Part shown: positions 1 through 64,000 of the stretch, piece by piece
How the letters are laid out: the number at the start of each line of letters is the position of its first letter
How positions within the stretch are numbered: the first letter of the stretch is position 1
Source of the DNA: Phormidium tenue FACHB-886
GTDB lineage: Bacteria; Cyanobacteriota; Cyanobacteriia; Elainellales; Elainellaceae
DNA: 64,000 nt
Direction: 5' to 3'
NCBI RefSeq assembly: GCF_014764505.1
Contig: NZ_JACXWX010000002.1
Location: 62,001 to 126,000 of the forward strand
Notes under the pieces: generated by a model
Told to the model about the DNA's origin: nothing
Database searches by the model: none
The model's input: the letters and a program-made list of their open reading frames with translations, nothing else
Made by a program: the position numbers and the translations under genes

Positions 1-1
1 A

Positions 2-751
2 CAGGCAAGCATTTGGCAAGGCGGTGGGCTGGCAGGCGATCGGGAGTTTGCGCTGGTTGATGCGACCGGCAAATTTGTCAACGCCAAGCGCACTGCCGAA
101 ATTCAGAAGATTCGATCAACGTTTGATCTCTCTACTCGCATAGTAACGTTGGAAGATAAGGGCAAACCTGTCTCCTTCCATTTGGACTATGGTCGCTCTG
201 GTTTAGAAGCCTGGTTTAGCCAATATTTTGGTTTTTCAGTGTCGCTGGTGCAAGATCGCGATATGGGTTTTCCGGACGACACAAATGCTTCCGGTCCTAC
301 GATTGTCAGCCTTGCCACCTTAGAGCTGGTGGCTGAATGGTTTGGGATTAGCCTGGATGAGACGCGCTGCCGCTTCCGGACAAATCTAGAAATTGTAGAC
401 ACTGACCCCTTCTGGGAAGACCAGCTCTATACTGCTGCCGGAGAGCCGATCCCCTTCCAGATTGGCGATGTCAATTTCACCAGCAGCAACCCTTGCTCGC
501 GCTGCGTAGTACCCACCCGCCACTCCCGAACTGGCGAACGCACCCCCGACTTTCAAAAGATTCTTAGCGCCAAACGAGCTAAAACTCTGCCGCCAGCCGT
601 GCCGCGGTCGCTATTCAACTCTTTCTACCGATTAACGCTCAATACTAATATTGCGCCTTCGGAAGCCGGAAAAGTAATGCAGGTGGGCGATCAGGTCAGC
701 GTAACCCCATTACCGAGCGATAGTGGGGTTCCATCTGTTGCAAGGTCTTAG
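2..751 (+). CDS. MOSC domain protein, 5' end cut by window
   Basis: The reading frame is open from base 2, so the start lies outside the window; about 249 residues remain. The first visible residues (GDREFALVDATGKFVNAKR) fit the N-terminal beta-barrel of YcbX/mARC-type MOSC proteins. Further on, NPCSRCVVPTRHSRTGE is the conserved cysteine-containing MOSC core. MOSC proteins bind molybdenum cofactor through a cysteine and act in sulfur transfer or reduction of N-hydroxylated compounds; the substrate here is unknown. An internal TTG at 149 could be taken for a start, but the family-typical residues upstream argue against that. The last 56 bases overlap the 3' end of the convergent amidohydrolase gene. 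Confidence 0.88.
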   Translation, partial: QASIWQGGGLAGDREFALVDATGKFVNAKRTAEIQKIRSTFDLSTRIVTLEDKGKPVSFHLDYGRSGLEAWFSQYFGFSVSLVQDRDMGFPDDTNASGPTIVSLATLELVAEWFGISLDETRCRFRTNLEIVDTDPFWEDQLYTAAGEPIPFQIGDVNFTSSNPCSRCVVPTRHSRTGERTPDFQKILSAKRAKTLPPAVPRSLFNSFYRLTLNTNIAPSEAGKVMQVGDQVSVTPLPSDSGVPSVARS

Positions 752-2090
752 AAGGGGGCTGGTGATACTGGCTCTGCTCCAATAGGTTTTGCCGCAACGT
801 ATCCACATCGATCGTTGTCAGTTTGCCTTGGGCGATCGTCTGCTTACCGTTTACCCAAGCACAGTCTACGGCTTGAGTCGGACGACCCAGCACTAGCAAG
901 CCGATGGGGTCAGTGCGAGGCAGCAGCGACAGATTGGTCAAGTCGTACAGCACTAGGTCGGCTTTTTTGCCCACGGTTAGCGTTCCTAATTCTTCCGCTA
1001 GCCCCAGTCCGGTTGCACCCCCCAGCGATGCCATCTCGATTGCCTGTCGGGGTGTGATCCAGTGGCGGTAGTCAAAATCGGTAACATTGTGCAGAATAGA
1101 GCCGATCTTAATCGCCTCTAGCAAGTCTTGCGAATCATTGCTGGCGGCTCCATCGCAGCCAAATGACACATTTACGCCCGCCTGTCGATACTGCAGCAGT
1201 GGGGCAATGCCGCTGCCCAAGCGCAAATTACTGAGGGGATTGTGAACCACTGTCGATCGGGTGGCTGCCAGCAGCGTAATGTCATCATCATTTAGCCAAA
1301 CGCAGTGCGCCAGCGAAGTGCGCGCTCCCAAGAAGCCTAGCCGTTTGAGGTACTCCACAGCGCTGCAGCCGTATTGCTCTTCTGCCAGCAGCTTTTGGGC
1401 ACGGCTCTCTAGCAGGTGAGTATGCCGACAGAGCGAGTGGCGATCGCTGAACTCTACACAGCCTTCTAACATGTCATCTGAGCAGAGCTGCGCCCCTGTG
1501 GGAGCAACCATCAGGTAGATCCCTGCTTCGGGCTGATGAAATTTCTCGACCGCTTGCTGCAGCATTGCTAAAGTTTCTTCGGCGCTGTGCAGGTATGGCT
1601 CGTACTGCATCTCGTGTCCCCCCGTTGGGACGCTGGCAGGCAAAGTCTTATCTTGAATCAGCGGGGCAACAAACGCCCGAATGCCAATATCCCGATAGGC
1701 GCTCACGGCAGCGGCGATCGTTTCCATCTCCTGCCCCGGAATCAACGGCAAGTGATCGACCACACAGGTCCCCCCCGACAGCAGCGTCTCGGCAGCAGTG
1801 TGTAGCGCGCTTAGATAGATTTGCTCAGGCTTAAACTTAGAGTCATAAAGCTCGGCCAGCCACAGCTCTAAGGGCAAAGGCGAAATTAGCCCCCGCTGCC
1901 ACATTTCAGACGAATGCGTATGAGCATTCACAAACCCGGGCAGCAGCAGCTTTTGATTTGCCTCAATAACTGTGCCAATCGGCTCTAGATAGGCAGCAAT
2001 GGCGCTGATGCGATCGCCTTCGATCTGCACATCTACTGTTTCGTATCCTTGAGCTTGGGCAACTAAAGCGCCGCGAATCGTATATTGCAC
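696..2090 (-). CDS. amidohydrolase family protein (aminohydrolase/deaminase type)
   Basis: 464 residues with a GTG start. It shows the metal-dependent amidohydrolase pattern. The N-terminal composite beta domain leads into LLLPGFVNAHTHSSE, whose HTH is the first metal motif. VVDHLP, HTHLLES and LAHCVW follow with further histidines, and FGCDGAASNDSQ supplies the late aspartate. This arrangement matches the cytosine/guanine deaminase, TrzN/AtzB and SsnA group, so it probably deaminates a purine, pyrimidine or related N-heterocycle. The exact substrate cannot be read from sequence. It lies tail to tail with the MOSC gene, overlapping by 56 bases. Two tandem 17-bp repeats sit 80-113 bases upstream of its start. 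Confidence 0.88.
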   Translation of the reverse strand: MQYTIRGALVAQAQGYETVDVQIEGDRISAIAAYLEPIGTVIEANQKLLLPGFVNAHTHSSEMWQRGLISPLPLELWLAELYDSKFKPEQIYLSALHTAAETLLSGGTCVVDHLPLIPGQEMETIAAAVSAYRDIGIRAFVAPLIQDKTLPASVPTGGHEMQYEPYLHSAEETLAMLQQAVEKFHQPEAGIYLMVAPTGAQLCSDDMLEGCVEFSDRHSLCRHTHLLESRAQKLLAEEQYGCSAVEYLKRLGFLGARTSLAHCVWLNDDDITLLAATRSTVVHNPLSNLRLGSGIAPLLQYRQAGVNVSFGCDGAASNDSQDLLEAIKIGSILHNVTDFDYRHWITPRQAIEMASLGGATGLGLAEELGTLTVGKKADLVLYDLTNLSLLPRTDPIGLLVLGRPTQAVDCAWVNGKQTIAQGKLTTIDVDTLRQNLLEQSQYHQPPSKTLQQMEPHYRSVMGLR

Positions 2091-2409
2091 CGTTTTGAAT
2101 CCTTCTTGCTTTAACAGCAGACTATGAGCAGCGGACAGGTAGAAGGGGCTCGTAGGCTAGAAGCCTTGTCTTAACCTTCGAAGGCTCTTAACCTTTGAAG
2201 GCTTAGACTTCGAATAAACTCTCCAAGCGCTTAAAACTGTAAACCTCGAAATTTGCGCTGCAGGTGGGGAGCTTCTCAACTTTTGCCTCAAGCAAAAGTT
2301 ATTCCCTCAAAAACTCAACTTTGGGTTGCGCTAAACACACATTATCTTAAAATTCTATAGACTTCTTTGCTAGTTCTTCTGTAGCCTTTACTTCGGAGCG
2401 AATGCGATC
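2091..2409. other. intergenic region between divergent genes
   Basis: No convincing gene. It contains the tandem repeat at 2170-2203 and a small hairpin (arms 2278-2286 and 2292-2300, loop CTCAA) without a T-run. It should hold promoters for the amidohydrolase (minus) and the RidA gene (plus), but I cannot place -10/-35 boxes with confidence. Confidence 0.5.
2170..2203. repeat. two tandem 17-bp direct repeats
   Basis: CTTAACCTTCGAAGGCT (2170-2186) is followed immediately by a copy with one substitution (2187-2203). Each unit contains a palindromic AGCCTTCGAAGGCT-like core. The position upstream of the amidohydrolase start would suit an operator, but there is no direct evidence of protein binding. 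Confidence 0.7.
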
Positions 2410-2799
2410 GTGTTTGAACGTCTTACCCTGCCTGATAATTTGTTGAATCCAGTATCGCCTTACTGTCACGCAGTCAGAGCGGGAGATTTTCTGTTTGTTA
2501 CTGGGCAGCTTGCCCAAGACCCTGACACAGGAATCATCAACCTTGGCTCCATTGAAGAGCAGACCCATCGCGTTCTGCAAAATCTAAAGCTAGTGCTCGA
2601 ACACTGCGGCTCTAGCTTTGATCGCATCACCATGGCGCGCATTTTTCTCACAGATATTCGTGATATCCAAACGGTTAATGAGATCTACCGCTCTTATTTC
2701 CAGCCCAATGAGCTACCCGGACGCACCACGATTGGCGTCACCGGATTGGCAGGACTAGGTGATATTGAAATTGATTTGATCGCCTATTTGGGAGATTAG
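2410..2799 (+). CDS. RidA/YjgF family protein
   Basis: 129 residues with a GTG start. The sequence follows the RidA (YjgF/YER057c/UK114) family end to end. It has the N-terminal SPYCHAVRAGDFLFVTGQ segment, QTHRVLQNLKLVLE in the middle and PGRTTIGVTGL near the C-terminus, where the arginine that binds the substrate carboxylate sits. RidA enzymes hydrolyse reactive enamine/imine intermediates released by PLP enzymes; other family members have different or unknown roles. The length is normal for the family. It precedes the HicB-like gene by 65 bases and could share its transcript. Confidence 0.9.
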   Translation: MFERLTLPDNLLNPVSPYCHAVRAGDFLFVTGQLAQDPDTGIINLGSIEEQTHRVLQNLKLVLEHCGSSFDRITMARIFLTDIRDIQTVNEIYRSYFQPNELPGRTTIGVTGLAGLGDIEIDLIAYLGD

Positions 2800-2864
2800 C
2801 TGTAGCTGCTCAAGATGGCATCATCAAAAGGGTAATGTGACGATCGCCCTAGAGGAATTTTTAG

Positions 2865-3050
2865 ATGCAATATCAAGTCTTTGTTCAGAATCCAGCAGAG
2901 CAGCATTTTGTGGCTTCAATTGTCGGAATGCCGCATTTGACCGTCGAGGGGAAGAGCGAGGAGGAGGCGATCGCCAAGGCAAAAACCGCCTTGGAAATCC
3001 AGCTTGCCAAAGGTAAGTTCGTCACGATTGAGGTGGATTCAGACGGGTAG
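2865..3050 (+). CDS. small HicB-like protein (orphan antitoxin fold)
   Basis: 61 residues starting at an ATG preceded by AGAGGA at 2851-2856. The beginning (YQVFVQNPAEQHFVASIVGMP) and the SEEEAIAKAKTALE helix resemble the partial RNase-H-like fold of HicB antitoxins and the related UPF0150 group. No C-terminal DNA-binding domain is present, and no HicA toxin gene lies on either side, so it is an orphan. Short orphan HicB-like proteins are common in cyanobacteria and their role is generally unknown. A strong terminator begins 27 bases after the stop. Confidence 0.75.
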   Translation: MQYQVFVQNPAEQHFVASIVGMPHLTVEGKSEEEAIAKAKTALEIQLAKGKFVTIEVDSDG

Positions 3051-3077
3051 TTAATTTCTGGGTCACTTACTTCCTTA

Positions 3078-3115
3078 AAACAAACTCCCCCGCCGCAAGG
3101 TGGGGGAGTTTGTTT
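3078..3115. terminator. bidirectional intrinsic terminator
   Basis: Perfect 14-bp inverted repeat (3078-3091 and 3102-3115) with a 10-base loop. The G/C block is next to the loop and A/T-rich flanks give a T-run on both strands. It lies between the convergent HicB-like gene and psaB, so it can terminate both. Confidence 0.9.
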
Positions 3116-3138
3116 AGTTAGCTAGAGTTGTTCGCCTA

Positions 3139-5367
3139 TCAACCGTATCGGCTTGCTGTTGAAGCAATCAAGAACGCTGCGTAAGTCAAGATGTAACCCA
3201 CCGTGAAGTGAGCCAGACCCACCAAGCGACCTTGAACGATCGACATTGCCACCGGCTTGTCTTTCCAGCGCACCAGGTTTGCCAATGGTGTACGCTCGTG
3301 TGCCCAAACCAGGGTCTCGATCAGCTCTTGCCAGTAACCGCGCCAGCTAATCAAGAACATGAAGCCCGTTGCCCAGACTAAGTGCCCGAACAGGAACATC
3401 CATGCCCAGACCGCCAAGTTGTTCATGCCATACGGGTTGTAGCCGTTGATCAACTGCGCCGAGTTGAGCCACAGGTAGTCACGCAGCCAGCCCATGATTG
3501 TCACAGAAGACTCATTAAACTGAGCCACGTTGCCGCTCCAAACGCCCAGGTGCTTCCAATGCCAGTAGAAAGTAACCCAGCCGATCGTATTCAGCATCCA
3601 GAACATTGCCAGGTAGAACGAATCCCAAGCAGAGATATCGCACGTACCGCCACGACCCGGACCATCACAAGGGAAAGTGTAGCCGAAGTCTTTCTTGTCA
3701 GGCATCAGCTTCGAGCCGCGAGCATCCAACGCACCTTTGACCAAAATCAAAGTGGTGGTGTGCAGACCCAGAGCGATCGCATGGTGAACCAGGAAGTCTC
3801 CAGGTCCAATGGTCAAGAATAGCGAGTTCTTGTTGTTGTTGATAGCATCCAACCAGCCACCCAACCAGACGTTTCCGTGGTTCGGCCAAGCGGTGGAAGC
3901 CAAGCTGTCCGGATTCGATAGCAGTGTATCAAAGCCGTACAGCACCTTCCCGTGAGCTGCTTGAATGAACTGTGCAAACACAGGCTCAATCAAGATCTGC
4001 TTTTCAGGCGTACCAAAGGCTTGCACTACATCGTTGTGAACGTAGATTCCCAGCGTGTGGAAGCCCAGGAACAGAGACACCCAGCTCAGGTGAGAGATGA
4101 TTGCCTCTTTGTGGTTCAGAACGCGATCTAAGACGTTGCCCTTGTTCAGAGTTGGGTCATAGTCGCGCACCCAGAAGATAGCGCCGTGAGCAAACGCACC
4201 CACCATCAAGAAACCGGCGATGTATTGGTGGTGAGTATATAGCGCCGCCTGCGTGGTGTAGTCACGCGCCATAAAAGCATAAGGCGGCAGCGAGTACATG
4301 TGCTGAGCGACCAGCGAGGTAATAACACCCAGAGCAGCTAGGTGAATCCCCAACTGGAAGTGCAACGAGTTGTTGTAGGTGTCATACAGCCCTTGGTGCG
4401 GCAGGTTGAACTGACCTTCACTCCGAGAGCTAAGCAGACCTTTCTTGGAATCCAGCATCTCTTTAATGCTGTGACCGATTCCAAAGTTGGTGCGGTACAT
4501 GTGACCCGCAACGATGAAGAGGACAGCGATCGCCAAGTGGTGATGCGCGATATCCGTTAGCCACAGGGACTCAGTTTGGGGATGGAAGCCACCCAAGAAG
4601 GTGAGGATAGCAGTTCCAGCGCCTTGAGCCGTACCATACAGGTGATCAGGGGTATCCGGGTTAGCGGCATATGCACCCCAGTTGCCTGTGAAGAAGGGAG
4701 CCAATCCTTCCGGATGAGGCTTCACCGACAGGAAGTTATCCCAGCCGACGTGGATTCCACGAGACTCGGGGATTGCTACGTGAACCAGGTGACCCGTCCA
4801 AGCCAAAGCGCTAACGCCAAACAGACCTGCCAGGTGGTGGTTCAAACGCGATTCAGCGTTCTTGAACCAAGACAAGCTGGGGCGGAACTTGGGCTGGAGG
4901 TGCAGCCAGCCGGCAAACAGCATCACGGCTGCCAGGATTAGCAGGAAGATCGACCCTTGGTACAGCTCGCCATTGGTCCGCATTCCGATCGTGTACCACC
5001 AGTGGTAGATACCCGAATAGGTGATGTTGACGGGGTTAGATGCCCCTGCACGGGTAAAGGCATCTACAGCGGCTTGACCAAAGTGGGGATCCCAAATCGC
5101 ATGGGCGATCGGGCGAACATTCAGCGGATCTTTGATCCACTGCTCAAAGTTACCTTGCCAAGCGACGTGGAAGAGGTTGCCCGAAGTCCAGAGGAAGATG
5201 ATCGCTAGATGACCGAAGTGAGAAGCAAAAATCTTTTGATAAAGATTCTCTTCTGTCATGCCATCGTGGCTTTCAAAGTCGTGGGCTGTGGCAATCCCAT
5301 ACCAGAGCCGACGTGTTGTCGGATCTTGCGCCAAAGCTTGGCTAAATTTGGGGAATTTTGTTGCCAT
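3139..5367 (-). CDS. psaB: photosystem I P700 apoprotein A2
   Basis: 742 residues, full length for PsaB. It forms, with PsaA, the reaction-centre heterodimer in the thylakoid membrane that binds P700, the A0/A1 electron carriers and most core chlorophylls. The sequence begins [20 protein letters not shown], typical for PsaB. It has eleven expected membrane helices, many of them histidine-rich (for example [10 protein letters not shown]). The [12 protein letters not shown] motif carries Cys567 and Cys576, two of the four ligands of the interpolypeptide 4Fe-4S cluster FX. The start is an ATG with AGGA upstream. It lies downstream of psaA with a 150-base gap, the normal psaAB order. The product appears unbroken. 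Confidence 0.99.
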
Positions 5368-5434
5368 AAGTCCTAATTGAAGTTCTCAATTAGCTATCAG
5401 CTTTTTGCTATACGCCTCCAGTGTACTGGTTTGG

Positions 5435-5473
5435 GGATTGTTTTTCAGACGTTTTATGTCCGAAAAACAATCC
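5435..5473 (-). promoter_or_regulatory. 16-bp hairpin between psaA and psaB
   Basis: Arms at 5435-5450 and 5458-5473 pair over 16 bases with a single mismatch (a possible G-U pair), around a 7-base loop. On the psaAB transcript this sits in the 150-base spacer, 45 bases after the psaA stop. It has no long T-run, so a role as mRNA stabiliser, processing site or partial attenuator is more likely than full termination. This function is inferred. Confidence 0.7.
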
Positions 5474-5517
5474 AGAGAATCCAGTTGCCTAGAGAGAAAA
5501 CCAGCTTTCAGCCAACG

Positions 5518-7785
5518 CTAGCCTACTGAAATGATCCGAGCTAGGAAGAATGCCCACGTAGTGACAATTCCTCCCAACAGGTAGTGAGCGACACCAACAG
5601 CACGACCTTGGATAATGCTAAGGGCGCGAGGCTGGATGGAAGGAGCCACCCGCAGCTTGTTGTGTGCCCAGACAATCGACTCAATCAGCTCTTGCCAGTA
5701 GCCGCGACCGCTGAACAAGAACATGAGGCTAAATGCCCAAACAAAGTGAGCGCCCAAGAACAGCAGACCGTAAGCTGACAGCGCTGAACCGTAGGAGTTA
5801 ATCACCTGAGCGGCTTGTGCCCACAGGAAGTCCCGTAGCCAGCCGTTGATAGTGATAGCGCTTTGAGCAAAGTTGCCGCCTGTAATGTGGGACACTGTGC
5901 CATCTGAACCGACTGTACCCCAAACATCTGACTGCATCTTCCAGCTGAAGTGGAAAATCGCAACCGATAGAGCGTTGTACATCCAGAACAGACCCAGGAA
6001 GACGTGGTCCCAACCAGACACCTGGCAGGTGCCACCCCGACCCGGACCATCGCAAGGGAAACGAAAGCCCAGGTTAGCCTTGTCTGGAATCAAACGAGAG
6101 CTACGGGCAAACAGGACACCCTTCAGCAGGATCAGCACCGTTACGTGGATCGTGAAGGCGTGGATATGGTGAACCATGAAGTCTGCCGTGCCCAGGGCGA
6201 TCGGCATCATGGCAACCTTACCGCCAACTGCTACCGCACCACCGCCAAAGGCAAAGCTAGCAGGAGCAGTCGCGTTCGGAGCCGTAGCCCCAGGAGCAAG
6301 CGAGTGCAGGTTTTGTATCCATTGAGCAAACACAGGCTGGAGCTGAATCGCCGTATCCGAGAACATGTCTTGGGGGCGACCCAATGCCCGCATCGTGTCG
6401 TTGTGAACGTATAGCCCAAAGCTGTGGAAGCCCAGGAAAATACATACCCAGTTGAGGTGCGAGATGATGGCATCCCGGTGGCGAATGACTCGATCGAGCA
6501 AGTTGTTAGCGTTTCTAGCAGGATCGTAGTCACGCACCATGAAGATCGAAGCGTGAGCACCAGCCCCCACAATAAAGAAACCACCAATCCACATGTGATG
6601 CGTAAAGATTGACAGCTGCGTCGGGTAATCCGTCGCTAAGTAGGGGTAGGGCGGCATCGCATACATGTGCTGCGCCACAATGATGGAGACCGAACCTAGC
6701 ATTGCCAAGTTGATTGCCAACTGTGCGTGCCAGGAAGTGATCAAATTGTCATAGAGACCTTTGTGGCCTTCACCTGTAAACGGACCTTTGTGAGCATCGT
6801 GGATCTCACGAATGCTGTGACCGATGCCCCAGTTCGTGCGGTACATGTGACCAGCAACGATGAACAGCACCGCCAATGCCAAGTGGTGATGAGCCGTGTC
6901 CGACAGCCAGAGACCGCCAGTCACAGGGTTCAACCCACCCTTAAAGGTCAGGAAGTCAGCGTACTGACCCCAGTTGAGCGTGAAGAAGGGAATTATGCCG
7001 CTCGGGAAGCCCCAATCCACACTGGGATAGAGGTCTTTCATTAGGCTGGGATTGAGAATGAACTCATGCGGCAAGGGGATCTTGTCGGGCGAGACACCTG
7101 CATCCAGCAGTTTATTAATTGGCAGCGAGACATGGATTTGGTGACCTGCCCAAGAGAGGCAGCCCAAACCCAGCAAGCCTGCCAGGTGGTGGTTCAGCAT
7201 GGATTCCGCATTTTGGAACCACTCTAGCTTCGGAGCGCGTTTGTGGTAGTGGAACCAGCCTGCAAACAGCATCAAGCCAGCCATGACTAAGCCGCCGATC
7301 GCCGTTGCATATAGTTGTGTTGTGGTTGTGATGCCGGAAGCGCGCCAGATTTGGAAGAATCCAGAGGTGATCTGGATACCGTGGAAACCACCGCCTACAT
7401 CTGCATTCAAAATTTCTTGACCAACGATGGGCCAAACCACCTGAGCGCTCGGTTTGATCGCCAGGGGGTTAGCCAGCCAAGCTTCGTAGTTTGAAAACTT
7501 AGCGCCGTGGAAATACATGCCGCTCAGCCAAATAAAGATGACGGCAAGATGACCAAAATGGGCGCTGAAGATTTTTCGAGATATATCTTCTAGATCACTG
7601 GTATGGCTATCAAAATCGTGAGCGTCGGCGTGGAGGTTCCAGATCCAGGTCGTCGTCTTCGGACCCTTAGACAGGGTTCGATCGAAGTGCCCCGGCTGCG
7701 ACCACTTCTGGAAAGAAGTAGGCGTAGGGTCTTTATCGACCACGACTCTCACCTTATCCGACTGCCCCCGTGGGGTAGTTGTCAT
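5518..7785 (-). CDS. psaA: photosystem I P700 apoprotein A1
   Basis: 755 residues, full length. PsaA pairs with PsaB to bind P700 and the early electron acceptors of photosystem I. It begins [20 protein letters not shown] as in other cyanobacterial PsaA proteins and keeps the histidine-rich helices. The FX-binding motif [12 protein letters not shown] has Cys578 and Cys587. The ATG is preceded by a good GAGGAGAG site. A Gly/Ala-rich stretch ([13 protein letters not shown]) in the lumenal-side region varies naturally between species. I see no features that clearly mark a far-red-light paralogue, though alignment would be needed to exclude one. It is the first gene of the psaAB unit. Confidence 0.99.
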
Positions 7786-8928
7786 TCGAGACTCTCCTCT
7801 CTCTAGACAAGGAAACGAGTTTACTACCTACCCAAAGCCAACGACAGTCTCTACGTCCTAAGCATCTTATGGAGGATGGCACTGAACAGAACTCGGCGAC
7901 TCCAGATCCGGGGAAGCGTCAAAACCAGCCCGAAGCCAACCGTAGCTCTAGAAGAGACCTGCCGCGATCGCTGTTCAGTCTGATTAAGAAACCAGCAGAC
8001 CAGTCCATGGACTAGTTCAAAACAGCAGTGCGACTTGGGAGGTACTGACGAGCATTATAGAACTCTATTTCGCCCCTCTTTTAAGCAGGTTAACAATAAT
8101 TCAAAATCAGAATGCTTGATTTGTCTGGATTTGAAGGGCACGTATCAGCAAAAGAAATACTCAATATTGAAGAAGTGTTACAAATCGAAATCTTCAATGC
8201 ATTTCATTGAAAAGCAATCAAAATTATTATGCTTAATTGAAATGCTCGAAAAAGCAATAAAAATTAAAAATATTCTCAGAGGCTGTTTAAGAATTGGCTG
8301 ATGTCCTAGCATTGGCTCCAAATCTCCCATTTTGCGAGCTTTAGGAGCAGTCTCACGCATTGCTCAACATTGCTTGTTCAATGTTGCTTCGGCGTTCGTT
8401 TGGTGCTATGGAAACTCTGGAGCAAAACCCATATCAGAGTTTATCCTCCATAACACGCTCAGAGCAGTAGTCTGTTCTTTCAGCGGCAGAAAGGATGGTG
8501 TAGAGGTGTAAGTGAGACCAGAAAACATCTACCACCTAGTATTACTTGTATTACCCGGCAATACATAGATACACCGGTCTGAAAGTAGCGCGTTCGCCTT
8601 AAAACTGTGGAAGAGAGGGTATTCCTTATCCTATAAAGCTATTTATTGTCAATAATTGCAGAGTTAATAGGTCAGCTTTAATTTTCTTGCGGTGAAGCAT
8701 AGAAGGTTGAAATTCCAATAGTTGCTGATCTACTTCTACTGCAGGTTGGTTTAGGCAGAACTGCCACAGTTTGTATTTAGAGAAGTGGAGGAGCAACGTA
8801 TAAAACAAGCAGCGAAAATAAAGCTTCTCCTGCGGTCTGACGCGATTGTCCCTGGAATTTGATATCGTTCCTTTTGGATAGATTTTTTCTGACTGCTGGA
8901 AGAATGCGCTCGCGCAGGAGAAAAGAAC
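7786..8928. other. long intergenic region upstream of psaA
   Basis: About 1.14 kb without a convincing gene. It must contain the psaA promoter and leader (minus strand) and the promoter of the lipoprotein gene (plus strand). 8080-8280 is strongly AT-rich. A short hairpin lies at 8365-8386 (8-bp arms, loop CTTGTT). A plus-strand frame at 7869-8015 would give a 48-residue basic peptide starting MEDGTEQNS, but I cannot support it as a gene. I could not place the light-responsive elements known upstream of psaA in other cyanobacteria. Confidence 0.55.
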
Positions 8929-10578
8929 GTGTTGGGTGAAAAGGGGCGATGGAAAATTGCACAACGAGTCCTTGCTGTTGTGCTAGCTGTTACATTGGGG
9001 CTGAGCCTGGGAAGCTGTAGTGCGCCGCCGAGTGGTGGAGTAAGAGCGTCAAAAGGGCTGCCAAAGATCGGCATGGTGAAGCTATCGGAAGTCGCACAAC
9101 CATCCGTGATCCGCAAGCTAAAGCAAGAGCTAGAAGTTTATCAGCCGCAGGTGCAAATTCTCAGCCCGAAGCCCAACGAAGTTTTGCAAGATACCACGGT
9201 GGCAGTGCGGCTGCAAGTTCAGGACTTGCCGTTGTTTAAAAATGAAGAGTTGGGCTTGAGCCCGCATCTACATGTAATTGTGGATAACCAACCCTATATT
9301 GCTGTATACGACGTCAGCCAGCCGCTTGAACTAAAAGATTTGGAGCCGGGTAGCCATACAATTCGCGCCTTTGCCTCGCGCCCTTGGCACGAAAGCTTTA
9401 AGAACGATGGTGCTTACGCTCAAACCAGTTTCCACGTCTTTACTAAAACTCCAGAAACCGCCCCAGACCTGAAGCAGCCGCTTCTGACCTACAGCCGTCC
9501 AAAAGGTAGCTATGGGGCAGAGCCGGTGATGCTGGACTTCTATCTGGCAAATGTGCCGCTGCATTTGGTCGCCCAGGAAGACGCAGAAGATAACATCTTA
9601 GACTGGCAGGTTCGCTGCACAATTGATGGCGAAGGCTTCACAGTCGATCGCTGGGAGCCCATCTATCTCAAAGGCTTGAAGCCCGGAAAAAACTGGGTGC
9701 AGCTAGAGCTGTTGGATGAGAGCGGTAAAGTCGTTCCCAATGCCTTCAACGACACCGTGCGGCTAATTGATTACCAGCCGGGCGGTACAGATACGCTGTC
9801 TAAGCTAGCTCGAGACGAAGTGTCGATCGCCGAAGTGCGCGGCATTATTGATCCTAATTATGTATATGTGCCAGAGCCAGAACCGACGATCGAGCCTCTT
9901 GAGGAGCCAGCTTCTCCGGTGCCTGATGTCGCTCCTGCTCCTGTTTTAGAGACTGAACCCACTCTGGAGCCAGTTCTACCCGGCACCCTGCCCGTCCCTG
10001 TGCCAGAAGTGTTGCCGCCAGAAGAATTGCTTCCAGCCGTGGAAGCGCCACCAGAAGTAGAAGAGTTACCTGAAGAGGAGGCGCAAGAAGGCTTTGCTCA
10101 GCCTTCACCAGTAGCGGCTCCGAGCGCATTGATGCCAACGGCTGAAAAGGTGAAAGAGCAATTTTCTGAAGAAGTCGAAGAGCTGTTAAAAGGAGGGGAA
10201 TTAGAACCGCCCGCTAGCCAGGCGATCGAGCCGAGTTTGCCTCCGGAGGAAACGGTAGAAATTCTGCCGCCTGCCGCTTCTGTTAGTATCCCTACTTCTG
10301 TTGCTCCATCTAGTGCTCTGTCTAGCCAACCGCCCAACAAACCCCTTTTACGGCAATGGCGCGACCGGCTCAAGCAGTTTATCCCGCTGCCAGAGCCAAG
10401 TCCTGCAAAGTCGGATTCATCCCTGCTAAAGGGATTAAGCAGAGGGGCTAGGGATTCGCAAGAACCGCAGCCCCTCAAAACGCCAGAGATTATTGATATT
10501 CCGGCTACAGAAGATTTTCAGACACCGATTGCTACGCCTGATCTACCGCAAACTCCGGCTATTACAGGATCGAACTAA
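8929..10578 (+). CDS. proline/glutamate-rich secreted lipoprotein, unknown function
   Basis: 549 residues with a GTG start and CAGGAG 8 bases upstream. Residues 12-29 form a hydrophobic signal ending in SLGSC, a plausible lipobox with Cys29. Residues about 65-155 look like an immunoglobulin-like beta domain (QVQILSPKPNEVL, then PHLHVIVDNQPY and GSHTIRAFASRPWHES). A second beta region spans about 175-285. From about 300 to the end the chain is low-complexity, rich in Pro, Glu and Ala, with repeated PEPE/PVPEV-type runs, and probably extended. Similar proteins occur across cyanobacteria without a known function. The frame end overlaps the convergent M48 protease gene by 17 bases. Confidence 0.85.
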   Translation: MLGEKGRWKIAQRVLAVVLAVTLGLSLGSCSAPPSGGVRASKGLPKIGMVKLSEVAQPSVIRKLKQELEVYQPQVQILSPKPNEVLQDTTVAVRLQVQDLPLFKNEELGLSPHLHVIVDNQPYIAVYDVSQPLELKDLEPGSHTIRAFASRPWHESFKNDGAYAQTSFHVFTKTPETAPDLKQPLLTYSRPKGSYGAEPVMLDFYLANVPLHLVAQEDAEDNILDWQVRCTIDGEGFTVDRWEPIYLKGLKPGKNWVQLELLDESGKVVPNAFNDTVRLIDYQPGGTDTLSKLARDEVSIAEVRGIIDPNYVYVPEPEPTIEPLEEPASPVPDVAPAPVLETEPTLEPVLPGTLPVPVPEVLPPEELLPAVEAPPEVEELPEEEAQEGFAQPSPVAAPSALMPTAEKVKEQFSEEVEELLKGGELEPPASQAIEPSLPPEETVEILPPAASVSIPTSVAPSSALSSQPPNKPLLRQWRDRLKQFIPLPEPSPAKSDSSLLKGLSRGARDSQEPQPLKTPEIIDIPATEDFQTPIATPDLPQTPAITGSN

Positions 10579-11413
10579 TCTTAGAACGGTAACTAGCGCT
10601 ATCTAAACCACTGCCAGAACCCGCCGTCGCTGGATCAATCTGTTCGTTGAGTGCCTCAATGCGATCGTTGGTTGCAGGGTGAGTGCTAAGGAAGGTTGGC
10701 ACGCCGCCACCCTGGTTCAGGAGTTTCTTCATGAAGGCGACCATTGCCCCTGGCGCATATCCAGCGTTTTTAAGCGTTGCTAGCCCTTTTCGATCGGCTT
10801 CAAACTCGTGCTGACGGCTGTTGGGACGATTGATCGCTAGCTCCACACCGATATTAACTGCTGTGTTGCGATCAAGCCCGGCAGCAGTTGCTACACCCGC
10901 CTGCAGTGCCTGCTGCCGCATCTGCTCAACGGAATGCCGAGCGGCAATGTGCCCCATTTCATGTCCCAAGACGCTAGCAAGCTGCGCTTCATTATCTGCT
11001 GCTTTCAGAAGACCCGTCGTGACATAGACATAGCCGCCCATCGTTGCAAAGGCATTCACGGCATTCATGTCTACAACCTGAAAGGTGTAGGGAATATCTG
11101 AACGATCGCTGAAAGGCACCAGCTTTTGCCCCACTTGATTCACGTAGTCTCTAACAGCGCGGTCGTTATACAGCTTCAGCTCTCGACCCACTAACTGTTC
11201 ATTAATTCGCGACCCCAACGCCACCTCTTGATTGTCCGACATACTAGAGAGCTGGATGAGTTGAATTCCCCGAAAGAGCAAATCCAGAATTGGCAAAGCA
11301 GGGGATGGTTTGGGCGTGCCCACAACTAAACCCACAGCTACCAACAGCGATATCAGTCCATAAAACCAGCGCCGACGCAATTGGGCAAAGCTGCCAGCCA
11401 AAAAGTTCATCAT
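10562..11413 (-). CDS. M48 family metalloprotease (BepA/HtpX-like), membrane-anchored
   Basis: 283 residues from the ATG at 11413; the frame is open to a TTG at 11476, but the ATG pair is preceded by AGGA and matches an N-terminus of basic residues plus one hydrophobic segment (17-32). The zinc site is clear: HEMGH at 151-155 and the downstream QHEFEAD motif, which supplies the third ligand. STHPATNDRIEAL near the end is typical of BepA-like M48 peptidases. Such enzymes degrade or help assemble envelope proteins. The Pro-Ala-Leu stretch after the hydrophobic segment could be a signal cleavage site, which would make it periplasmic. Confidence 0.92.
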   Translation of the reverse strand: MMNFLAGSFAQLRRRWFYGLISLLVAVGLVVGTPKPSPALPILDLLFRGIQLIQLSSMSDNQEVALGSRINEQLVGRELKLYNDRAVRDYVNQVGQKLVPFSDRSDIPYTFQVVDMNAVNAFATMGGYVYVTTGLLKAADNEAQLASVLGHEMGHIAARHSVEQMRQQALQAGVATAAGLDRNTAVNIGVELAINRPNSRQHEFEADRKGLATLKNAGYAPGAMVAFMKKLLNQGGGVPTFLSTHPATNDRIEALNEQIDPATAGSGSGLDSASYRSKISSIL

Positions 11414-11665
11414 AGATCCTAGAGGGAGTGGGGAAAGCGACAGAAGATCCCGTAATGTATGGACGGCAATCGCCAATTCACTGTTCCAAAGGTCACATTT
11501 ACTATTTTATAGCGTTCCCTCAGTCCCCTCTTTTCTGCTCCTTGCCTCTCCAAAATTCCTGATCTTTCCCTCGCCTTTGCTGCTACAGTGCATGTTGTCA
11601 TAGAATTTCGATTGGCTTGCTCTTAGTTATCTCGCGGTCGTTTCGCGCTTTGGGAACGTTTTTAC

Positions 11666-12214
11666 ATGGCTATTATTGATTCCAAAGGTCGCTTATTTGG
11701 CAAAATCAGTCTTCTAGATATTGGCGCTGCCCTGGTCATTTTGCTCGTAGTCGGTGGGATATTTTTGTTACCTGGTAGCTCGGGAACTGCCCTCGTGCAG
11801 ACGAACACCAACACAAAGCCGATCGAGGTCGATGTGATTGTGCGCGGCTTAACGGTTGGCGATCCACCGGGACTGGTGAAATCTTTGACTGATGGCAAGA
11901 AGACCAACATTATTATTCGCAACCAGCCCTATGGCACAGTTGACGTTCTAAACGTGAAGCAACTGCCCCGGACGGTAGCTGTTCCACAGCCTGATGGCTC
12001 AGTCAAACCCTTTAATGATCCTCGCCCAGAGCTAGACTACACAATTGACATGATCGTGACGCTGGGCGGCAACGCGCAGATCCTTAGTGATGGCCCTGTG
12101 TTAGGAAATAACAAAATCAAAGTTGGGACACCGATGGAGCTAGAAGGGCAAACCTATCGTTTCAACGCGCCTGTGATCGGAGTGCGAATTTTGGATCAGG
12201 CGAAGTCTAGCTAG
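11666..12214 (+). CDS. DUF4330 domain protein
   Basis: 182 residues with an ATG start. The N-terminus MAIIDSKGRLFGKISLLDIG followed by a single membrane helix (about 18-38) is characteristic of the cyanobacterial DUF4330 family. The remainder is a soluble beta-rich domain with a late GNNKIKVGTPMELEG motif, presumably on the periplasmic or lumenal side. Function is unknown. It is transcribed toward the chimeric redox regulator gene, 105 bases further on, and the two might be cotranscribed. Confidence 0.88.
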   Translation: MAIIDSKGRLFGKISLLDIGAALVILLVVGGIFLLPGSSGTALVQTNTNTKPIEVDVIVRGLTVGDPPGLVKSLTDGKKTNIIIRNQPYGTVDVLNVKQLPRTVAVPQPDGSVKPFNDPRPELDYTIDMIVTLGGNAQILSDGPVLGNNKIKVGTPMELEGQTYRFNAPVIGVRILDQAKSS

Positions 12215-12319
12215 CGCGTTTAGCTTAGGTCGCTGTAAAGCGATCCAAAACTCAAATTTTTGTTGAGGAAAAGCGCAGGTGTTCCCCAACAAGAATTTTA
12301 AAGATTCGGGAGGGGAAAA

Positions 12320-14863
12320 ATGGACAACGCCGATCGCGTTCAATGGCTGCAGCAGACTCCGCTTGGGTCGCTATCGGCGGAAATTCTAGGAGCGATCGCC
12401 GACCAGATCCAGGTGCAGACGGTTCAGGAAAACCGCCGCCTTGTGCTGGAGGACACTGCTCCCAGCGACCTTTATATTCTTAAGTCAGGGCGGCTAGAAG
12501 CATACCATACTAGCCCCGATAGCCTCGCTAGGAATGCTAGCAGCCTGCTACCTGGCTCAGTGCTGCACCTGAAGGAACTGCTGCTCGATCAGCCAGCCGA
12601 TCAGACGATCGTTACTCTAAGTGACTGTGAGCTGTGGCTGATTTCGCGTGACAGCTTCTTCAAGCTTGTGGAGCAGTACCCCGAAATTAGTCGCACTTTC
12701 TCACGGCAGCTCGCAGAAGAGCTGAATCAGGTGTCAGCGCAGCTTGCCTTTGAGCAAGAACGGCAGGCAGCACTGCGCCCCTATCTGGTGCCCAAAGTGA
12801 AGCAGGGTATTGTGGGAGCGAGCCGTTATGCGGTGCGGCTGCGGCAAGAGATTCGTAAAGCCTCCGGTAGTCACCAGTCTGTTTTGATTTTTGGGGAGCC
12901 CGGGCTAGGAAAAGACAATGTAGCAGCGCTAATTCACTTTGGTTCTGCCGATCGCAAGCAGCCAATTATCAAAATTAACTGCGATACGTTGCAATCCAGC
13001 GGTGCTGAGCTGTTTGGGCGAGCCGGGGGCAAACCAGGCTTGCTGGAATCGTTAGGCAGCGGCACTCTAGTTTTGAACAATATTCAAGATTTGCCGAGGG
13101 AACTGGAAGGCAAGCTGCAGCATCTCCTATCAACCGGAGAATATGTTCCGGTGAGCCGGGAAGGCTCACCTGAGCCAGAGGCGCGTCGCTCGATCGCCCG
13201 CATCCTCATGACCGCCGAGCGCAACCTGCCCAGTATAAACTGCAAGAAAGCAGGAACTCAGATCATTAAAGTTCCTCCTCTGCGGGTTACTAAAGCTGAT
13301 ATCGAAGCCCACGCCAAATACTTCATCAGCCTTTATTGCCGCAGTAGAGGGCTGCCCCAGCCCAGCATCGCGCCAGAAGCTCTACGGCGGCTACAAGGCT
13401 ACGATTTTCCGGGCAATCTCTCGGAACTGTCGGGCTTAGTCGAACGGGCAATTATTCAGTCTAATGATGCGCCCGTGTTGACGGAAGAAGTATTTTGGGC
13501 AACAGGCAGTAGCAAGAACCGCCGCTTCCGGCTCAACTTGCTGAATGCTAATCCGCAGCTGCGATCGTTTCTTCGTAGCCCTTGGTGGCCAGATCGCATT
13601 AACTATGGCTTTACTCTGTGGTTCTTTGCGATCACTATTGCTATCCTCTTTTTCGCGCCCCAGTCCCGCGATGCCAATATTGCTCTAAATCTCTTTTGGG
13701 CGTGGTGGTGGCTGCTAATTCTGGTCGCTTTTCCATTCGTGGGACGGCTATGGTGCTCGGTTTGCCCATTCATGATTTATGGAGAGCTAGCGCAGCGGCT
13801 GTCGCTGCGCTGGTTCCCCCGTAAGCTACTACCCTGGCCCCGACAGCAGGCAGAAAAATGGGGTGGCTGGTTCTTGTTCGGGATGTTTGTCCTGATTTTG
13901 CTATGGGAAGAGCTTTGGGATTTGGAGAACACAGCCTATCTATCGGCTTGCCTGCTGCTATTGATTACTGCCGGGGCAATTATCTTTTCGCTGTTGTTTG
14001 AGCGGCGCTTTTGGTGTCGTTATCTCTGCCCGATCGGCGGCATGAATGGCATGTTCGCCAAACTAGCCATGATCGAACTGCGTGCCCAGCAAGGAATTTG
14101 CGCTGCTTCTTGTACAACCTATCAGTGTTACAAAGGCGGACCCCAGAAAGGGGAGGGCATGGAAACAGGCGGCTGCCCGATCTATTCCCATCCGGCTCAG
14201 CTTGAGGAAAATCGGGATTGCGTTTTGTGTATGACCTGTCTCAAAGCTTGTCCCCATCGATCGGTTGAGTTAAACCTACGCCCACCCGGCATTGAACTCT
14301 GGACGACGCATACGCCTACCTATGCGGAAGTTGCCCTGCTGTTTCTGATGTTTGGGGCAGTGTTTTTACATCGTCTGCCGGAAATCTCCACCAAACTGGG
14401 CGGCTTCCCGTTAAGCAACTTTGGTATTCATGCTGGACTCTCTGTACTAGCGCTCCTAGTTCCAAGCGCGATCGCTCAGCTTGCCCAAGCGCTCAGTCGT
14501 CTATATAGCTCAATGCCCAAGCCCCATACCTTCAAAACGCTCGCCTATGGCTACCTGCCACTGGTACTGGGTGGCAACCTGGCTCATTTCCTGCGGTTGG
14601 GGCTGACTGAGATGGGACGAGTAATTCCCGTGACGCTTGCTACTTTTGGCTTAAGTGGAATGTCAATAGCTGGATTGCAACCCCTGGCGATCGTGGCTGA
14701 TCCTGCCGTTATCTCTTTTCTGCAGGGTACAACTCTAGTCGTCACCGCTCTTCTCAGCATCCTTTTAACTCAAAAAATCGCTCGCCAACCCCTCCGAGTT
14801 CTCTTCCCACAACATCTAGCAACCTTAGGCTTAACAACCTTGATGTGGCAAATTATCGTCTAG
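12320..14863 (+). CDS. chimeric cNMP-binding / sigma54-type AAA+ / polyferredoxin membrane protein
   Basis: 847 residues with GGGAGGGG before the ATG. About 10-145 is a cyclic-nucleotide-binding-like beta domain (DLYILKSGRLEAY). About 165-395 follows sigma54-activator AAA+ domains: FGEPGLGKD (191-199) is Walker A, AELFGRAGGKPGLLE the region after it, and YDFPGNLSEL (361-370) sensor II. The GAFTGA loop is missing and Walker B reads LVLNNIQDL (250-258) instead of LFLDEI. No HTH follows. From about 425 come membrane helices and NapH/NosR-like cysteine motifs CSVCP (479-483) and CRYLCP (566-571). Further cysteines are 594, 598, 603 and 619, and CVLCMTCLKACP (634-645) is a 4Fe-4S site. I infer a sensor coupled to membrane electron transfer rather than a transcription activator. 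Confidence 0.88.
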   Translation: MDNADRVQWLQQTPLGSLSAEILGAIADQIQVQTVQENRRLVLEDTAPSDLYILKSGRLEAYHTSPDSLARNASSLLPGSVLHLKELLLDQPADQTIVTLSDCELWLISRDSFFKLVEQYPEISRTFSRQLAEELNQVSAQLAFEQERQAALRPYLVPKVKQGIVGASRYAVRLRQEIRKASGSHQSVLIFGEPGLGKDNVAALIHFGSADRKQPIIKINCDTLQSSGAELFGRAGGKPGLLESLGSGTLVLNNIQDLPRELEGKLQHLLSTGEYVPVSREGSPEPEARRSIARILMTAERNLPSINCKKAGTQIIKVPPLRVTKADIEAHAKYFISLYCRSRGLPQPSIAPEALRRLQGYDFPGNLSELSGLVERAIIQSNDAPVLTEEVFWATGSSKNRRFRLNLLNANPQLRSFLRSPWWPDRINYGFTLWFFAITIAILFFAPQSRDANIALNLFWAWWWLLILVAFPFVGRLWCSVCPFMIYGELAQRLSLRWFPRKLLPWPRQQAEKWGGWFLFGMFVLILLWEELWDLENTAYLSACLLLLITAGAIIFSLLFERRFWCRYLCPIGGMNGMFAKLAMIELRAQQGICAASCTTYQCYKGGPQKGEGMETGGCPIYSHPAQLEENRDCVLCMTCLKACPHRSVELNLRPPGIELWTTHTPTYAEVALLFLMFGAVFLHRLPEISTKLGGFPLSNFGIHAGLSVLALLVPSAIAQLAQALSRLYSSMPKPHTFKTLAYGYLPLVLGGNLAHFLRLGLTEMGRVIPVTLATFGLSGMSIAGLQPLAIVADPAVISFLQGTTLVVTALLSILLTQKIARQPLRVLFPQHLATLGLTTLMWQIIV

Positions 14864-14934
14864 CTCAAGAGCTTTCCGATGAATCGTGTGACGTTAAGAG
14901 TGTGGATAGGCGCGCTACCTTTGACGTAAGAACG

Positions 14935-15147
14935 CTAGTCCACAACTTTCAGTAGTCCCATCTGAAGGCGATCGAAAACTTGGCGAATCTGTTGAGCATC
15001 GTGGGGATGAATAGGTGCCCGACTCAGTGCCGCTTTCAAGAGGCACAGCCGATCAACCGTCGTGATCTTGCCAGAAGCCAAAATGCGATCGATCGTTTGC
15101 CTTAATCTTTCTCGAAGTTGGGCAGAGGTCGATGTTAGGGTTATCAT
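14935..15147 (-). CDS. small conserved cyanobacterial protein, unknown function
   Basis: 70 residues. GGAGG lies 6 bases before the ATG at 15147, which favours this start over the ATG five codons upstream at 15162. The chain is predicted helical and soluble, with a patterned core (RLRQTIDRILASGKITTVDR, then QQIRQVFDRLQMGLLKVVD). I recognise this type of short protein from other cyanobacteria but know no function. It is convergent with the chimeric redox gene and divergent from rnc. Confidence 0.7.
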   Translation of the reverse strand: MITLTSTSAQLRERLRQTIDRILASGKITTVDRLCLLKAALSRAPIHPHDAQQIRQVFDRLQMGLLKVVD

Positions 15148-15314
15148 GAGTTGCCTCCACATGGATGGGCTGAAAAGTCAAGGTTTCAGAGCCATAAGCA
15201 TCAGCATCCCTGATCAGCTTCCTTAATGAGATCGTTCATCTGGGCGATCTGTAACAGTTCATACTCTGCTAAAGGGTAGAGGCGATATGATATTGCCCTA
15301 GTTTCATCACCGCT

Positions 15315-15986
15315 ATGTTTGTCTTGCCTCCTTTCCGTGATCGCGCACTACTCCAACAAGCTCTGACCCACCGCTCCTACCTCAACGAACATCCGGAGAT
15401 TAAGGATCACAACGAGCGGCTAGAGTTTTTGGGTGATGCAGTGCTGAACTTTCTCAGCGGCGAATTTCTATATGAGCGCTTCCCTGAAAAGCCTGAAGGA
15501 GAACTGACCCCCCTGCGATCGATCCTGGTAAATGAAACCCAGCTTGCAAAATTTGCCGAACTGCTAAATCTCGGCAACCAGCTGCGGCTAGGGCGGGGTG
15601 CTGCACTAGAAGGGGGGCGACAGAACGCTAATTTGCTAAGCAGCGCTTTCGAGGCAGTAATTGGCGCTTATCTTCTAGATAACCAATCAGATATCCAGCC
15701 GATGCGCCATTATATTCACCCATTTTTTGAAGCTGTTGTCGATCGCCTGACGGTACACCCCCCGACTGCTAACTATAAGAGCCGTCTTCAGGAGTGGGCG
15801 CTTGCCCAAATTGGCGAAAGCCCTAGCTATGTTATTGTTCAGGAATTAGGCCCCGACCATGCCAAAGAACGAACTGCCGAAGTTCGCATTGGCGGCGAAA
15901 AGTATGGAGATGGCAAAGGACGAAGCAAGCAGGATGCAGAGAAGGAGGCCGCACGGGATGCGTTAGAGAAGTTAGGACTGCTGTAA
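15315..15986 (+). CDS. rnc: ribonuclease III
   Basis: 223 residues. The endonuclease signature NERLEFLGDAVL is at 33-44, with the acidic residues Glu37 and Asp41. A second acidic motif, SAFEAVIGA, follows. A C-terminal double-stranded RNA-binding domain runs from about 152 to the end (YKSRLQEWAL, then GKGRSKQDAEKEAARDALEKL). RNase III cleaves double-stranded RNA in rRNA and mRNA maturation. The length is normal. Cyanobacteria often carry more than one RNase III gene, so this may be one of two or three. Confidence 0.95.
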   Translation: MFVLPPFRDRALLQQALTHRSYLNEHPEIKDHNERLEFLGDAVLNFLSGEFLYERFPEKPEGELTPLRSILVNETQLAKFAELLNLGNQLRLGRGAALEGGRQNANLLSSAFEAVIGAYLLDNQSDIQPMRHYIHPFFEAVVDRLTVHPPTANYKSRLQEWALAQIGESPSYVIVQELGPDHAKERTAEVRIGGEKYGDGKGRSKQDAEKEAARDALEKLGLL

Positions 15987-16551
15987 GTTCTGCGACCAGT
16001 AAAATTAATGCTCTAAACTTTGGGGCAGCATCAGCTCGAATTTTGCTTGAGAGTGGTATCAGTCTAAGACACAGGCTCAAAAATTTTTGATTCCGAATAG
16101 AGTACCCAAAATGGTAGCGAACTGATGTATCCAAACCGAAAATTGATGACATAGTTTTATTTGCCAAACGACCTTTTTCGCTGCAGCATCACCAATAGCC
16201 ATTACCCTTTTGCGCCCTGTTGAATTTTTCTTGCGTAATAATTCGGACACAATTGCTCTTCCTACGGCAGCAGAATCGCTCACCAAACCTTCTACATTGG
16301 GCTAAAATCCCTGAGTCTTGCGCAACAAATCTTTTGCCTGAACAGTGGTGCCACGCAGCACGCTACCTCTTAAATCATTAGAAAACCAATTAAGCGTTCG
16401 ATCGAGTTTCAGCTAGAAATTGCTCTGTTTTCAACGGCAATCGCTCTAAGTTAAATGCCGTGTTCCTACGGTAGAACCTGCTTGTAGGAACGAATACACC
16501 TAGAAGGGAAAGCAGAAAGATGAAGCTTGAAACAGCCTTGCGATCGAAACT
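15987..16551. other. intergenic region with one doubtful small frame
   Basis: About 565 bases between rnc and the glycosyltransferase gene. The only candidate gene is the minus-strand frame 16077-16283 described separately. An 8-bp inverted repeat (GTTCCTAC 16462-16469, GTAGGAAC 16484-16491) lies about 60 bases upstream of the glycosyltransferase start and resembles GTAGGAACGAAT-type dispersed repeats seen elsewhere in this window. Confidence 0.5.
16077..16283 (-). CDS. possible SpoVS-like fragment
   Basis: 68 residues from a GTG at 16283 with AGAAGG a few bases upstream. Residues 1-45 recall SpoVS-type small proteins: a SAAVGRAIVSELLRK helix followed by RVMAIGDAAAKKVVWQI, similar in layout to the family's AGALAGVLRE and AIGAGALNQAVKAV segments. 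The C-terminal part (HQFATILGTLFGIKNF) does not match, and the chain is shorter than the usual 86 residues, so it could be a degraded copy. It may equally be a chance frame. Confidence 0.3.
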   Translation of the reverse strand: MSDSAAVGRAIVSELLRKKNSTGRKRVMAIGDAAAKKVVWQIKLCHQFSVWIHQFATILGTLFGIKNF

Positions 16552-17841
16552 ATGCGGATTCTAATTTATTCCTACAACTATCACCCTGAACCGATCGGTA
16601 TTGCACCTCTCATGACCGAACTGGCAGAAGGATTAGTTGTACGGGGACATGAAGTACGGGTTGTGACTGGGATGCCTAACTACCCACAGCGGCAAATTTA
16701 TCCAGACTACCGTGGCAAGCTGTACTCTACTGAAGAGCGCAACGGCGTTGTAATTCAGCGTAGCAGCGTTTGGATTCGTCCTCAGCCGGGGTTGCTGTCG
16801 CGGATGCTGCTTGACGGTAGCTTTGCGCTAACGAGCCTGTTGCAAGCGCTGAAAGGCTGGCGACCCGATGTGATTTTGTTGACTGTGCCGCCGCTGCCGA
16901 TCGCCGTTCCAGCAACGCTGTTGGGCTGGTTTTATGCTTGTCCTGTGGTACTAAATCTGCAAGATATTCTGCCAGAAGCCGCTGTGCAGGTAGGGCTAAT
17001 TACCAATAAGCAGGCAATCCGTGTGTTCGAGGCGCTAGAGAAGTTTGCTTATCGCACCGCTCATACGATTAGCGTCATTACAGAGGGCTTTACGGATAAC
17101 TTGGTGGGTAAAGGTGTGCCGATCGACAAAATTCGCTGCATTCCCAACTGGGTTGATGTGAAATTCATTCGTCCATTATCTAAAGCAGACAATCCATTTC
17201 GGCAGGTGCATGGGCTGCAAGATAAGTTCGTCGTGATGTATTCCGGTAATATAGCCCTGACGCAAGGCTTAAAAACAGTAATTGAAGCTGCTGCTCGGCT
17301 GCGTCATGTGGAGTCTATTGTGTTTGTGATTGTTGGTGAAGCCAAGGCGTTGGATGATCTGTGGCAGGTTTGCATTGAACATCAAGTGGAAAACGTACTG
17401 CTGCTGCCGTTTCAGCCGCGAGAAAAATTGCCAGAAATGTTGGCAGCGGCAGATGTGGGCTTGGTAATGCAGAAGAAGAACGTGGTGGGCTTCAATATGC
17501 CGTCCAAAATTCAAGTATTGCTAGCAAGCGGTCGGGCGATCGTTGCTTCTGTGCCGCCAAACGGTACAGCTGCTAATGCAATTCGCCAAAGCGGTGGTGG
17601 CGTCGTTGTTGAGCCAGAATCTCCCATGCACTTGGCAGAGGCGATCGTCAAACTATATGAAGATCCGGCGCAGTTAGAAGCGCTAGCGCAGCAAGGCAGA
17701 CGGTATGCCATGCAGCACTATTCTGCCGAACAGGCCCTCAACCGCTACGAAAAACTCTTCTATGAGGTGGCAGCAGGCATTTCAGCGCAGACTACGCTAA
17801 GCGTGGATGCGCCCCTATCTGATGCGGTGCCAACAGAATAA
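16552..17841 (+). CDS. WcaI-type glycosyltransferase (GT4 family)
   Basis: 429 residues. The start MRILIYSYNYHPEPIGIAPL and the motifs GMPNYPQ and NLQDILPEAAVQVG are typical of WcaI-like colanic-acid or exopolysaccharide glycosyltransferases with a GT-B fold. The C-terminal nucleotide-sugar domain is visible (MYSGNIALTQGLKTVIEAA, then VGLVMQKKNVVGFNMPSKIQ). It should transfer a sugar from a nucleotide donor during surface polysaccharide assembly on the cytoplasmic side. It stands alone, with a strong terminator 48 bases after the stop. Confidence 0.9.
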   Translation: MRILIYSYNYHPEPIGIAPLMTELAEGLVVRGHEVRVVTGMPNYPQRQIYPDYRGKLYSTEERNGVVIQRSSVWIRPQPGLLSRMLLDGSFALTSLLQALKGWRPDVILLTVPPLPIAVPATLLGWFYACPVVLNLQDILPEAAVQVGLITNKQAIRVFEALEKFAYRTAHTISVITEGFTDNLVGKGVPIDKIRCIPNWVDVKFIRPLSKADNPFRQVHGLQDKFVVMYSGNIALTQGLKTVIEAAARLRHVESIVFVIVGEAKALDDLWQVCIEHQVENVLLLPFQPREKLPEMLAAADVGLVMQKKNVVGFNMPSKIQVLLASGRAIVASVPPNGTAANAIRQSGGGVVVEPESPMHLAEAIVKLYEDPAQLEALAQQGRRYAMQHYSAEQALNRYEKLFYEVAAGISAQTTLSVDAPLSDAVPTE

Positions 17842-17888
17842 TTTTTTAATCCCACGAAAGCATGGGATAAAGCATTGAACTGGTTTGA

Positions 17889-17921
17889 GCGAGCGGAAGG
17901 ATATGCCTTCCGCTCGCTTTT
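17889..17921 (+). terminator. intrinsic terminator of the glycosyltransferase gene
   Basis: Perfect 12-bp GC-rich stem (17889-17900 and 17906-17917), loop ATATG, followed by TTTT. Confidence 0.92.
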
Positions 17922-17939
17922 CTGTATATTGGTACAACT

Positions 17940-18001
17940 TACCATAAAATTATGGTAGAATTTACTAATATGTCTAGCATTGACTAATATGTTTAGCATT
18001 G
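17940..18001 (+). promoter_or_regulatory. palindrome plus tandem 19-bp repeats upstream of isochorismatase-like gene
   Basis: TACCATAA and TTATGGTA (17940-17947 and 17950-17957) form an 8-bp palindrome. It is followed by ACTAATATGTCTAGCATTG (17964-17982) and an adjacent copy with one substitution (17983-18001). The block ends 19 bases before the start codon at 18021, so it overlaps the promoter or leader. Operator function is an inference from position and symmetry. Confidence 0.6.
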
Positions 18002-18020
18002 CCCTTTCGCCCCGAGCGCT

Positions 18021-19040
18021 ATGAGTACCCTTACCCAACTCCCCCTACCGCCTCACTTCGACCCAGCCAAAGTGGGTGAGGTGTGGCGTGTCCCTTATCA
18101 GCAGCGCGCCAGCGAAGCTACAGCTTGGGCAGATCGGCATGGCATCACGCCTGCCGCCAACGATTCTCCGCGTGTCTGCTTGCTGGCGATCGATGTTCAA
18201 AATACCTTTTGCATTCCCGGCTTTGAGCTATTTGTGAGGGGGCGATCAGGTTTGGGAGCAGTAGAAGACAACGCGCGCCTGTGTGAATTCATCTACCGCA
18301 ACATGGGGACGATTACCGAGATTGCGCTAACGATGGACACGCATACCGCTGCCCAGATCTTCCATTCAATCTTTTGGGTAAATGAGGCTGGAGAGCATCC
18401 TTCCCCCATGACCCTGATCGAGCTAGCCGATGTGGAGCAAGGCGTCTGGCGAGCCAATCCTGCCGTTGCCGTGAGTCTCGGACAGCCGATCGAGCGGCTA
18501 CAAGCTTATGCGCTGCACTATGTCCGTCAGCTTCACGCTGAGGGCAAATATCCTTTGACGATCTGGACTTACCACTCCATGCTGGGTGGGATTGGACATG
18601 CGATCGTTCCTTCGATTGAAGAAGCCTGCTTTTTCCACAATTTGGCGCGAGGCAGCCAAACTCGGTTTGAGATGAAAGGCAGCAACCCCCTTACAGAGAA
18701 TTACTCAGCGCTAAAGCCGGAAGTGCTAAACGACCAAGAGAATCAAGCGATCGCTTACAAAAATACTGCTTTCTTGCAGCACCTGCTTAGCTTCGATGTC
18801 ATCCTGGTTGCTGGACAAGCTAAAAGTCACTGTGTTGCCTGGACGATCGACGATCTACTGACGGATATCAAAGCGACTGATCCAGCGCTGGCACAGAAAC
18901 TTTATCTGTTAGAGGATTGTACTTCTCCTGTCGTGGTGCCTGACGTGGTGGATTTCACCGACGCTGCGAATGCCACATTTGCTCGGTTTGCCGCAGCAGG
19001 TATGCAGATCGTTCGCTCAACCGAGTGGCGGCTGGTGTAG
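18021..19040 (+). CDS. isochorismatase-family cysteine hydrolase
   Basis: 339 residues. The fold motifs are [15 protein letters not shown] with catalytic Asp58, a candidate lysine in [10 protein letters not shown] (Lys219), and [12 protein letters not shown] with the nucleophile Cys271. This is the Asp-Lys-Cys triad of isochorismatase, nicotinamidase and related amidases. The protein is about 100 residues longer than typical nicotinamidases, with an N-terminal extension and a long insert before the lysine. These match a longer subgroup of unknown substrate. I would not call it PncA. It is convergent with the GTPase gene. Confidence 0.85.
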
Positions 19041-19056
19041 TCGAGAAGCGCATTCG

Positions 19057-21009
19057 TTACCGCTGCAGATAAAACTCTACCCGTTGCCGCACTTGATCGA
19101 TCGATAAATCCTGCGTCCAATATTCCACAAGCGCATGACCTAGCGCCCAAGCGTCATGCGTTACATCGGCTGTCGCATTTTCTGTCAGCAGCGGCCAGAG
19201 TGCCAACAGATCAAACCGACGATCGCCCTCTGACTGCAGCAACAAATACAGGTCGTACGTCATCTGGAGTTTGCCGATCACGATCGGCAATTGTTCGACT
19301 GGAATTTGGGCTGCCAGCAGCACGGCCAGCCTTGGGGAGCCAGTAGACACCGTGGAAATAAACTGAAGCACTGGGCTTTTGAGCAGTGCTGCGAGTCCCT
19401 GGGTGGTTGCCATCTGGAAGCTGTAGCGATCGATAATTTGTGCTGCTGCGACTGAACGCGCCTCCAGATTGCGCAGAAAGCGTGCCAGTCTAAGCTGTTG
19501 GGCAGGTGCGATCGCTTCTATGAGAGCCAAAGAGAGCGCTTCATCACCCCATGCCGTTCGCCCCGTTTGAAAATCAGCAGTGACAATCGGCAGAACGCGA
19601 TCGCAGTAGTTGCCCAGTGCCTCTGCCCGGTATTGTGCTGCTTCTCGGATGGCTATTTCCTTGGGACGGTCGCCCCACTGCCAGTCGTAGGGCGGTTGCC
19701 ATTCGCGCACCGGACGCAGCCGATCAACCTGCGTGATCACGGCGATGGTGGGCAAGCTGCTAACAGTCGCTTTTAGATCGCTGAGGAAATCTACATCCAT
19801 TTGCAGCGCTGGATCAAGAGCAGGGGTTAGCAGCAGCAGCAAATCCGCTTGGGCTGCTTCCTCCAGCACCCATGCCCGGAAATCCGACCGATTCGCTTGT
19901 TCGTATCCTGGCGTATCCCAAAGAATGAGCTGCTCACCCGTCTGAGTTTGCCATTGATACTGCTGGATTCGATCGGTGCTGGGTAGCACATCCACAGCAG
20001 CCGTTTCCGCATGAAATAGCGTGTTGATCAGGCTGCTTTTTCCGGCTCCCGTGCGCCCCACTAGCAGCAAACTCACGGGCTTCTGCTCAACTGCTTGTAC
20101 AGGCTCGGCTTGCGACAAAATTTCTCGGAGCGTCTGAGTTTTGGTTTGGGGCAAGCTAGGAATATTAGGGGAAGTATGACTGGAAGTTTTGCTGTCCGCC
20201 GGAATGGAAGCGACTGGTGCAAAGGGGGCTGCGGGCATGGGGCTGCCATAAAGGGTGATCGCCTGCCTTGCCAAATTCCGCAGTGCTACTTCCCGCACAG
20301 ACTGACCCAAATTCACTAAAAGCTGCTGAGTTGCCTGATTACTTGATTGCTGAGAGGCTTGGTTTGCCACGGCAGCAACAGGATTTAATAGCCACTGCGC
20401 CCAGCTCCAAACTTTCCAAAGTTTGCGCGCTGAAGGTTCTAGCCTGCGGTAAACCTCGTATGCCTGAACTGCTTGCCCAACGGTAATTTGATTTAGCGCA
20501 GGCGATACTTTCTGCATCCACTCATCCATGTCATCGGTTGTACCTCGCATTAATCCATATGCCTGCGGAATATAAATATTCAGCAGCGGGTATTTCACTT
20601 CTGGGTGATAGATGTTGGCAATTGCCGTAACTAGCTCTTGGCAGCGCGTCCAAAAGCTCTGCCAGTCCTCCCAAATGGGGCGATCGGCTTGGGCGGTTTG
20701 CAAAACGGTTTGCAGGGCAGCTTCGACTCGGGTTGTGGTATCTCCAATGGGTAAAGGTTCTAGGGCTGCCTCCATTTCCTGAGTTGCTTCTGCCATCGCC
20801 GCCTCGACTTGGGCAATTTGGGCAATCGCTGGTTTCGTCCATTTCACGAGCAGCCAGCGCCAGCCCAGCAGCAGCAGGGTAAACACTGCCCAAATCCAGT
20901 TCAGCCGCCAGGCATGGATCTGCCGCCCAGCGGCAAACAGCAAGAAAATAACTGGAACAGCGATCGGTACTGCCAAAACTACCCATTGCCACCGCTTTAA
21001 CCGCACCAT
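19057..21009 (-). CDS. membrane-anchored GTPase (YcjF/dynamin-like group)
   Basis: 650 residues. Two hydrophobic helices at about 8-27 and 36-54 anchor the N-terminus. A long helical region follows to about 250, then a Ser/Pro/Thr-rich linker. The G domain has VGRTGAGKS (317-325, G1), DTPGYE (365-370, G3) and TQVD (426-429, G4). The C-terminal 170 residues are helical and may contact membrane. It resembles the cyanobacterial DUF697-like/YcjF GTPases thought to act on membranes or stress responses; the precise role is unknown. Confidence 0.87.
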   Translation of the reverse strand: MVRLKRWQWVVLAVPIAVPVIFLLFAAGRQIHAWRLNWIWAVFTLLLLGWRWLLVKWTKPAIAQIAQVEAAMAEATQEMEAALEPLPIGDTTTRVEAALQTVLQTAQADRPIWEDWQSFWTRCQELVTAIANIYHPEVKYPLLNIYIPQAYGLMRGTTDDMDEWMQKVSPALNQITVGQAVQAYEVYRRLEPSARKLWKVWSWAQWLLNPVAAVANQASQQSSNQATQQLLVNLGQSVREVALRNLARQAITLYGSPMPAAPFAPVASIPADSKTSSHTSPNIPSLPQTKTQTLREILSQAEPVQAVEQKPVSLLLVGRTGAGKSSLINTLFHAETAAVDVLPSTDRIQQYQWQTQTGEQLILWDTPGYEQANRSDFRAWVLEEAAQADLLLLLTPALDPALQMDVDFLSDLKATVSSLPTIAVITQVDRLRPVREWQPPYDWQWGDRPKEIAIREAAQYRAEALGNYCDRVLPIVTADFQTGRTAWGDEALSLALIEAIAPAQQLRLARFLRNLEARSVAAAQIIDRYSFQMATTQGLAALLKSPVLQFISTVSTGSPRLAVLLAAQIPVEQLPIVIGKLQMTYDLYLLLQSEGDRRFDLLALWPLLTENATADVTHDAWALGHALVEYWTQDLSIDQVRQRVEFYLQR

Positions 21010-21821
21010 GTGCTATCCCTCACTGATGACCGGACTTGCAGCTTAATTTTACCGCTCTCAGAATGGTTCTCAATCGGGCAGAAGAGATGCTTTTGCTGTG
21101 TGCTGTAGAAGGCTTGGTAGATTGGTTAGTGTGTGCCTTTTGGGGAGTGCGCAAGTATTTCCAATACAACCCTTCTGGAGATTGTTTAGATCCGCGGCTG
21201 CAGGTCCTTCTGTGTGTACAAAGAAACTATCAAGACGATCGCTTCTACAAACCAACAACACCGTTTAAGAAGTGGGGTGCTGGGATTAGAATTGCGATTG
21301 GAGGCTGGAAAGCTACGCTTTTTTGATCCCAATAGTGGTAGTGGGCTACTGAGCGAAAACTGTTGAGCCACGCAGCAGCAGCAGCAGCAAGGCAGCAGGC
21401 TGCAGCCCGAGCTGATCGACTAGCAGTAAAGCTGCGGGAACTAGGAATTGAGGATACAGCAGAGTAAAATTTTGGGTCAGGAGCAATCTAACTCAGAAAT
21501 TGCGTCAGCTAACTAGTTGAGTAGGATTGGTGGGCAATCGTAAGAAACAGTCTAATGGCTACAGACTCAGCTGCTTGCTCGTGATAAAGTCAAACTGCTA
21601 TGGAGATCTGTTGAGTTCTTCTATAAAAGTTTTAGCTTGAATCAGGGTGTGTAGTGGGATACATCTTTTTTAGAAGATCGACAATTAGCAGATCAACAAT
21701 AGATCAGGCAGTCAGCGGATGCTACAGGCGATCTTGCGCCTGAGGATAGATGGTGAAAGCCTAAAAGTTCCGAATATCATCGGGCTTAGACTGCTCTACT
21801 CTTTCTACTCATCGCAACTGT
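21010..21821. other. intergenic region with the Uma2 remnant
   Basis: About 810 bases between the GTPase start and malQ. Besides the Uma2 remnant at 21130-21467 I see no coding signal. The stretch 21468-21821 should hold the malQ promoter, which I could not locate precisely. Confidence 0.5.
21130..21467 (+). pseudogene. Uma2 (DUF820) family endonuclease-like remnant
   Basis: Only the C-terminal third survives, in three frames. A frame ending at 21326 encodes KYFQYNPSG and DPRLQVLLCVQRNYQDDRFYKP, like the Uma2 segment before its final strands. A second frame continues from about 21278 as VLGLELRLEAGKLRFFDP and ends in a stop at 21363. A third resumes as RADRLAVKLRELGIEDTAE and stops at 21467, the classic Uma2 C-terminal helix. 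The N-terminal nuclease core is missing upstream. At least two frameshifts make it a decayed gene. Uma2 genes are multicopy in filamentous cyanobacteria. Confidence 0.78.
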
Positions 21822-23324
21822 ATGCCCTTTCCCAGATCCAGCGGTATCCTGCTGCATCCTACCTCCTTTCCTAGTCGGTTTGGCATTGGCGATCTAGGCA
21901 CAGAAGCCTATGAATTCGTTGATTTTCTAGCTGCTAGCGGTCAGCAGATCTGGCAAATCTTGCCTCTAGGTCCGACGGCGTTCGGTGATTCACCCTATCA
22001 ATGCTTTTCTGCAATTGCCGGTAATCCACTGTTGATCAGTCCAGAAGTGCTGCGCGATGCTGGGTTTCTCAGTGATGCCGATTTCGAAGGCTACCCAGAG
22101 CTGCCCCTGTCGATCGACTATGGCTGGGTGATTCACGTCAAATTGCCTCTGCTGCGAAAGGCTTCTGATGCGTTCAAAGCTCGAGCGACCCCGGAACAGA
22201 GACAGGCTTTTGATGCCTTCTGTCGGTCTGCGCCTTGGCTAGAGGACTATGCGCTGTTTCGTGCTATCAAAGACGCTCACAATGGCGTGAGCTGGAGCAA
22301 GTGGGACACTGCGATCGCTCAGCGCAAACCAGAAGCTCTAGAGTTTTGGCAACGGCAGCTTGCGGATGAAGTTTTTTTCCATCAGTTTCTTCAGTTTGAG
22401 TTTGCCCAGCAGTGGTCGCGGCTGAAGGCATATGCCAACCAAAAAGGCATCCAAATTATGGGCGATCTGCCCATTTATGTCGCGCACGACAGCGCTGAGG
22501 TTTGGGCGCATCCAGAATACTTCTGCCTGGATGAAAGCGGCGAACCCACAGTGGTTGCTGGGGTGCCGCCCGACTACTTCAGCAAAACGGGTCAGCTCTG
22601 GGGCAACCCGATCTACAACTGGGATCGGCTTCAGCAGGAGAATTTTCAATGGTGGGTACAGCGCTTTCAGGCGCTATTGAACTGTGTCGATTTAGTCCGC
22701 ATCGACCATTTCCGAGGTTTTGAGGCTTATTGGGTGGTCAGACAAGGCGAACCGACCGCTATCAACGGCGAATGGCAGCAGGCTCCCGGTACAGCGCTGT
22801 TCGATCGCCTTGCGGAAGCGCTGGGAAAACTGCCGATGATTGCCGAAGATTTGGGATTAATTACGCCCGAAGTGGAAGCATTGCGCGAGCGATACGAGTT
22901 TCCGGGGATGCGAATTCTGCAGTTTGCCTTCGATTCTGATCCTGAAAATCCTTATCTGCCGTTTAACTATATTCCCAACAGCGTTGTTTACACAGGGACG
23001 CATGACAACGACACTACCATCGGCTGGTTCTTTGGACGATCGCCAGAAGCCCAAGAGAAAGTGCGGCGCTATTTAGGCTGTGCTGAAACGAATGAAATTC
23101 ATTGGGATTTAAACCGGCTTGCCTTTAGTTCGGTTTCTAATCAGGTGATTACACCACTCCAGGATGTTCTGGGGCTTGGCAGCAACGGTCGGATGAATGC
23201 ACCGGGACAGGCGATCGGCAACTGGGGCTGGCGTTATGAAGCAGGAGCATTGACCCCAGAACTGAGCAAACGGCTGCGAGAAATGACAGAACTCTATGGG
23301 CGGTTGCCAAAGCAGGCTGGATAG
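21822..23324 (+). CDS. malQ: 4-alpha-glucanotransferase
   Basis: 500 residues, a typical GH77 enzyme. The N-terminus RSSGILLHPTSFPSRFGIGD and the segment GDSPYQCFSAIAGNPLLI are hallmarks of the family. VRIDHFRGFEAYW contains the nucleophile Asp. MIAEDLGLITPEVE supplies the acid/base region, and TGTHDNDTTIGW the third carboxylate. The enzyme disproportionates alpha-1,4-glucans and helps recycle maltodextrins from glycogen. The frame is intact. The larB gene follows after 110 bases. Confidence 0.96.
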   Translation: MPFPRSSGILLHPTSFPSRFGIGDLGTEAYEFVDFLAASGQQIWQILPLGPTAFGDSPYQCFSAIAGNPLLISPEVLRDAGFLSDADFEGYPELPLSIDYGWVIHVKLPLLRKASDAFKARATPEQRQAFDAFCRSAPWLEDYALFRAIKDAHNGVSWSKWDTAIAQRKPEALEFWQRQLADEVFFHQFLQFEFAQQWSRLKAYANQKGIQIMGDLPIYVAHDSAEVWAHPEYFCLDESGEPTVVAGVPPDYFSKTGQLWGNPIYNWDRLQQENFQWWVQRFQALLNCVDLVRIDHFRGFEAYWVVRQGEPTAINGEWQQAPGTALFDRLAEALGKLPMIAEDLGLITPEVEALRERYEFPGMRILQFAFDSDPENPYLPFNYIPNSVVYTGTHDNDTTIGWFFGRSPEAQEKVRRYLGCAETNEIHWDLNRLAFSSVSNQVITPLQDVLGLGSNGRMNAPGQAIGNWGWRYEAGALTPELSKRLREMTELYGRLPKQAG

Positions 23325-23434
23325 CAGAGCAACGGGGATGGCGTTATTTCAGTGCGAGTGCTTCCCCGCTCTCCGTCTCTCATCTTTTGTCCGTCTACAA
23401 TGAGAGGTGCAATCCCTACTAATTTTCGACCGCT

Positions 23435-24235
23435 GTGACTCAACCGGAAGCGCTCCGAAACCTGTTAAATGCGGTGGCTTGGGGAGAAGTTAGCCCTGAA
23501 ACCGCCTTCGATAAGCTGAAACATTTTGACTTTGAGCCTGTTGCTGATTTTGCCAAAGTTGACCACCATCGATCGCTACGAACGGGCTTTCCAGAGGTGA
23601 TCTGGGGTCCTGGTAAAACGCCAGACCAGATCGTGCAAATCTTTAATACTATGCGGCAGCGCAACTCGATCGTTATGGCAACCCGAATCGAGCCTGCTGT
23701 GTATGAGCAACTAGCGGCACAGATGCCAGATCTGAAATATTACAAGCTGGCGAGGATTTGTGCGCTGCAGCCTGCCACCCTCACCCCACAGCACCCCGGT
23801 ACAATGACGCTGCTGTCGGCAGGCACGGCAGATTTGGCAGTAGCAGAAGAGGCAGCCATCACGGGAGAGCTGTCAGGCTTCCGTGTGCGGCGGCTTTGGG
23901 ATGTGGGAGTTGCTGGAATCCACCGCCTGCTGAACAATCGCCAGCTGATTGCCGATGCAGATGTGCTGGTGGTAGTGGCAGGGATGGAAGGCGCATTGCC
24001 CAGCGTGGTAGCAGGTCTGGCAGATTGCCCGGTGATTGCTGTGCCTACCAGCATTGGCTATGGTGCTAGCTTTAATGGGCTGGCTCCCCTATTAACTATG
24101 CTCAACTCTTGTGCAGTGGGCGTTGGCGTGGTCAACATTGACAATGGCTTTGGGGCTGCCATGTTGGCAGGGCAAATTTTGCGATCGGCAACCCGGCTAC
24201 GACGGTCTACTGAGGAGTCAACCCAACAGGAGTGA
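23435..24235 (+). CDS. larB: nickel-pincer nucleotide biosynthesis protein LarB
   Basis: 266 residues with a GTG start. The N-terminal helical segment ends in HHRSLRTGFPEVIWGPGKT, typical of LarB. The PurE-like domain carries LLSAGTADLAVAEEA, VVVAGMEGALPSVVAGL and PTSIGYGASFNGL. The motif LNSCAVGVGVVNIDNGFGA holds Cys226, the expected nucleophile. LarB carboxylates and hydrolyses nicotinic acid adenine dinucleotide in making the nickel-pincer cofactor of lactate racemase-type enzymes. No larC, larE or larA gene is nearby in this window, but cyanobacteria often carry larB apart from the others. The next gene starts 4 bases after the stop. Confidence 0.94.
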   Translation: MTQPEALRNLLNAVAWGEVSPETAFDKLKHFDFEPVADFAKVDHHRSLRTGFPEVIWGPGKTPDQIVQIFNTMRQRNSIVMATRIEPAVYEQLAAQMPDLKYYKLARICALQPATLTPQHPGTMTLLSAGTADLAVAEEAAITGELSGFRVRRLWDVGVAGIHRLLNNRQLIADADVLVVVAGMEGALPSVVAGLADCPVIAVPTSIGYGASFNGLAPLLTMLNSCAVGVGVVNIDNGFGAAMLAGQILRSATRLRRSTEESTQQE

Positions 24236-24238
24236 GCC

Positions 24239-24616
24239 ATGAGCGTTCCTTATCACATCATTGTGGAAGGCAATCCAGCTTTAATCTACGCTAGCCGTGA
24301 TGGTGCCCCCCGCAAAGTTTTGCCTACCCTCAATCGGTTCTTAGAAACTTTCTGGCAGGAGCGTGATACTTCCGGCTCCATTGGCGAAACACCGGATTGT
24401 TTGGTGGCTCAAATCATCGTTCGGTTTGGCTTTGAAATCTGTGAAGACGATTTTTCCAATCTGCGCATTGGTATCCAATTCCATTCGGATGTGGATTATC
24501 TCTACTGGGTCAGAGCCGATCGCCAAGTTCAAGTTTGGGTTCCAGAACCCGCTTATCGTCAAGATCCTAGCCTGGGGCTACAAGCCTGCCGGGAGCTAGT
24601 TTTTGAAACGACCTGA
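24239..24616 (+). CDS. conserved protein of unknown function downstream of larB
   Basis: 125 residues. The ATG lies 3 bases after the larB stop, so the two are probably translationally linked. The chain is soluble and acidic, with mixed alpha/beta character (VPYHIIVEGNPALIYASRDG, LPTLNRFLETFW, then VDYLYWVRADRQVQVWVP). I do not recognise a named domain or catalytic motif. Its tight linkage to larB is the only functional hint. Confidence 0.75.
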   Translation: MSVPYHIIVEGNPALIYASRDGAPRKVLPTLNRFLETFWQERDTSGSIGETPDCLVAQIIVRFGFEICEDDFSNLRIGIQFHSDVDYLYWVRADRQVQVWVPEPAYRQDPSLGLQACRELVFETT

Positions 24617-24858
24617 AGCAACGGAGGCAAACCGGCAGCGCTATCTGAAGAGATGCAGTTGAATAAAGCCGAATTGCTCTAACGATCGCCCTCATGTCAA
24701 CGAGAGGCGGTGCTGCGGGCTGCTTTTACAAAATTTAGGAAACTTTTTGGCGTAATTTGGGTCAAAGTATGTTGTTTACACCAATCTTATCGCTAGGTGA
24801 ACTTTGCTAGCGCTTTGCGCCGCTCACCTTGATTGGCATTTTTAGGAGGATTACGGTA

Positions 24859-25536
24859 ATGCTGCTTCCTCGCGCTTGGCAGTCTAACGCTGCTTTGTCG
24901 ATGACAACCACAATGACGATCGCCTCATCGCTGTTAGTTCCCGTGCTGCTGGCTCACAAAGCGGCTGCTGTTCCCTATGCTGCCCCCATCCAGCTCGCCC
25001 AGCGCTTCCCTGATAGCTGGCGGACTGATGCTATCCCTGCGGGAACTGCAATTCCCGTGCGCTATGACAAAGCCGAAAGAATTGTTCTGACTCCCGACGA
25101 AACCGTTCCGGTGACGCTCACCGTCACTGATGATGTTTTAACCAATCGTGGAACGGTGCTGATTCCCAGCGGCAGCGAAATCTCAGGGGAGCTCCAGCCC
25201 AGCGAAGGCGGAACGCAGTTCGTCGCTAGCCAAGTGTTGTTGGCAGACGATCGCGAAGTCGCAATTGATGCCACCTCCAATGTGGTCACTCGCACCGAAA
25301 CCATCAACAGACGCAGCAATCCGGATATTTTGAAGGGCGCGGCGATCGGTGGGGCAGCGGCAGCGGTCCTGTCTGAAGTCTTGGGCGATATTGATGTGCT
25401 AGAGGTGCTGGGTGGAGCTGGACTTGGCGCACTTGGTTCTGTGGTATTTCGTGGAAGCCGCGAGGTCGAAGTGGTTGTAGTTGAGCCTGAAACTGACATT
25501 GACCTGAGGCTGCAATCTGATTTCACGTCGAACTAA
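24859..25536 (+). CDS. secreted conserved cyanobacterial protein, unknown function
   Basis: 225 residues from the ATG at 24859, chosen because a perfect AGGAGG lies at 24844-24849; the frame also reads back to a TTG at 24829. A signal peptide is likely (hydrophobic up to about residue 37, with Ala-rich cleavage region). The mature part has a beta-rich segment (IPAGTAIPVRYDKAERIVL, then LIPSGSEISGELQP) reminiscent of TrbI/VirB10-like pore domains. A glycine-rich segment follows (KGAAIGGAAAAVL and GGAGLGALGSVVF). An envelope role is inferred only. Confidence 0.8.
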   Translation: MLLPRAWQSNAALSMTTTMTIASSLLVPVLLAHKAAAVPYAAPIQLAQRFPDSWRTDAIPAGTAIPVRYDKAERIVLTPDETVPVTLTVTDDVLTNRGTVLIPSGSEISGELQPSEGGTQFVASQVLLADDREVAIDATSNVVTRTETINRRSNPDILKGAAIGGAAAAVLSEVLGDIDVLEVLGGAGLGALGSVVFRGSREVEVVVVEPETDIDLRLQSDFTSN

Positions 25537-25559
25537 GGTTGCATTGAACTAACGTTTAA

Positions 25560-25582
25560 GAGAGGCGGCAGCGCTGCCTCTC
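25560..25582 (+). other. short hairpin between two coding regions
   Basis: Ten-base arms (25560-25569 and 25573-25582) pair with one G-U position and a 3-base loop. No T-run follows, so it is at most a weak terminator or an mRNA processing structure. It is 24 bases after the previous stop and 23 bases before the next start. Confidence 0.5.
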
Positions 25583-25605
25583 AAACAGAACTTGGATCTT
25601 TTCTC

Positions 25606-26577
25606 ATGCCAACCTATACCGGAATCTCCAGCGAAGCCTTCCGCCACCCCCTGGACTATCAGGCAGAATTAGCGCTACGGAGCGTTCCAGGCTTTGACCT
25701 GGTTGCTCGTAAGTTCATGGAATTTGTTTATGAGCGTCCCCGCTATGTGTTTTTGATGGGCAACAGCATTGAAGTGGGTCCCAGGCAGTATGCCTCGATC
25801 TACCAGCTGTTTCGGGAGTATGTCCGTGATTTGGACGTGTCGCCGCAGCCTACACTGTTTGTAACTCAGTCGCCCGTGGTAAACGCTTATGCGCTGGGGC
25901 AAGAGCGTCCCTGTGTGGTCTTAAGTTCCGGGCTATTGGACATGCTGAGTGAGGCAGAGCTGCGGTCGGCAATTGCCCATGAGCTAGGACATATCAAATG
26001 TGGACATACCACGCTGACTCAGATGGCAAACTGGGCAATTACGCTGGTATTTAACCTGACAAACGTAACATTTGGCTTGAGTTCGCTGGTTAGCACGGGG
26101 CTGATACTGTCATTTTATGAATGGCTCCGCAAAGCAGAACTTTCTGCCGATCGAGCGGCTCTGCTGCTTTTGGATGACCTCGACCCTGTGCTGCACAGCA
26201 TGATGCGGCTATCGGGCGGCAGCGGTCGCTACAACCATGAGCTGAGCCTTGACGAGTTTGTGCGTCAGTCTGAGCGTTACCAAGAGCTGGACCAAGACGG
26301 GCTGAACCAGGTCTATAAGTTCTTTCTCTATAACAACGTTTCCAGCGGTGTTTTTATGACGCATCCTTTCACTGTTGAACGGGTGCAATTTCTCCGCAAT
26401 TGGGCAACTTCAGAAGAGTTTCAGCAAATCCGCGCTGGCAACTACCGCCGTGCTGGAGCGGTGAATGTGCCGTCTGAGCCTGCTCCGCCTGGACAACCGG
26501 AAGAAGTCGATCGTCTGCGCCAGGAGCTAGAAGACCTGCAGCGGCAAATTGATGAACTGCGCCGATCGCAGGATTAG
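25606..26577 (+). CDS. M48 family metalloprotease with C-terminal coiled coil
   Basis: 323 residues. HELGH at 125-129 is the zinc motif, and KAELSADRAALL (176-187) supplies the third ligand. A hydrophobic stretch between them (about 140-172) probably forms membrane helices, as in HtpX-like peptidases. The last 25 residues (EEVDRLRQELEDLQRQIDELRR) form a short coiled coil, which suggests oligomerisation or a partner protein. It is the second M48 enzyme in the window and differs clearly from the one at 10562-11413, which has no coiled coil. Confidence 0.92.
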   Translation: MPTYTGISSEAFRHPLDYQAELALRSVPGFDLVARKFMEFVYERPRYVFLMGNSIEVGPRQYASIYQLFREYVRDLDVSPQPTLFVTQSPVVNAYALGQERPCVVLSSGLLDMLSEAELRSAIAHELGHIKCGHTTLTQMANWAITLVFNLTNVTFGLSSLVSTGLILSFYEWLRKAELSADRAALLLLDDLDPVLHSMMRLSGGSGRYNHELSLDEFVRQSERYQELDQDGLNQVYKFFLYNNVSSGVFMTHPFTVERVQFLRNWATSEEFQQIRAGNYRRAGAVNVPSEPAPPGQPEEVDRLRQELEDLQRQIDELRRSQD

Positions 26578-26904
26578 ATTGAATAAACTCCAAACCATTT
26601 CCTGCAGCTTGCGTGATAGCGGCTTGCAAGAAGCAATTTGATTCGGTTTCAGCATAAAACACTGTAAGCGTGGGGCAGCAGAAACCGCTGTCCCAGGTTT
26701 TGGTCTCGGCATTTTCTAAACAGAACTTGCAGAAGTCTTACTAAAATCAGTGATCTTCCTCGCTAAGATCGTTATCATTTGGAATCAAGGTTTTTCGGGC
26801 TGACGGTTTAATTGTTTTGAGCATTGTCGAGTTTGGAGGTTGCAAAAAGCTACGCTCCTGGCTTCGCGATGCCTGTTTAACTGATGCCGTGAGGAGAGAA
26901 ACGT
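26578..26904. other. intergenic region
   Basis: About 330 bases between the M48 protease and the lipoprotein gene. I see no gene and no obvious terminator; the lipoprotein promoter should lie here. Confidence 0.45.
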
Positions 26905-27591
26905 ATGAGATTCTGTTGGACGATCGCCAGTCTTGCCCTGATTGCCCTCAGCGCAGGCTGTACCAGCCAAACTGCTTCCAAGCAGCCCTTGCCTTCCATT
27001 GCTGCTCGGGAGCCTGCTCAACCCTTGCCGGAGCAATCCTTCCAACAACCCTTCCAGCAGCCTACAGTGCCGCCGCCTGTTCCTGTTCCTAACCTGATTC
27101 CGCCAACTAATGTGCCTGAGCGATTGCCAGAAGTTTCTACGGGACGACCTGATCCATTTTCAACCTTGCTGATGGCTCCGACGATCGTTTCAACAAATCC
27201 TGCGCCGTCTGAACCCGCCGTGATTAACCCCATTACTGTGCCGTCTGCACCAGCGGTGGCTGTAGCGCCACCGCCTGCAGGCACACTGCCTACCTTTCAG
27301 CCGGGCGGCATCACTCAGATGCCAAGTGTTCCGGTTGCGCCAGTAAGCGTTGCAGAAGCGATCGAGATTAGCGGAGTGGTACAGGCAGGTGGCAAAACCA
27401 GTATCATCCTGCAAGTTCCCAATGAACACACCAGTCGTTATGTTGGTGTGGGCGAGCGGCTTGCCAACGGCAGCGTGTTGGTGAAGCGGGTAGAAATGGG
27501 TTCAGAGCCGATTGTAATTTTGGAGCAAGACGGTCGAGAGATTACCAAGTCGATCGGCAGCCTGAGCAGTGCCTTTGCCAGAAGATCTTAG
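26905..27591 (+). CDS. proline-rich lipoprotein with PilP/GspC-like C-terminal domain
   Basis: 228 residues. GAGGAGAG precedes the ATG. Residues 1-18 form a lipoprotein signal ending in LSAGC with the lipidated Cys19. Residues about 30-150 are Pro/Val/Ala-rich and probably extended across the periplasm. The C-terminal 80 residues (ISGVVQAGGKTSIILQVPNE, VGVGERLANGSVLVKRVEM, VILEQDGREI) have the pattern of PilP or GspC homology-region domains, which bind secretin-system inner-membrane partners. A link to type IV pili is therefore possible but unproven. Confidence 0.8.
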   Translation: MRFCWTIASLALIALSAGCTSQTASKQPLPSIAAREPAQPLPEQSFQQPFQQPTVPPPVPVPNLIPPTNVPERLPEVSTGRPDPFSTLLMAPTIVSTNPAPSEPAVINPITVPSAPAVAVAPPPAGTLPTFQPGGITQMPSVPVAPVSVAEAIEISGVVQAGGKTSIILQVPNEHTSRYVGVGERLANGSVLVKRVEMGSEPIVILEQDGREITKSIGSLSSAFARRS

Positions 27592-27814
27592 CGGGTAGGC
27601 AGGTTTGCTGCTGCAAATCGTTGTGGTGCAATAAGCTTTGGCAGAGGAGCAGAATTTCTGACGCAGTGTTATCTTTTGAACTAATGCAGATTCTAACTAT
27701 CTGTATCAACGCCTAAAGTCGATTTGCTGTCTCCAATCGCTCTAACCAGCGGCTTGAATAGCTCACTATGTTGTGCTGCTGGCTCTCCATCCAACTGCCC
27801 GTTATCCAAGCGAT

Positions 27815-28321
27815 ATGAACCACGCTAAAGCGACGACCAACCCAGTTTCCGATACGGCTTCTTTGAGCTACCAGGGGTCATATATCTGCCCGGTTTGTCG
27901 CCATGGACAAATTACAGGGCTGACCTTGATGGATGCATTTGCCTGCAATTTTTGTCGTCATATTTTTACGGCAAACCTGGTTACCCAATCGATTCAAGTT
28001 GTCGATAGTTCGCAGCCCATGTCTTGGCGCTGGAACGGACGCAACTGGCAATCGGTGTACCGGGATTCCCCTAGCCTGAGTGTCATTGTTTGGCTGATTA
28101 GCGCTACATTGATCGTCTTGCCGGCATCGATCGTATGGTTGTCTGCTCACGTGTTTCCGCCGTTGCCCGGAAGCACGCTGTCATGGTTCTCCCGGGCCTG
28201 GATTGGCTGCGTGTTCGGGGTACATTTTTTGATGGTGAGCTGGCTGCTCGCTGAACACTACCAAGTTCCGCTGTATATCTCCACTCGGATTCGGGTACAG
28301 CAGTGGCTAGGGCGGCGTTAG
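27815..28321 (+). CDS. zinc-ribbon membrane protein, unknown function
   Basis: 168 residues from the ATG at 27815; an in-frame GTG at 27773 would add 14 residues. A CPVC at about residues 25-28 and CNFC at about 44-47 form a likely zinc ribbon. Two hydrophobic helices follow (about 90-112 and 125-147). Short proteins with this layout are widespread in cyanobacteria and unnamed. It is convergent with the RuvC-fold gene; their stops are 60 bases apart. Confidence 0.72.
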   Translation: MNHAKATTNPVSDTASLSYQGSYICPVCRHGQITGLTLMDAFACNFCRHIFTANLVTQSIQVVDSSQPMSWRWNGRNWQSVYRDSPSLSVIVWLISATLIVLPASIVWLSAHVFPPLPGSTLSWFSRAWIGCVFGVHFLMVSWLLAEHYQVPLYISTRIRVQQWLGRR

Positions 28322-28381
28322 TCCACCCTGGATCTGCTACGGGTTGATCTTATGCCCCCCAGCTAGCGCGGCAGCAATCTA

Positions 28382-28819
28382 TTAGCCCGTTAGCTGTCCC
28401 AAATATCGCTCGATCAGCAAGATTGCCACAATGTCATCAATCGGACGGGGGAGGCTCCGCATTCCAACTGGAATCAGCCGTCCCAGCCCGGTGGGTGGAT
28501 ACATTTGCCAATAGCGATCGCGGGCTTCTAGCGTACTATAGCGTTCATCCACCAGAACAATGCGCGGCGGTTCGGGCAGATCGTTAATTAGGGTTTTTCG
28601 CCAGTCTTTGGCGCTCGTTTGATCGCCCATCACTAATGTGGAAATGGGGAATTTTTGCCGCAAAGATTGAATAGTGGCAGTCGCAGCTTCGGCAGAGATG
28701 ACTTCGTGATAGTGCAGGCGACGATCAAGCCCCATAATCGCCAAGCCGCACTTCTGACGACCTGGGTCAAAGCCCAGAATCATCGGCTGATTGGATGTGT
28801 CGGTAGGCGAAGAAGCCAT
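28382..28819 (-). CDS. RuvC-fold YqgF-like protein
   Basis: 145 residues. MILGFDPGRQKCGLAIMG is the first strand-loop of the RNase-H/RuvC fold, with the catalytic aspartate in FDPG. VLVDERYSTLEARDRYW carries the conserved DER-type acidic motif, and PIDDIVAILLIERYL the last acidic pair. This is the pattern of the YqgF/RuvX family (putative Holliday-junction resolvase or pre-16S rRNA nuclease). It is more divergent than canonical YqgF and may be the cyanobacterial paralogue, so I give no symbol. Confidence 0.82.
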   Translation of the reverse strand: MASSPTDTSNQPMILGFDPGRQKCGLAIMGLDRRLHYHEVISAEAATATIQSLRQKFPISTLVMGDQTSAKDWRKTLINDLPEPPRIVLVDERYSTLEARDRYWQMYPPTGLGRLIPVGMRSLPRPIDDIVAILLIERYLGQLTG

Positions 28820-28993
28820 GCAGGGAACCTATACAGTTTGTAAACCTTGTCTAGGACTTTAGACGATGACCCTCTGGCTGTCTAGGGGGAAAATGGCTGA
28901 GGTAAATATTGAAAGTATCCTTTGCTTTTGAAGCAGAGTGCCGAACTCAATAAATAGTAGAGAAAACCCTATGCAATGCAGTGAGGCATACTG

Positions 28994-29737
28994 GTGCAGA
29001 TAACGACGCGCAACGTTGAATTGGTAGTAGATGACAGTTTGATGCGAGTTTATGTAGCAGCGCCTAAAGCCGCAGGGCAATATCCAGGCATCCTGTTCTA
29101 TTCCGATATCTACCAGTTGGGTAGCCCGATCACCCGCCTTGCCAACCATCTAGCAGGATATGGCTACGTGGTGGCGGCTCCAGAGATTTTTCACCGGACT
29201 GAGCCGATCGGCACGGTGATCGAGCCAAACGATCTAGGACGGATGCGCGGTAATGATAATGCTCGCCGAACTGAGATTGCTGCTTATGATGCCGACACCC
29301 GCGCCGTCCTGGCATTTCTTAAACAAGAGACTGCGGTTTTGCCAGATCAATTGGGTGCAATTGGCTTCTGCATTGGGGGACATCTAGCGTTCCGGGCAGC
29401 GTTCCAGCCAGACGTCAAAGCAGCAGTGTGTTGTTATCCCACGGGGATACATATTGGTAAACTGGGGCGAGGTGTAGCAGATACATTGTCACGCTTTTCA
29501 GAGATTCGGGGCGAGGTGCTGCTGGTATTCGGCTCGATCGATCCGCATGTACCCGCTGCCGCGAGGGAGACGATCGTTCAAGCCCTGGAAAAATCATCTG
29601 TTGCTCACAAGGTCTTACTCTATGAGGGAGGAGACCATACTTTTATGCGGGACGATGGGCATCGCTATGACCCAGCCCTGACGGATCAGGTCTGGGCAGA
29701 AGCAACAGCGTTTTTGGCAAAAGTCTTTGAAGGGTAA
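28994..29737 (+). CDS. dienelactone hydrolase family protein
   Basis: 247 residues with a GTG start. It is an alpha/beta hydrolase with the dienelactone-hydrolase triad: Cys126 in GAIGFCIGGH, Asp183 in FGSIDPHVP and His215 in EGGDHTFMRD. The cysteine nucleophile distinguishes the family from serine hydrolases. True dienelactone substrates are unlikely in a cyanobacterium, so the natural substrate is unknown. A large inverted-repeat element begins 17 bases after the stop. Confidence 0.88.
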   Translation: MQITTRNVELVVDDSLMRVYVAAPKAAGQYPGILFYSDIYQLGSPITRLANHLAGYGYVVAAPEIFHRTEPIGTVIEPNDLGRMRGNDNARRTEIAAYDADTRAVLAFLKQETAVLPDQLGAIGFCIGGHLAFRAAFQPDVKAAVCCYPTGIHIGKLGRGVADTLSRFSEIRGEVLLVFGSIDPHVPAAARETIVQALEKSSVAHKVLLYEGGDHTFMRDDGHRYDPALTDQVWAEATAFLAKVFEG

Positions 29738-29753
29738 AGCTTGGCGGTGTGAT

Positions 29754-29879
29754 CTGGCTAATTTTTTGAAACTGCAAACGGCTTGTATGGTGCTACATGC
29801 ATACCTCAGGGCAAGTTTTTGTGTAAAAGCCCTGCGTGGCGAGGCTTTTACACAAAAAAGATTTCAAAAAATTAGCCAG
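29754..29879. repeat. composite inverted-repeat element (MITE-like), copy A
   Basis: 126 bp. Perfect 18-bp outer arms (CTGGCTAATTTTTTGAAA at 29754-29771, complement at 29862-29879) enclose a second perfect 16-bp stem (29816-29831 and 29843-29858). The left interior has TATGGTGCTACATGC, also seen in copy B at 48833 as TATGGCGCTACATGC. It has no coding capacity. It lies between convergent genes, so it could also act as a bidirectional terminator. Confidence 0.82.
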
Positions 29880-29935
29880 TTCCAAGCCTGTCTAGGTTAA
29901 AGCAAAACGGTGTGAAAGCAAGACGGCGTCAAGTA

Positions 29936-31045
29936 TCACAGTTTTTCCCACGCCGCAATCACAGCCTGCAGCGGCTCCGGCAGATATTCGAGTTTGAGAT
30001 CGGTATAGTCAACCGTGGTGCCCATTGCCTGCAGAGTGGTCGTCGGATAATCGGCTAACGACTCAGAGCTGATATACCTCAGCCTATCGAGGTTAGGAAA
30101 CCGCTGCTCTGACAGCACCTGCTGAAATGCCTTGACCTGTTGCGGGGAAAGCCGCTTTTCAATGACTCGCTCGCCTTCCTGACCCAAATTGGGCACCACC
30201 TCACGCCGATACAATACCCCATCCGCCGTCAACACTCGCTCAGAGATCGCTCCTGTAAGCCCGCCCGTCTGGCTAAGGCGAAAGATAACCTCGCTGGGCA
30301 GGCTGTCCGACTGCTCATCTACCCTAAACGACGGCACAAGTCCCTGATTGCTGGCTGTGGTATTCTGCACTATCCGAGAACCATCTTCTGTGAGGTGATA
30401 GACCCAGCTTCGATCGCCGTCTGTCATAATCACCCGCCAGCCCGGCAGCGCGATCATCGTACAAGCTTGTTCTGGCTCAAAGATACCCATGCAGCCGTTC
30501 CAAGTGGCAGACTGAGCGTCGGCAATTTGCAATGAGGCGAACGAGATGCCTTGCTCCTGAGCAACTGTTTGCCGGAGGCGATCGCTCAACTCTGGCAGCA
30601 GCACGGCAGAACCGGGATAGGCTGGCTCTGGGCGCACCATTTGGGCGGTGAGATCGGTGCGATACACCCAGTTTTGCTGACCATTTGTGAGTTCGACTCG
30701 CCAACCCTCAACCAGAGCACCTGTGCAGCGCTCGTTGGGTGCGGCTAAACCCAGACAGCCATCTGTCCAGGTTTCTCGACTGAACTGGACGACCTGCAGG
30801 TCGCGCCTTGGCACATTAAAGCGTTGGGCGGCATCTCGTTGCACCTGTCGGGCAACTCGTCGAGGCAGTTGGGTAGATGCGCTAGGCAGTTGGCTCAGTT
30901 GAGTCTGTTGCGGTTGTTCGGGGGAAGATGCCAGTGCCGCCTGCTCAATAGCGATACCCACTAGCAGCGTTGTGCTCAGCAACGCTACTGAGCAGAACCG
31001 CTGAGTTTGCCTAAATACTTTATTCTGTACAGGGAAGTGAACCAT
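29936..31045 (-). CDS. secreted cyanobacterial protein with a duplicated Cys/Trp domain
   Basis: 369 residues. A basic start followed by a hydrophobic stretch (about 17-38) ending near ALAS is a signal peptide. Two copies of one repeat are visible: TWTDGCLGL...CTGALVEGWRVELT...WVYRTD (about 92-130) and TWNGCMGI...CTMIALPGWRVIMT...WVYHL (about 183-222). Each carries two cysteines that could pair, so the mature protein is probably disulfide-bonded in the periplasm. Residues 230 to the end form a different domain. Function is unknown; the family is cyanobacterial. Confidence 0.8.
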   Translation of the reverse strand: MVHFPVQNKVFRQTQRFCSVALLSTTLLVGIAIEQAALASSPEQPQQTQLSQLPSASTQLPRRVARQVQRDAAQRFNVPRRDLQVVQFSRETWTDGCLGLAAPNERCTGALVEGWRVELTNGQQNWVYRTDLTAQMVRPEPAYPGSAVLLPELSDRLRQTVAQEQGISFASLQIADAQSATWNGCMGIFEPEQACTMIALPGWRVIMTDGDRSWVYHLTEDGSRIVQNTTASNQGLVPSFRVDEQSDSLPSEVIFRLSQTGGLTGAISERVLTADGVLYRREVVPNLGQEGERVIEKRLSPQQVKAFQQVLSEQRFPNLDRLRYISSESLADYPTTTLQAMGTTVDYTDLKLEYLPEPLQAVIAAWEKL

Positions 31046-31257
31046 TATCTGAAGGCTTCAAGCCACAATCGACTCTTTTACCTTATCTCTATCGCTGCTG
31101 CGAGTAACCACCGTTACAAAATTAGCGACAGCGCAAATGAAAGCTATAGCGTTAGGTATTCAGATCAAGATTCTTTCGCGGAAGCTGAGCAACGTGCGAC
31201 TTTTTTCCAAAAGATTTGTTCCAATCTTCAACGGATATTAAACAACGAGTATTAAAC

Positions 31258-32223
31258 CTAGTAGCCCAAGGTTTGATCAACTACATTTTGTAGTGGTTTC
31301 CCAGCCTGATAACGCGAGAGGTTGTCGAGAAATAGGGCGATCGTCCGTTCGTTAATTTGCGGAGATAATCCAGAGCAGTGCGGCGTCACAAACACATTAG
31401 GCAACGACCAAAACAGACTATCAGGCGGCAGTGGCTCTGTGCAAAAGGTGTCTAGAGCAGCCCCAGCAATCCAACCTTGCTGCAAAGCAGTCAGCAGGGC
31501 TGCCTCATCCACAACCGCTCCCCGCGCAATATTGATCAAGTAAGCGCTAGGACGCATCGATCGCAAAACATCTGCATCAATTATCCCTTTGGTTTCTGGC
31601 GTCAGCGGCGTTGCTAACACCACGTAGTCGGCTTGCGGCAGCAGCGATCGCCATTCTTCTGCTCCCACTACTTTCTCAAAGCTGGGCAACGGCTGGGGAT
31701 TCCAACGAGATCCCCAAACGCGCATCTCAAAAGCGGCAGCACGCTGAGCGATCGCTTGACCAATACTGCCCGCACCCACGATCAGCAGCGTTTTGCCCAT
31801 CACTTCCTGCAGCGGTAGTTCGAGCGGTCGTTGCCAATCTTGGTCGCCCTGTATGCGCTGGAGATTATCGAGGCATTTGGCATGGTACAGGATATACATC
31901 AGAACGAATTCAGCGATCGGTACTGAGAATGTACCTGCACCGTTGGTAAGCGTGATATTACGTTCTCGAAAAGCTGGCGTCAGAATATGGTTCACTCCTG
32001 CGCTGGGTGTTTGCTGCCAGCGTAGCGCAGGAGCGGCTGCTAGCACCTTTTCATGCGTGGTCTGGGTCAGGGAATACCAGTTGAGATAAACTTCTGCGTC
32101 GATAGGATCGCCGTTAAAGTTGCCCTGCTGATCCACCCAGGCAATCTCGATGTTGGGGTAGCGATCGGGCGTTAGCTGGGGCTGTAGCTCAGCGGCAAAC
32201 TCACTTGGCAGAATTAGTTTCAT
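31258..32223 (-). CDS. D-2-hydroxyacid dehydrogenase
   Basis: 321 residues. The Rossmann motif is IVGAGSIGQAIAQ. The catalytic residues appear as Arg in NIARGAVVDEAAL, Glu in FCTEPLPPDS and His in VTPHCSG. This is the NAD(P)-dependent D-isomer 2-hydroxyacid dehydrogenase family (glyoxylate/hydroxypyruvate reductase-like). The closest subgroup resembles phosphoglycerate dehydrogenase-related proteins such as GhrA, but the substrate cannot be fixed. Its stop is 212 bases from the start of the secreted protein gene, so the two are probably separate units. Confidence 0.92.
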   Translation of the reverse strand: MKLILPSEFAAELQPQLTPDRYPNIEIAWVDQQGNFNGDPIDAEVYLNWYSLTQTTHEKVLAAAPALRWQQTPSAGVNHILTPAFRERNITLTNGAGTFSVPIAEFVLMYILYHAKCLDNLQRIQGDQDWQRPLELPLQEVMGKTLLIVGAGSIGQAIAQRAAAFEMRVWGSRWNPQPLPSFEKVVGAEEWRSLLPQADYVVLATPLTPETKGIIDADVLRSMRPSAYLINIARGAVVDEAALLTALQQGWIAGAALDTFCTEPLPPDSLFWSLPNVFVTPHCSGLSPQINERTIALFLDNLSRYQAGKPLQNVVDQTLGY

Positions 32224-32336
32224 GCTGGGTTAGGAGTCTGGTTGCGTTCAGCAGGAGATCTGCATCATTTTAAGCAGGCAGAGAACAAAGATAACTCTTT
32301 CTGCTCTTTGCCTGCCTCAATTGCACCGCTGCGATC

Positions 32337-33362
32337 TTAAAACTTGATTCTTTGCAAGCTCGATCGCTTCCCAAGTTTAGACTGGCGCAAGGGGTTGAAG
32401 GCTAGGGGCAGCGGAAAAGATTCCAAAAAAGCGTCAGGCACCCAAGAAATCGGAGACCAGTGGCTGTCGATCGCTCGAATTACATCTTCCCAGTTTGTCT
32501 CTTGTTGAAGTTCCTGCCCATAAACAAATACCTGTTCTGTACCAATGCCGCTGTAAAAGTCTCGAAACCGATGCTCGATGCAAGCGGTTTCATCGTCAAT
32601 CTGAACAAAGTTTGCCCCGGTTGCAATGTGCTGAAAATAAGCGCAGGGAATCCCATATGCTTCAGCAATCACCAGCCCATGCAGGCTCGTACTAACAATT
32701 CGCCTGCAGGACGTGATTTCTTTGACCTTTGCTTCTAGAGAGCCAAGTGTGGGAGGGGTTAGAGTGTTGATTAGCCGAACATGAGACGCTAACGAAGGTG
32801 GAATAGAGTATCGAATCAACTCTTCACGCACACCCGCGCTGTCTGTTAGTTCAGCTAGTTCTGACAGATGTACAATCACCCCTAGTTCATACTGCTTTTC
32901 TGGCGCAGCGCTGAAGATAGACGGCAGAAACCAAACCGGATCACCATAGACATCAGGCACTTCAATACCCTGCTGCCTAAACGTGCGAGCGCTATACTTG
33001 CCCCGTAATGCATGTACTTGAAATTCAGTGTTAGGCGGCTGCTGATAGTAATTGAGCGATCGATCGATCGGGTTTTTGGCTTTGTCTACTCCAGTTCCCC
33101 ACAGATGCACAGTACCGTTTTTCAGTGCATGACCAATCGTGCCCACACAAGCCAGCTTTTTGCGAGGTGAATCAAAGTGCTGATGCACTATAGCTAGCCC
33201 TGACAAAGCACTAACCAGGACTGGGCTTAAAGCATCTCCCAAGTTGGCAAAGGGACGGCTGGCTGTGCTGGCAACCCAAGTGAGGGGCACGGCAGGTGCA
33301 ATGCCATCGCGCACGATCAGGGAATTTGAGCTGCGGGCGGGACGCTTTAGAAATGTAATCAT
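32337..33362 (-). CDS. polysaccharide pyruvyl transferase family protein
   Basis: 341 residues. FANLGDALSPVLVSAL near residue 40 and RIVSTSLHGLVIAEAYGIPC (about 220-240) are the characteristic motifs of polysaccharide pyruvyl transferases (CsaB/GumL-like, GT-B-related fold). Such enzymes transfer pyruvate from PEP onto a surface glycan sugar. Acting on exopolysaccharide is the likely role. No glycan gene cluster surrounds it here; the nearest glycosyltransferase in the window is at 16552. Confidence 0.87.
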   Translation of the reverse strand: MITFLKRPARSSNSLIVRDGIAPAVPLTWVASTASRPFANLGDALSPVLVSALSGLAIVHQHFDSPRKKLACVGTIGHALKNGTVHLWGTGVDKAKNPIDRSLNYYQQPPNTEFQVHALRGKYSARTFRQQGIEVPDVYGDPVWFLPSIFSAAPEKQYELGVIVHLSELAELTDSAGVREELIRYSIPPSLASHVRLINTLTPPTLGSLEAKVKEITSCRRIVSTSLHGLVIAEAYGIPCAYFQHIATGANFVQIDDETACIEHRFRDFYSGIGTEQVFVYGQELQQETNWEDVIRAIDSHWSPISWVPDAFLESFPLPLAFNPLRQSKLGKRSSLQRIKF

Positions 33363-33502
33363 GGTTGGCAGAGTAACCTTAGGGGGATTGAGTAAGCTGG
33401 GGCGATCGCGCTTGCATCAGAATTGAGAAGCACGGTTAAGTGAACGTCTTTTAGATGCGGGGAGCGGCAGCACTATTGCCCGTACCTTTCTGCAGAAGCT
33501 CT

Positions 33503-33790
33503 TTAAGGGCGGGAGACTAGTTCGAGAAATTCATAGCTCAGAAAAATTACGGCTGTGGCTGCCATTCCCAAACGGGTGTAACGAAGACTTTTGGAATTGA
33601 GATGGCTAAAGTAGCCGAGTAGTCCTAGCATCAAAGCAACTGCAATCAGAAGATAGCTGGCTAGACAAACTACGAAATCACTTCGTTTCCGTCCTTCGGG
33701 AAGCGGGTGAAACAGCGGAATAGCATAAGCGAAAACCGCATAGGCGAAAACCAATGCACCCAGCAAAAAGCAGACTAAAGGGATCGCCAT
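33503..33790 (-). CDS. small membrane protein, unknown function
   Basis: 95 residues with an ATG. Three hydrophobic helices are evident (about 4-26, 41-61, 72-90), with a charged loop PLPEGRKRSDF between the first two. No recognised family. The ribosome site is weak and codon use is ordinary. It may be a real cyanobacterial membrane protein or an overcalled frame. Confidence 0.5.
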   Translation of the reverse strand: MAIPLVCFLLGALVFAYAVFAYAIPLFHPLPEGRKRSDFVVCLASYLLIAVALMLGLLGYFSHLNSKSLRYTRLGMAATAVIFLSYEFLELVSRP

Positions 33791-34262
33791 AGAACCCGGA
33801 GCAGAAATACATCGATCGGAAAAACTCTAAAGTTGGTCAAGGACGTTTGAAAAATATGGATAGTGGCTCGAACTGCCTCCCTAGTTCTTGAACGCTGAGA
33901 CCCTCGGTTTGAAAAAAGTCTCTTCAAACATCCTTTGTGAAGTATTAACGTTCGAGCCACCTTTCAGACACTCCCTAGCAGGCAGCCAATCGTTGATATA
34001 TGTCCTAAATAAAAGGAACGTAGCAAATACGGTAAGTCGGTGGGTTTACCGTAAATTTGATACTAAAATCTCATATTTCTCCCAAAAAAACAAGAGCTTT
34101 TCTAGAAAGCGCTTCTCTTGCGGAGATGAGAATTTACGATTTTGCAGGATGGAATTGGGTTCACTCGTTGCCTATTCCTAGAAGGCTCCTAGAAAGCATT
34201 ACAACAAGAAGACTTCTATAAGTCCTGTTAAGCTAAACACGTCCCCCGATGCAGAGACAGCT
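33791..34262. other. intergenic region with small inverted repeats
   Basis: About 470 bases. GTGGCTCGAAC (33863-33873) and its exact complement (33950-33960) form an 11-bp inverted repeat 76 bases apart. A weaker ACGGTAA/TTACCGT pair lies near 34030. I see no coding signal. The right side should carry the promoter of the DUF1499 gene. Confidence 0.5.
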
Positions 34263-34799
34263 ATGGTTTCGTTAGGATTTGCTTTACTGCTCTCAATTTT
34301 TCTGACGTTTTGTGGGTCAAGCCCAGCGATCGCTGCTCCTTCTCTGTCTGCTGCACCTACTGCTGAAATTGCTATGGCAAAGAAACCGCTCTTTTCGTTT
34401 TCAGGGAAACGTCCGACCACGCTTGGTGTCACAGCTGGCAAACTGCTTGCCTGCCCTGATACGCCCAACTGCGTCTGTAGCCAAGCGCTCGACACTGACA
34501 AAGAACACAAAGTTGATGCGATCGCCTACAGCTCTACCCCCGCTGAGGCAATGGCAAAGCTCAAGTCAGTTGTGGAGAGCTTTGAGCTGGCTGAAGTGAT
34601 TACGGCTGATGAAGACTATCTTTATGCTGAGTTTACAACTCCCTTGATGGGCTTTGTTGACGACGTAGAGTTTTATCTCGATCGCAGTGCTAACGTGGTG
34701 CAGGTGCGGTCGGCCTCTCGATTGGGCAAGTCAGATTTGGGGGTGAATCGGCAGCGGGTCGAAGCAATTCGCTCAAAGTTCAGCGAGATAGGCAATTAG
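34263..34799 (+). CDS. DUF1499 family protein
   Basis: 178 residues. A signal peptide is likely (hydrophobic 4-18, then PAIAAPS). The DUF1499 core is visible from KLLACPDTPNCVCSQALD (about 61-78), through EDYLYAEFTTPLMGFVDDVE, to VRSASRLGKSDLGVNRQRVE at the end. The family is widespread in cyanobacteria and chloroplasts, often annotated only as DUF1499; its function is unknown. The two cysteines in CPNCVC-like order are conserved in the family. A terminator follows about 150 bases downstream. Confidence 0.9.
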   Translation: MVSLGFALLLSIFLTFCGSSPAIAAPSLSAAPTAEIAMAKKPLFSFSGKRPTTLGVTAGKLLACPDTPNCVCSQALDTDKEHKVDAIAYSSTPAEAMAKLKSVVESFELAEVITADEDYLYAEFTTPLMGFVDDVEFYLDRSANVVQVRSASRLGKSDLGVNRQRVEAIRSKFSEIGN

Positions 34800-34889
34800 A
34801 GTGTTCACTTCGCATTTCGGACAGTTCTTCTGTGAGCAAGATCACATCTTTAGTTGATTAAGATCGCGCCCACTCTGATGCTAAATCGG

Positions 34890-34980
34890 CATACTAGAGG
34901 AGACTCAACTCTAGCCGAGTCATCAACAGGGAACACACGACTTGCCGACAGGTATCCGTTTGGAGACTGTCGGTTTTTTA
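34890..34980 (+). ncRNA. possible small RNA with 5' hairpin and intrinsic terminator
   Basis: CTAGAG (34894-34899) and CTCTAG (34909-34914) form a short hairpin. An open stretch follows with AACAGGGAACACACGAC, then a terminator hairpin. The layout (5' hairpin, unpaired A/C-rich middle, terminator) recalls cyanobacterial Yfr-type sRNAs, and GGGAACA is close to the GGAAACA motif of Yfr2. It could also simply be the 3' untranslated end of the DUF1499 mRNA. Confidence 0.35.
34945..34979 (+). terminator. intrinsic terminator
   Basis: CCGACAG (34945-34951) pairs with CTGTCGG (34967-34973), and six T residues follow. It ends either the DUF1499 transcript or the possible small RNA. Confidence 0.8.
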
Positions 34981-35117
34981 TTGGAGGCAAATAGGGCAGC
35001 CCAAATTCTCCTTAGGGCAGTTGAACGAAAAATGGCAGGATGTTCTAATATACATGCCTTATAGAGCTGCTTATCCTGGCTGTGGCTCTCAGACTTCTCT
35101 CAAACCTCTCGCAAACA

Positions 35118-35819
35118 ATGGCTAGCAACGACCAGATGGATCTGTTCAGCGTCGCTGAGGCTGGGTCCTCCCCGCCCAAAGATTTCGATCCAGCCCTGAT
35201 TCCCACGGATGCAAAAGTCCCAATTCCACCAGGGACATACAGCTCCATGGAACAAATAAAAGTCCATTGCAACGAATGTCAGCGTTGCGAACTTGGCGCG
35301 ACCCGTACCTATGCCGTGGTTAGCCGAGGCAATGTACAAGCGCCGATCTTGATTATTGGGGAAGGACCCGGACAAAACGAGGACGAGACAGGTATCCCCT
35401 TTGTGGGCAGGGCTGGTCAATTGCTTGACAGGATTTTGGAATCGGTGAAGCTGAGCGAAGCAGATGTCTTTATCTCTAATATCGTCAAGTGTCGCCCACC
35501 CGGAAATCGCGCACCTACCCAACAGGAAATGGATGCCTGCCGTCCTTACTTGATGGAGCAGATCCGCATGGTTGACCCCAAAATTATTCTGCTGACAGGC
35601 GCATCTGCCGTGAAGGGGTTGACTGGCGACAAGCGCGGCATTACTAAAATTCGCGGCGAGTGGATTGAGTGGGAAGGCAAACTCTGTATGCCGGTGCTGC
35701 ATCCTGCCTATTTGCTGCGAAACCCCTCCAAAGAAAAAGGCAGTCCCAAATGGTTGATGTGGCAGGACATCCAGGCTGTGAAAGCAAAGCTAGATGAGCT
35801 CCGCGCAAACCAGGAGTGA
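35118..35819 (+). CDS. uracil-DNA glycosylase, iron-sulfur type (family 4/UDGa-like)
   Basis: 233 residues from the ATG at 35118; an in-frame GTG at 35082 would add 12 residues. CNECQRC gives the CxxC pair, with further cysteines in VKCRPP and DACRPY, the four expected ligands of the 4Fe-4S cluster. The catalytic motif is IGEGPGQNEDETG, and HPAYLLRNP is the second motif. These enzymes remove uracil from DNA in base excision repair. Genes 35885-37752 follow closely in the same direction and may be cotranscribed. Confidence 0.92.
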   Translation: MASNDQMDLFSVAEAGSSPPKDFDPALIPTDAKVPIPPGTYSSMEQIKVHCNECQRCELGATRTYAVVSRGNVQAPILIIGEGPGQNEDETGIPFVGRAGQLLDRILESVKLSEADVFISNIVKCRPPGNRAPTQQEMDACRPYLMEQIRMVDPKIILLTGASAVKGLTGDKRGITKIRGEWIEWEGKLCMPVLHPAYLLRNPSKEKGSPKWLMWQDIQAVKAKLDELRANQE

Positions 35820-35884
35820 GCAATAATCAGCAGGACTGGTGGCAGTCCTGCTTAGAATGGATTGGTGTTATTTGAGGGGTTGAG

Positions 35885-36322
35885 TTGAATCTTCCTTCTT
35901 TTCTTTGGCTTTGGCGAATTGCAGCATGGTCGATGGGACTGTCGATCGCCGCTTATTTAGCATTGGCGGCAACTGGGCTGTGGATGCGGCGTAACCGTGA
36001 GCAGGGGCAGCCTCGCCCGAAGTGGCTCCGTCCGGCGCACTATGCAGTGGGCAGCACGATGGTGGCGCTGGTGTTGCTGCTGCTGGCGATCGGCATTGTG
36101 GGGACGCTGGGTCAGTATGGCAGTCTGGGGCATTCAGGTCATTTAAGCGCGGGGGTGCTGGTGGTAGATCTAACGCTGCTTTCTGCCTGGAGCGCCACTC
36201 AGATTAGCCCCCGAAGAACCTGGGCGCGATCGCTCCACATTGGCACAAATATCCTCCTCTTCATTGGGTTTACTGCCGTTTCGCTGACGGGCTGGGGGGT
36301 TGTCCAGAAGTATTTACCCTAG
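35885..36322 (+). CDS. DUF4079 membrane protein
   Basis: 145 residues with a TTG start and GAGGGG about 7 bases before it. Four hydrophobic helices are visible (about 8-30, 52-75, 85-100, 115-135). The HYAVGSTMVALV and SLHIGTNILLFIGF segments carry histidines at helix starts, like cytochrome-b561-type proteins, and the whole matches the cyanobacterial DUF4079 family. Heme binding is a possibility, not shown. The gap to the glycosylase stop is 65 bases. Confidence 0.85.
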   Translation: MNLPSFLWLWRIAAWSMGLSIAAYLALAATGLWMRRNREQGQPRPKWLRPAHYAVGSTMVALVLLLLAIGIVGTLGQYGSLGHSGHLSAGVLVVDLTLLSAWSATQISPRRTWARSLHIGTNILLFIGFTAVSLTGWGVVQKYLP

Positions 36323-36393
36323 CAGAGGGCTTTGGCGCTGCGATTGCCGCCAATTTGCCCTAGATTAAGGAAGGAAACTCTACAGACTTTGCC

Positions 36394-36969
36394 GTGATTT
36401 CTCCATCGTCCACCGAGCCACTTGCTGAGAGCGCACAGGTTTTTCGCCTCTCGTCATTGATTCGGATTACGCTAATAATGCTCTATATTGCCCTGACGTT
36501 GCCCCTGCCCTTTTTGGCAGAGATGACGCAGGCGCCGGTTCCGGCTTGGCTATTGGCAGTAGGGCTGGGGATTGGGGCGATCGCCCTCTATGCGGCTCTT
36601 TGTGAGCGGGTGATCACAGACGATCGCGGCATCCAAGTCACCTATCCCAGATGGGTTCCTCGCTTTTTCCGAAAAGGGTGGTCGTTAGATTGGGCAGAAA
36701 TTCAAGCCCTTAAGCCCCGCTCCACCGGGCAGGGTGGCATCGTCTACTACTTCCTCAGCCAAAGCGGACAAGCCTACCTGCTGCCCATGCGGATCGCTGG
36801 GTTCGCTCAGCTAGTACGGCAAGTTCAAGCGAAAACCAAGATCGACACCACTGATGTTAAACCGCTTGCTCAGCCCTGGATGTACCTCATTTTGCTGGGG
36901 TGTACCCTGTTGCTGCTGGCGATCGACGCTTGGACGATCACCGCTGCCTTGAGCCAGCCCGCTCTTTAA
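36394..36969 (+). CDS. membrane protein with PH-like middle domain, unknown function
   Basis: 191 residues with a GTG start. Two helices at about 24-44 and 50-69 are followed by a soluble domain (VITDDRGIQVTYPRWVP, LDWAEIQALKPRSTG), reminiscent of a bPH2-like domain. A third helix lies near the C-terminus (about 163-183). It lies 71 bases after the DUF4079 stop and 42 bases before the ABC ATPase gene, so the three probably share a transcript. Function unknown. Confidence 0.75.
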   Translation: MISPSSTEPLAESAQVFRLSSLIRITLIMLYIALTLPLPFLAEMTQAPVPAWLLAVGLGIGAIALYAALCERVITDDRGIQVTYPRWVPRFFRKGWSLDWAEIQALKPRSTGQGGIVYYFLSQSGQAYLLPMRIAGFAQLVRQVQAKTKIDTTDVKPLAQPWMYLILLGCTLLLLAIDAWTITAALSQPAL

Positions 36970-37011
36970 CCTAAACCCAGCAAGCTTACTCTTTTCTTAT
37001 TTCTCCCCCCA

Positions 37012-37752
37012 ATGGCTCCTTTGCTTCGTCTCGATCAGGTGGGTCTTCAGGCGGCGGCTTATTGGCTGCTACAAGAGATTTCGTTTGCCGGGGAAGCAGG
37101 CGATCGACTAGCACTTGTGGGTGCGTCTGGCGCTGGGAAAACTTCGCTGCTGCGGCTGCTGAACCGGCTGAATGAAACAACTCAGGGGCAGATTTTGCTG
37201 GAGGGGCAGGAGATCCATCAGGTTCCAGTTCTGCAGCTAAGACAGCAGGTTGTGCTGGTTGGGCAAGAGTCAAAACTGCTGGGCATGACGGTGCAAGAGG
37301 CGTTGGTATATCCTTTGAAGCTGCGAAACTTACCAGAATTCACCATCCAAACGCGGCAACAGTTCTGGATGGAACGGCTGCACCTGCCGCAAGATTGGCT
37401 CAATCGGACGGAGGTACAGCTTTCGGTGGGCCAGCGGCAGTGGGTGGCGATCGCCCGTGCCCTGATGACGCAGCCCAAAATTTTGCTGATGGACGAGCCG
37501 ACTTCTGCGCTGGATGCCGGACGCAGCCATCATTTAGTTAGCATCTTGGCTGAGCTGACTGAATCTCAGCAAACGATGATCTTGATGGCAAATCACCAGT
37601 TAGATATCGCGCAGGAGTTTTGCACTCGCTTGCTTCATCTCCATCAGGGCAGACTGGTGCAAGATGTGGCGGGCGAGCACGTTGATTGGGCAAAGCTAAA
37701 ACAGACTCTGATTGAGGCAGAAGTGCGGGAAGCGGCGGAGTGGGATGAATAG
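37012..37752 (+). CDS. ABC transporter ATP-binding protein, orphan
   Basis: 246 residues. Walker A is VGASGAGKTS (about 36-45), the Q-loop VVLVGQES, the signature QLSVGQRQ, Walker B ILLMDEPTSALD, and the switch histidine in MANHQLD. The signature begins LSVGQ rather than LSGGQ, a known variant. The size fits FetA/YbbL-type or phosphonate-like ATPases. No permease gene adjoins it, so the partner is elsewhere or is the preceding membrane protein, which does not look like a permease. Substrate unknown. Confidence 0.9.
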   Translation: MAPLLRLDQVGLQAAAYWLLQEISFAGEAGDRLALVGASGAGKTSLLRLLNRLNETTQGQILLEGQEIHQVPVLQLRQQVVLVGQESKLLGMTVQEALVYPLKLRNLPEFTIQTRQQFWMERLHLPQDWLNRTEVQLSVGQRQWVAIARALMTQPKILLMDEPTSALDAGRSHHLVSILAELTESQQTMILMANHQLDIAQEFCTRLLHLHQGRLVQDVAGEHVDWAKLKQTLIEAEVREAAEWDE

Positions 37753-37798
37753 TAAAGTTTTGAGGAGCTTGCTGAGACGAGAGTTTGCTCCTACCGCA

Positions 37799-38839
37799 CT
37801 AGGAGTCTGTGATTTCGCTCCTGAGGCTGTCTGTACTGAGCGTTTCATTACTCATCACCGCTTGTCTTACCAGCTCAGCCCGCCGCTTGGCTTCCTCTAC
37901 TTTTTGCATTAGGAGTTCTGCCGCTTCAGTTTCTTCAATTTCGTGCAGATGCTTCGCCAGATGGTTCATTAACAGTTCACTCTCTTCAATGGTGCGGAGA
38001 GCATTCCATAAGCTGTCTTCGACTGCTCCTGTCACTTCCGTTAGCAGCGTATTAAGCGAATAGGCATGCCCTGTATGACAGCGGAACCGAATCAGATTGC
38101 CCTCTTTCAGCTTCATCAATACACCGTGGCATTCTGGACAGGTATAGGGAGAAGGCTCTCCTAACTCCAAAATGCCCGCCTCCAACGCGTTGTCTTGGCG
38201 GGCAACGCCGACTTCAATATCCATTCGTTTAGACACAGGATTTTCTCCTTTCGTTTCCACGACTTCATTGCTCAGATCGATCAATAGCTGCCCTAGCTTC
38301 TGCACGGGGACACAGTGATCAACGGTGACTGCCTTACGGGCAGCCAGCGGCATTGAAGGATATAAGGCATCCGCTGGGTCTTGAACCACCGCTTTTCCGC
38401 CTCGCTCCTTGATAGCATACAGCCCTGCTGCTCCATCATCGAGTCCACCGCTCAGCACCACTCCGACGACTCGCGCTCCGTAGGCGCGAGCAGCAGAGCG
38501 AAACAAAACATCAATAGAGGGACGAAACCGATTCTCTTTAGGACCGCGAGAAACTCGGATATGCCCTGTTTCCACTAACAGGTGGTGATCGGGAGGGGCT
38601 ATATAGAGGCAGCCCGGCTCAATTGGTTTTTGGTCAACGGCAGATACAACCTTTAGGTCGATCAACCGGCTGAGAATTTTTGGCAGCAGGCTAGGGTATT
38701 CGGGTGAAAGATGCATCACGAGGAAGAGCACACTGGAGAAGTCTTTAGGCAATTGGGGCAGGAATATCTTGAGCGCATCCAGCCCGCCCGCTGAGGCTCC
38801 AAGAACGATAATGTCCCGCTTTAATTCTCGATCTTCCAT
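37799..38839 (-). CDS. CheB-like methylesterase without receiver domain, with C-terminal zinc motif
   Basis: 346 residues. The CheB esterase domain (about 8-192) has the triad Ser16 in LGASAGGL, His43 in VMHLSPEY and Asp134 in LSGGLDDGAAGL. There is no N-terminal receiver domain, so phosphorylation control is absent. From about 230 a zinc-ribbon-like motif appears: CPEC (234-237) and CHTGH (254-258). A helical C-terminus follows. Such stand-alone CheB proteins are frequent in cyanobacteria and often linked to CheR-like or PAS kinases, but no chemotaxis gene is seen here. Confidence 0.88.
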   Translation of the reverse strand: MEDRELKRDIIVLGASAGGLDALKIFLPQLPKDFSSVLFLVMHLSPEYPSLLPKILSRLIDLKVVSAVDQKPIEPGCLYIAPPDHHLLVETGHIRVSRGPKENRFRPSIDVLFRSAARAYGARVVGVVLSGGLDDGAAGLYAIKERGGKAVVQDPADALYPSMPLAARKAVTVDHCVPVQKLGQLLIDLSNEVVETKGENPVSKRMDIEVGVARQDNALEAGILELGEPSPYTCPECHGVLMKLKEGNLIRFRCHTGHAYSLNTLLTEVTGAVEDSLWNALRTIEESELLMNHLAKHLHEIEETEAAELLMQKVEEAKRRAELVRQAVMSNETLSTDSLRSEITDS

Positions 38840-39097
38840 TCACTGACCTAATCAACTTGAGGAAACCTAGCTTAAACACCTTGCACAGCTCACCGTAGCT
38901 CGGTGAATTCTCCAGTTATTTCTATCTTTAACTCAAATAGGTGCATTCTGCAGCAATTAAATCTCACTTTACTTTGAATCTTTTTTACTTCGGTGAAGTA
39001 GATTTTTAGCGTAGCTTCCAAATCAGAACCAATGTTGCAACAATGAACAACGTCATCTGCTTTTTGCAACGCACTGGCTGGTTAGCGAATGTAAAGA

Positions 39098-39586
39098 CTA
39101 CGACGTTGATTTTTGCCAGATCCCAACATTAATGTATCGATCGAATTTGTGTCCCACATTTTTTAGCACACCGATTTCTTCAAACCCTAGCTTTCGGTGC
39201 AATATGGTGCTTCCCTGATTCGGCAATGCAATAATGCCAATGAGTTCTCGAAACCCATGCTCCTTTGCCGATCTAACCAATTCACCATACAAGGACTTTC
39301 CAAATCCTTTTCCAGTACTTTCTTGTGCCAGGTAGATGCTTGATTCTACCGTATGGCTGTATGCAGCTCGGGAACGATATGCGCCATAGTAGGCATATCC
39401 AATAATTTGCTGATTGACTTCCCCTACTAGCCAATCGTGTTTCTCAATCTTTGCCTGAACCCGCTTTCTCATTTCTAGAGGGCTAATGGCTTCCACCTCA
39501 AAAGTTATAGTTGTATTCAGGATGTACCAATTGTAGATCTCAGTAATTCTTGCTATGTCGTCGTCTTCGATTCGTCTTATCTTCAT
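39098..39586 (-). CDS. GNAT acetyltransferase (phosphinothricin-acetyltransferase-like)
   Basis: 162 residues. It begins MKIRRIEDDDIARITEIYN, followed by TITFEVEAISPLEM and GYAYYGAYRSRAAYSHTVE, which match the Pat/Bar/MnaT subgroup of GNAT enzymes. These acetylate phosphinothricin or methionine sulfoximine. ESTGKGFGKSLYGEL is the acetyl-CoA-binding motif A. The usual physiological role is detoxifying amino-acid analogues. Two 11-bp tandem repeats lie 28-49 bases upstream of the start. Confidence 0.88.
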   Translation of the reverse strand: MKIRRIEDDDIARITEIYNWYILNTTITFEVEAISPLEMRKRVQAKIEKHDWLVGEVNQQIIGYAYYGAYRSRAAYSHTVESSIYLAQESTGKGFGKSLYGELVRSAKEHGFRELIGIIALPNQGSTILHRKLGFEEIGVLKNVGHKFDRYINVGIWQKSTS

Positions 39587-40087
39587 TGCTTCATCTGCTA
39601 TTGTGAAGAGCTAGATACTAACGCGATACTAACGCGGTAATAAAATAGGCTTCGTGCTCGAATGGAGGTTTTCTGTTGCGTGCCCCACAAAGCGCAACCC
39701 ATAAAGCTTGGGTCATCTCCAATCGATCGGGCATCTTTTCAATCGAAGACTGTGCAAAAAATTGCAAAAAAATCAGGTAGTTTATCTGTCGATCGATAAT
39801 TTGATGTTTAATGCGACTGTGCTGGCTTCACGATATCCCAACAAGGATGGCTTTGAGCTACAGTATTGCTGCGATCTTGCTGCAACCTAAAGGGAAAATA
39901 TCAGCAGAGAGGGATGGCTGTTTTTCATCGTCCATTAGAAGAAAATTGGCAGTAGTCTGCGAAAACCTCAAATATATATTCCATAAATATTGAATGCAAC
40001 AATGGCTTCCACAGACTATCTTTCAGCGCAGGGTATTTAATTTTCTCAGCGTTAGCTCAACCAGCGCAGCGATCGCCCTTTTCTGAA
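39587..40087. other. intergenic region with tandem repeats
   Basis: About 500 bases. GATACTAACGC occurs twice in tandem (39614-39635). The remainder has frames up to 60 codons (for example 39708-39890) without good start signals or recognisable products. It separates the acetyltransferase from the PhzF-like gene; both are on the minus strand. Confidence 0.5.
39614..39635. repeat. two perfect tandem 11-bp repeats
   Basis: GATACTAACGC is directly repeated. It sits upstream of the acetyltransferase start and may be an operator; function is inferred from location. Confidence 0.65.
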
Positions 40088-40924
40088 TCAAATCCTAATT
40101 GCCTTACCTGTTACCACAATTCCCCCATGGGCGGGTATACCTATCACAAGTTGGCTAGGGCGGCCCATCGCTTCTCCCTGACGAATCAGGATAGTTGTTG
40201 GCACGGGAATAAGGTTAGCCGCTCGAAGATATCCACCGAGAGCAGCAGCAGCAGCACCAGTCGCTGGATCTTCCACAATCCCCCCAATGGGAAAAGGATT
40301 GCGGGAATGGAAGACGGCAGCACTCTCCCGCCACACTAGCTGCAGCGTTGTCAGACCATCACGGAGCATGAGTGCCTTGAGCGTCTCGAAATCATAGTTC
40401 AGTTCTGCTAGACGCTGTGCCTTAGCGACAGCTAGCACCAAGTGCCATGCCCCAGCGTAGGCTCTGGCAGGAGGAATTGAACCGTCAAGGTCATCTTGTC
40501 TCCATCTCAGTGCAGAAAGAGCCTCATTGACGAGCACGTCAGGTGCGGGTGTATAGCTGGGCTCAACAGAGAGTAGAGAGGCTTCATATTGACCGTCCTG
40601 CTGGCTGACGGTCACTGGAATTGTTCCCACGGATGTTGCTAACTGGTAGGTGCCGTCTCCGTCGTTCTCGCCGAGCAGCACCCCAGTGGCGATCGTGGCA
40701 TGTCCACAAAATGAGACTTCTGCTTCAGGGCTATAGTAACGAACGGTTCGCTCAAGTCCGTCAGCCGGAGCCACAAAGGCGGTTTCGGAGAAGCCGACCT
40801 CAGCTGCGATGCGCTGCATTGTATCAGGATCTGGAAGCTTGTCTCCCACCCAAACGCCAGCAGGGTTGCCGCCATCGGGAGTAGTAGTAAATGCTGACAA
40901 ACGATAAAGGCTTCCTGAAGTCAT
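40088..40924 (-). CDS. PhzF family isomerase-like protein
   Basis: 278 residues from the ATG at 40924, which has AAGGAG 12 bases upstream; the frame reads back to a TTG at 40975. Family motifs are visible: YRLSAFTTTPDGGNPAGVWV at the start, GFSETAFVAP, SFCGHATIATG, and EDPATGAAAAALGGYL near the end. PhzF proteins use the diaminopimelate-epimerase fold and catalyse isomerisation; most bacterial members have unknown substrates. The gene lies in a run of single-function accessory genes. Confidence 0.9.
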   Translation of the reverse strand: MTSGSLYRLSAFTTTPDGGNPAGVWVGDKLPDPDTMQRIAAEVGFSETAFVAPADGLERTVRYYSPEAEVSFCGHATIATGVLLGENDGDGTYQLATSVGTIPVTVSQQDGQYEASLLSVEPSYTPAPDVLVNEALSALRWRQDDLDGSIPPARAYAGAWHLVLAVAKAQRLAELNYDFETLKALMLRDGLTTLQLVWRESAAVFHSRNPFPIGGIVEDPATGAAAAALGGYLRAANLIPVPTTILIRQGEAMGRPSQLVIGIPAHGGIVVTGKAIRI

Positions 40925-41024
40925 GGTTTTTGTATTCTCCTTATTCTGGGTCTCCGCCACCTTGATGTTCTTCAAACGATCATTAAATTACTCAACTTTA
41001 AGCGCTTGCAGTTACCTGCTTTCG

Positions 41025-41474
41025 TTAGATCAAATAGCGCATGTGCAATAGGGGAAACGGCTTGCCTAAGCTATCCAAATCTGAACGTCCTTCTACTTCA
41101 AATCCCATTCTCAGATAAAATCCTACAGCTTGTTCATTCTGCTCGTTTACGTCAACCTTCGTCGCACCGAGCATTTTGACAGCATATTTCAACAGTTGCT
41201 GCCCAGCTCCTTGTCCTCGCCACCTGGGATGGATGAAAAGCATCTCAACTTTGTCTGCCACTACACCGACAAAGCCAGCAACCTGATTCTGCTCGTCGCG
41301 CACACAGGCTAGTTTGATTACGTGGGGCAGTGCAGCCTGCACTAGCGGCTTGAAGAACTGGATATCAGCTTCCGCTAAAAACCAGTGAGTTGCCCGGACG
41401 GAGGCTTCCCACACTTCAACTATTTGTGGGAAATCTTCCAGGCTTACCGGGTAAACGCCCTCTTGCAATTTCAT
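41025..41474 (-). CDS. GNAT acetyltransferase
   Basis: 149 residues. VEMLFIHPRWRGQGAGQQLL is the acetyl-CoA-binding motif, and NEQNEQAVGFYLRMGFEVEG is the C-terminal motif B of the GNAT fold. The N-terminus (LEDFPQIVEVWEASVRATH) resembles YjaB/RimI-type acetyltransferases. Substrate unknown. It is 101 bases upstream of the PhzF-like gene start, in the same direction, so cotranscription is possible. Confidence 0.88.
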   Translation of the reverse strand: MKLQEGVYPVSLEDFPQIVEVWEASVRATHWFLAEADIQFFKPLVQAALPHVIKLACVRDEQNQVAGFVGVVADKVEMLFIHPRWRGQGAGQQLLKYAVKMLGATKVDVNEQNEQAVGFYLRMGFEVEGRSDLDSLGKPFPLLHMRYLI

Positions 41475-41600
41475 ATTAGCCTTAGCACTCTTTACTGCTT
41501 AAGATCGCCTGCCTGCTAGCAATATGACGATCTATTGAACGAGACAGATCAATTCAAAATGAAACGCGAAGACCTGGTTTGCCGCTCCAGATGGCTTATG

Positions 41601-42395
41601 TTAGCCTGCGGTATATGCCCAGATCTCAAACTTTGCTTCAGATGATAACTCTGTTGTGAATGAACCGTAATGTTCATTACAAAACTCTTCAAACTCTGCC
41701 ACTGCAAGGTAGAACGTCTCGTTTGGCACTCGCCAACACAAGCCATATGCCCGTGATTTATAGAAATTGAGTAGTTCTTCAACCGTGTTGCTTACCGTCC
41801 ATTTCTTAGCTATCAGGTAGTTTGATCGATAGCCTTTGTTGTGCAAATATTTCTCCACGTTGATTTCATCAATTGCTCCATGTCCCTGTTTGGATTGCGG
41901 CTTTTCATACTTAGACAAAATAGCTTTGAAATAACGCTCAAATTCCATTCGGGCAGGTGGAGTGATCCACTGAGCATTTAGATAAAACCCTTGCGGTTTC
42001 AAGACACGATCGATTTCATCTAAAAATGTCCTCAAATTGGCAACGGTGTGAAGCATGTGAACGGTTAATACAACGTCAAAACTGCTTTCTGCAAAAGGGA
42101 GCTGTGAGGCATCTGCATGAATCAACTTCAGATTTGCAGGAATCCCATGTAGCTTCTGAGTAAGCTGGTTGAGCATTTCTTGAGAAACATCAATGCCAGT
42201 CACAGAATAGCCACGTCTAACTAACGGAAGAACGTTTAAGCCAGTGCCAACACCTGGTTCCAAAAAAGTAGTCTCAGGTGTTGCCTTAACTAAGGCAAGA
42301 ATGAAATCTGCAATTTCCTCAGCGATCGATTCTGTTAACCAGCGAGTCCGGTCATAAATCTCGGCAATGTTGTCATAATAATTGGACTGTTTCAT
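41601..42395 (-). CDS. class I SAM-dependent methyltransferase
   Basis: 264 residues. Motif I is FLEPGVGTGLNVLPL, with VTGIDVSQEML as the acidic motif II, and FDVVLTVHMLHTVANL as motif IV of UbiE/Methyltransf_11-type enzymes. The start resembles MKQSNYYDNIAEIYDRTRW proteins of unknown substrate. It is divergent from the ATP-grasp gene. The intergenic region holds an 8-bp perfect palindrome. Confidence 0.88.
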   Translation of the reverse strand: MKQSNYYDNIAEIYDRTRWLTESIAEEIADFILALVKATPETTFLEPGVGTGLNVLPLVRRGYSVTGIDVSQEMLNQLTQKLHGIPANLKLIHADASQLPFAESSFDVVLTVHMLHTVANLRTFLDEIDRVLKPQGFYLNAQWITPPARMEFERYFKAILSKYEKPQSKQGHGAIDEINVEKYLHNKGYRSNYLIAKKWTVSNTVEELLNFYKSRAYGLCWRVPNETFYLAVAEFEEFCNEHYGSFTTELSSEAKFEIWAYTAG

Positions 42396-42498
42396 TTCTA
42401 TCTAATCCTCTGTAAAAACAGATTGGGCAACAGCTTGTTCATGCAATATCTCTATCTGTTTGGTAGCCAAAATATTCTCTATTTCTTCCTGCTAGTCA

Positions 42499-42515
42499 GG
42501 TGGGCAGTGCCCACC
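42499..42515. repeat. GGTGGGCA-G-TGCCCACC palindrome
   Basis: Perfect 8-bp arms around one base. GGTGGGCA/TGCCCACC palindromes are, as far as I know, abundant dispersed repeats in cyanobacterial genomes, so it may be a repeat rather than an operator. Confidence 0.65.
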
Positions 42516-42571
42516 CTGGCACTATTCTATGATGAGAGACAGAACAGCAGTAATAGTCAATACGAACAGCT

Positions 42572-43396
42572 ATGGACGAGGTAAATTGGCTGATTGAGAG
42601 ACAAGTTTTTGATGCTGATGAACAATTTTTAGAAGAACTAAGAAGGCATAACTATTTTTACAAAGAAGTTAGATATCTTGACTTTCGACCTGAAGAGGCA
42701 AGCAAATACTTTCCAGATCATGAATGCGTATTATTTAGAGGAACTCTAAATCTTGGTCGAGATATCCTACGAACTTCTTGGATTCCTGGAGCCTATATGG
42801 ATGAAAAGAATCTTCGTTGTACAACCTACTATGCTTATTTTGGTCAGTACTTGCTTAACAATAGTTACTTCGTTCTGCCATTGGCTGAGCTAATTAGGAG
42901 GAGAGAAGAGATTCTTGAGTATTTTCAGTCTGACGGTGAGCTTTTCATAAGACCTGACAGCAATATGAAGTCGTTCCGTGCTGGAGTATTCGATCTTCAG
43001 GTTCTAAATACCCTGCAAAGTCTGAAAAGTGAATTGAGAAGAGATGAAACAACTTTAGTGCTCGTTAGTAAAAAGCGATCAATTACTAAGGAGTGGCGAT
43101 TTTTTGTCTACAAGGATGAGATCGTCACTGGCTCACTCTATCTGATGGGAGAAGAACAAATTAATGAGAGAATCGAAGGTGGCTATTTAACAAACTACCT
43201 TGCTGAAGTGTTGAAGCAGGTTAACTGGTATCCAGAATTGCTGTTCACAGTAGATATTTGTGAGTCGGATGGGGAGTTATACATCCTGGAACTTGGCTCT
43301 TTTAGCTGTGCTGGAGAGTATGGGTGTGATCTGAGCTTGATTGTAGAGGCTGGTGCAAAGGCAGCTTGGGAAGACTATGAAGCGGTAAACAGCTAA
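42572..43396 (+). CDS. ATP-grasp domain protein (DUF4343-like)
   Basis: 274 residues. The layout is that of a small ATP-grasp protein: an N-terminal domain with VLFRGTLNLGRDILRTSW, then LFIRPDSNMKSFRAGVFD and KEWRFFVYKDEIVTGSLY, with ELLFTVDICESDGELYILEL supplying the metal-binding Asp and Glu. ATP-grasp enzymes join a carboxylate to an amine or thiol through an acyl phosphate. The gene is visibly AT-richer than its neighbours, with many Lys/Ile/Asn codons, which suggests recent acquisition. Confidence 0.82.
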   Translation: MDEVNWLIERQVFDADEQFLEELRRHNYFYKEVRYLDFRPEEASKYFPDHECVLFRGTLNLGRDILRTSWIPGAYMDEKNLRCTTYYAYFGQYLLNNSYFVLPLAELIRRREEILEYFQSDGELFIRPDSNMKSFRAGVFDLQVLNTLQSLKSELRRDETTLVLVSKKRSITKEWRFFVYKDEIVTGSLYLMGEEQINERIEGGYLTNYLAEVLKQVNWYPELLFTVDICESDGELYILELGSFSCAGEYGCDLSLIVEAGAKAAWEDYEAVNS

Positions 43397-43630
43397 CTTC
43401 CAGCTCAATCTCTGTGCTGATCTACCTGCTGTATCCAGCAGAGGTAATTAGGCAGATAATCCCAAGCTCAAAATCAAAGATTGCAGACAAGTCCTGCAAT
43501 ACGCTTGAATTTACTCTGCGTTTTCTCTGTGGTATCGATACTGTTTTTCTTTATGGAGAACCAGTATTTTCAAGCTTAACGAGAATCTGCTGTACCTGCG
43601 ATCGCCATCCGCCCTTACCGCAGCTCACGC

Positions 43631-44812
43631 TCACAAATAATTACCCGGATCAACAGGTTCACCGTTAATCCGCACTTCAAAATGCAAGTGCGGCCCTGTA
43701 GAGAGCCCGCTAGAGCCAACCGCCGCGATCGTTTGTCCGCGCTGCACCGGTTGCCCTTCGCGGACATATAGCTCGCTGGCGTGACCATAGAGCGTGGTTT
43801 CATTTTTGCCGTGATCGATGATCAGCGCCTGTCCATAACCGCCATACCAGCCAGAAAAAATTACTACGCCCGCATCTGCAGCCCGAATTGGGCTACCGTA
43901 ATCCGCTCCAAAGTCGAGTCCAGAGTGGAAGCGGTCATAGCCCAAGATGGGGTGCATTCGGTAGCCAAAGCTGCTGGTAATTGCTCCGTCGCTGGGAAAG
44001 GCAAGGATGCCGGTGCCGCGCAAGATAATTTTGTTGGATGACTCAGCCGCAATTCGCTGCCGAATCAATGTTGTTAAATTCAGAGAATCTTTGGCAAGCT
44101 GTGTTTCTGCTGCTTCCAAAGCTTTACGGTTTTGCCGCAGGCGGGTAATTAAGCCTTGTTGATACTGCGCTTGCGCTTGATATTGGTTCTTCAGGGCTAG
44201 GAGAGATTGGGTGAGGATGGCGATCTCGTTTTTTTGAGTTTCGACTTGGTCGCGCTGCCGCTCCAGTTGATCGGCTTCTGTCTTTAAATCTGCCAAAATT
44301 GTGCGATCGCGCTGATAGACTAAGCCCAGCCGATAGCGTCGATCGAGAAACTCATTCAGATTTTTACTTTCCAGCAGCACTGCCCAGCCATAGCCGCTTT
44401 GCTGCTGCTGCAAGAACCGCAGACGGGACACCGTTGCATTCTGCTTGCCCGCATAGGTTTTCTCAGCTTGCGCTAACTGTGCCTCTAACGTTTTGAGCTG
44501 CTTGTTTGCTGCCTGAATCTGCTTTTCATTTTGGGCGATCTGCGCTGCGGCAACTTTAATATCGCCCTGCAGCCCGGTTAATTTTTGCTGCGCTGACTGT
44601 TCTTGACTTTGCAGCCGGTTGCGCTGGTGGGTAATGTGCGATCGGTCTTGCTCAATTTGCTGCTGCTGCTGCTGCAGATCGCCCACAGGTGCAGCAGGTT
44701 GGGCAAAGGTCGGAGAGACGAGCGCTGCACACAGCCCCATTACAACACTTAAAACAAGCAGTAAAAGCGGCTTTTTCCTGAGTTTTAACACTATCCGATT
44801 AGTCCTAAGCAC
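43631..44812 (-). CDS. EnvC-like murein hydrolase activator / M23 family protein
   Basis: 393 residues with a GTG start. A signal peptide (hydrophobic 14-36) ends in SPTFAQ. A long coiled coil (about 45-255), rich in Gln, leads to a LytM/M23 domain. The zinc-site motifs are FHSGLDFGADYGSP and GPHLHFEVRINGEPVDP. The first histidine and aspartate and the HxH motif all look intact. EnvC itself is inactive and activates amidases, so activity cannot be assumed from the domain alone. A role in cell-wall splitting at division is likely. Confidence 0.9.
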   Translation of the reverse strand: MLRTNRIVLKLRKKPLLLLVLSVVMGLCAALVSPTFAQPAAPVGDLQQQQQQIEQDRSHITHQRNRLQSQEQSAQQKLTGLQGDIKVAAAQIAQNEKQIQAANKQLKTLEAQLAQAEKTYAGKQNATVSRLRFLQQQQSGYGWAVLLESKNLNEFLDRRYRLGLVYQRDRTILADLKTEADQLERQRDQVETQKNEIAILTQSLLALKNQYQAQAQYQQGLITRLRQNRKALEAAETQLAKDSLNLTTLIRQRIAAESSNKIILRGTGILAFPSDGAITSSFGYRMHPILGYDRFHSGLDFGADYGSPIRAADAGVVIFSGWYGGYGQALIIDHGKNETTLYGHASELYVREGQPVQRGQTIAAVGSSGLSTGPHLHFEVRINGEPVDPGNYL

Positions 44813-44892
44813 AATGAACGCAGTCCCTGTTTACTGTGGATCGATCGAGCTTTTTAGCAAGCAGAGCCAAGCCAACGGCCCGACCTGTGCAT

Positions 44893-45519
44893 TTATGAAC
44901 CCAGCGCAATTATGCCAAAGGTCAGCAGAATTGCACCGGAAATTCTGTTTAACCAGCGCAGCCGATTGGGATTAAAACGCGATCGCAGCAGGCTGGCCCC
45001 GCTGCTCAACAGCAGCCACCAAAAAGCCGAGCCGATAAACACACCCGCCACTAAAACTGCTGCGGTCACATAATTGCTGCCTGCGCTCGCCAGTCCCAGA
45101 CCCACAAACACCGCCACAAACGAGAGAATCGTCGCGGGGTTTGTCAGCGTCAGAAACACGGTTGAGGCGTACATCGAGAAGTGAGCTAAGCGGGTCGTCA
45201 GTCCTTTTTCAAGCGTGATTGTCTTTGCTTCTGCGGGCGGAGTCAAGATCGTTTTAATGCCCAGATAGCAAAGAAACAACCCGCCAATCCACTGCAGCCA
45301 GACCGTATAGCTAATCAACCATCCCGAAACCGAAGTCAGCCCAAACCCAGCCACACAGCCATAGATCGCGTCGGCTGTGGCTGCCCCCATCCCCGTCACA
45401 AAGCCTGCCCCCCAGCTGCTCGTCAGGGTTCGCCGAATCGCCAAAATGCCGATTGGCCCCACGGGAGCCGCAATCGAAAAGCCAATCACCAATCCGCGTA
45501 GAAAGAAAGAAATGTCCAT
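44893..45519 (-). CDS. LysE family amino-acid exporter
   Basis: 208 residues, six hydrophobic helices. The family signature GFSIAAPVGPIGILAIRRTL is near the N-terminus, followed by GMGAATADAIYG. LysE/RhtB proteins export amino acids using the proton-motive force. The lrp gene lies directly upstream (51 bases apart, same strand). This pairing suggests that the regulator senses the exported amino acid. Confidence 0.93.
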   Translation of the reverse strand: MDISFFLRGLVIGFSIAAPVGPIGILAIRRTLTSSWGAGFVTGMGAATADAIYGCVAGFGLTSVSGWLISYTVWLQWIGGLFLCYLGIKTILTPPAEAKTITLEKGLTTRLAHFSMYASTVFLTLTNPATILSFVAVFVGLGLASAGSNYVTAAVLVAGVFIGSAFWWLLLSSGASLLRSRFNPNRLRWLNRISGAILLTFGIIALGS

Positions 45520-45570
45520 AGGAAAATAGGGGCGAACTCTCGCCCAATACAGGATTATGAAGCAGGCTGC

Positions 45571-46038
45571 TTAGTTTGCTTCGCTCGGAAGCGGCAAAAT
45601 AGGTGTTTCCTTAACAGTTGAGAGAGCGATCGTGGTGCGGGTCTTCAAAACGCCTGGAATGCCCTTAAGTTCTTCACTAATCAAAATCTCTAAGGCTTGA
45701 GTCGTTTGGCAGCGCACCTTTAGCCAGTAGTCATCTTCGCCTGTAATGTGATGACACTCCTGGATCTCTGGCAAATCCTGGACGAGCTGTAGAAAAGCAG
45801 CCCGATGGCGGGGATGTTCTAGCGTCACGGCAATAAAAGCAGTCAGATGACAACCGATCGCTGCCGGATCAACCAGTGCGGCAAAGCCTTTGATCACCTG
45901 TCGGTCTTGGAGACGACGAACGCGATCGCTGGCGGCAGGCGTTGAGAGATCGAGCCGACTGGCTAATTCTGACCAGGTGATTCGTCCTTCGCTCATCAAA
46001 TGCTGAAGAACTTTAGAATCTATCTCATCAAGGCTCAT
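45571..46038 (-). CDS. Lrp/AsnC family transcriptional regulator
   Basis: 155 residues. An N-terminal helix-turn-helix (about 7-50; GRITWSELASRLDLSTPAASDRVRRL is its core region) is followed by a C-terminal RAM domain, with HHITGEDDYWLKVRC as its ligand-binding turn. Lrp-family proteins sense amino acids and often control adjacent exporter genes. The position just upstream of the LysE gene supports that here. The upstream region 46039-46125 is AT-rich, as expected for an Lrp target. Confidence 0.94.
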   Translation of the reverse strand: MSLDEIDSKVLQHLMSEGRITWSELASRLDLSTPAASDRVRRLQDRQVIKGFAALVDPAAIGCHLTAFIAVTLEHPRHRAAFLQLVQDLPEIQECHHITGEDDYWLKVRCQTTQALEILISEELKGIPGVLKTRTTIALSTVKETPILPLPSEAN

Positions 46039-46167
46039 AATCTTAATTAAATAAGTTAAAAACTAGATTATCCTTAAAATTTTAGATTTTCAAGTGGTTT
46101 GCTTTAGAATAGTTAGAAGAAGCAATTGTCTCAATTGCTTAATCACCCCTGCCTATTTCACAGCCCC

Positions 46168-47727
46168 ATGGTTCGCATCAAAGCACCGGAACTCCCCTCC
46201 ACCTATCCCTGGCTAAACAGCGAACCGCTCTCGCTGCAAGCCCTTAGAGGGCGTATTGTCCTGCTTGATTTCTGGACATACTGCTGCATCAACTGCCTGC
46301 ATATTTTGCCCGATCTACACTATCTGGAGCAGAAGTACATAGACAGCCTCACGGTGATCGGTGTTCATTCTGGTAAATTTGACCATGAGCAAAATGTCGA
46401 GGCAATTCGGCAGGCGATTCTGCGCTATGACATTGAGCATCCGATCGTGGTCGATCGCAACTTCCAAATCTGGCAGCAGTATGTGGTTCGGGCATATCCC
46501 ACGCTGGTCGTCATTGATCCACAAGGCTACATTGTGGGGCAGGTGTCCGGCGAAGGGCATCGAGACCGCTTAGATGAACTAATCGGCAAACTGATTCAAG
46601 ACCATCAGGCAAAAGGCACGATCGATTTTCAGGCGCTTAGCCACATTCTGGAGAAGCAACGCCAACCGATCGAGAGTCCGCTTGCTTTTCCGGGCAAAGT
46701 GCTGGCAGATAGCGATTGTCTTTACGTTGCCGATTCTGGGCATCATCGCATTGTTATTGCTGACCACAGCGGCAACGTAAAGCAGATCATCGGTACTGGA
46801 ACGGCTGGCTATCAAGACGGCAGCTTTGCAGAAGCGCAATTTTCTGCCCCGCAAGGGCTAGCACTCGATCCCCAAACCCAATCGCTCTATATCGCAGATA
46901 CCGATAATCACACAATTCGCTGCGCCGATCTACAGCAGCAAACCGTGAAGACGATCGCCGGAACCGGGCAGCAAAACCGCCAGCTGCGTCCTCAGCATGG
47001 GGCATTGCAAACTCCGCTCAATTCACCCTGGGATCTGGTGCTAGTCGATCGGGTTTTGTTTGTGGCAATGGCGGGTTCTCACCAAATTTGGGCGATCGAT
47101 CTGCAAGCAGGCGAACTGAAAACCTATGCGGGCACAGGGGCTGAAGCCTGCGTGGATGGTGACATCGACCAAGCCGCCTTTGCCCAACCCAGCAGTATTG
47201 CCACCAATGGACAGGAGCTGTTTGTGGCAGACAGCGAAGGCAGCACCATAAGGGCAGTTAGCCTAGCGGCCTCGCCTACAGTGCGGTCGGTTTGCGGCAG
47301 TGGCGATCTATATGGGTTTGGCGATCGAGACGGACAAGGTGAAGCGGTACGGCTGCAGCACTGCTTGGGCGTGGCGATGGCAACAGCTGAGTCAATATCC
47401 GACGCAATACCTAGAGCAACATCTGAGGCAATACCTAGAGCAACATCTGGGAACTACCTCTGGATTGCCGACACCTACAACCACAAAATCAAACGAGTGC
47501 AGGTGGAGTCGGGCAGGTGTGAGACTGTATTAGGCGGGCTGCCCGGTCTGCAAGACGGACGACAGGCACAATTTAATGAACCCGCAGGGCTGAGCGCAAT
47601 CGGCTCGCAGCTTTATGTTGCTGACACAAATAATCATGCAATTCGGCGGGTTGATCTGAAAACGCTGGAGGTGGAGACGATCGCCTTTCCAAAACTTTGT
47701 GCGCCAGATTTGTGCTTTCCCCTATAG
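46168..47727 (+). CDS. thioredoxin-like/NHL-repeat protein (NHLRC2-like)
   Basis: 519 residues from the ATG at 46168, chosen because family members begin MVRIKAPEL; the frame extends to a TTG at 46126. A thioredoxin-like domain (about 1-150) has TYCCINCLH as the redox-site region, close to the family's CCINC. A six-bladed NHL beta-propeller follows (YVADSGHHRIV, YIADTDNHTIR, WIADTYNHKIK, YVADTNNHAIR). Late in the propeller an in-frame duplication of an 8-residue unit (AIPRATSE) interrupts one blade. Function in bacteria is unclear. Confidence 0.92.
   Translation: MVRIKAPELPSTYPWLNSEPLSLQALRGRIVLLDFWTYCCINCLHILPDLHYLEQKYIDSLTVIGVHSGKFDHEQNVEAIRQAILRYDIEHPIVVDRNFQIWQQYVVRAYPTLVVIDPQGYIVGQVSGEGHRDRLDELIGKLIQDHQAKGTIDFQALSHILEKQRQPIESPLAFPGKVLADSDCLYVADSGHHRIVIADHSGNVKQIIGTGTAGYQDGSFAEAQFSAPQGLALDPQTQSLYIADTDNHTIRCADLQQQTVKTIAGTGQQNRQLRPQHGALQTPLNSPWDLVLVDRVLFVAMAGSHQIWAIDLQAGELKTYAGTGAEACVDGDIDQAAFAQPSSIATNGQELFVADSEGSTIRAVSLAASPTVRSVCGSGDLYGFGDRDGQGEAVRLQHCLGVAMATAESISDAIPRATSEAIPRATSGNYLWIADTYNHKIKRVQVESGRCETVLGGLPGLQDGRQAQFNEPAGLSAIGSQLYVADTNNHAIRRVDLKTLEVETIAFPKLCAPDLCFPL
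47404..47449 (+). repeat. in-gene tandem repeat, 24-base period
   Basis: A 22-base unit, starting GCAATACCTAGAGCAACAT, occurs at 47404-47425 and 47428-47449, with a 24-base period that keeps the reading frame. It encodes two copies of an 8-residue unit inside the NHL propeller of the NHLRC2-like protein. A degenerate third copy precedes it. Confidence 0.8.
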
Positions 47728-47846
47728 CGTTCGCTATATACGGCGCTATGCGCCTAGATCGAGAAGCTTGTTGAGCTTTGTCCTGACAGGCGAGTGTGGT
47801 GCTATATGCTGCGGCTTTGCTTCCATCCGCGAGTCTCACATCTCCC

Positions 47847-47876
47847 AAAAAAGCGGCAAGGCTCTGCCCTGCCGCT
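47847..47876 (-). terminator. intrinsic terminator of the rhomboid gene
   Basis: On the minus strand a 10-bp stem (47876-47867 with 47861-47852; one G-U pair), loop CAGAG, is followed by a T-run (47852-47847). It lies 26 bases after the rhomboid stop. Confidence 0.82.
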
Positions 47877-47901
47877 CTGCTGCAACTTTAGAATTCGAAT
47901 T

Positions 47902-48624
47902 CTAGAAGGGCAGTCCTCGGTTTGCTGTGCTTGGTCGCGCCTTGGAATCCGAGAAGATACCGAATAACGGCCCCAAAATTGCCCCAAACGCAAAGCCGCC
48001 TGCATGGGCCCAGTAAGCGATTCCGCCGTTTTCCATACCGATATTGGTTGTCATCCCCAGGCTGGCTACGCCGTAAAACGCCTGCTGCACAAACCAAATG
48101 CCCAGAAACAAGAGCGCCGGAATCCGGATTGGAAAGAAGGAAATCAGTGTCAGGATGCTGGCTCTAGGGAATCGGATGATATATGCTCCCATCACACCCG
48201 CGATCGCTCCACTTGCACCCAGCGAAGGAACCGACGAACCCTGAGCAAAAAACCACTGTGCTAGCCCTGCCAAAATCCCGCATAGCAGGTAAAAGATCAA
48301 AAATTTGACGTGCCCCAGCTTATCTTCTACGTTGTTACCAAAAATCCATAGATACAGCATGTTGCCTAGCAGGTGCAGCCAGCCCCCGTGCAGGAACTGT
48401 GAGGTAATCAGCGTAGACCATTCCGGTAGTCCTTGCGGGATCGCCTGCCCTTGAAAGCTAGCGGTCAGCTCTGCAGGCACAACGGCAGCTATATGAAAAA
48501 ACTGATCTAACTGGGCAGGCGGCAAACTCAGCTCATAGATAAAGCAGAGAATGTTGATAATAATTAGACCGACCGTAACGTAAGGTCTTGTATAGGTAGG
48601 GTTTTCGTCGCTGATGGGAAACAC
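47902..48624 (-). CDS. rhomboid family intramembrane serine protease
   Basis: 240 residues from the GTG at 48624, chosen because rhomboids of this group begin with PISDENPT; the frame continues upstream to 48777, but that part has no family resemblance. Six hydrophobic helices are evident. The catalytic dyad is Ser138 in LGASGAIAGVMGAY and His207 in AYWAHAGGFAFGA. HGGWLHLLGNMLYLWIFG is the conserved L1/TM2 region. It cleaves membrane proteins within the lipid bilayer; the substrate is unknown. A 16-bp perfect palindrome overlaps its stop codon. Confidence 0.92.
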   Translation of the reverse strand: MFPISDENPTYTRPYVTVGLIIINILCFIYELSLPPAQLDQFFHIAAVVPAELTASFQGQAIPQGLPEWSTLITSQFLHGGWLHLLGNMLYLWIFGNNVEDKLGHVKFLIFYLLCGILAGLAQWFFAQGSSVPSLGASGAIAGVMGAYIIRFPRASILTLISFFPIRIPALLFLGIWFVQQAFYGVASLGMTTNIGMENGGIAYWAHAGGFAFGAILGPLFGIFSDSKARPSTANRGLPF

Positions 48625-48833
48625 AGGTTCGCTTAGGGCTAAAAGTACACAAAAGGATCGTAAAGGCAAGGTATCTGATTTGAAACAGGCGATGCGTCTA
48701 ACCAGGGAAAGGTTTTGTTCGAAAAAAGCAAATAGCAATCTCAAACGGATTGTGAGAGGTGAAGCAGCCTGTACCACTCATAGCCTATCTCACCCTTTAT
48801 TTACAGGGCTTTGCGCGGAAACAGAACCGAACT

Positions 48834-48933
48834 ATGGCGCTACATGCTTAGATTGAAATCAGTTTTGTGTAAAAGTCGCGCATAGGGGCGCTTTTATACA
48901 AAAATTTGCCTTGACGTATGCGCGTAGCGCTAT
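48834..48933. repeat. composite inverted-repeat element, copy B
   Basis: Outer arms ATGGCGCTACATGC (48834-48847) and GCGCGTAGCGCTAT (48920-48933) pair with 11 of 14 positions. An inner stem, TTTTGTGTAAAAG (48863-48875) with CTTTTATACAAAA (48891-48903), pairs with one mismatch. The inner stem and the GCTACATGC segment are shared with copy A at 29754, so the two are related. Confidence 0.72.
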
Positions 48934-49026
48934 TGTTTTGCAAACCGCATCGTGTGGTTTTCAAAAAATAATTTGGAGTCTATTCAAGTGAAAACTGCTC
49001 TAAGACTGCTATAGCTGGGTGAGATC

Positions 49027-49485
49027 ATGCGGGTTGTGATTCAAAGGGTCAGAGCTTCTTCGGTAACGATCGACGGCACCCTCGTTGGCAGCATTGGACG
49101 AGGGCTAAATTTGCTGGTTGGGATCGCTGAAACAGACACCGAAGCAGAGCTAGAGTGGATGGCAAAAAAATGCTTGGAGCTGCGCTTATTTTCAGGCGAA
49201 ACGGGGGATAGATTCGATCGATCGGTTCAAGACATTCAAGGTGAGCTGCTGGTGATTAGCCAATTCACCCTTTATGGCGACTGTCGCAAAGGTCGTCGTC
49301 CCTCGTTCGATCGGGCAGCGGCTCCGGCAAGCGCAGAAGCCCGCTATGACCAGTTTGTTGTAAAGCTGCGCCAGAGCGGACTGAAAGTGGAAACAGGGCG
49401 ATTTGGGGCAATGATGCAGGTGGCGATTGAAAATGACGGTCCCGTTACTCTCCTGCTGGAACGCGATGCTATCGAAAGAGAGTAA
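49027..49485 (+). CDS. dtd: D-aminoacyl-tRNA deacylase
   Basis: 152 residues. [17 protein letters not shown] is the family start. The catalytic region [17 protein letters not shown] and the C-terminal [10 protein letters not shown] motif are typical of the DTD family. It removes D-amino acids mischarged onto tRNA. The length and motifs are normal. Confidence 0.95.
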
Positions 49486-49735
49486 GCCACAAGCACAAAT
49501 TAAGGAGAGCGAGTTAATTTACATCTATTACAAAACGTTAAGCTTTTACAAACTATTCAGAATTGGCTGAAGCCTTTTAGCGTCAATATCTATAGATAGA
49601 TTTATCTATCCTCTCCCCTGGATCATTGCCATAAATATTTCTGATAGTCTAAACTTCCAGAACGATTGACGACTTATACAAACTGTTGCTAACGTAAATT
49701 AACGTTTCGTATCGCTCCGCAAAAAGTAAAGATTT

Positions 49736-50512
49736 ATGGCAAAATGTGCCGCTTCAGAGTTCGCTACCGCCAGCCCGCTCTCGCCGCAAGCTTTAAAACA
49801 TCTCACTCTGTTTTGTGATTTTGACGGACCGATCGTAGATGTGTCCGATCGCTACTATCACACCTACCGGCTGGGGCTAACAGAAACTCAAGCAGCACAT
49901 CCAGACCTCCGGCTTAGTCCCTTAACAAAGCAGCAGTTCTGGCAAATGAAGCAGGAGCGGATGCCCGATGCAGAAATTGCCTTGCGTTCTGGACTGCAGG
50001 GAGAGCAGATCGATCGCTTCTTGCAGCGGGTAGTGCAAATCGTCAATCAGCCCGCGCTGCTCCAGCAAGATCAGCTCCAGCCCGGTGTGAAGTGGGCGCT
50101 GGCGCTGCTCCATGCTCAAGGGGTGCGCTTGGTGTTAGTGACCTTGCGCTGTCAGGCTCAAGCCACTCAGATTTTGCAAGATCATGGACTGGTGCATTTG
50201 TTTAGCCAAATCTGGGGCAGCGTCAGCGAAAGCATCGCCTATAGCAATCTGGCAGAACACAAGACTGAGCTACTGCGGCAGGCGATCGCCATGCAGCAGA
50301 ACAGCTCCGCCTCTTATGCCACGTTCCCTGATTCTGCCTGGATGATTGGAGACACTGAAGCAGACGTGCTGGCCGGACAAGCAATGGATGTGCCGACGAT
50401 CGCTCTTACCTGCGGTATCCGTAGCCAAACCTATCTGCAAAAGTTTGAACCCACCCGCATTCACAGCGATCTACTGTCTGCAGCACACTATTTAGTTAGA
50501 CACACTATTTAG
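49736..50512 (+). CDS. HAD family hydrolase
   Basis: 258 residues. Motif I is FCDFDGPIVDVSD (nucleophile Asp), motif II VLVTLRC, the lysine in LAEHKTELL, and motif IV WMIGDTEADVLAG with the paired acidic residues. A helical cap domain lies between motifs I and II. The substrate is probably a phosphorylated small molecule; phosphoglycolate is possible but not indicated. It is a standalone gene, convergent with mreD. Confidence 0.85.
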   Translation: MAKCAASEFATASPLSPQALKHLTLFCDFDGPIVDVSDRYYHTYRLGLTETQAAHPDLRLSPLTKQQFWQMKQERMPDAEIALRSGLQGEQIDRFLQRVVQIVNQPALLQQDQLQPGVKWALALLHAQGVRLVLVTLRCQAQATQILQDHGLVHLFSQIWGSVSESIAYSNLAEHKTELLRQAIAMQQNSSASYATFPDSAWMIGDTEADVLAGQAMDVPTIALTCGIRSQTYLQKFEPTRIHSDLLSAAHYLVRHTI

Positions 50513-50544
50513 TCAAACCCATTCCGACGCTGCGCTGAGGCTCT

Positions 50545-51111
50545 CTATGCCTGCGGCTGTTCCAAATCCTGCATCCACTCCCACCAGCGGTTGAGCGGAA
50601 AATAAACAACGGGTGCCCAGAGGCTGCTGAGAATTGCTGAACTCAGTGCTACCTGCTGATGATAGAGCCAGATTTCAGATAGCGATCGCCCGCCTGCTTC
50701 TACTAAACGTTGCAGGGTAAACTGCAGGGCAATAATCGTCTCTGTCACAACTGCCATGCCAAATACAATCAGCGCAATGGAGATGAAATCCTCCTTGATG
50801 TAGCGCTGCTTTTGGATACGGGCAGTCAGCACTCCCACGACCGCCAAGCTGAGCGCATGAGTTGGGTTAGGGGAAGTCATGCCATCTTGAATAAAGCCGA
50901 GGGCAAGTCCGGCGATTGCGCCCTGCAGCATCGTCCGCTTGACGCTCCACGCCACAACCCAAATGACAAACCAGTTGGGAGCAACGGACAGCAGCTCCAT
51001 TCCGGGCAGGCGAGCCGGCAAAATCAGCGCACAAAGCAAAACAGAGCCAGCCGTAACTCCCCAGCTGACCAAACGACGAACATTAGGATTTAAATCAGCC
51101 AGATCAATCAA
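50545..51111 (-). CDS. mreD: rod-shape-determining protein MreD
   Basis: 188 residues with a TTG start overlapping the mreC stop by three bases, a sign of translational coupling. Five to six hydrophobic helices are visible, with the MreD-typical GLALGFIQDGMTSPNPTHAL segment. MreD works with MreC in the elongasome that directs peptidoglycan synthesis. Third gene of mreBCD. Confidence 0.93.
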   Translation of the reverse strand: MIDLADLNPNVRRLVSWGVTAGSVLLCALILPARLPGMELLSVAPNWFVIWVVAWSVKRTMLQGAIAGLALGFIQDGMTSPNPTHALSLAVVGVLTARIQKQRYIKEDFISIALIVFGMAVVTETIIALQFTLQRLVEAGGRSLSEIWLYHQQVALSSAILSSLWAPVVYFPLNRWWEWMQDLEQPQA

Positions 51112-51941
51112 TTTTCTCCACTCCCGGCTGGACTGGCAGAAGGCTGAGCCGCTGGCGATTGGGGATCGGTATCCGGGCTGAGGGTGTCAGGTTCTTCAAC
51201 CGCTCTAGGGTTGTTATAAACGATGACCCACTCTAGATGGCTAATTGGGGCAGAAAGTTCGATTACCGCTTCGGGGGCAGGGCTTTTATTGAGATTGACC
51301 GACTCCACCACACCCACTGGCAACCCCGGTGGAAATAGCTTGCTATAAGTTGAAGTTGCTACCACATCACCAGGGCGCACATCTGGGACTTTGTCGAAGA
51401 ATTCCATGATGACCCGATTTGCTGCCTGCCCGCGAATATAGCCCATGTAGCGCGATCGGCTAATTGTCACCCCAACCTGACTCGTTGGGTCGCTGATCAA
51501 CAGCACTCGGCTGCTGTGAGCAGTGGTCTGGGTGACGCGTCCTACAATCCCACCATTACCAGCCGCGATCGCCCCTACCTGAATCCCATCTCGCTGCCCT
51601 CGTCCTAAAATCACCTGCTGCCACCAGTGATCTGCGCTCCGCCCAACTACAGGTGCCGCAATGCCCTCTCCAGGACGCTTTTCGGTGTAGCCCAACAGCT
51701 CCTGGAGCTGCTGATTTTGGCTTTCTAGCTCGGTGAGTCGCTGCTCTAGCTGACGAACGCGGGGCGTGTCTGCTTGTTCTGCGGGAGCGGGTGTACCTGC
51801 AAAGGGGCGTGTTAGCAGTTGGTAAACTTCAAAGACGGCAGCTCCCTGAGTCTGTCGAATTGTCCAGGCTGCACCGAGAGCTAAGCCAATCAGCCCAATC
51901 CGAATCCCGTTGCGATCCCACCATCGTCGTAATGTGTACAT
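51108..51941 (-). CDS. mreC: rod-shape-determining protein MreC
   Basis: 277 residues. One N-terminal membrane helix (about 10-28), a coiled coil (about 55-85, VRQLEQRLTELESQNQQLQE), and the periplasmic beta domain with APVVGRSADHWWQQVILGRG and GGIVGRVTQTTAHSSRVLLI. The C-terminus is Pro/Ser/Ala-rich. MreC bridges MreB and the periplasmic wall machinery. Second gene of the mreBCD unit, 145 bases after mreB. Confidence 0.95.
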   Translation of the reverse strand: MYTLRRWWDRNGIRIGLIGLALGAAWTIRQTQGAAVFEVYQLLTRPFAGTPAPAEQADTPRVRQLEQRLTELESQNQQLQELLGYTEKRPGEGIAAPVVGRSADHWWQQVILGRGQRDGIQVGAIAAGNGGIVGRVTQTTAHSSRVLLISDPTSQVGVTISRSRYMGYIRGQAANRVIMEFFDKVPDVRPGDVVATSTYSKLFPPGLPVGVVESVNLNKSPAPEAVIELSAPISHLEWVIVYNNPRAVEEPDTLSPDTDPQSPAAQPSASPAGSGEN

Positions 51942-52086
51942 TCAAACCCAAAAAATCTGCCTCACTAAACAGCGTAAACCAGCCATTGCGACATCCACTA
52001 TCGAGTCAGCAGCAGGCAGACTCAACTTTCAGGCTTAACGATCGCCGTGTAGCCGCAACTTCACCTACAGCAACTGCTTGCAGTAC

Positions 52087-53124
52087 CTATCGAGACCGAC
52101 CGCTAAACACCCGCTCTAGCTGCTTAAAGTTCTCCAGCACGCGCCCGGTCCCCAGCACTACGCAGCTAAGCGGATCGGCGGCTACATGCACCACTATTCC
52201 GGTTTCATGGCTGATTAGCGTATCTAGACCGCGCAGCAGTGCGCCGCCACCCGCTAGCATAATGCCGCGATCGATGATATCAGCAGCCAGCTCAGGTGGA
52301 GTACGTTCCAGCGTCCGCTTCACCGCCTCAATGATCACCGCCAGCGGCTCAGACATTGCCTCCCGAATTTCAGGTCCTTTGACGGTGACTGTACGCGGTA
52401 GCCCTGACAGCAGGTGCAAACCCCGCACATCCATTATGCAGTCTGGATCGTCGTTCATCGGGTAGGCAGAGCCGATCATGATTTTGATTTCTTCAGCGGT
52501 GCGTTCCCCAATCACCAGGTTGTGCACCTTTTTCATGTAGTTGAGAATTGCTTCACTGAGTTCGTCTCCGGCAACGCGCACTGATTCGCTCAGTACGGTG
52601 CCCTGTAGGCTCAGCACCGCAACTTCAGTTGTGCCACCACCGATGTCAATAATCATGTTGCCAGTAGGTTCTGCAACCGGTAAGCCCGCACCGATCGCCG
52701 CTGCCACAGGTTCATCAATCAGATAGACATCGCGTGCACCTGCTTGGGAAGCTGCTTCCATTACCGCCCGACGCTCTACGCCCGTCACCCCGCTAGGAAT
52801 ACCAATCACAATTCGGGGGGAAACGAGCGTCCGCCCTTCATTGACGCGGCGGATGAAGTGTTTCAGCATCAGCTCAGCCGTATCAAAATCAGCAATTACA
52901 CCATCTCGTAAAGGACGCAACGCAATGACGTTGCCGGGAGTTCGTCCTAGCATTTTTTTAGCATCTTCGCCAACCGCAAGGGGTAGCTTGTCCTCCTGAT
53001 CGATTGCAACTACAGAAGGCTCCTGCAGCACAATACCTTTGCCAGACACATAAACCAGCGTGTTAGCAGTACCGAGGTCGATACCCATGTCACGCGAGAG
53101 TGATAAGCGATTAAAGAAACCCAC
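52087..53124 (-). CDS. mreB: rod-shape-determining protein MreB
   Basis: 345 residues with a GTG start. The actin-like ATPase motifs are present: DLGTANTLVYV at the phosphate-1 site, LIDEPVAAAIG at connect 1, NMIIDIGGGTTEVAVLSL at phosphate 2 and MLAGGGALLRGLD at the adenosine motif. MreB filaments guide lateral cell-wall synthesis. First gene of mreBCD. The 805-base region to ssb contains its promoter. Confidence 0.98.
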   Translation of the reverse strand: MGFFNRLSLSRDMGIDLGTANTLVYVSGKGIVLQEPSVVAIDQEDKLPLAVGEDAKKMLGRTPGNVIALRPLRDGVIADFDTAELMLKHFIRRVNEGRTLVSPRIVIGIPSGVTGVERRAVMEAASQAGARDVYLIDEPVAAAIGAGLPVAEPTGNMIIDIGGGTTEVAVLSLQGTVLSESVRVAGDELSEAILNYMKKVHNLVIGERTAEEIKIMIGSAYPMNDDPDCIMDVRGLHLLSGLPRTVTVKGPEIREAMSEPLAVIIEAVKRTLERTPPELAADIIDRGIMLAGGGALLRGLDTLISHETGIVVHVAADPLSCVVLGTGRVLENFKQLERVFSGRSR

Positions 53125-53827
53125 TAGCTTCCTAAGCTCCCAAAAATCTGATGGCTTGAACCGGAGATCACCCGATGGCGAACGAGATGAAACACATGGT
53201 GGATTCTATTATGTTTTCAACATAGAGTCCAGACTGTTGTCAAAACTATGATTTTGCAGCTTTGAAGCTACAAGTTTATAGTTCGATCACCATGCCTTGA
53301 GTACTTCATCCTAACAGTGAAGTGACGAATTTATAAAATTTAATTAAGAACTAAATTATTTGCCCTGCAGCTAGGTTCGTCTTTTAGCAAGATTAGATCT
53401 TTAGGTTCCATGTCAATAGCAAGTTTATCGATTGCACTGCGCTGCTTCAGTTAAGTTATTGTGAAGCGGGCAAGATTCAAAATGCCGTATTCCTGGTTAG
53501 CTAACCTTGATTGAACAAACATTCTGGAGATTTGCGCTACAGTTTTGATCGACCAGCCCGATCGCAGGTCTATTTTTCTTTGGGCTGCCCTCTAACCCCA
53601 ATCGGCATGATTGTAGAAAGATAGAATTTCAGCTTATAGAGGCGACGTTCCTGCGTCCAGATTTGTTCCTACATTTATAGCTGTAGCCAGGTAGCTCAGG
53701 GCAGTTTTGTAGGTGCGAGAAGCGCATCTATAAAATATCTGTCTTAATTGTCCTAGTGACGACTATGACTACAGAATTTGTCTGGAAGATTTGCAGCAGA
53801 TTCGCTAAAATAGCTAGAATCATAGTG

Positions 53828-53841
53828 CGTACGTTTGTACT
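53828..53841 (+). promoter_or_regulatory. candidate LexA (SOS) box upstream of ssb
   Basis: CGTACGTTTGTACT matches the published cyanobacterial LexA consensus RGTACNNNDGTWCB at every constrained position except the first (C for R). It lies about 90 bases upstream of the ssb start, where a promoter would be. SOS control of ssb is inferred. Confidence 0.6.
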
Positions 53842-53861
53842 AAATGCAGTTCTTGCAGCGC

Positions 53862-53908
53862 AGCTGAGCAAACAGTCTAAAGCTGAGCAAAACTAAAGCT
53901 GAGCAAAA
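53862..53908 (+). repeat. tandem AGCTGAGCAAA repeats in the ssb leader
   Basis: CTAAAGCTGAGCAAAA occurs twice in perfect tandem (53877-53892 and 53893-53908), and a third AGCTGAGCAAA is at 53862. The block ends 11 bases before the CTAGGAG ribosome site of ssb, so it is probably in the leader and could affect RNA folding or protein binding. Confidence 0.75.
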
Positions 53909-53929
53909 AAGCAACCCTCTAGGAGTTTT

Positions 53930-54295
53930 ATGAGCTTAAATGTTGTGACGCTAGTTGGTCGGGCGGGTCGTGATCCAGAGGTTAAATATTTCGAATCTGG
54001 CAGCGTTGTCTGTAATTTTACGCTCGCAGTGAATCGCCTCCGGAAAACAGATGAACCCGATTGGTTCAACTTAGAAATTTGGGGAAAGACCGCTGAAGTT
54101 GCCGCAAACTACGTTAAGAAAGGCAGTTTGGTTGGGATTACAGGTGCTCTTAAACTTGAGCATTGGCAAGACCGCTCTACAGGCGCCAATCGATCGAAAC
54201 CTGTGATTCGAGTTGAGCGTCTAGAGCTGCTTGGCTCTAAGCGGGACAGCGAAGCGACGATGGGCGATGGCGGCTTTGGCGGCGACGAGTTCTAA
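53930..54295 (+). CDS. ssb: single-stranded DNA-binding protein
   Basis: 121 residues, starting MSLNVVTLVGRAGRDPEVKY, with a CTAGGAG site 5 bases before the ATG. The OB-fold motifs VVCNFTLAVNR, WFNLEIWGKTAEVAANYVKKG and GALKLEHW are clear. It is shorter than typical SSB (about 175 residues) and lacks a long disordered tail, but ends in acidic FGGDEF, the usual protein-interaction tip. Short SSBs of this type are common in cyanobacteria. Position between LexA-like control and mreB follows cyanobacterial synteny. Confidence 0.95.
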   Translation: MSLNVVTLVGRAGRDPEVKYFESGSVVCNFTLAVNRLRKTDEPDWFNLEIWGKTAEVAANYVKKGSLVGITGALKLEHWQDRSTGANRSKPVIRVERLELLGSKRDSEATMGDGGFGGDEF

Positions 54296-54305
54296 GGTGG
54301 TTTTT

Positions 54306-54380
54306 GCTGTGTGCTGTGCTGCACGGAGCACAGCACACAGCGCATGGCAGACCAGTACCTGACGGGATTGAAACTTGCTA
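54306..54380. repeat. hairpin repeat with conserved tail, copy D1
   Basis: Perfect 15-bp stem (54306-54320 and 54327-54341, loop GCACGG), then a tail starting CAGTACCTGACGGGATTG at 54353-54380. Copy D2 at 63103-63176 has the same order: a GCTGTGTGC stem, then a tail starting CAGTACCTCACGCGATTG; 24 of 28 tail positions match. The hairpin starts 11 bases after the ssb stop. Confidence 0.78.
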
Positions 54381-54401
54381 TAAGATGAGTCGCTGTAAGC
54401 G

Positions 54402-54438
54402 AATAAAGGCGTTTGAGATTTTCTCAAACGCCTTTATT
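54402..54438. terminator. bidirectional intrinsic terminator
   Basis: Perfect 17-bp inverted repeat (54402-54418 and 54422-54438) with a 3-base loop. It is AT-rich at the base on both sides, so it can terminate ssb and the convergent Deg protease gene. Confidence 0.88.
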
Positions 54439-54498
54439 TGGTAGATGCAAACTTTATAAAAGCCTTTGAGATACAAGCCTTTGAGTAGCTGCAGCTAA

Positions 54499-55746
54499 TT
54501 ATTCGACCGGCTGATTGGGTAGAATACCAGGCTTCACGTTTAGCGTCAGCGTCTCACCGTTGCGGCGGAGTTGAAGCGGTAAGTCTTGCCCAATTTTACT
54601 TGCCTCTACAACGCGCTGTACTTCGTCGGCATCTGCAACATCCTGATTGCTGATCTTTTGAATTACATCACCTGCTTGCAGACCTGCTTGAGCAGCTGGC
54701 GAATTAGGCAGCACCTTTAAGATGAGGATGCCACTGTCTTCTTGAACTCTGATTGGGCTATTGGGGTCTTCGTTGAGCGCCGTCTTGAGTTCGGGGGTCA
54801 GCTTTTTCATCTGAACGCCCAGATAAGGATGTTCTACCTTGCCTGTGCTGATAAGCTGATCGGCAATGCGCTTGGCAGTATCGATTGGTACGGCAAAGCC
54901 CAAACCTTGAGCGCCATCAATAATAGCGGTGTTCATGCCTACCACTTCACCCCGTTCGTTGAGCAGGGGTCCGCCGGAGTTACCGGGGTTAATTGCCGCA
55001 TCCGTTTGAATGAAGCCGACTCGCCGATCGGGAACGCCAATATCAGAACTCGATCGCCCGGTGGCACTCACGATTCCGGCTGTGACGGTGTTGTCGAGTC
55101 CAAGCGGGTTGCCAATGGCGATCGCCCATTCACCGGGTTTGAGCTGTGTGGAATCGCCCAAAGTTGCCGTGGGCAGGTCAGTCGCTTCAATTTTGACCAC
55201 TGCCACATCAGTCGCAGGGTCTTCACCCATTACTTTGCCGCTAAACGATCGCCCATCGGTGAGCGTTACTGAGACTTCATCCGCTCCATCGATCACATGC
55301 GCGTTCGTCAGGATGATGCCTTTTGAATCAACAATGAAGCCAGAGCCTGTTCCTTCTTCAACTCGTTCGGGCGACCTGCCTTCCCCCTGCCCGCCGAAAA
55401 AGCGACCAAAGGCCGGATCTTCGGAAAAGAAGTCTGGTCCTCGGCTAGCAACAGTCCGTGTAGAGTTAATTCGGACAACTGCTGGACCCACTTTTTGAAC
55501 TGCATCTGCAATGAAGTTAGGATTGGTGGCGGCCAGTACCCGACCACCAGAGCTAGTTGGTGCAGGGCTGCTGGTAGTAGGCGCAGGGTCTGCAGTGGCT
55601 GGAGCAGATTGGGCTACAGGTTGGGCATTTGCTAGGTAACGATTGCCCGCCAGAACACCACCCGCTCCTAAAAGGACGAGCGATAGATAAATGACCGATT
55701 TTTGTAGCGGAGATTTAGGATTCGAGTAGGGATTGGATTGCGCCAT
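54499..55746 (-). CDS. Deg/HtrA family serine protease (HhoA/HtrB type)
   Basis: 415 residues from the ATG at 55746, chosen because a basic/hydrophobic signal follows (KSVIYLSLVLLGAGGVLA) and AGGAGG is nearby; the frame extends to 55821. The mature domain has the triad His150 in LTNAHVIDGA, Asp180 in ATDVAVVKIE and Ser257 in PGNSGGPLLN. One PDZ domain occupies the C-terminal 100 residues (YLGVQMKKLTPEL, then AGLQAGDVIQKISNQDV). This is the cyanobacterial HhoA/HhoB/HtrA group, acting in the periplasm on damaged proteins. Confidence 0.95.
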   Translation of the reverse strand: MAQSNPYSNPKSPLQKSVIYLSLVLLGAGGVLAGNRYLANAQPVAQSAPATADPAPTTSSPAPTSSGGRVLAATNPNFIADAVQKVGPAVVRINSTRTVASRGPDFFSEDPAFGRFFGGQGEGRSPERVEEGTGSGFIVDSKGIILTNAHVIDGADEVSVTLTDGRSFSGKVMGEDPATDVAVVKIEATDLPTATLGDSTQLKPGEWAIAIGNPLGLDNTVTAGIVSATGRSSSDIGVPDRRVGFIQTDAAINPGNSGGPLLNERGEVVGMNTAIIDGAQGLGFAVPIDTAKRIADQLISTGKVEHPYLGVQMKKLTPELKTALNEDPNSPIRVQEDSGILILKVLPNSPAAQAGLQAGDVIQKISNQDVADADEVQRVVEASKIGQDLPLQLRRNGETLTLNVKPGILPNQPVE

Positions 55747-55978
55747 GACGGTACGAATATCCTCCTGGATAGAGCGTAAAAATAAAGCAAGTAATTTGTT
55801 TGCTAAAAACTCAGGGCTCACGCAAGACTTCTATTTGGAGCGATTGCTCTTGGGACTCGCAAAGTACATCTCCCAAAAACTAAGCTGCATAAGCTCTGAT
55901 TCCCGCTAACTCATTATTAGAATAAAACCCGCTTGTGTCGATGGGGTGACAAGTTTCCATCACAGATATGAATTCTAA

Positions 55979-57880
55979 CTAATGAGTGACCAGCCGTCGT
56001 GCCTGCACCTCCAGATAAAGCAGCAGTGCGTTGACATCGGCTGGGTTCACCCCACCAATTCGAGCTGCCTGCCCGATCGTCAGCGGTTTTACCTTCGCTA
56101 ATTTCTCGCGGGACTCCATCGACAAAGTGGTGATGGCATAGTAGTCCAGCTCTGGGGATAGTGGGCGATGTGCCTGTCGGGCGATCTGGTCGATCTGGTT
56201 CTGCTGCCGCTGGATGTAGCCGGAATATTTAATGTCAATTTCTGCGCCTTCTCGTTCGGCTTTGCTGAGGTCCGAATTTGCCAAACCGTAGCGATCGAGA
56301 TCGGCATAGTGCAGCCCCGGTCGCCGCAGCAAATCCGCCAGGGTGATCGAGCCTTTGATCGCCTGCTGCGTCTCTGCGGCAATTTGCTGTCCAATCGGTT
56401 CGTGTTCCTTGACGCGAGTTTCGTGCAGGCGCTCTTTTTCAGCGCTGATGTGGTCTTGTTTGGCTTGGTAGAGTGCCCAACGCCGATCGTCAATCAGCCC
56501 AATTTCTCGACCCAGCGGTGTTAAACGCTGATCGGCGTTGTCTGAGCGCAGCAGCAGCCGATACTCTGAGCGGGAGGTCAGCATGCGATAGGGTTCGCGC
56601 AGGTCTTTGGTACAGAGATCGTCAATCAAAGTACCGAGGTAGCTTTGTTCGCGAGGAAAGACGATCGGCGGTTGTCCTTTGCAAAGGCGAGCCGCATTGA
56701 TACCCGCCACTAAGCCCTGAGCAGCAGCTTCTTCATAGCCTGTCGTGCCGTTGATCTGTCCGGCACAAAACAGCCCCTCGATCGCTTTGGTCATTAGCGT
56801 GGGGTAGCACTGAGTCGCAGGCAGGTAATCATATTCGACTGCATAAGCAGGGCGGAGCATGACGCACTGTTCTAAACCGGGGAGCGATCGCAGCAGGTGG
56901 ATCTGTAGGCTTTCGGGTAGCCCGGTGGAGAAGCCCTGGATGTATAGCTCTGGGCTGTCGCGTCCTTCTGGCTCGATGAAAATCTGGTGTGAGTCTTTGT
57001 CAGCAAATCGGACAATTTTATCTTCAATGCTGGGGCAATAGCGCGGGCCTTTGGCATCTACCCAGCCGCCATATACCGGAGACAGATGCAGATTTTCCTG
57101 AATCAAGCGATGCGTTTCGGGGGTGGTACGGGTGAGGTGGCAGGGCAACTGCGGCCGCTCGACCCAGACCTCCGGATCAAAGCTAAACCAGCGTACTTCT
57201 GGATCACCGGGCTGTGGCTCTAGCTGACCGTAGTTCACCGAACGGCGATCGACTCTTGCCGGAGTGCCCGTCTTCAGCCGTCCCGTTTCAAAGCCCAAGC
57301 GATTGAGCGTTTCGGTGAGCCCGATCGCGGCAAACTCGCCTGCCCGCCCTGCCTCCATGGATTTATTGCCAACCCAAATCCGGCCGCCCAAAAAAGTGCC
57401 GGTGGTGAGAATCACAGCTTTACACTGAAACGCTACGCCGAAATACGTTTCTACCCCAATCACTTCCTGATTGGCTCCCAGAAGTAGATCTGTGACCATG
57501 CCTTCCCGCACAGACAGATTTGCCTGATTCTCGACGATGTTTTTCATTATCGCTGCGTATTCCCGCTTGTCGGTTTGGGCCCGCAGTGCCCAAACGGCAG
57601 GTCCTCTGGAGAGATTGAGCACCCGCTTTTGTAGATATGTCCGGTCTGCCATTTTGCCAATCTCGCCGCCCAAAGCATCAACTTCATGAGCTAGCTGTGA
57701 TTTGGCAGGTCCACCCACGGCAGGGTTGCAGGGTTGCCAGGCAATTTTATCCAGGTTCAGCGTCAGCAGCAGCGTTCGGCAGCCAAGCCGTGCTGTTACC
57801 AATGCAGCCTCACAGCCTGCATGTCCTGCGCCCACAACAATTACATCGAAGCAGTCTTGGAAGTTGGCGATCGCGGTCAT
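55979..57880 (-). CDS. mnmG: tRNA uridine 5-carboxymethylaminomethyl modification enzyme MnmG
   Basis: 633 residues. The FAD-binding motif is [15 protein letters not shown] (about 14-28). [20 protein letters not shown] is the MnmG signature, and [18 protein letters not shown] is in the conserved middle. The C-terminal helical domain ends [10 protein letters not shown]. With MnmE it modifies U34 of several tRNAs. The length is typical, and the start [19 protein letters not shown] places the FAD motif correctly. Confidence 0.97.
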
Positions 57881-57905
57881 GGATAGGGGAACGGGTTACG
57901 CAAGT

Positions 57906-59219
57906 TCATTTCTGATTGTAGCGATCGGCGGGCGGCACAATCCAATTCTGCGCTGAAACGGTGGGCAAGGGCAGCGTGGGTTGATTGTTGAGGAACGCCA
58001 GAATGGTAGGAGCAACTTGTTCAGTATTGGGTGCGTTCCAAAGTTTGTGGGAAACATTCTGCAGCTGTACCAGCCGTAGATTGGGAAACAGCGTAGCATA
58101 TTCACGAATGGTGGATTGAGGAATTGGGAAGTCGCACAAGCCACGTATATATAAGACAGGAACTGGGTTACCCTGCAGTCTGGATTTAGGTGAAACTCCC
58201 TGAGATACGCTGGCAGTAATCTGACGATTGACCAGAATGCTGACCCGAGCCGCACGATCGAGGATATTCATCGGAGAACGAGGCGGCAGCGAAGCAGGAC
58301 AGTAGTTAATTGACCGCAAAAAATCCATGCCGTCTGTAGCAACAGTCCAGGCGTAGCCGCCTTCAGCCTGGGTGAAGAGCTGGGCAGCGGCGATCGGGTC
58401 GTGGGGCGCAAGGGCATATCCCAGCCGTTCGCGTAGAGAGAGGCGGTGATCAAATAAAGCAGCCCACTGAATTGGATCAGGTTGCCAGCTCCACCAAGGC
58501 GCACCACTGCTGGTCAGGATCAATTTACTAACCCGATTGGGGTAACGTGCCAAATAATTTTGCGCCAGAGAGCCGCCCCAAGACTGCCCCCACAGAATCA
58601 ATCGATCTGCACCGATCTGCTGGCGAATTAGCTCCAAGTCTTCGACTTGGCGATCGATCGTATACCGCCGCACCTCTGCCAAGCGGCCGGAGAAGCCACT
58701 GCCGATTTGATCATATTTATAGAGGCTGTAGCCTGCTGCAGCAAAGCTGGCGAAAAAGTTAAGATCGCTTTCCAAATTTAGCCCAATACCCGGTCCACCG
58801 TGTAAGAACACAATTGGTGGCTGAGGCAGACTAGCCCTATCGGTAACGGATAGATGAACGTAGGCAATGCGAGAACCATTAGGCAACTGCCATTCCTGAG
58901 CAATTGCTGGAGGAACTGCAGCAGGAATCGATCGAGGAATCAGCAGCAGCCCCGCGAACAGCAAGGTTGTGACTGCCGAAAAATCGATCGCTACCCGATG
59001 GGAATAGCTGGGTAAATGAGCTGTTGACTTACCTGTTACCCAATGGCTGATCTTGATGCTGAGTGCTGCGTAAACAATTAACGAAAAGGCAATTGTGACC
59101 CAGCCTGAATGAGTCCACAACGCTAACGCCATAGCTACACCGCTTGAAACGGTTGCAGTCACCGTTAGCACTAACGACAGCGCTGCCCACAGCCAACACT
59201 GACGACAGAACTGACGCAT
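57906..59219 (-). CDS. membrane-anchored proline-iminopeptidase-like alpha/beta hydrolase
   Basis: 437 residues. Three N-terminal hydrophobic helices (about 7-27, 33-52, 76-97) anchor it. The catalytic domain from about 115 has VFLHGGPGIGLNLE (oxyanion), GQSWGGSLAQNYLARY with the nucleophile Ser, YIRGLCDFPIP near the Asp, and NVSHKLWNAP with the His. This is the S33 proline iminopeptidase-like group. The membrane-tethered arrangement is unusual for the family. Substrate unknown. A 10-bp hairpin lies at 59260-59288 upstream. Confidence 0.82.
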   Translation of the reverse strand: MRQFCRQCWLWAALSLVLTVTATVSSGVAMALALWTHSGWVTIAFSLIVYAALSIKISHWVTGKSTAHLPSYSHRVAIDFSAVTTLLFAGLLLIPRSIPAAVPPAIAQEWQLPNGSRIAYVHLSVTDRASLPQPPIVFLHGGPGIGLNLESDLNFFASFAAAGYSLYKYDQIGSGFSGRLAEVRRYTIDRQVEDLELIRQQIGADRLILWGQSWGGSLAQNYLARYPNRVSKLILTSSGAPWWSWQPDPIQWAALFDHRLSLRERLGYALAPHDPIAAAQLFTQAEGGYAWTVATDGMDFLRSINYCPASLPPRSPMNILDRAARVSILVNRQITASVSQGVSPKSRLQGNPVPVLYIRGLCDFPIPQSTIREYATLFPNLRLVQLQNVSHKLWNAPNTEQVAPTILAFLNNQPTLPLPTVSAQNWIVPPADRYNQK

Positions 59220-59259
59220 GGCAATTCATCTATTGAAGGCCGATCGGCAAGTGCAAAAC

Positions 59260-59288
59260 TGGACGTAGGGGATTTACTCCTACGTCCA
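59260..59288. repeat. TGGACGTAGG hairpin
   Basis: Perfect 10-bp arms (59260-59269 and 59279-59288) around GGATTTACT. It lies between the HTH gene stop and the hydrolase start, and may terminate the former. It resembles GTAGGAACGAAT-like dispersed repeats at 16462 and 53646. Confidence 0.6.
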
Positions 59289-59440
59289 ATTTCATACTGA
59301 CAATTGCACAGAGAACCAACACCTTTGTAATGCACCGCAAGAGCGGAACATTTCTTACAAAGACATACCTCAAAAACACAACTTTACTTCAACACAAAAA
59401 ACTGTCAGCTTTACCCAAAAGGATGGGAGTACTGCCTGTG

Positions 59441-59983
59441 CTATTTGCGTCTTCTGCTAGTAGTGCGAGTTGTTCCTGCTGACTTTGCTGCCGAGCTTGC
59501 CCGTCTGCCGCGGGTAGCTTTGGGGGGAGCTTCTGGAGCGGCTTCAGCAGTGGGTTCTGCCTTCGCCTTACCCCGTCCGCGCCGTCCTTCTGGTTTAGGG
59601 GCTTCCGGTTCTGCGGTTTCAGCTGGAGCAGCCTCTGAGCTGACTGCTTCAGACTCCTCTGCAGGAGTGGCTTTTTTACGCCGTCCATTGGTGGATGGTT
59701 TGCGTCCTTTGCCCGACTTTCCTCTGCCGATCGACACGTACCGCTTCAAGGTATTAGCGCTAATCGCAATGCCGCGTTCGCCCAGCAGCGGAGCTAGTTC
59801 CGCATAGCTGTAGCCCTTCGACAATGCGAGGCGAATTTCCTCTTGAAGCTGATTCACCGCTTCTTGAAGCGAAACCGCTTCTTTTGGTTTCTCCGGTAGT
59901 TGCTGAAGCAGAACTCCAACTTGATCCACTGCTTCTCTGGATACATTTACTGCTCTCGATCGTCTACTACTTGCTACAGCCAT
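59441..59983 (-). CDS. HTH protein with a histone-H1-like basic tail
   Basis: 180 residues. The N-terminal part (about 10-80) is helical with an HTH-like motif (YSYAELAPLLGERGIAISAN, then TLKRYVSIGRGK). From about 90 to the end it is a Lys/Arg/Ala/Pro-rich tail with RGRGKAKAEP and RGRRASSAAKSA runs, like the C-terminal tails of histone-H1-like bacterial proteins. A nucleoid-associated or DNA-compacting role is possible. I know no named family; the HTH half resembles small DNA-binding proteins in cyanobacteria. Confidence 0.78.
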   Translation of the reverse strand: MAVASSRRSRAVNVSREAVDQVGVLLQQLPEKPKEAVSLQEAVNQLQEEIRLALSKGYSYAELAPLLGERGIAISANTLKRYVSIGRGKSGKGRKPSTNGRRKKATPAEESEAVSSEAAPAETAEPEAPKPEGRRGRGKAKAEPTAEAAPEAPPKATRGRRASSAAKSAGTTRTTSRRRK

Positions 59984-60295
59984 GGCTGAATCACCAAAGG
60001 TATATCACAACTGTTCATTGTACTCTTCCCTAGAGAAAATGAGTACAAATCATTAAAAAATATCAGATTTCTTCCGGCAAAGCGACTCACAGATACCCTA
60101 ATCCGAAAAGGAGGTAGATGAGAGACATGGGCAATCGATTCGATCGCCCATCATGGATTGTCCAACTTTGATGCATGCTGGTCATTCATGGCAATGTATA
60201 CAACGAAAGTTGGTGGCTTATCTCGGTCTACCCGCTTCTGAAGCAGTTTTTAGAACAGCACTGAGCGTCATACTCACCCGGTTCTGAGTTTTTGT
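59984..60295. other. intergenic region
   Basis: About 310 bases. I see nothing recognisable beyond the likely promoter of the HTH gene on the left. There is no obvious terminator for the SDR gene on the right. Confidence 0.45.
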
Positions 60296-61069
60296 TCATT
60301 CAGGGGTAACGTAGGCAGCTGTAATACCACCATCTACCAGGAAGGTTGCACCATTGACAAAGGATGATTCATCGCTAGCAAGAAATAGAGCGGCATTTGC
60401 CATCTCCTGTGCTTTGCCAAAGCGACCCGGTGGAATATGCACCAGCCGTCGCTGCCGTCGTGCTGGATCGGCGAGCAGTTCCTCTAGAAGCGGCGTTTCA
60501 ACAGGCCCAGGGCACAGCGCATTCACTCGGATATTCTGCCGTGCAAATTCCACAGCAATCTCTCGGCTCAGCGACAAGACACCGCCCTTACTTGCCGTAT
60601 ACGCAACCTGGGAAGTGGCAGCGCCCACAATCGCGACGAAGGAAGCCGTGTTAATCACAGAACCACCCCCTGCTCGCAGCAGTGCCGGAATGCCATACTT
60701 GCAGCCGAGATAAACGCCTTTCAGGTTGATATTGATTGTTAGATCCCAAACGTCTTCTTCGGTTTCTACCACAGAGCCATCTGCCGCGTGAAAGATGCCA
60801 GCATTGTTGAACAAGACGTTTAGCTTGCCGTAGGTAGTTTCTGCCACCTCAACCATTGCTTTCACATCAGCCGCGCTAGACACGTCTGCCTGTGCAAATA
60901 CCGCTTCACCACCAGCCGATCGAATCTGATTAACGGTTTCTTGACCCCCTGCCTCGTTTAGATCGCAAACCACAACCTGAGCACCTTCTTTGGCAAACAG
61001 CAGGGCTGACTCTCGCCCAATACCGCTTCCTGCTCCGGTGATTAAAGCAACTTTCTCGGATAAACGCAT
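60296..61069 (-). CDS. SDR family oxidoreductase
   Basis: 257 residues. LITGAGSGIGRESALLF is the cofactor motif and CDLNEAGGQE suggests NAD preference through its Asp. The active site reads NTASFVAIVGAATSQVAYTASKGG (Ser...Tyr-x-x-x-Lys). NALCPGPVETPLLEELL is the typical substrate-loop start. Classical SDR of the FabG/glucose-dehydrogenase-like type. Substrate unknown. A 14-bp inverted repeat lies just upstream of the start. Confidence 0.93.
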   Translation of the reverse strand: MRLSEKVALITGAGSGIGRESALLFAKEGAQVVVCDLNEAGGQETVNQIRSAGGEAVFAQADVSSAADVKAMVEVAETTYGKLNVLFNNAGIFHAADGSVVETEEDVWDLTININLKGVYLGCKYGIPALLRAGGGSVINTASFVAIVGAATSQVAYTASKGGVLSLSREIAVEFARQNIRVNALCPGPVETPLLEELLADPARRQRRLVHIPPGRFGKAQEMANAALFLASDESSFVNGATFLVDGGITAAYVTPE

Positions 61070-61083
61070 AGATTTTTACGCTC

Positions 61084-61138
61084 AATAGTATTTTTAGAGA
61101 GGTGATTTTTCTTCCCTCGCTTCCCTAAAAATACTATT
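61084..61138. repeat. 14-bp inverted repeat with 27-base loop
   Basis: AATAGTATTTTTAG (61084-61097) and its exact complement (61125-61138). It begins 15 bases upstream of the SDR start codon, so it lies in its leader or promoter and may be an operator or a small repeat element. Confidence 0.7.
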
Positions 61139-61609
61139 CCTGCTGAACTTGTAGCGCTACGCGCATAGATGAAAAGTAGTTTTTGGGATGAGCTACCTGG
61201 AACGCGGCACAGTTTCCAAAACCATGCCTGAGCGATTGAGAACCGCTGTAGCGGTCCCCACCGGAATAGAATTAGTGCGAATTGAATGGATAAGCTTTTT
61301 GCAGGGCCAAGTACCTGCTTGGGCGCTGGAACTGATATAGATTAGAAGTGGATTGCTCTTTGACCGCATTCTGCAAAGGTTCCAAACACAGTCTGTATCT
61401 CATGCAGCTAAAAACTTTTACACTGTGTTTCGCGCCCTAATTCATTGGGATGATAATGGATGATGTTTAAACAAAAGCTTTCCAGAGTGCCCTATGTCTC
61501 TCAGAAAGTGTAGAATTCGTGAAAATTTATGCAATTTGCCGGATGCCAAATTTGAGAACTTAAATAAATCCGCAAATGCATTCTTTAACCGTTCAGTCTG
61601 GAGCGACAT

Positions 61610-61691
61610 AATACTAAGCGGCTAAATTGCAAAAACCCCGCATCGCGGGGTTTTTGCATAAAGGTTTGTTTTAATGAATGCGCTTAGTATT
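61610..61691. repeat. composite inverted-repeat element, copy C
   Basis: Outer arms AATACTAAGCG (61610-61620) and CGCTTAGTATT (61681-61691) are perfect 11-bp complements. An inner 13-bp perfect stem, GCAAAAACCCCGC (61629-61641) and 61645-61657, has loop ATC. The overall plan matches copies A and B. The inner hairpin could end the desaturase transcript, whose stop is 7 bases away on the minus strand. Confidence 0.75.
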
Positions 61692-61697
61692 GTATGG

Positions 61698-62528
61698 TCA
61701 ATGCGTCTCCACTGCAGCAGAGGGTACCAGTTTCACTTTCGTTGCCAAACCCAGTATTTGCAATAGTCGGATTACCATCCAGGTCATGTCTATTTCCCAC
61801 CAGCGCCACCCATGACGCGCCGAAGACTGAAACGCGTGATGGTTGTTGTGCCAGCCTTCACCGTAGGTCAAAAGGGCTACCCACCAGCAGTTTGTAGAGC
61901 GATCGTTTGTCTCATGGCTGCGATAGCCCAACAGATGACAAACGCTGTTGACAAAGCACGTGCTGTGAAAGCCGGCAAACAACCGCGCAAACACGCCCCA
62001 AACTACAAATGGCATTCCCCCTAAGCAGTACAGCACAACCCCCAGGACAATTTGCAGTTCGATGTAGTATCGGTGGCAAAACTGATAGAACGGATCATCG
62101 TAAACATCTTTCGTCAACCGCTTTAGCTCTGTTTTAGCGGGAACATCGTGCATTAGCCAAGCAATGTGGCTCCACCAAAATCCTTGCGTTGAGTCGTGCG
62201 GATCGGCAGCCTGATCGGAGTGTAAGTGGTGCATGCGGTGATAGCCGACCCAGCCCAGCACAGCACCTTGACCTGCTAATGTGCCACAAAGAATAAAGAA
62301 GTACTCTAGCGCTCTGGGAACTTTGAAGCTGCGGTGAGTGGCTAAACGATGAAAGCCAAGAGAAATGCCCAAACCAATGGTGAGCCAATGCAGAAACACT
62401 GCAACGCCAACTGCCGCCCAGCTAAAATATGCCGGAAGCAAGGCTAGCAGGGCTACAAGATGAAGGGCGATCGTAAAGCCGATCACATTCCAGCGTGGGC
62501 GTGGCGGATTCAAACTTTCAAGCATCAT
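61698..62528 (-). CDS. desC: acyl-lipid/acyl-CoA delta-9-type desaturase
   Basis: 276 residues. The three histidine boxes that bind the di-iron centre are present: HRLATH, HRMHH and HNNHH (in EGWHNNHHAF). Hydrophobic pairs surround them, as in membrane desaturases. This matches the cyanobacterial DesC group, which puts the first double bond into stearoyl chains in membrane lipids, but a paralogue is possible. The start is the first of two ATG codons at the end of the frame. Confidence 0.9.
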   Translation of the reverse strand: MMLESLNPPRPRWNVIGFTIALHLVALLALLPAYFSWAAVGVAVFLHWLTIGLGISLGFHRLATHRSFKVPRALEYFFILCGTLAGQGAVLGWVGYHRMHHLHSDQAADPHDSTQGFWWSHIAWLMHDVPAKTELKRLTKDVYDDPFYQFCHRYYIELQIVLGVVLYCLGGMPFVVWGVFARLFAGFHSTCFVNSVCHLLGYRSHETNDRSTNCWWVALLTYGEGWHNNHHAFQSSARHGWRWWEIDMTWMVIRLLQILGLATKVKLVPSAAVETH

Positions 62529-63216
62529 TATGTTTAGATTTAGGCGACAAAGTGCTAAAGAATAGCGCTGTGATTGACAGCCCTATCGAGCGTAATCTTC
62601 TTATTCACGGTATCTGGAGGAGATGCCAATCAAAGGACATCTAAACACCTCTCAGACGAAATCAGAAGAGATTAATAGAGATCAATAGGAGTGCATTGTC
62701 TCTTTTTGGTTTTTGTCAGATGGTGAAGCCATTCCACAAAAACTGACACACTCCCTATCAATACCTATGGAGAGGTGAATCTATTCGAATGCCAGAAGTT
62801 CCTAAAACCCTCCGACATCTAATTCGTTTAAGGTAGTGGCTAACAGCCAACATTAAGCGGATTCCACCTTCATTCATCGTTTAAGAGAATAACATGACCC
62901 GGATGGAATCCCCTAGGTTGTCAAGCTGCCCCGAAGTAAGGAACATTTGCGTCCGATTAAGCTCTACTTTTTAAGCTTCACTTTAGACAACAACCAGAGG
63001 TGAAATCGGTTCTACGCTGAAGCGATATAGAATCACAGCAGATAATCACGACATTATTGCTATCTGCACCGAACCCATAGCGCTTTACGCTTGGATGAAT
63101 AGTGATTTTTGCTGTGTGCCGCGCTCCATTCAGCACACAGCAGAAAATCAGTACCTCACGCGATTGAAAATTACTACAGACAGCATTCTCCTGGAGAACT
63201 CAAACAAAACCCATGA
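62529..63216. other. intergenic region with repeat copy D2
   Basis: About 690 bases between the desaturase start and the cobalamin gene stop. The left side should contain the desaturase promoter, which is often cold-regulated, though I see no clear element. The hairpin repeat D2 lies at 63103-63176. I see no gene. Confidence 0.5.
63103..63176. repeat. hairpin repeat with conserved tail, copy D2
   Basis: TGATTTTTGCTGTGTGC (63103-63119) pairs with 63133-63150 over 17 bases with one bulge. The tail starting CAGTACCTCACGCGATTG runs to 63176 and matches copy D1 at 54353 in 24 of 28 positions. The segment upstream, CATAGCGCTTTACGCTTGG, resembles the motif at 61153. Confidence 0.75.
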
Positions 63217-64000
63217 CTACTTCACTACAGTCCACTGGGTTACAGGAGACATTGCCTTCCAGCCCAAGAATTTGCCGATCGGTTCTGCTCGTTGGATCGC
63301 GATACGGGTTAGCTCTCCGCCTAGCTGATTGTGCCATTGAAATATCTGCTGTTCGCTTTCAACGGTCACTGCATTTGCAACTAACCGTCCCCCCACTGGC
63401 AGTGCATTCCAACAGGTTTGCAGCAGGTGATCTGTAGTCAGTCCGCCGCCAATGAAAATGGCATCTGGCTGCGGTAAGTCAGAAAGCACGGCGGGCGCTT
63501 TACCAGATACCAGATTTAGCGTGGGTGTGCCAAGCGCAGTTGCGTTATCAGTGATAAAGCGGAGGCGATCGGGATGCTGTTCGATGGCAATTGCCCGACA
63601 TCGAGGATGGCTCCGCATCCATTCAATGCCAATAGAACCACAGCCTGCCCCGACATCCCAAAGTAGCTGTCCGGGCAGGGGGGCAAGAGCAGCCAGCGTT
63701 ACAGCACGAATTTCTCGCTTTGTCAGCTGTCCATCGTGGTAATATGCGCTATCTGGTAGACCTGCCAACCGGCAGTAGGCTGATGTTTGGGCAGTCGCAA
63801 TACAATCGATCGCTATGGTATTCAAATCTGCCAGCTGAGTTTCTGTCCAGGTAGAAGCGATACCCTGAACGTTTCGCTCGTGAATTCCACCCATTCGTTC
63901 TAATACTGTGATTGAACTGTTGCCAAAGCCGCGATCGCTCAGCAGTTTGGCAACCGTGATAGGTGTATTGCTGCCCTCACTCAAAACTAATATTTTTGCG
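63217..64000 (-). CDS. cobL: precorrin-6Y C5,15-methyltransferase (CbiE/CbiT, CobL-like), 5' end cut by window
   Basis: The frame is open through base 64000, so the N-terminus is outside; about 260 residues are visible. AKILVLSEGSNTPITVAKLL is the end of the CbiE methyltransferase domain. The CbiT domain follows, with YYHDGQLTKREIRAVTLAAL, the SAM motif LWDVGAGCGSIGIEWMR and AIFIGGGLTTDHLL. The fused CobL form methylates C5 and C15 and decarboxylates precorrin-6Y on the way to cobalamin. An apparent TTG start at 63984 is internal. Confidence 0.93.
   Translation of the reverse strand, partial: AKILVLSEGSNTPITVAKLLSDRGFGNSSITVLERMGGIHERNVQGIASTWTETQLADLNTIAIDCIATAQTSAYCRLAGLPDSAYYHDGQLTKREIRAVTLAALAPLPGQLLWDVGAGCGSIGIEWMRSHPRCRAIAIEQHPDRLRFITDNATALGTPTLNLVSGKAPAVLSDLPQPDAIFIGGGLTTDHLLQTCWNALPVGGRLVANAVTVESEQQIFQWHNQLGGELTRIAIQRAEPIGKFLGWKAMSPVTQWTVVK

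What the first reader, a model, noticed from the sequence alone, without database searches (positions are those of the whole stretch)
12320..14863. Chimeric cNMP-binding / degenerate sigma54-AAA+ / polyferredoxin protein
Three modules that are normally separate are fused in one 847-residue frame: a cyclic-nucleotide-binding-like domain, a sigma54-activator-type AAA+ domain and a NapH/NosR-type membrane polyferredoxin. The AAA+ part lacks the GAFTGA loop that contacts sigma54, has LVLNNI where Walker B should have LFLDE, and has no DNA-binding HTH. Cyanobacteria are generally reported to lack sigma54, so it cannot be a normal activator. I infer a nucleotide-responsive switch repurposed to control electron transfer through the membrane 4Fe-4S module. 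Related proteins occur in other cyanobacteria, but their function seems undescribed.
Basis: partly seen in the sequence, partly recalled or inferred. Interest (0 to 1): 0.85.

Follow-up and report, generated by a model that had tools for sequence, protein, structure and literature searches.

The report
Dead-ATPase-headed membrane polyferredoxin of cyanobacteria
A widespread cyanobacterial protein that some records label a nitrogen-gene regulator looks instead like a membrane electron-carrying protein with a worn-out regulator welded to its front, and a sister version sits beside genes for handling hydrogen sulfide.

Summary
The ORF is real (12320-14863, 847 aa) and no join artefact: relatives occur in 242 of 388 class genomes. 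It joins a CRP-like fold without the cyclic-nucleotide ligand residues, a sigma54-activator-type AAA+ domain without its catalytic parts, and a NapH/NosR-like membrane polyferredoxin with an extra C-terminal membrane bundle. In 196 homologues no GAFTGA and no Walker-B Glu was found, while 12 cysteines are invariant. The dead AAA+ domain is under purifying selection (median dN/dS 0.093; Fe-S core 0.045). The genome has no rpoN match. New here: a sister clade keeps the P-loop (GKT, 43 of 44) and lies in sulfide/low-oxygen islands: cysK near 29 of 44 loci against 4 of 106 in the window's clade, rhodanese 15 against 0. Best reading: a membrane redox carrier with a non-hydrolysing regulatory head, not an activator. 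Cluster content, partner, ligand and gating are inferred. The likely Synechocystis counterpart, slr1529 "ntrX" (mapping recalled, untested), has been knocked out in a regulator screen. New variant of a known kind.

The parts
12320..14863 (+). whole gene, 847 aa, ATG start, stop included
   Evidence: homologues aligned over most of the length
12419..12679 (+). cNMP-binding-like (CRP-type) fold, residues 34-120; phosphate-cassette Glu replaced by Leu84 and Arg by Ala93
   Evidence: Pfam PF00027 1.1e-13; alignments to solved PKA and Crp-family chains; counts
12683..12784 (+). long helix, residues 122-155, between the cNMP-like and AAA+ domains
   Evidence: AlphaFold2 model
12785..13492 (+). degenerate sigma54-activator-type AAA+ domain, residues 156-391
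   Evidence: PF00158, PF25601; VpsR and FlrC best chains; Foldseek NtrC1 TMt 0.84
12893..12916 (+). P-loop GEPGLGKD (residues 192-199); GEPGLEKD in 91 of 136 clade-a rows
13007..13060 (+). stretch where the GAFTGA loop should stand; loop absent
13064..13087 (+). Walker B position, TLVLNNIQ: Asn-Asn in place of Asp-Glu
13292..13483 (+). AAA+ lid, residues 325-388; sensor-II position reads GNLSEL (Ser368)
   Evidence: PF25601
13583..14299 (+). NapH/NosR-like membrane polyferredoxin core, residues 422-660: four predicted membrane helices plus ferredoxin-like region
   Evidence: Fer4_5; TIGR02163 53 bits, below its cut-off; models; hydropathy
13754..13768 (+). CxxCP motif, C479 and C482
   Evidence: Cys invariant in 196 of 196 rows
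14015..14032 (+). CxxxCP motif, C566 and C570
   Evidence: Cys invariant in 196 of 196 rows
14099..14251 (+). eight Cys (594, 598, 603, 619, 634, 637, 640, 644), expected ligands of two [4Fe-4S] clusters
   Evidence: invariant in 196 of 196 rows; low model confidence here
14321..14860 (+). C-terminal bundle of about four to five predicted membrane helices, residues 668-847
   Evidence: models; hydropathy, weaker for 738-775 and 829-846; shared with a stand-alone Deinococcus protein

Best explanation
A membrane redox protein, not a transcription activator. The polyferredoxin core passes electrons between the membrane quinone pool and a soluble cytoplasmic partner through two [4Fe-4S] clusters and the CxxCP/CxxxCP site; from the predicted helix order all of these, and the head, face the cytoplasm. 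The head is a pseudo-regulator: a CRP-like barrel and a long helix for dimerisation or ligand sensing, and a bEBP-type AAA+ domain that should not hydrolyse ATP and has neither the sigma54 loop nor an HTH; it acts as a non-hydrolysing collar that sets oligomeric state or gates the clusters. Shown: architecture, conservation, loss of catalytic residues, purifying selection, and the sulfide/low-oxygen gene company of the sister clade. Inferred: cluster content, quinone reaction, topology, direction of electron flow, gating, partner.
For: 12 Cys invariant in 196 of 196 homologues. Positions conserved at 97% or more: 83 of 258 in the membrane/Fe-S core, 23 of 245 in AAA+, 14 of 187 in the C-terminal bundle, 3 of 150 in the N-terminal domain. 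Median dN/dS: Fe-S core 0.045 (40 pairs), AAA+ 0.093 (40), C-terminal bundle 0.113 (40), cNMP-like 0.171 (37). No Walker-B Glu and no GAFTGA in 196 rows, one of which is a fragment without the AAA+ part. No rpoN match. Clade c and five examined clade-a rows lack the cNMP domain, while all 40 proteins scanned keep AAA_lid_14 and Fer4_5, so AAA+ plus polyferredoxin is the core. The C-terminal module exists alone in Deinococcus (30% identity over residues 4-390 of 445) and, more distantly, in haloarchaea. Clade b lies among cysK, rhodanese, TauE, SQR-like, persulfide-dioxygenase-like, cyd, psbA and petC genes. Helix order and loop charges fit Cys on the side of the soluble head.
Against: No biochemistry. 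The NapH-family score (53 bits) is far below its curated cut-off of 213. Foldseek found no PDB match better than E 0.5 for the membrane module. The cluster-binding loop is modelled with low confidence (residues 592-631). Clade a shows no broadly conserved neighbour. The sulfide link is to clade b, not to the window protein itself. Some AAA+ functional residues persist: Arg or Lys at the sensor-II position in 97 of 136 clade-a rows and a finger-like Arg in 84 of 136, so loss of nucleotide function is not complete by sequence.
Confidence: 0.55

Rival explanations
1. A membrane-anchored redox or sulfide sensor: the Fe-S module is the input and the pseudo-AAA+ head the output, binding RNA polymerase, a transcription factor or an enzyme (such as CysK for clade b), somewhat as VpsR works without being a sigma54 activator.
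For: The best solved relative of the head by phmmer is VpsR, which PMC3162934 lists among proteins mistaken for sigma54 activators (passage seen). Clade b is followed by cysK on the same strand within 150 bp in 20 of 44 loci. The head is under purifying selection.
Against: No DNA-binding domain found. The strongest constraint is on the membrane/Fe-S core, not on the head. These data do not separate electron transfer from sensing.
Confidence: 0.25
2. A cofactor or complex assembly factor (CcoG/RdxA-like, recalled): the Cys motifs serve reductive maturation of another membrane complex, and the AAA+ head is a chaperone remnant.
For: NapH/NosR-like proteins can be needed for partner integrity (PMC5928378, passages seen). 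petC, psbA, cyd and hemN genes lie near some clade-b loci.
Against: Those genes form broad low-oxygen islands, so the link is not specific; clade a has little such company.
Confidence: 0.12
3. A true nitrogen-assimilation activator (NtrX type), as some records name it.
For: Name on an Aulosira homologue and on slr1529; AAA+ fold similarity to NtrX structures.
Against: No GAFTGA, no Walker-B Glu, no HTH, no receiver domain in Pfam, no rpoN match.
Confidence: 0.03

Closest known systems
NapH / NosR / RdhC membrane polyferredoxin-type proteins (Fer4_5, TIGR02163)
   Same: four-helix core with two Cys-Pro motifs; NapH and NosR also have two 4Fe-4S motifs (PMC5928378, passages)
   Different: first motif CxxCP rather than CxxxCP; no FMN domain found and no NapG-like neighbour noticed; extra C-terminal membrane bundle; regulatory head in front
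VpsR (degenerate EBP, not sigma54-dependent)
   Same: AAA+ head whose aligned sequence lacks GAFTGA and the Walker-B Asp-Glu; best phmmer chain 7v2b
   Different: VpsR binds c-di-GMP (title of 7v2b) and is a soluble DNA-binding regulator (recalled); this protein is membrane-bound with no HTH, ligand unknown
NtrX / NtrC / PspF sigma54 activators
   Same: AAA+ and lid fold
   Different: no sigma54 loop, no Walker-B Glu, no HTH; no rpoN match in the genome
CRP/FNR family and PKA regulatory subunits
   Same: cNMP-binding fold
   Different: ligand Glu and Arg lost; no HTH found

Membership tests
sigma54-dependent activator (bEBP) | AAA+ fold of the family | tested here: met
   Pfam, Foldseek NtrC1 TMt 0.84
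sigma54-dependent activator (bEBP) | GAFTGA sigma54-contact loop | tested here: not met
   0 of 196 homologues
sigma54-dependent activator (bEBP) | Walker-B Asp-Glu | tested here: not met
   Glu at position 254 in 0 of 196 rows; NN in 134 of 136 clade a; Asp at 253 in 21 of 44 clade b and 8 of 13 clade c
sigma54-dependent activator (bEBP) | arginine fingers | tested here: inconclusive
   Place of one finger read from the FlrC line (Arg nine residues before the Pro): Lys in the window, Arg in 84 of 136 clade a, 0 of 44 b, 1 of 13 c. The second finger was not placed; which Arg are fingers is recalled
sigma54-dependent activator (bEBP) | sensor-II Arg | tested here: not met
   Ser in the window; in clade a Lys 74, Arg 23 of 136; Arg 11 of 13 in clade c; Arg 0 of 44 in clade b; role recalled
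sigma54-dependent activator (bEBP) | C-terminal HTH | tested here: not met
   no HTH family in Pfam; lid runs into membrane helices
sigma54-dependent activator (bEBP) | rpoN in the same genome | tested here: not met
   no PF04552 match in G000 (99.88% complete), 4 of 14 control genomes positive as expected
cyclic-nucleotide-binding CRP family | phosphate-binding-cassette Glu and Arg | tested here: not met
   positions 84 and 93: no Glu or Arg in the 134 clade a/x rows or 43 clade-b rows with a residue there (positions read)
cyclic-nucleotide-binding CRP family | cNMP-binding fold | tested here: met
   PF00027 51 bits over cut-off 27.5
NapH/MauN family (TIGR02163) | score over the curated cut-off | tested here: not met
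   53 against 213.05 bits
Fer4_5 polyferredoxin superfamily | Cys-Pro motifs plus two 4Fe-4S motifs on a multi-helix membrane core | tested here: met
   Fer4_5 over cut-off; 12 Cys invariant in 196; helices. Fer4-type models over the ferredoxin Cys stay under their cut-offs
Fer4_5 polyferredoxin superfamily | bound [4Fe-4S] clusters and quinone reaction | not testable with these tools
   needs spectroscopy
VpsR-like c-di-GMP receptors | c-di-GMP binding | not testable with these tools
   needs binding assay

The most novel reading that the evidence does not exclude
A cyanobacterial family of membrane redox switches in which a catalytically dead enhancer-binding-protein head gates, or reads out, electron flow through a polyferredoxin. 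The sister clade, which keeps its P-loop, would couple a nucleotide signal to sulfide oxidation and cysteine synthesis in anoxygenic or low-oxygen photosynthesis; the window's clade would have lost or changed the nucleotide step.
Probability: 0.3. Interest if true: 0.8.

Novelty: new variant of a known kind. Interest (0 to 1): 0.62.

Why it matters
A gene with relatives in 242 of 388 sampled genomes of its class is named as a nitrogen regulator in some records, although its most conserved part is a membrane iron-sulfur module. Correcting that gives a testable electron-transfer candidate in organisms central to Earth's photosynthesis. The sister clade marks sulfide and low-oxygen islands and offers a handle on how cyanobacteria switch between oxygenic and sulfide-linked metabolism. 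It is also a clear natural case of an ATPase domain kept under selection after losing catalytic residues.

Tried and rejected
slr2059 (Fed9) was considered as the Synechocystis counterpart and dropped: the papers call it a [4Fe-4S][4Fe-4S] ferredoxin. Conserved neighbours of clade a: among 111 loci including the window (30 of them with only about 1.5 kb of flank) the commonest separate gene family was seen in 22, then 20 and 19; among 26 wider loci none in more than 4. RNase III downstream (10 of 111) looks like local synteny. Structural match of the membrane module: Foldseek best E 0.53; VIA-align best Z 5.3, not informative; a known fold is not excluded. Rooting the tree with the Deinococcus protein failed (far too long a branch), so the direction of P-loop change is not settled. 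Neighbours of the Deinococcus, two haloarchaeal and Sulfurovum proteins gave no function. PADLOC matches are to the AAA+ part of RtcR-type regulators (1.5e-23) and the cNMP part of TIR effectors (1.9e-6), that is, to shared domains; a defence role was dropped. Paper searches whose listings showed no description of this architecture: no papers; listings; passages of PMC3162934 and PMC1858693 seen. Other searches: slr1529 and ntrX, slr2059, sulfide, NapH.

Full report
WHAT IS THERE. The reading frame 12320-14863 (+) is open, starts with ATG and encodes 847 residues. Pfam finds, over cut-off, cNMP_binding (34-120), Sigma54_activat (164-303), AAA_lid_14 (325-388) and Fer4_5. Fer4-type models over the ferredoxin Cys are seen but below their cut-offs. 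An AlphaFold2 model from 38 family sequences has mean pLDDT 86.1 and pTM 0.59, so domains are well modelled but their arrangement is uncertain. The AAA+ part matches NtrC1 with target TM 0.84 and rmsd 2.3. Nine helices between 422 and 846 are predicted as membrane or membrane-like. Hydropathy does not support all nine equally: 738-775 and 829-846 are weaker, so the count at the C-terminus is uncertain.

NOT AN ARTEFACT. A search of 386 genomes of the phylum gave matches in 125; 21 of these lie outside the window's class and are partial matches to the AAA+ or the polyferredoxin part alone (counted from its rows). With a clade-b query, 242 of 388 class genomes match at E 1e-100 or better. In the named genome collection 417 stretches encode a relative, of which the best 80 were kept; those 80 are biased towards the window's own clade.

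THREE CLADES. A tree of 109 rows of the membrane module (49 clade a, 43 b, 13 c, 3 x, one Deinococcus) gives b and c full support; a, with x inside it, holds together except for two long-branched rows. It is a quick tree with SH-aLRT only, warns of long branches meeting, and the outgroup is too distant to root it. Clade a holds the window protein. Clade b is about 38-41% identical to it. Several genomes with b also carry a. Clade c falls in family code f19, whose genomes are small (about 2.3-3.7 Mb), and lacks the cNMP domain; that these are picocyanobacteria is inferred. Clade-a rows L146-L149 and L161 also lack it. Three relatives (L232-L234) carry an extra AAA+ unit and are 1121 aa long.

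LOSS OF CATALYSIS, KEPT UNDER SELECTION. In 196 aligned rows (136 a including the window, 44 b, 13 c of which one is a fragment without AAA+, 3 x) none has a GAFTGA-like string. Position 254, the Walker-B Glu, is Glu in none. Positions 253-254 read NN in 134 of 136 clade-a rows; clade b has DN in 17, NN in 9, SN in 6, DQ in 4 and others in the rest of 44; clade c keeps Asp at 253 in 8 of 13. The P-loop is GEPGLEKD in 91 and GEPGLGKD in 33 of 136 clade-a rows and GEPGLEKD in 11 of 13 clade-c rows; in clade b it ends GKT in 43 of 44. Lys198 is kept in 195 of 196. Erosion is uneven and tells partly against a plain 'dead' head: at the sensor-II position clade a has Lys in 74 and Arg in 23 of 136, clade c Arg in 11 of 13, clade b never Arg; a finger-like Arg stands in 84 of 136 clade-a rows but in 0 of 44 clade b. 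So clade a lost P-loop and Walker B and often kept basic residues, whereas clade b kept the P-loop and lost the basic residues; in both, hydrolysis is unlikely. The 12 Cys of the membrane module are present in all 196 rows. In the cNMP domain the positions of the cassette Glu and Arg (84 and 93, read from alignments to solved chains) hold neither residue in any row with a residue there. Nei-Gojobori dN/dS over the first 40 of 46 disjoint pairs (84-97% identical; mostly clade a, with two clade-b and two clade-c pairs) has medians 0.171 (cNMP-like, 37 pairs), 0.093 (AAA+), 0.045 (membrane/Fe-S core) and 0.113 (C-terminal bundle). Two pairs gave identical values (L051/L052, L012/L015) and may be the same genomes from two collections.

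SIGMA54. No PF04552 match in the window's genome; 4 of 14 control genomes ring. In the phylum 11 of 386 genomes have a match at E 0.001 and 2 pass the cut-off. The stronger, in G125, is a ~200-aa ORF with only the DNA-binding domain (62 bits); that genome's clade-a homologue (L018) has GLEKD and NN. The other (G224) is a short borderline match that I did not examine. A 2011 survey reports sigma54 and its activators absent from 29 cyanobacterial genomes (PMC3162934, passages seen).

NEIGHBOURS. Clade a has no broadly conserved partner. For clade b, 44 loci were compared with 106 clade-a loci; median span 19.9 kb (b) and 18.5 kb (a), shorter where contigs end. Families in b against a: cysK 29 of 44 against 4 of 106; rhodanese 15 against 0; psbA 9 against 2; Rieske PetC 9 against 0; nitronate-monooxygenase-like 8 against 0; NifX-like 8 against 0; SQR-like 7 against 0; Tll0287-like 7 against 0; TauE 5 against 0; cydA-like and cydB 5 against 0 each; persulfide-dioxygenase-like 4 against 0; hemN 4 against 0; ArsR 6 against 7, a weak difference. 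cysK follows on the same strand within 150 bp in 20 of 44. Rhodanese, SQR-like, TauE or persulfide-dioxygenase-like genes occur in 22 of 44 against 0 of 106. The 44 rows fall into 30 groups at 85% identity; 16 of 30 have cysK within 400 bp downstream and 11 of 30 a rhodanese. Not every b locus is of this kind: L204, for example, has no such gene among the neighbours listed. Family names come from one representative each: CysK (TIGR01139), PetC (NF045928), HemN (TIGR00538), Rhodanese, TauE, Photo_RC (psbA type) and bd-oxidase subunit II are over their cut-offs; SQR, cydA, persulfide-dioxygenase and HdrA/HdrB names stay below curated cut-offs and are suggestions. 80 of the 106 control loci were picked by identity to the window protein, so the control is not a random sample.

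LITERATURE. slr1529 of Synechocystis is listed as 'nitrogen assimilation regulatory protein' with log2 changes -0.74, -1.17, -0.07, -0.35 and -0.67 at 3, 12, 24, 48 and 72 h of iron starvation (PMC3516471, passages seen), and as ntrX with ratio 0.29 in high copper (PMC4182526, passage seen). Its knockout is among six mutants with the most significant metabolite changes at 72 h (PMC5318462, passage seen). That slr1529 is the counterpart is recalled and supported only by the shared name with an Aulosira clade-b homologue. The CxxxCP motifs of NapH and NosR matter for partner binding and activity, and their chemistry is unsettled (PMC5928378, passages seen). Clustering of sqr with low-oxygen psbA is known in cyanobacteria (PMC5061849, passages seen); the terms 'cyclic nucleotide', 'sigma' and 'cysteine synthase' do not occur in that paper's main text.

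HOW IT MOST LIKELY WORKS. The most constrained part is the membrane Fe-S module, so electron transfer is the most probable retained activity. Head and Cys motifs are predicted on the same side, taken as cytoplasmic, and no extracytoplasmic domain is seen, unlike NosR. I infer exchange between quinone and a soluble cytoplasmic partner, with the head as a non-hydrolysing oligomerisation or ligand-sensing collar. Direction, partner and ligand are unknown.

Noticed in passing
   Followed up: partly
L170, 1459-2067 (-): A stand-alone ~200-aa ORF with a sigma54 DNA-binding domain (62 bits) in one cyanobacterial genome, in a group reported to lack sigma54.
   Followed up: partly
L232, L233, L234: Relatives of 1121 aa with an additional AAA+ unit between the cNMP-like domain and the usual AAA+.
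   Followed up: partly
G342:C8 (L145) and G257:C1: Homologues split over two adjacent or overlapping frames; could be real splits or sequencing errors.
   Followed up: no
L119 / L120 (plasmids of Pseudanabaena galeata and Aulosira laxa): Islands with psbA, petC, cysK and a clade-b gene are carried on plasmids, one typed conjugative, so the trait may be mobile.
   Followed up: partly
window 14935-15162 (-): Small ORF next to the gene on the opposite strand, seen in 8 loci of the set; unknown function.
   Followed up: no
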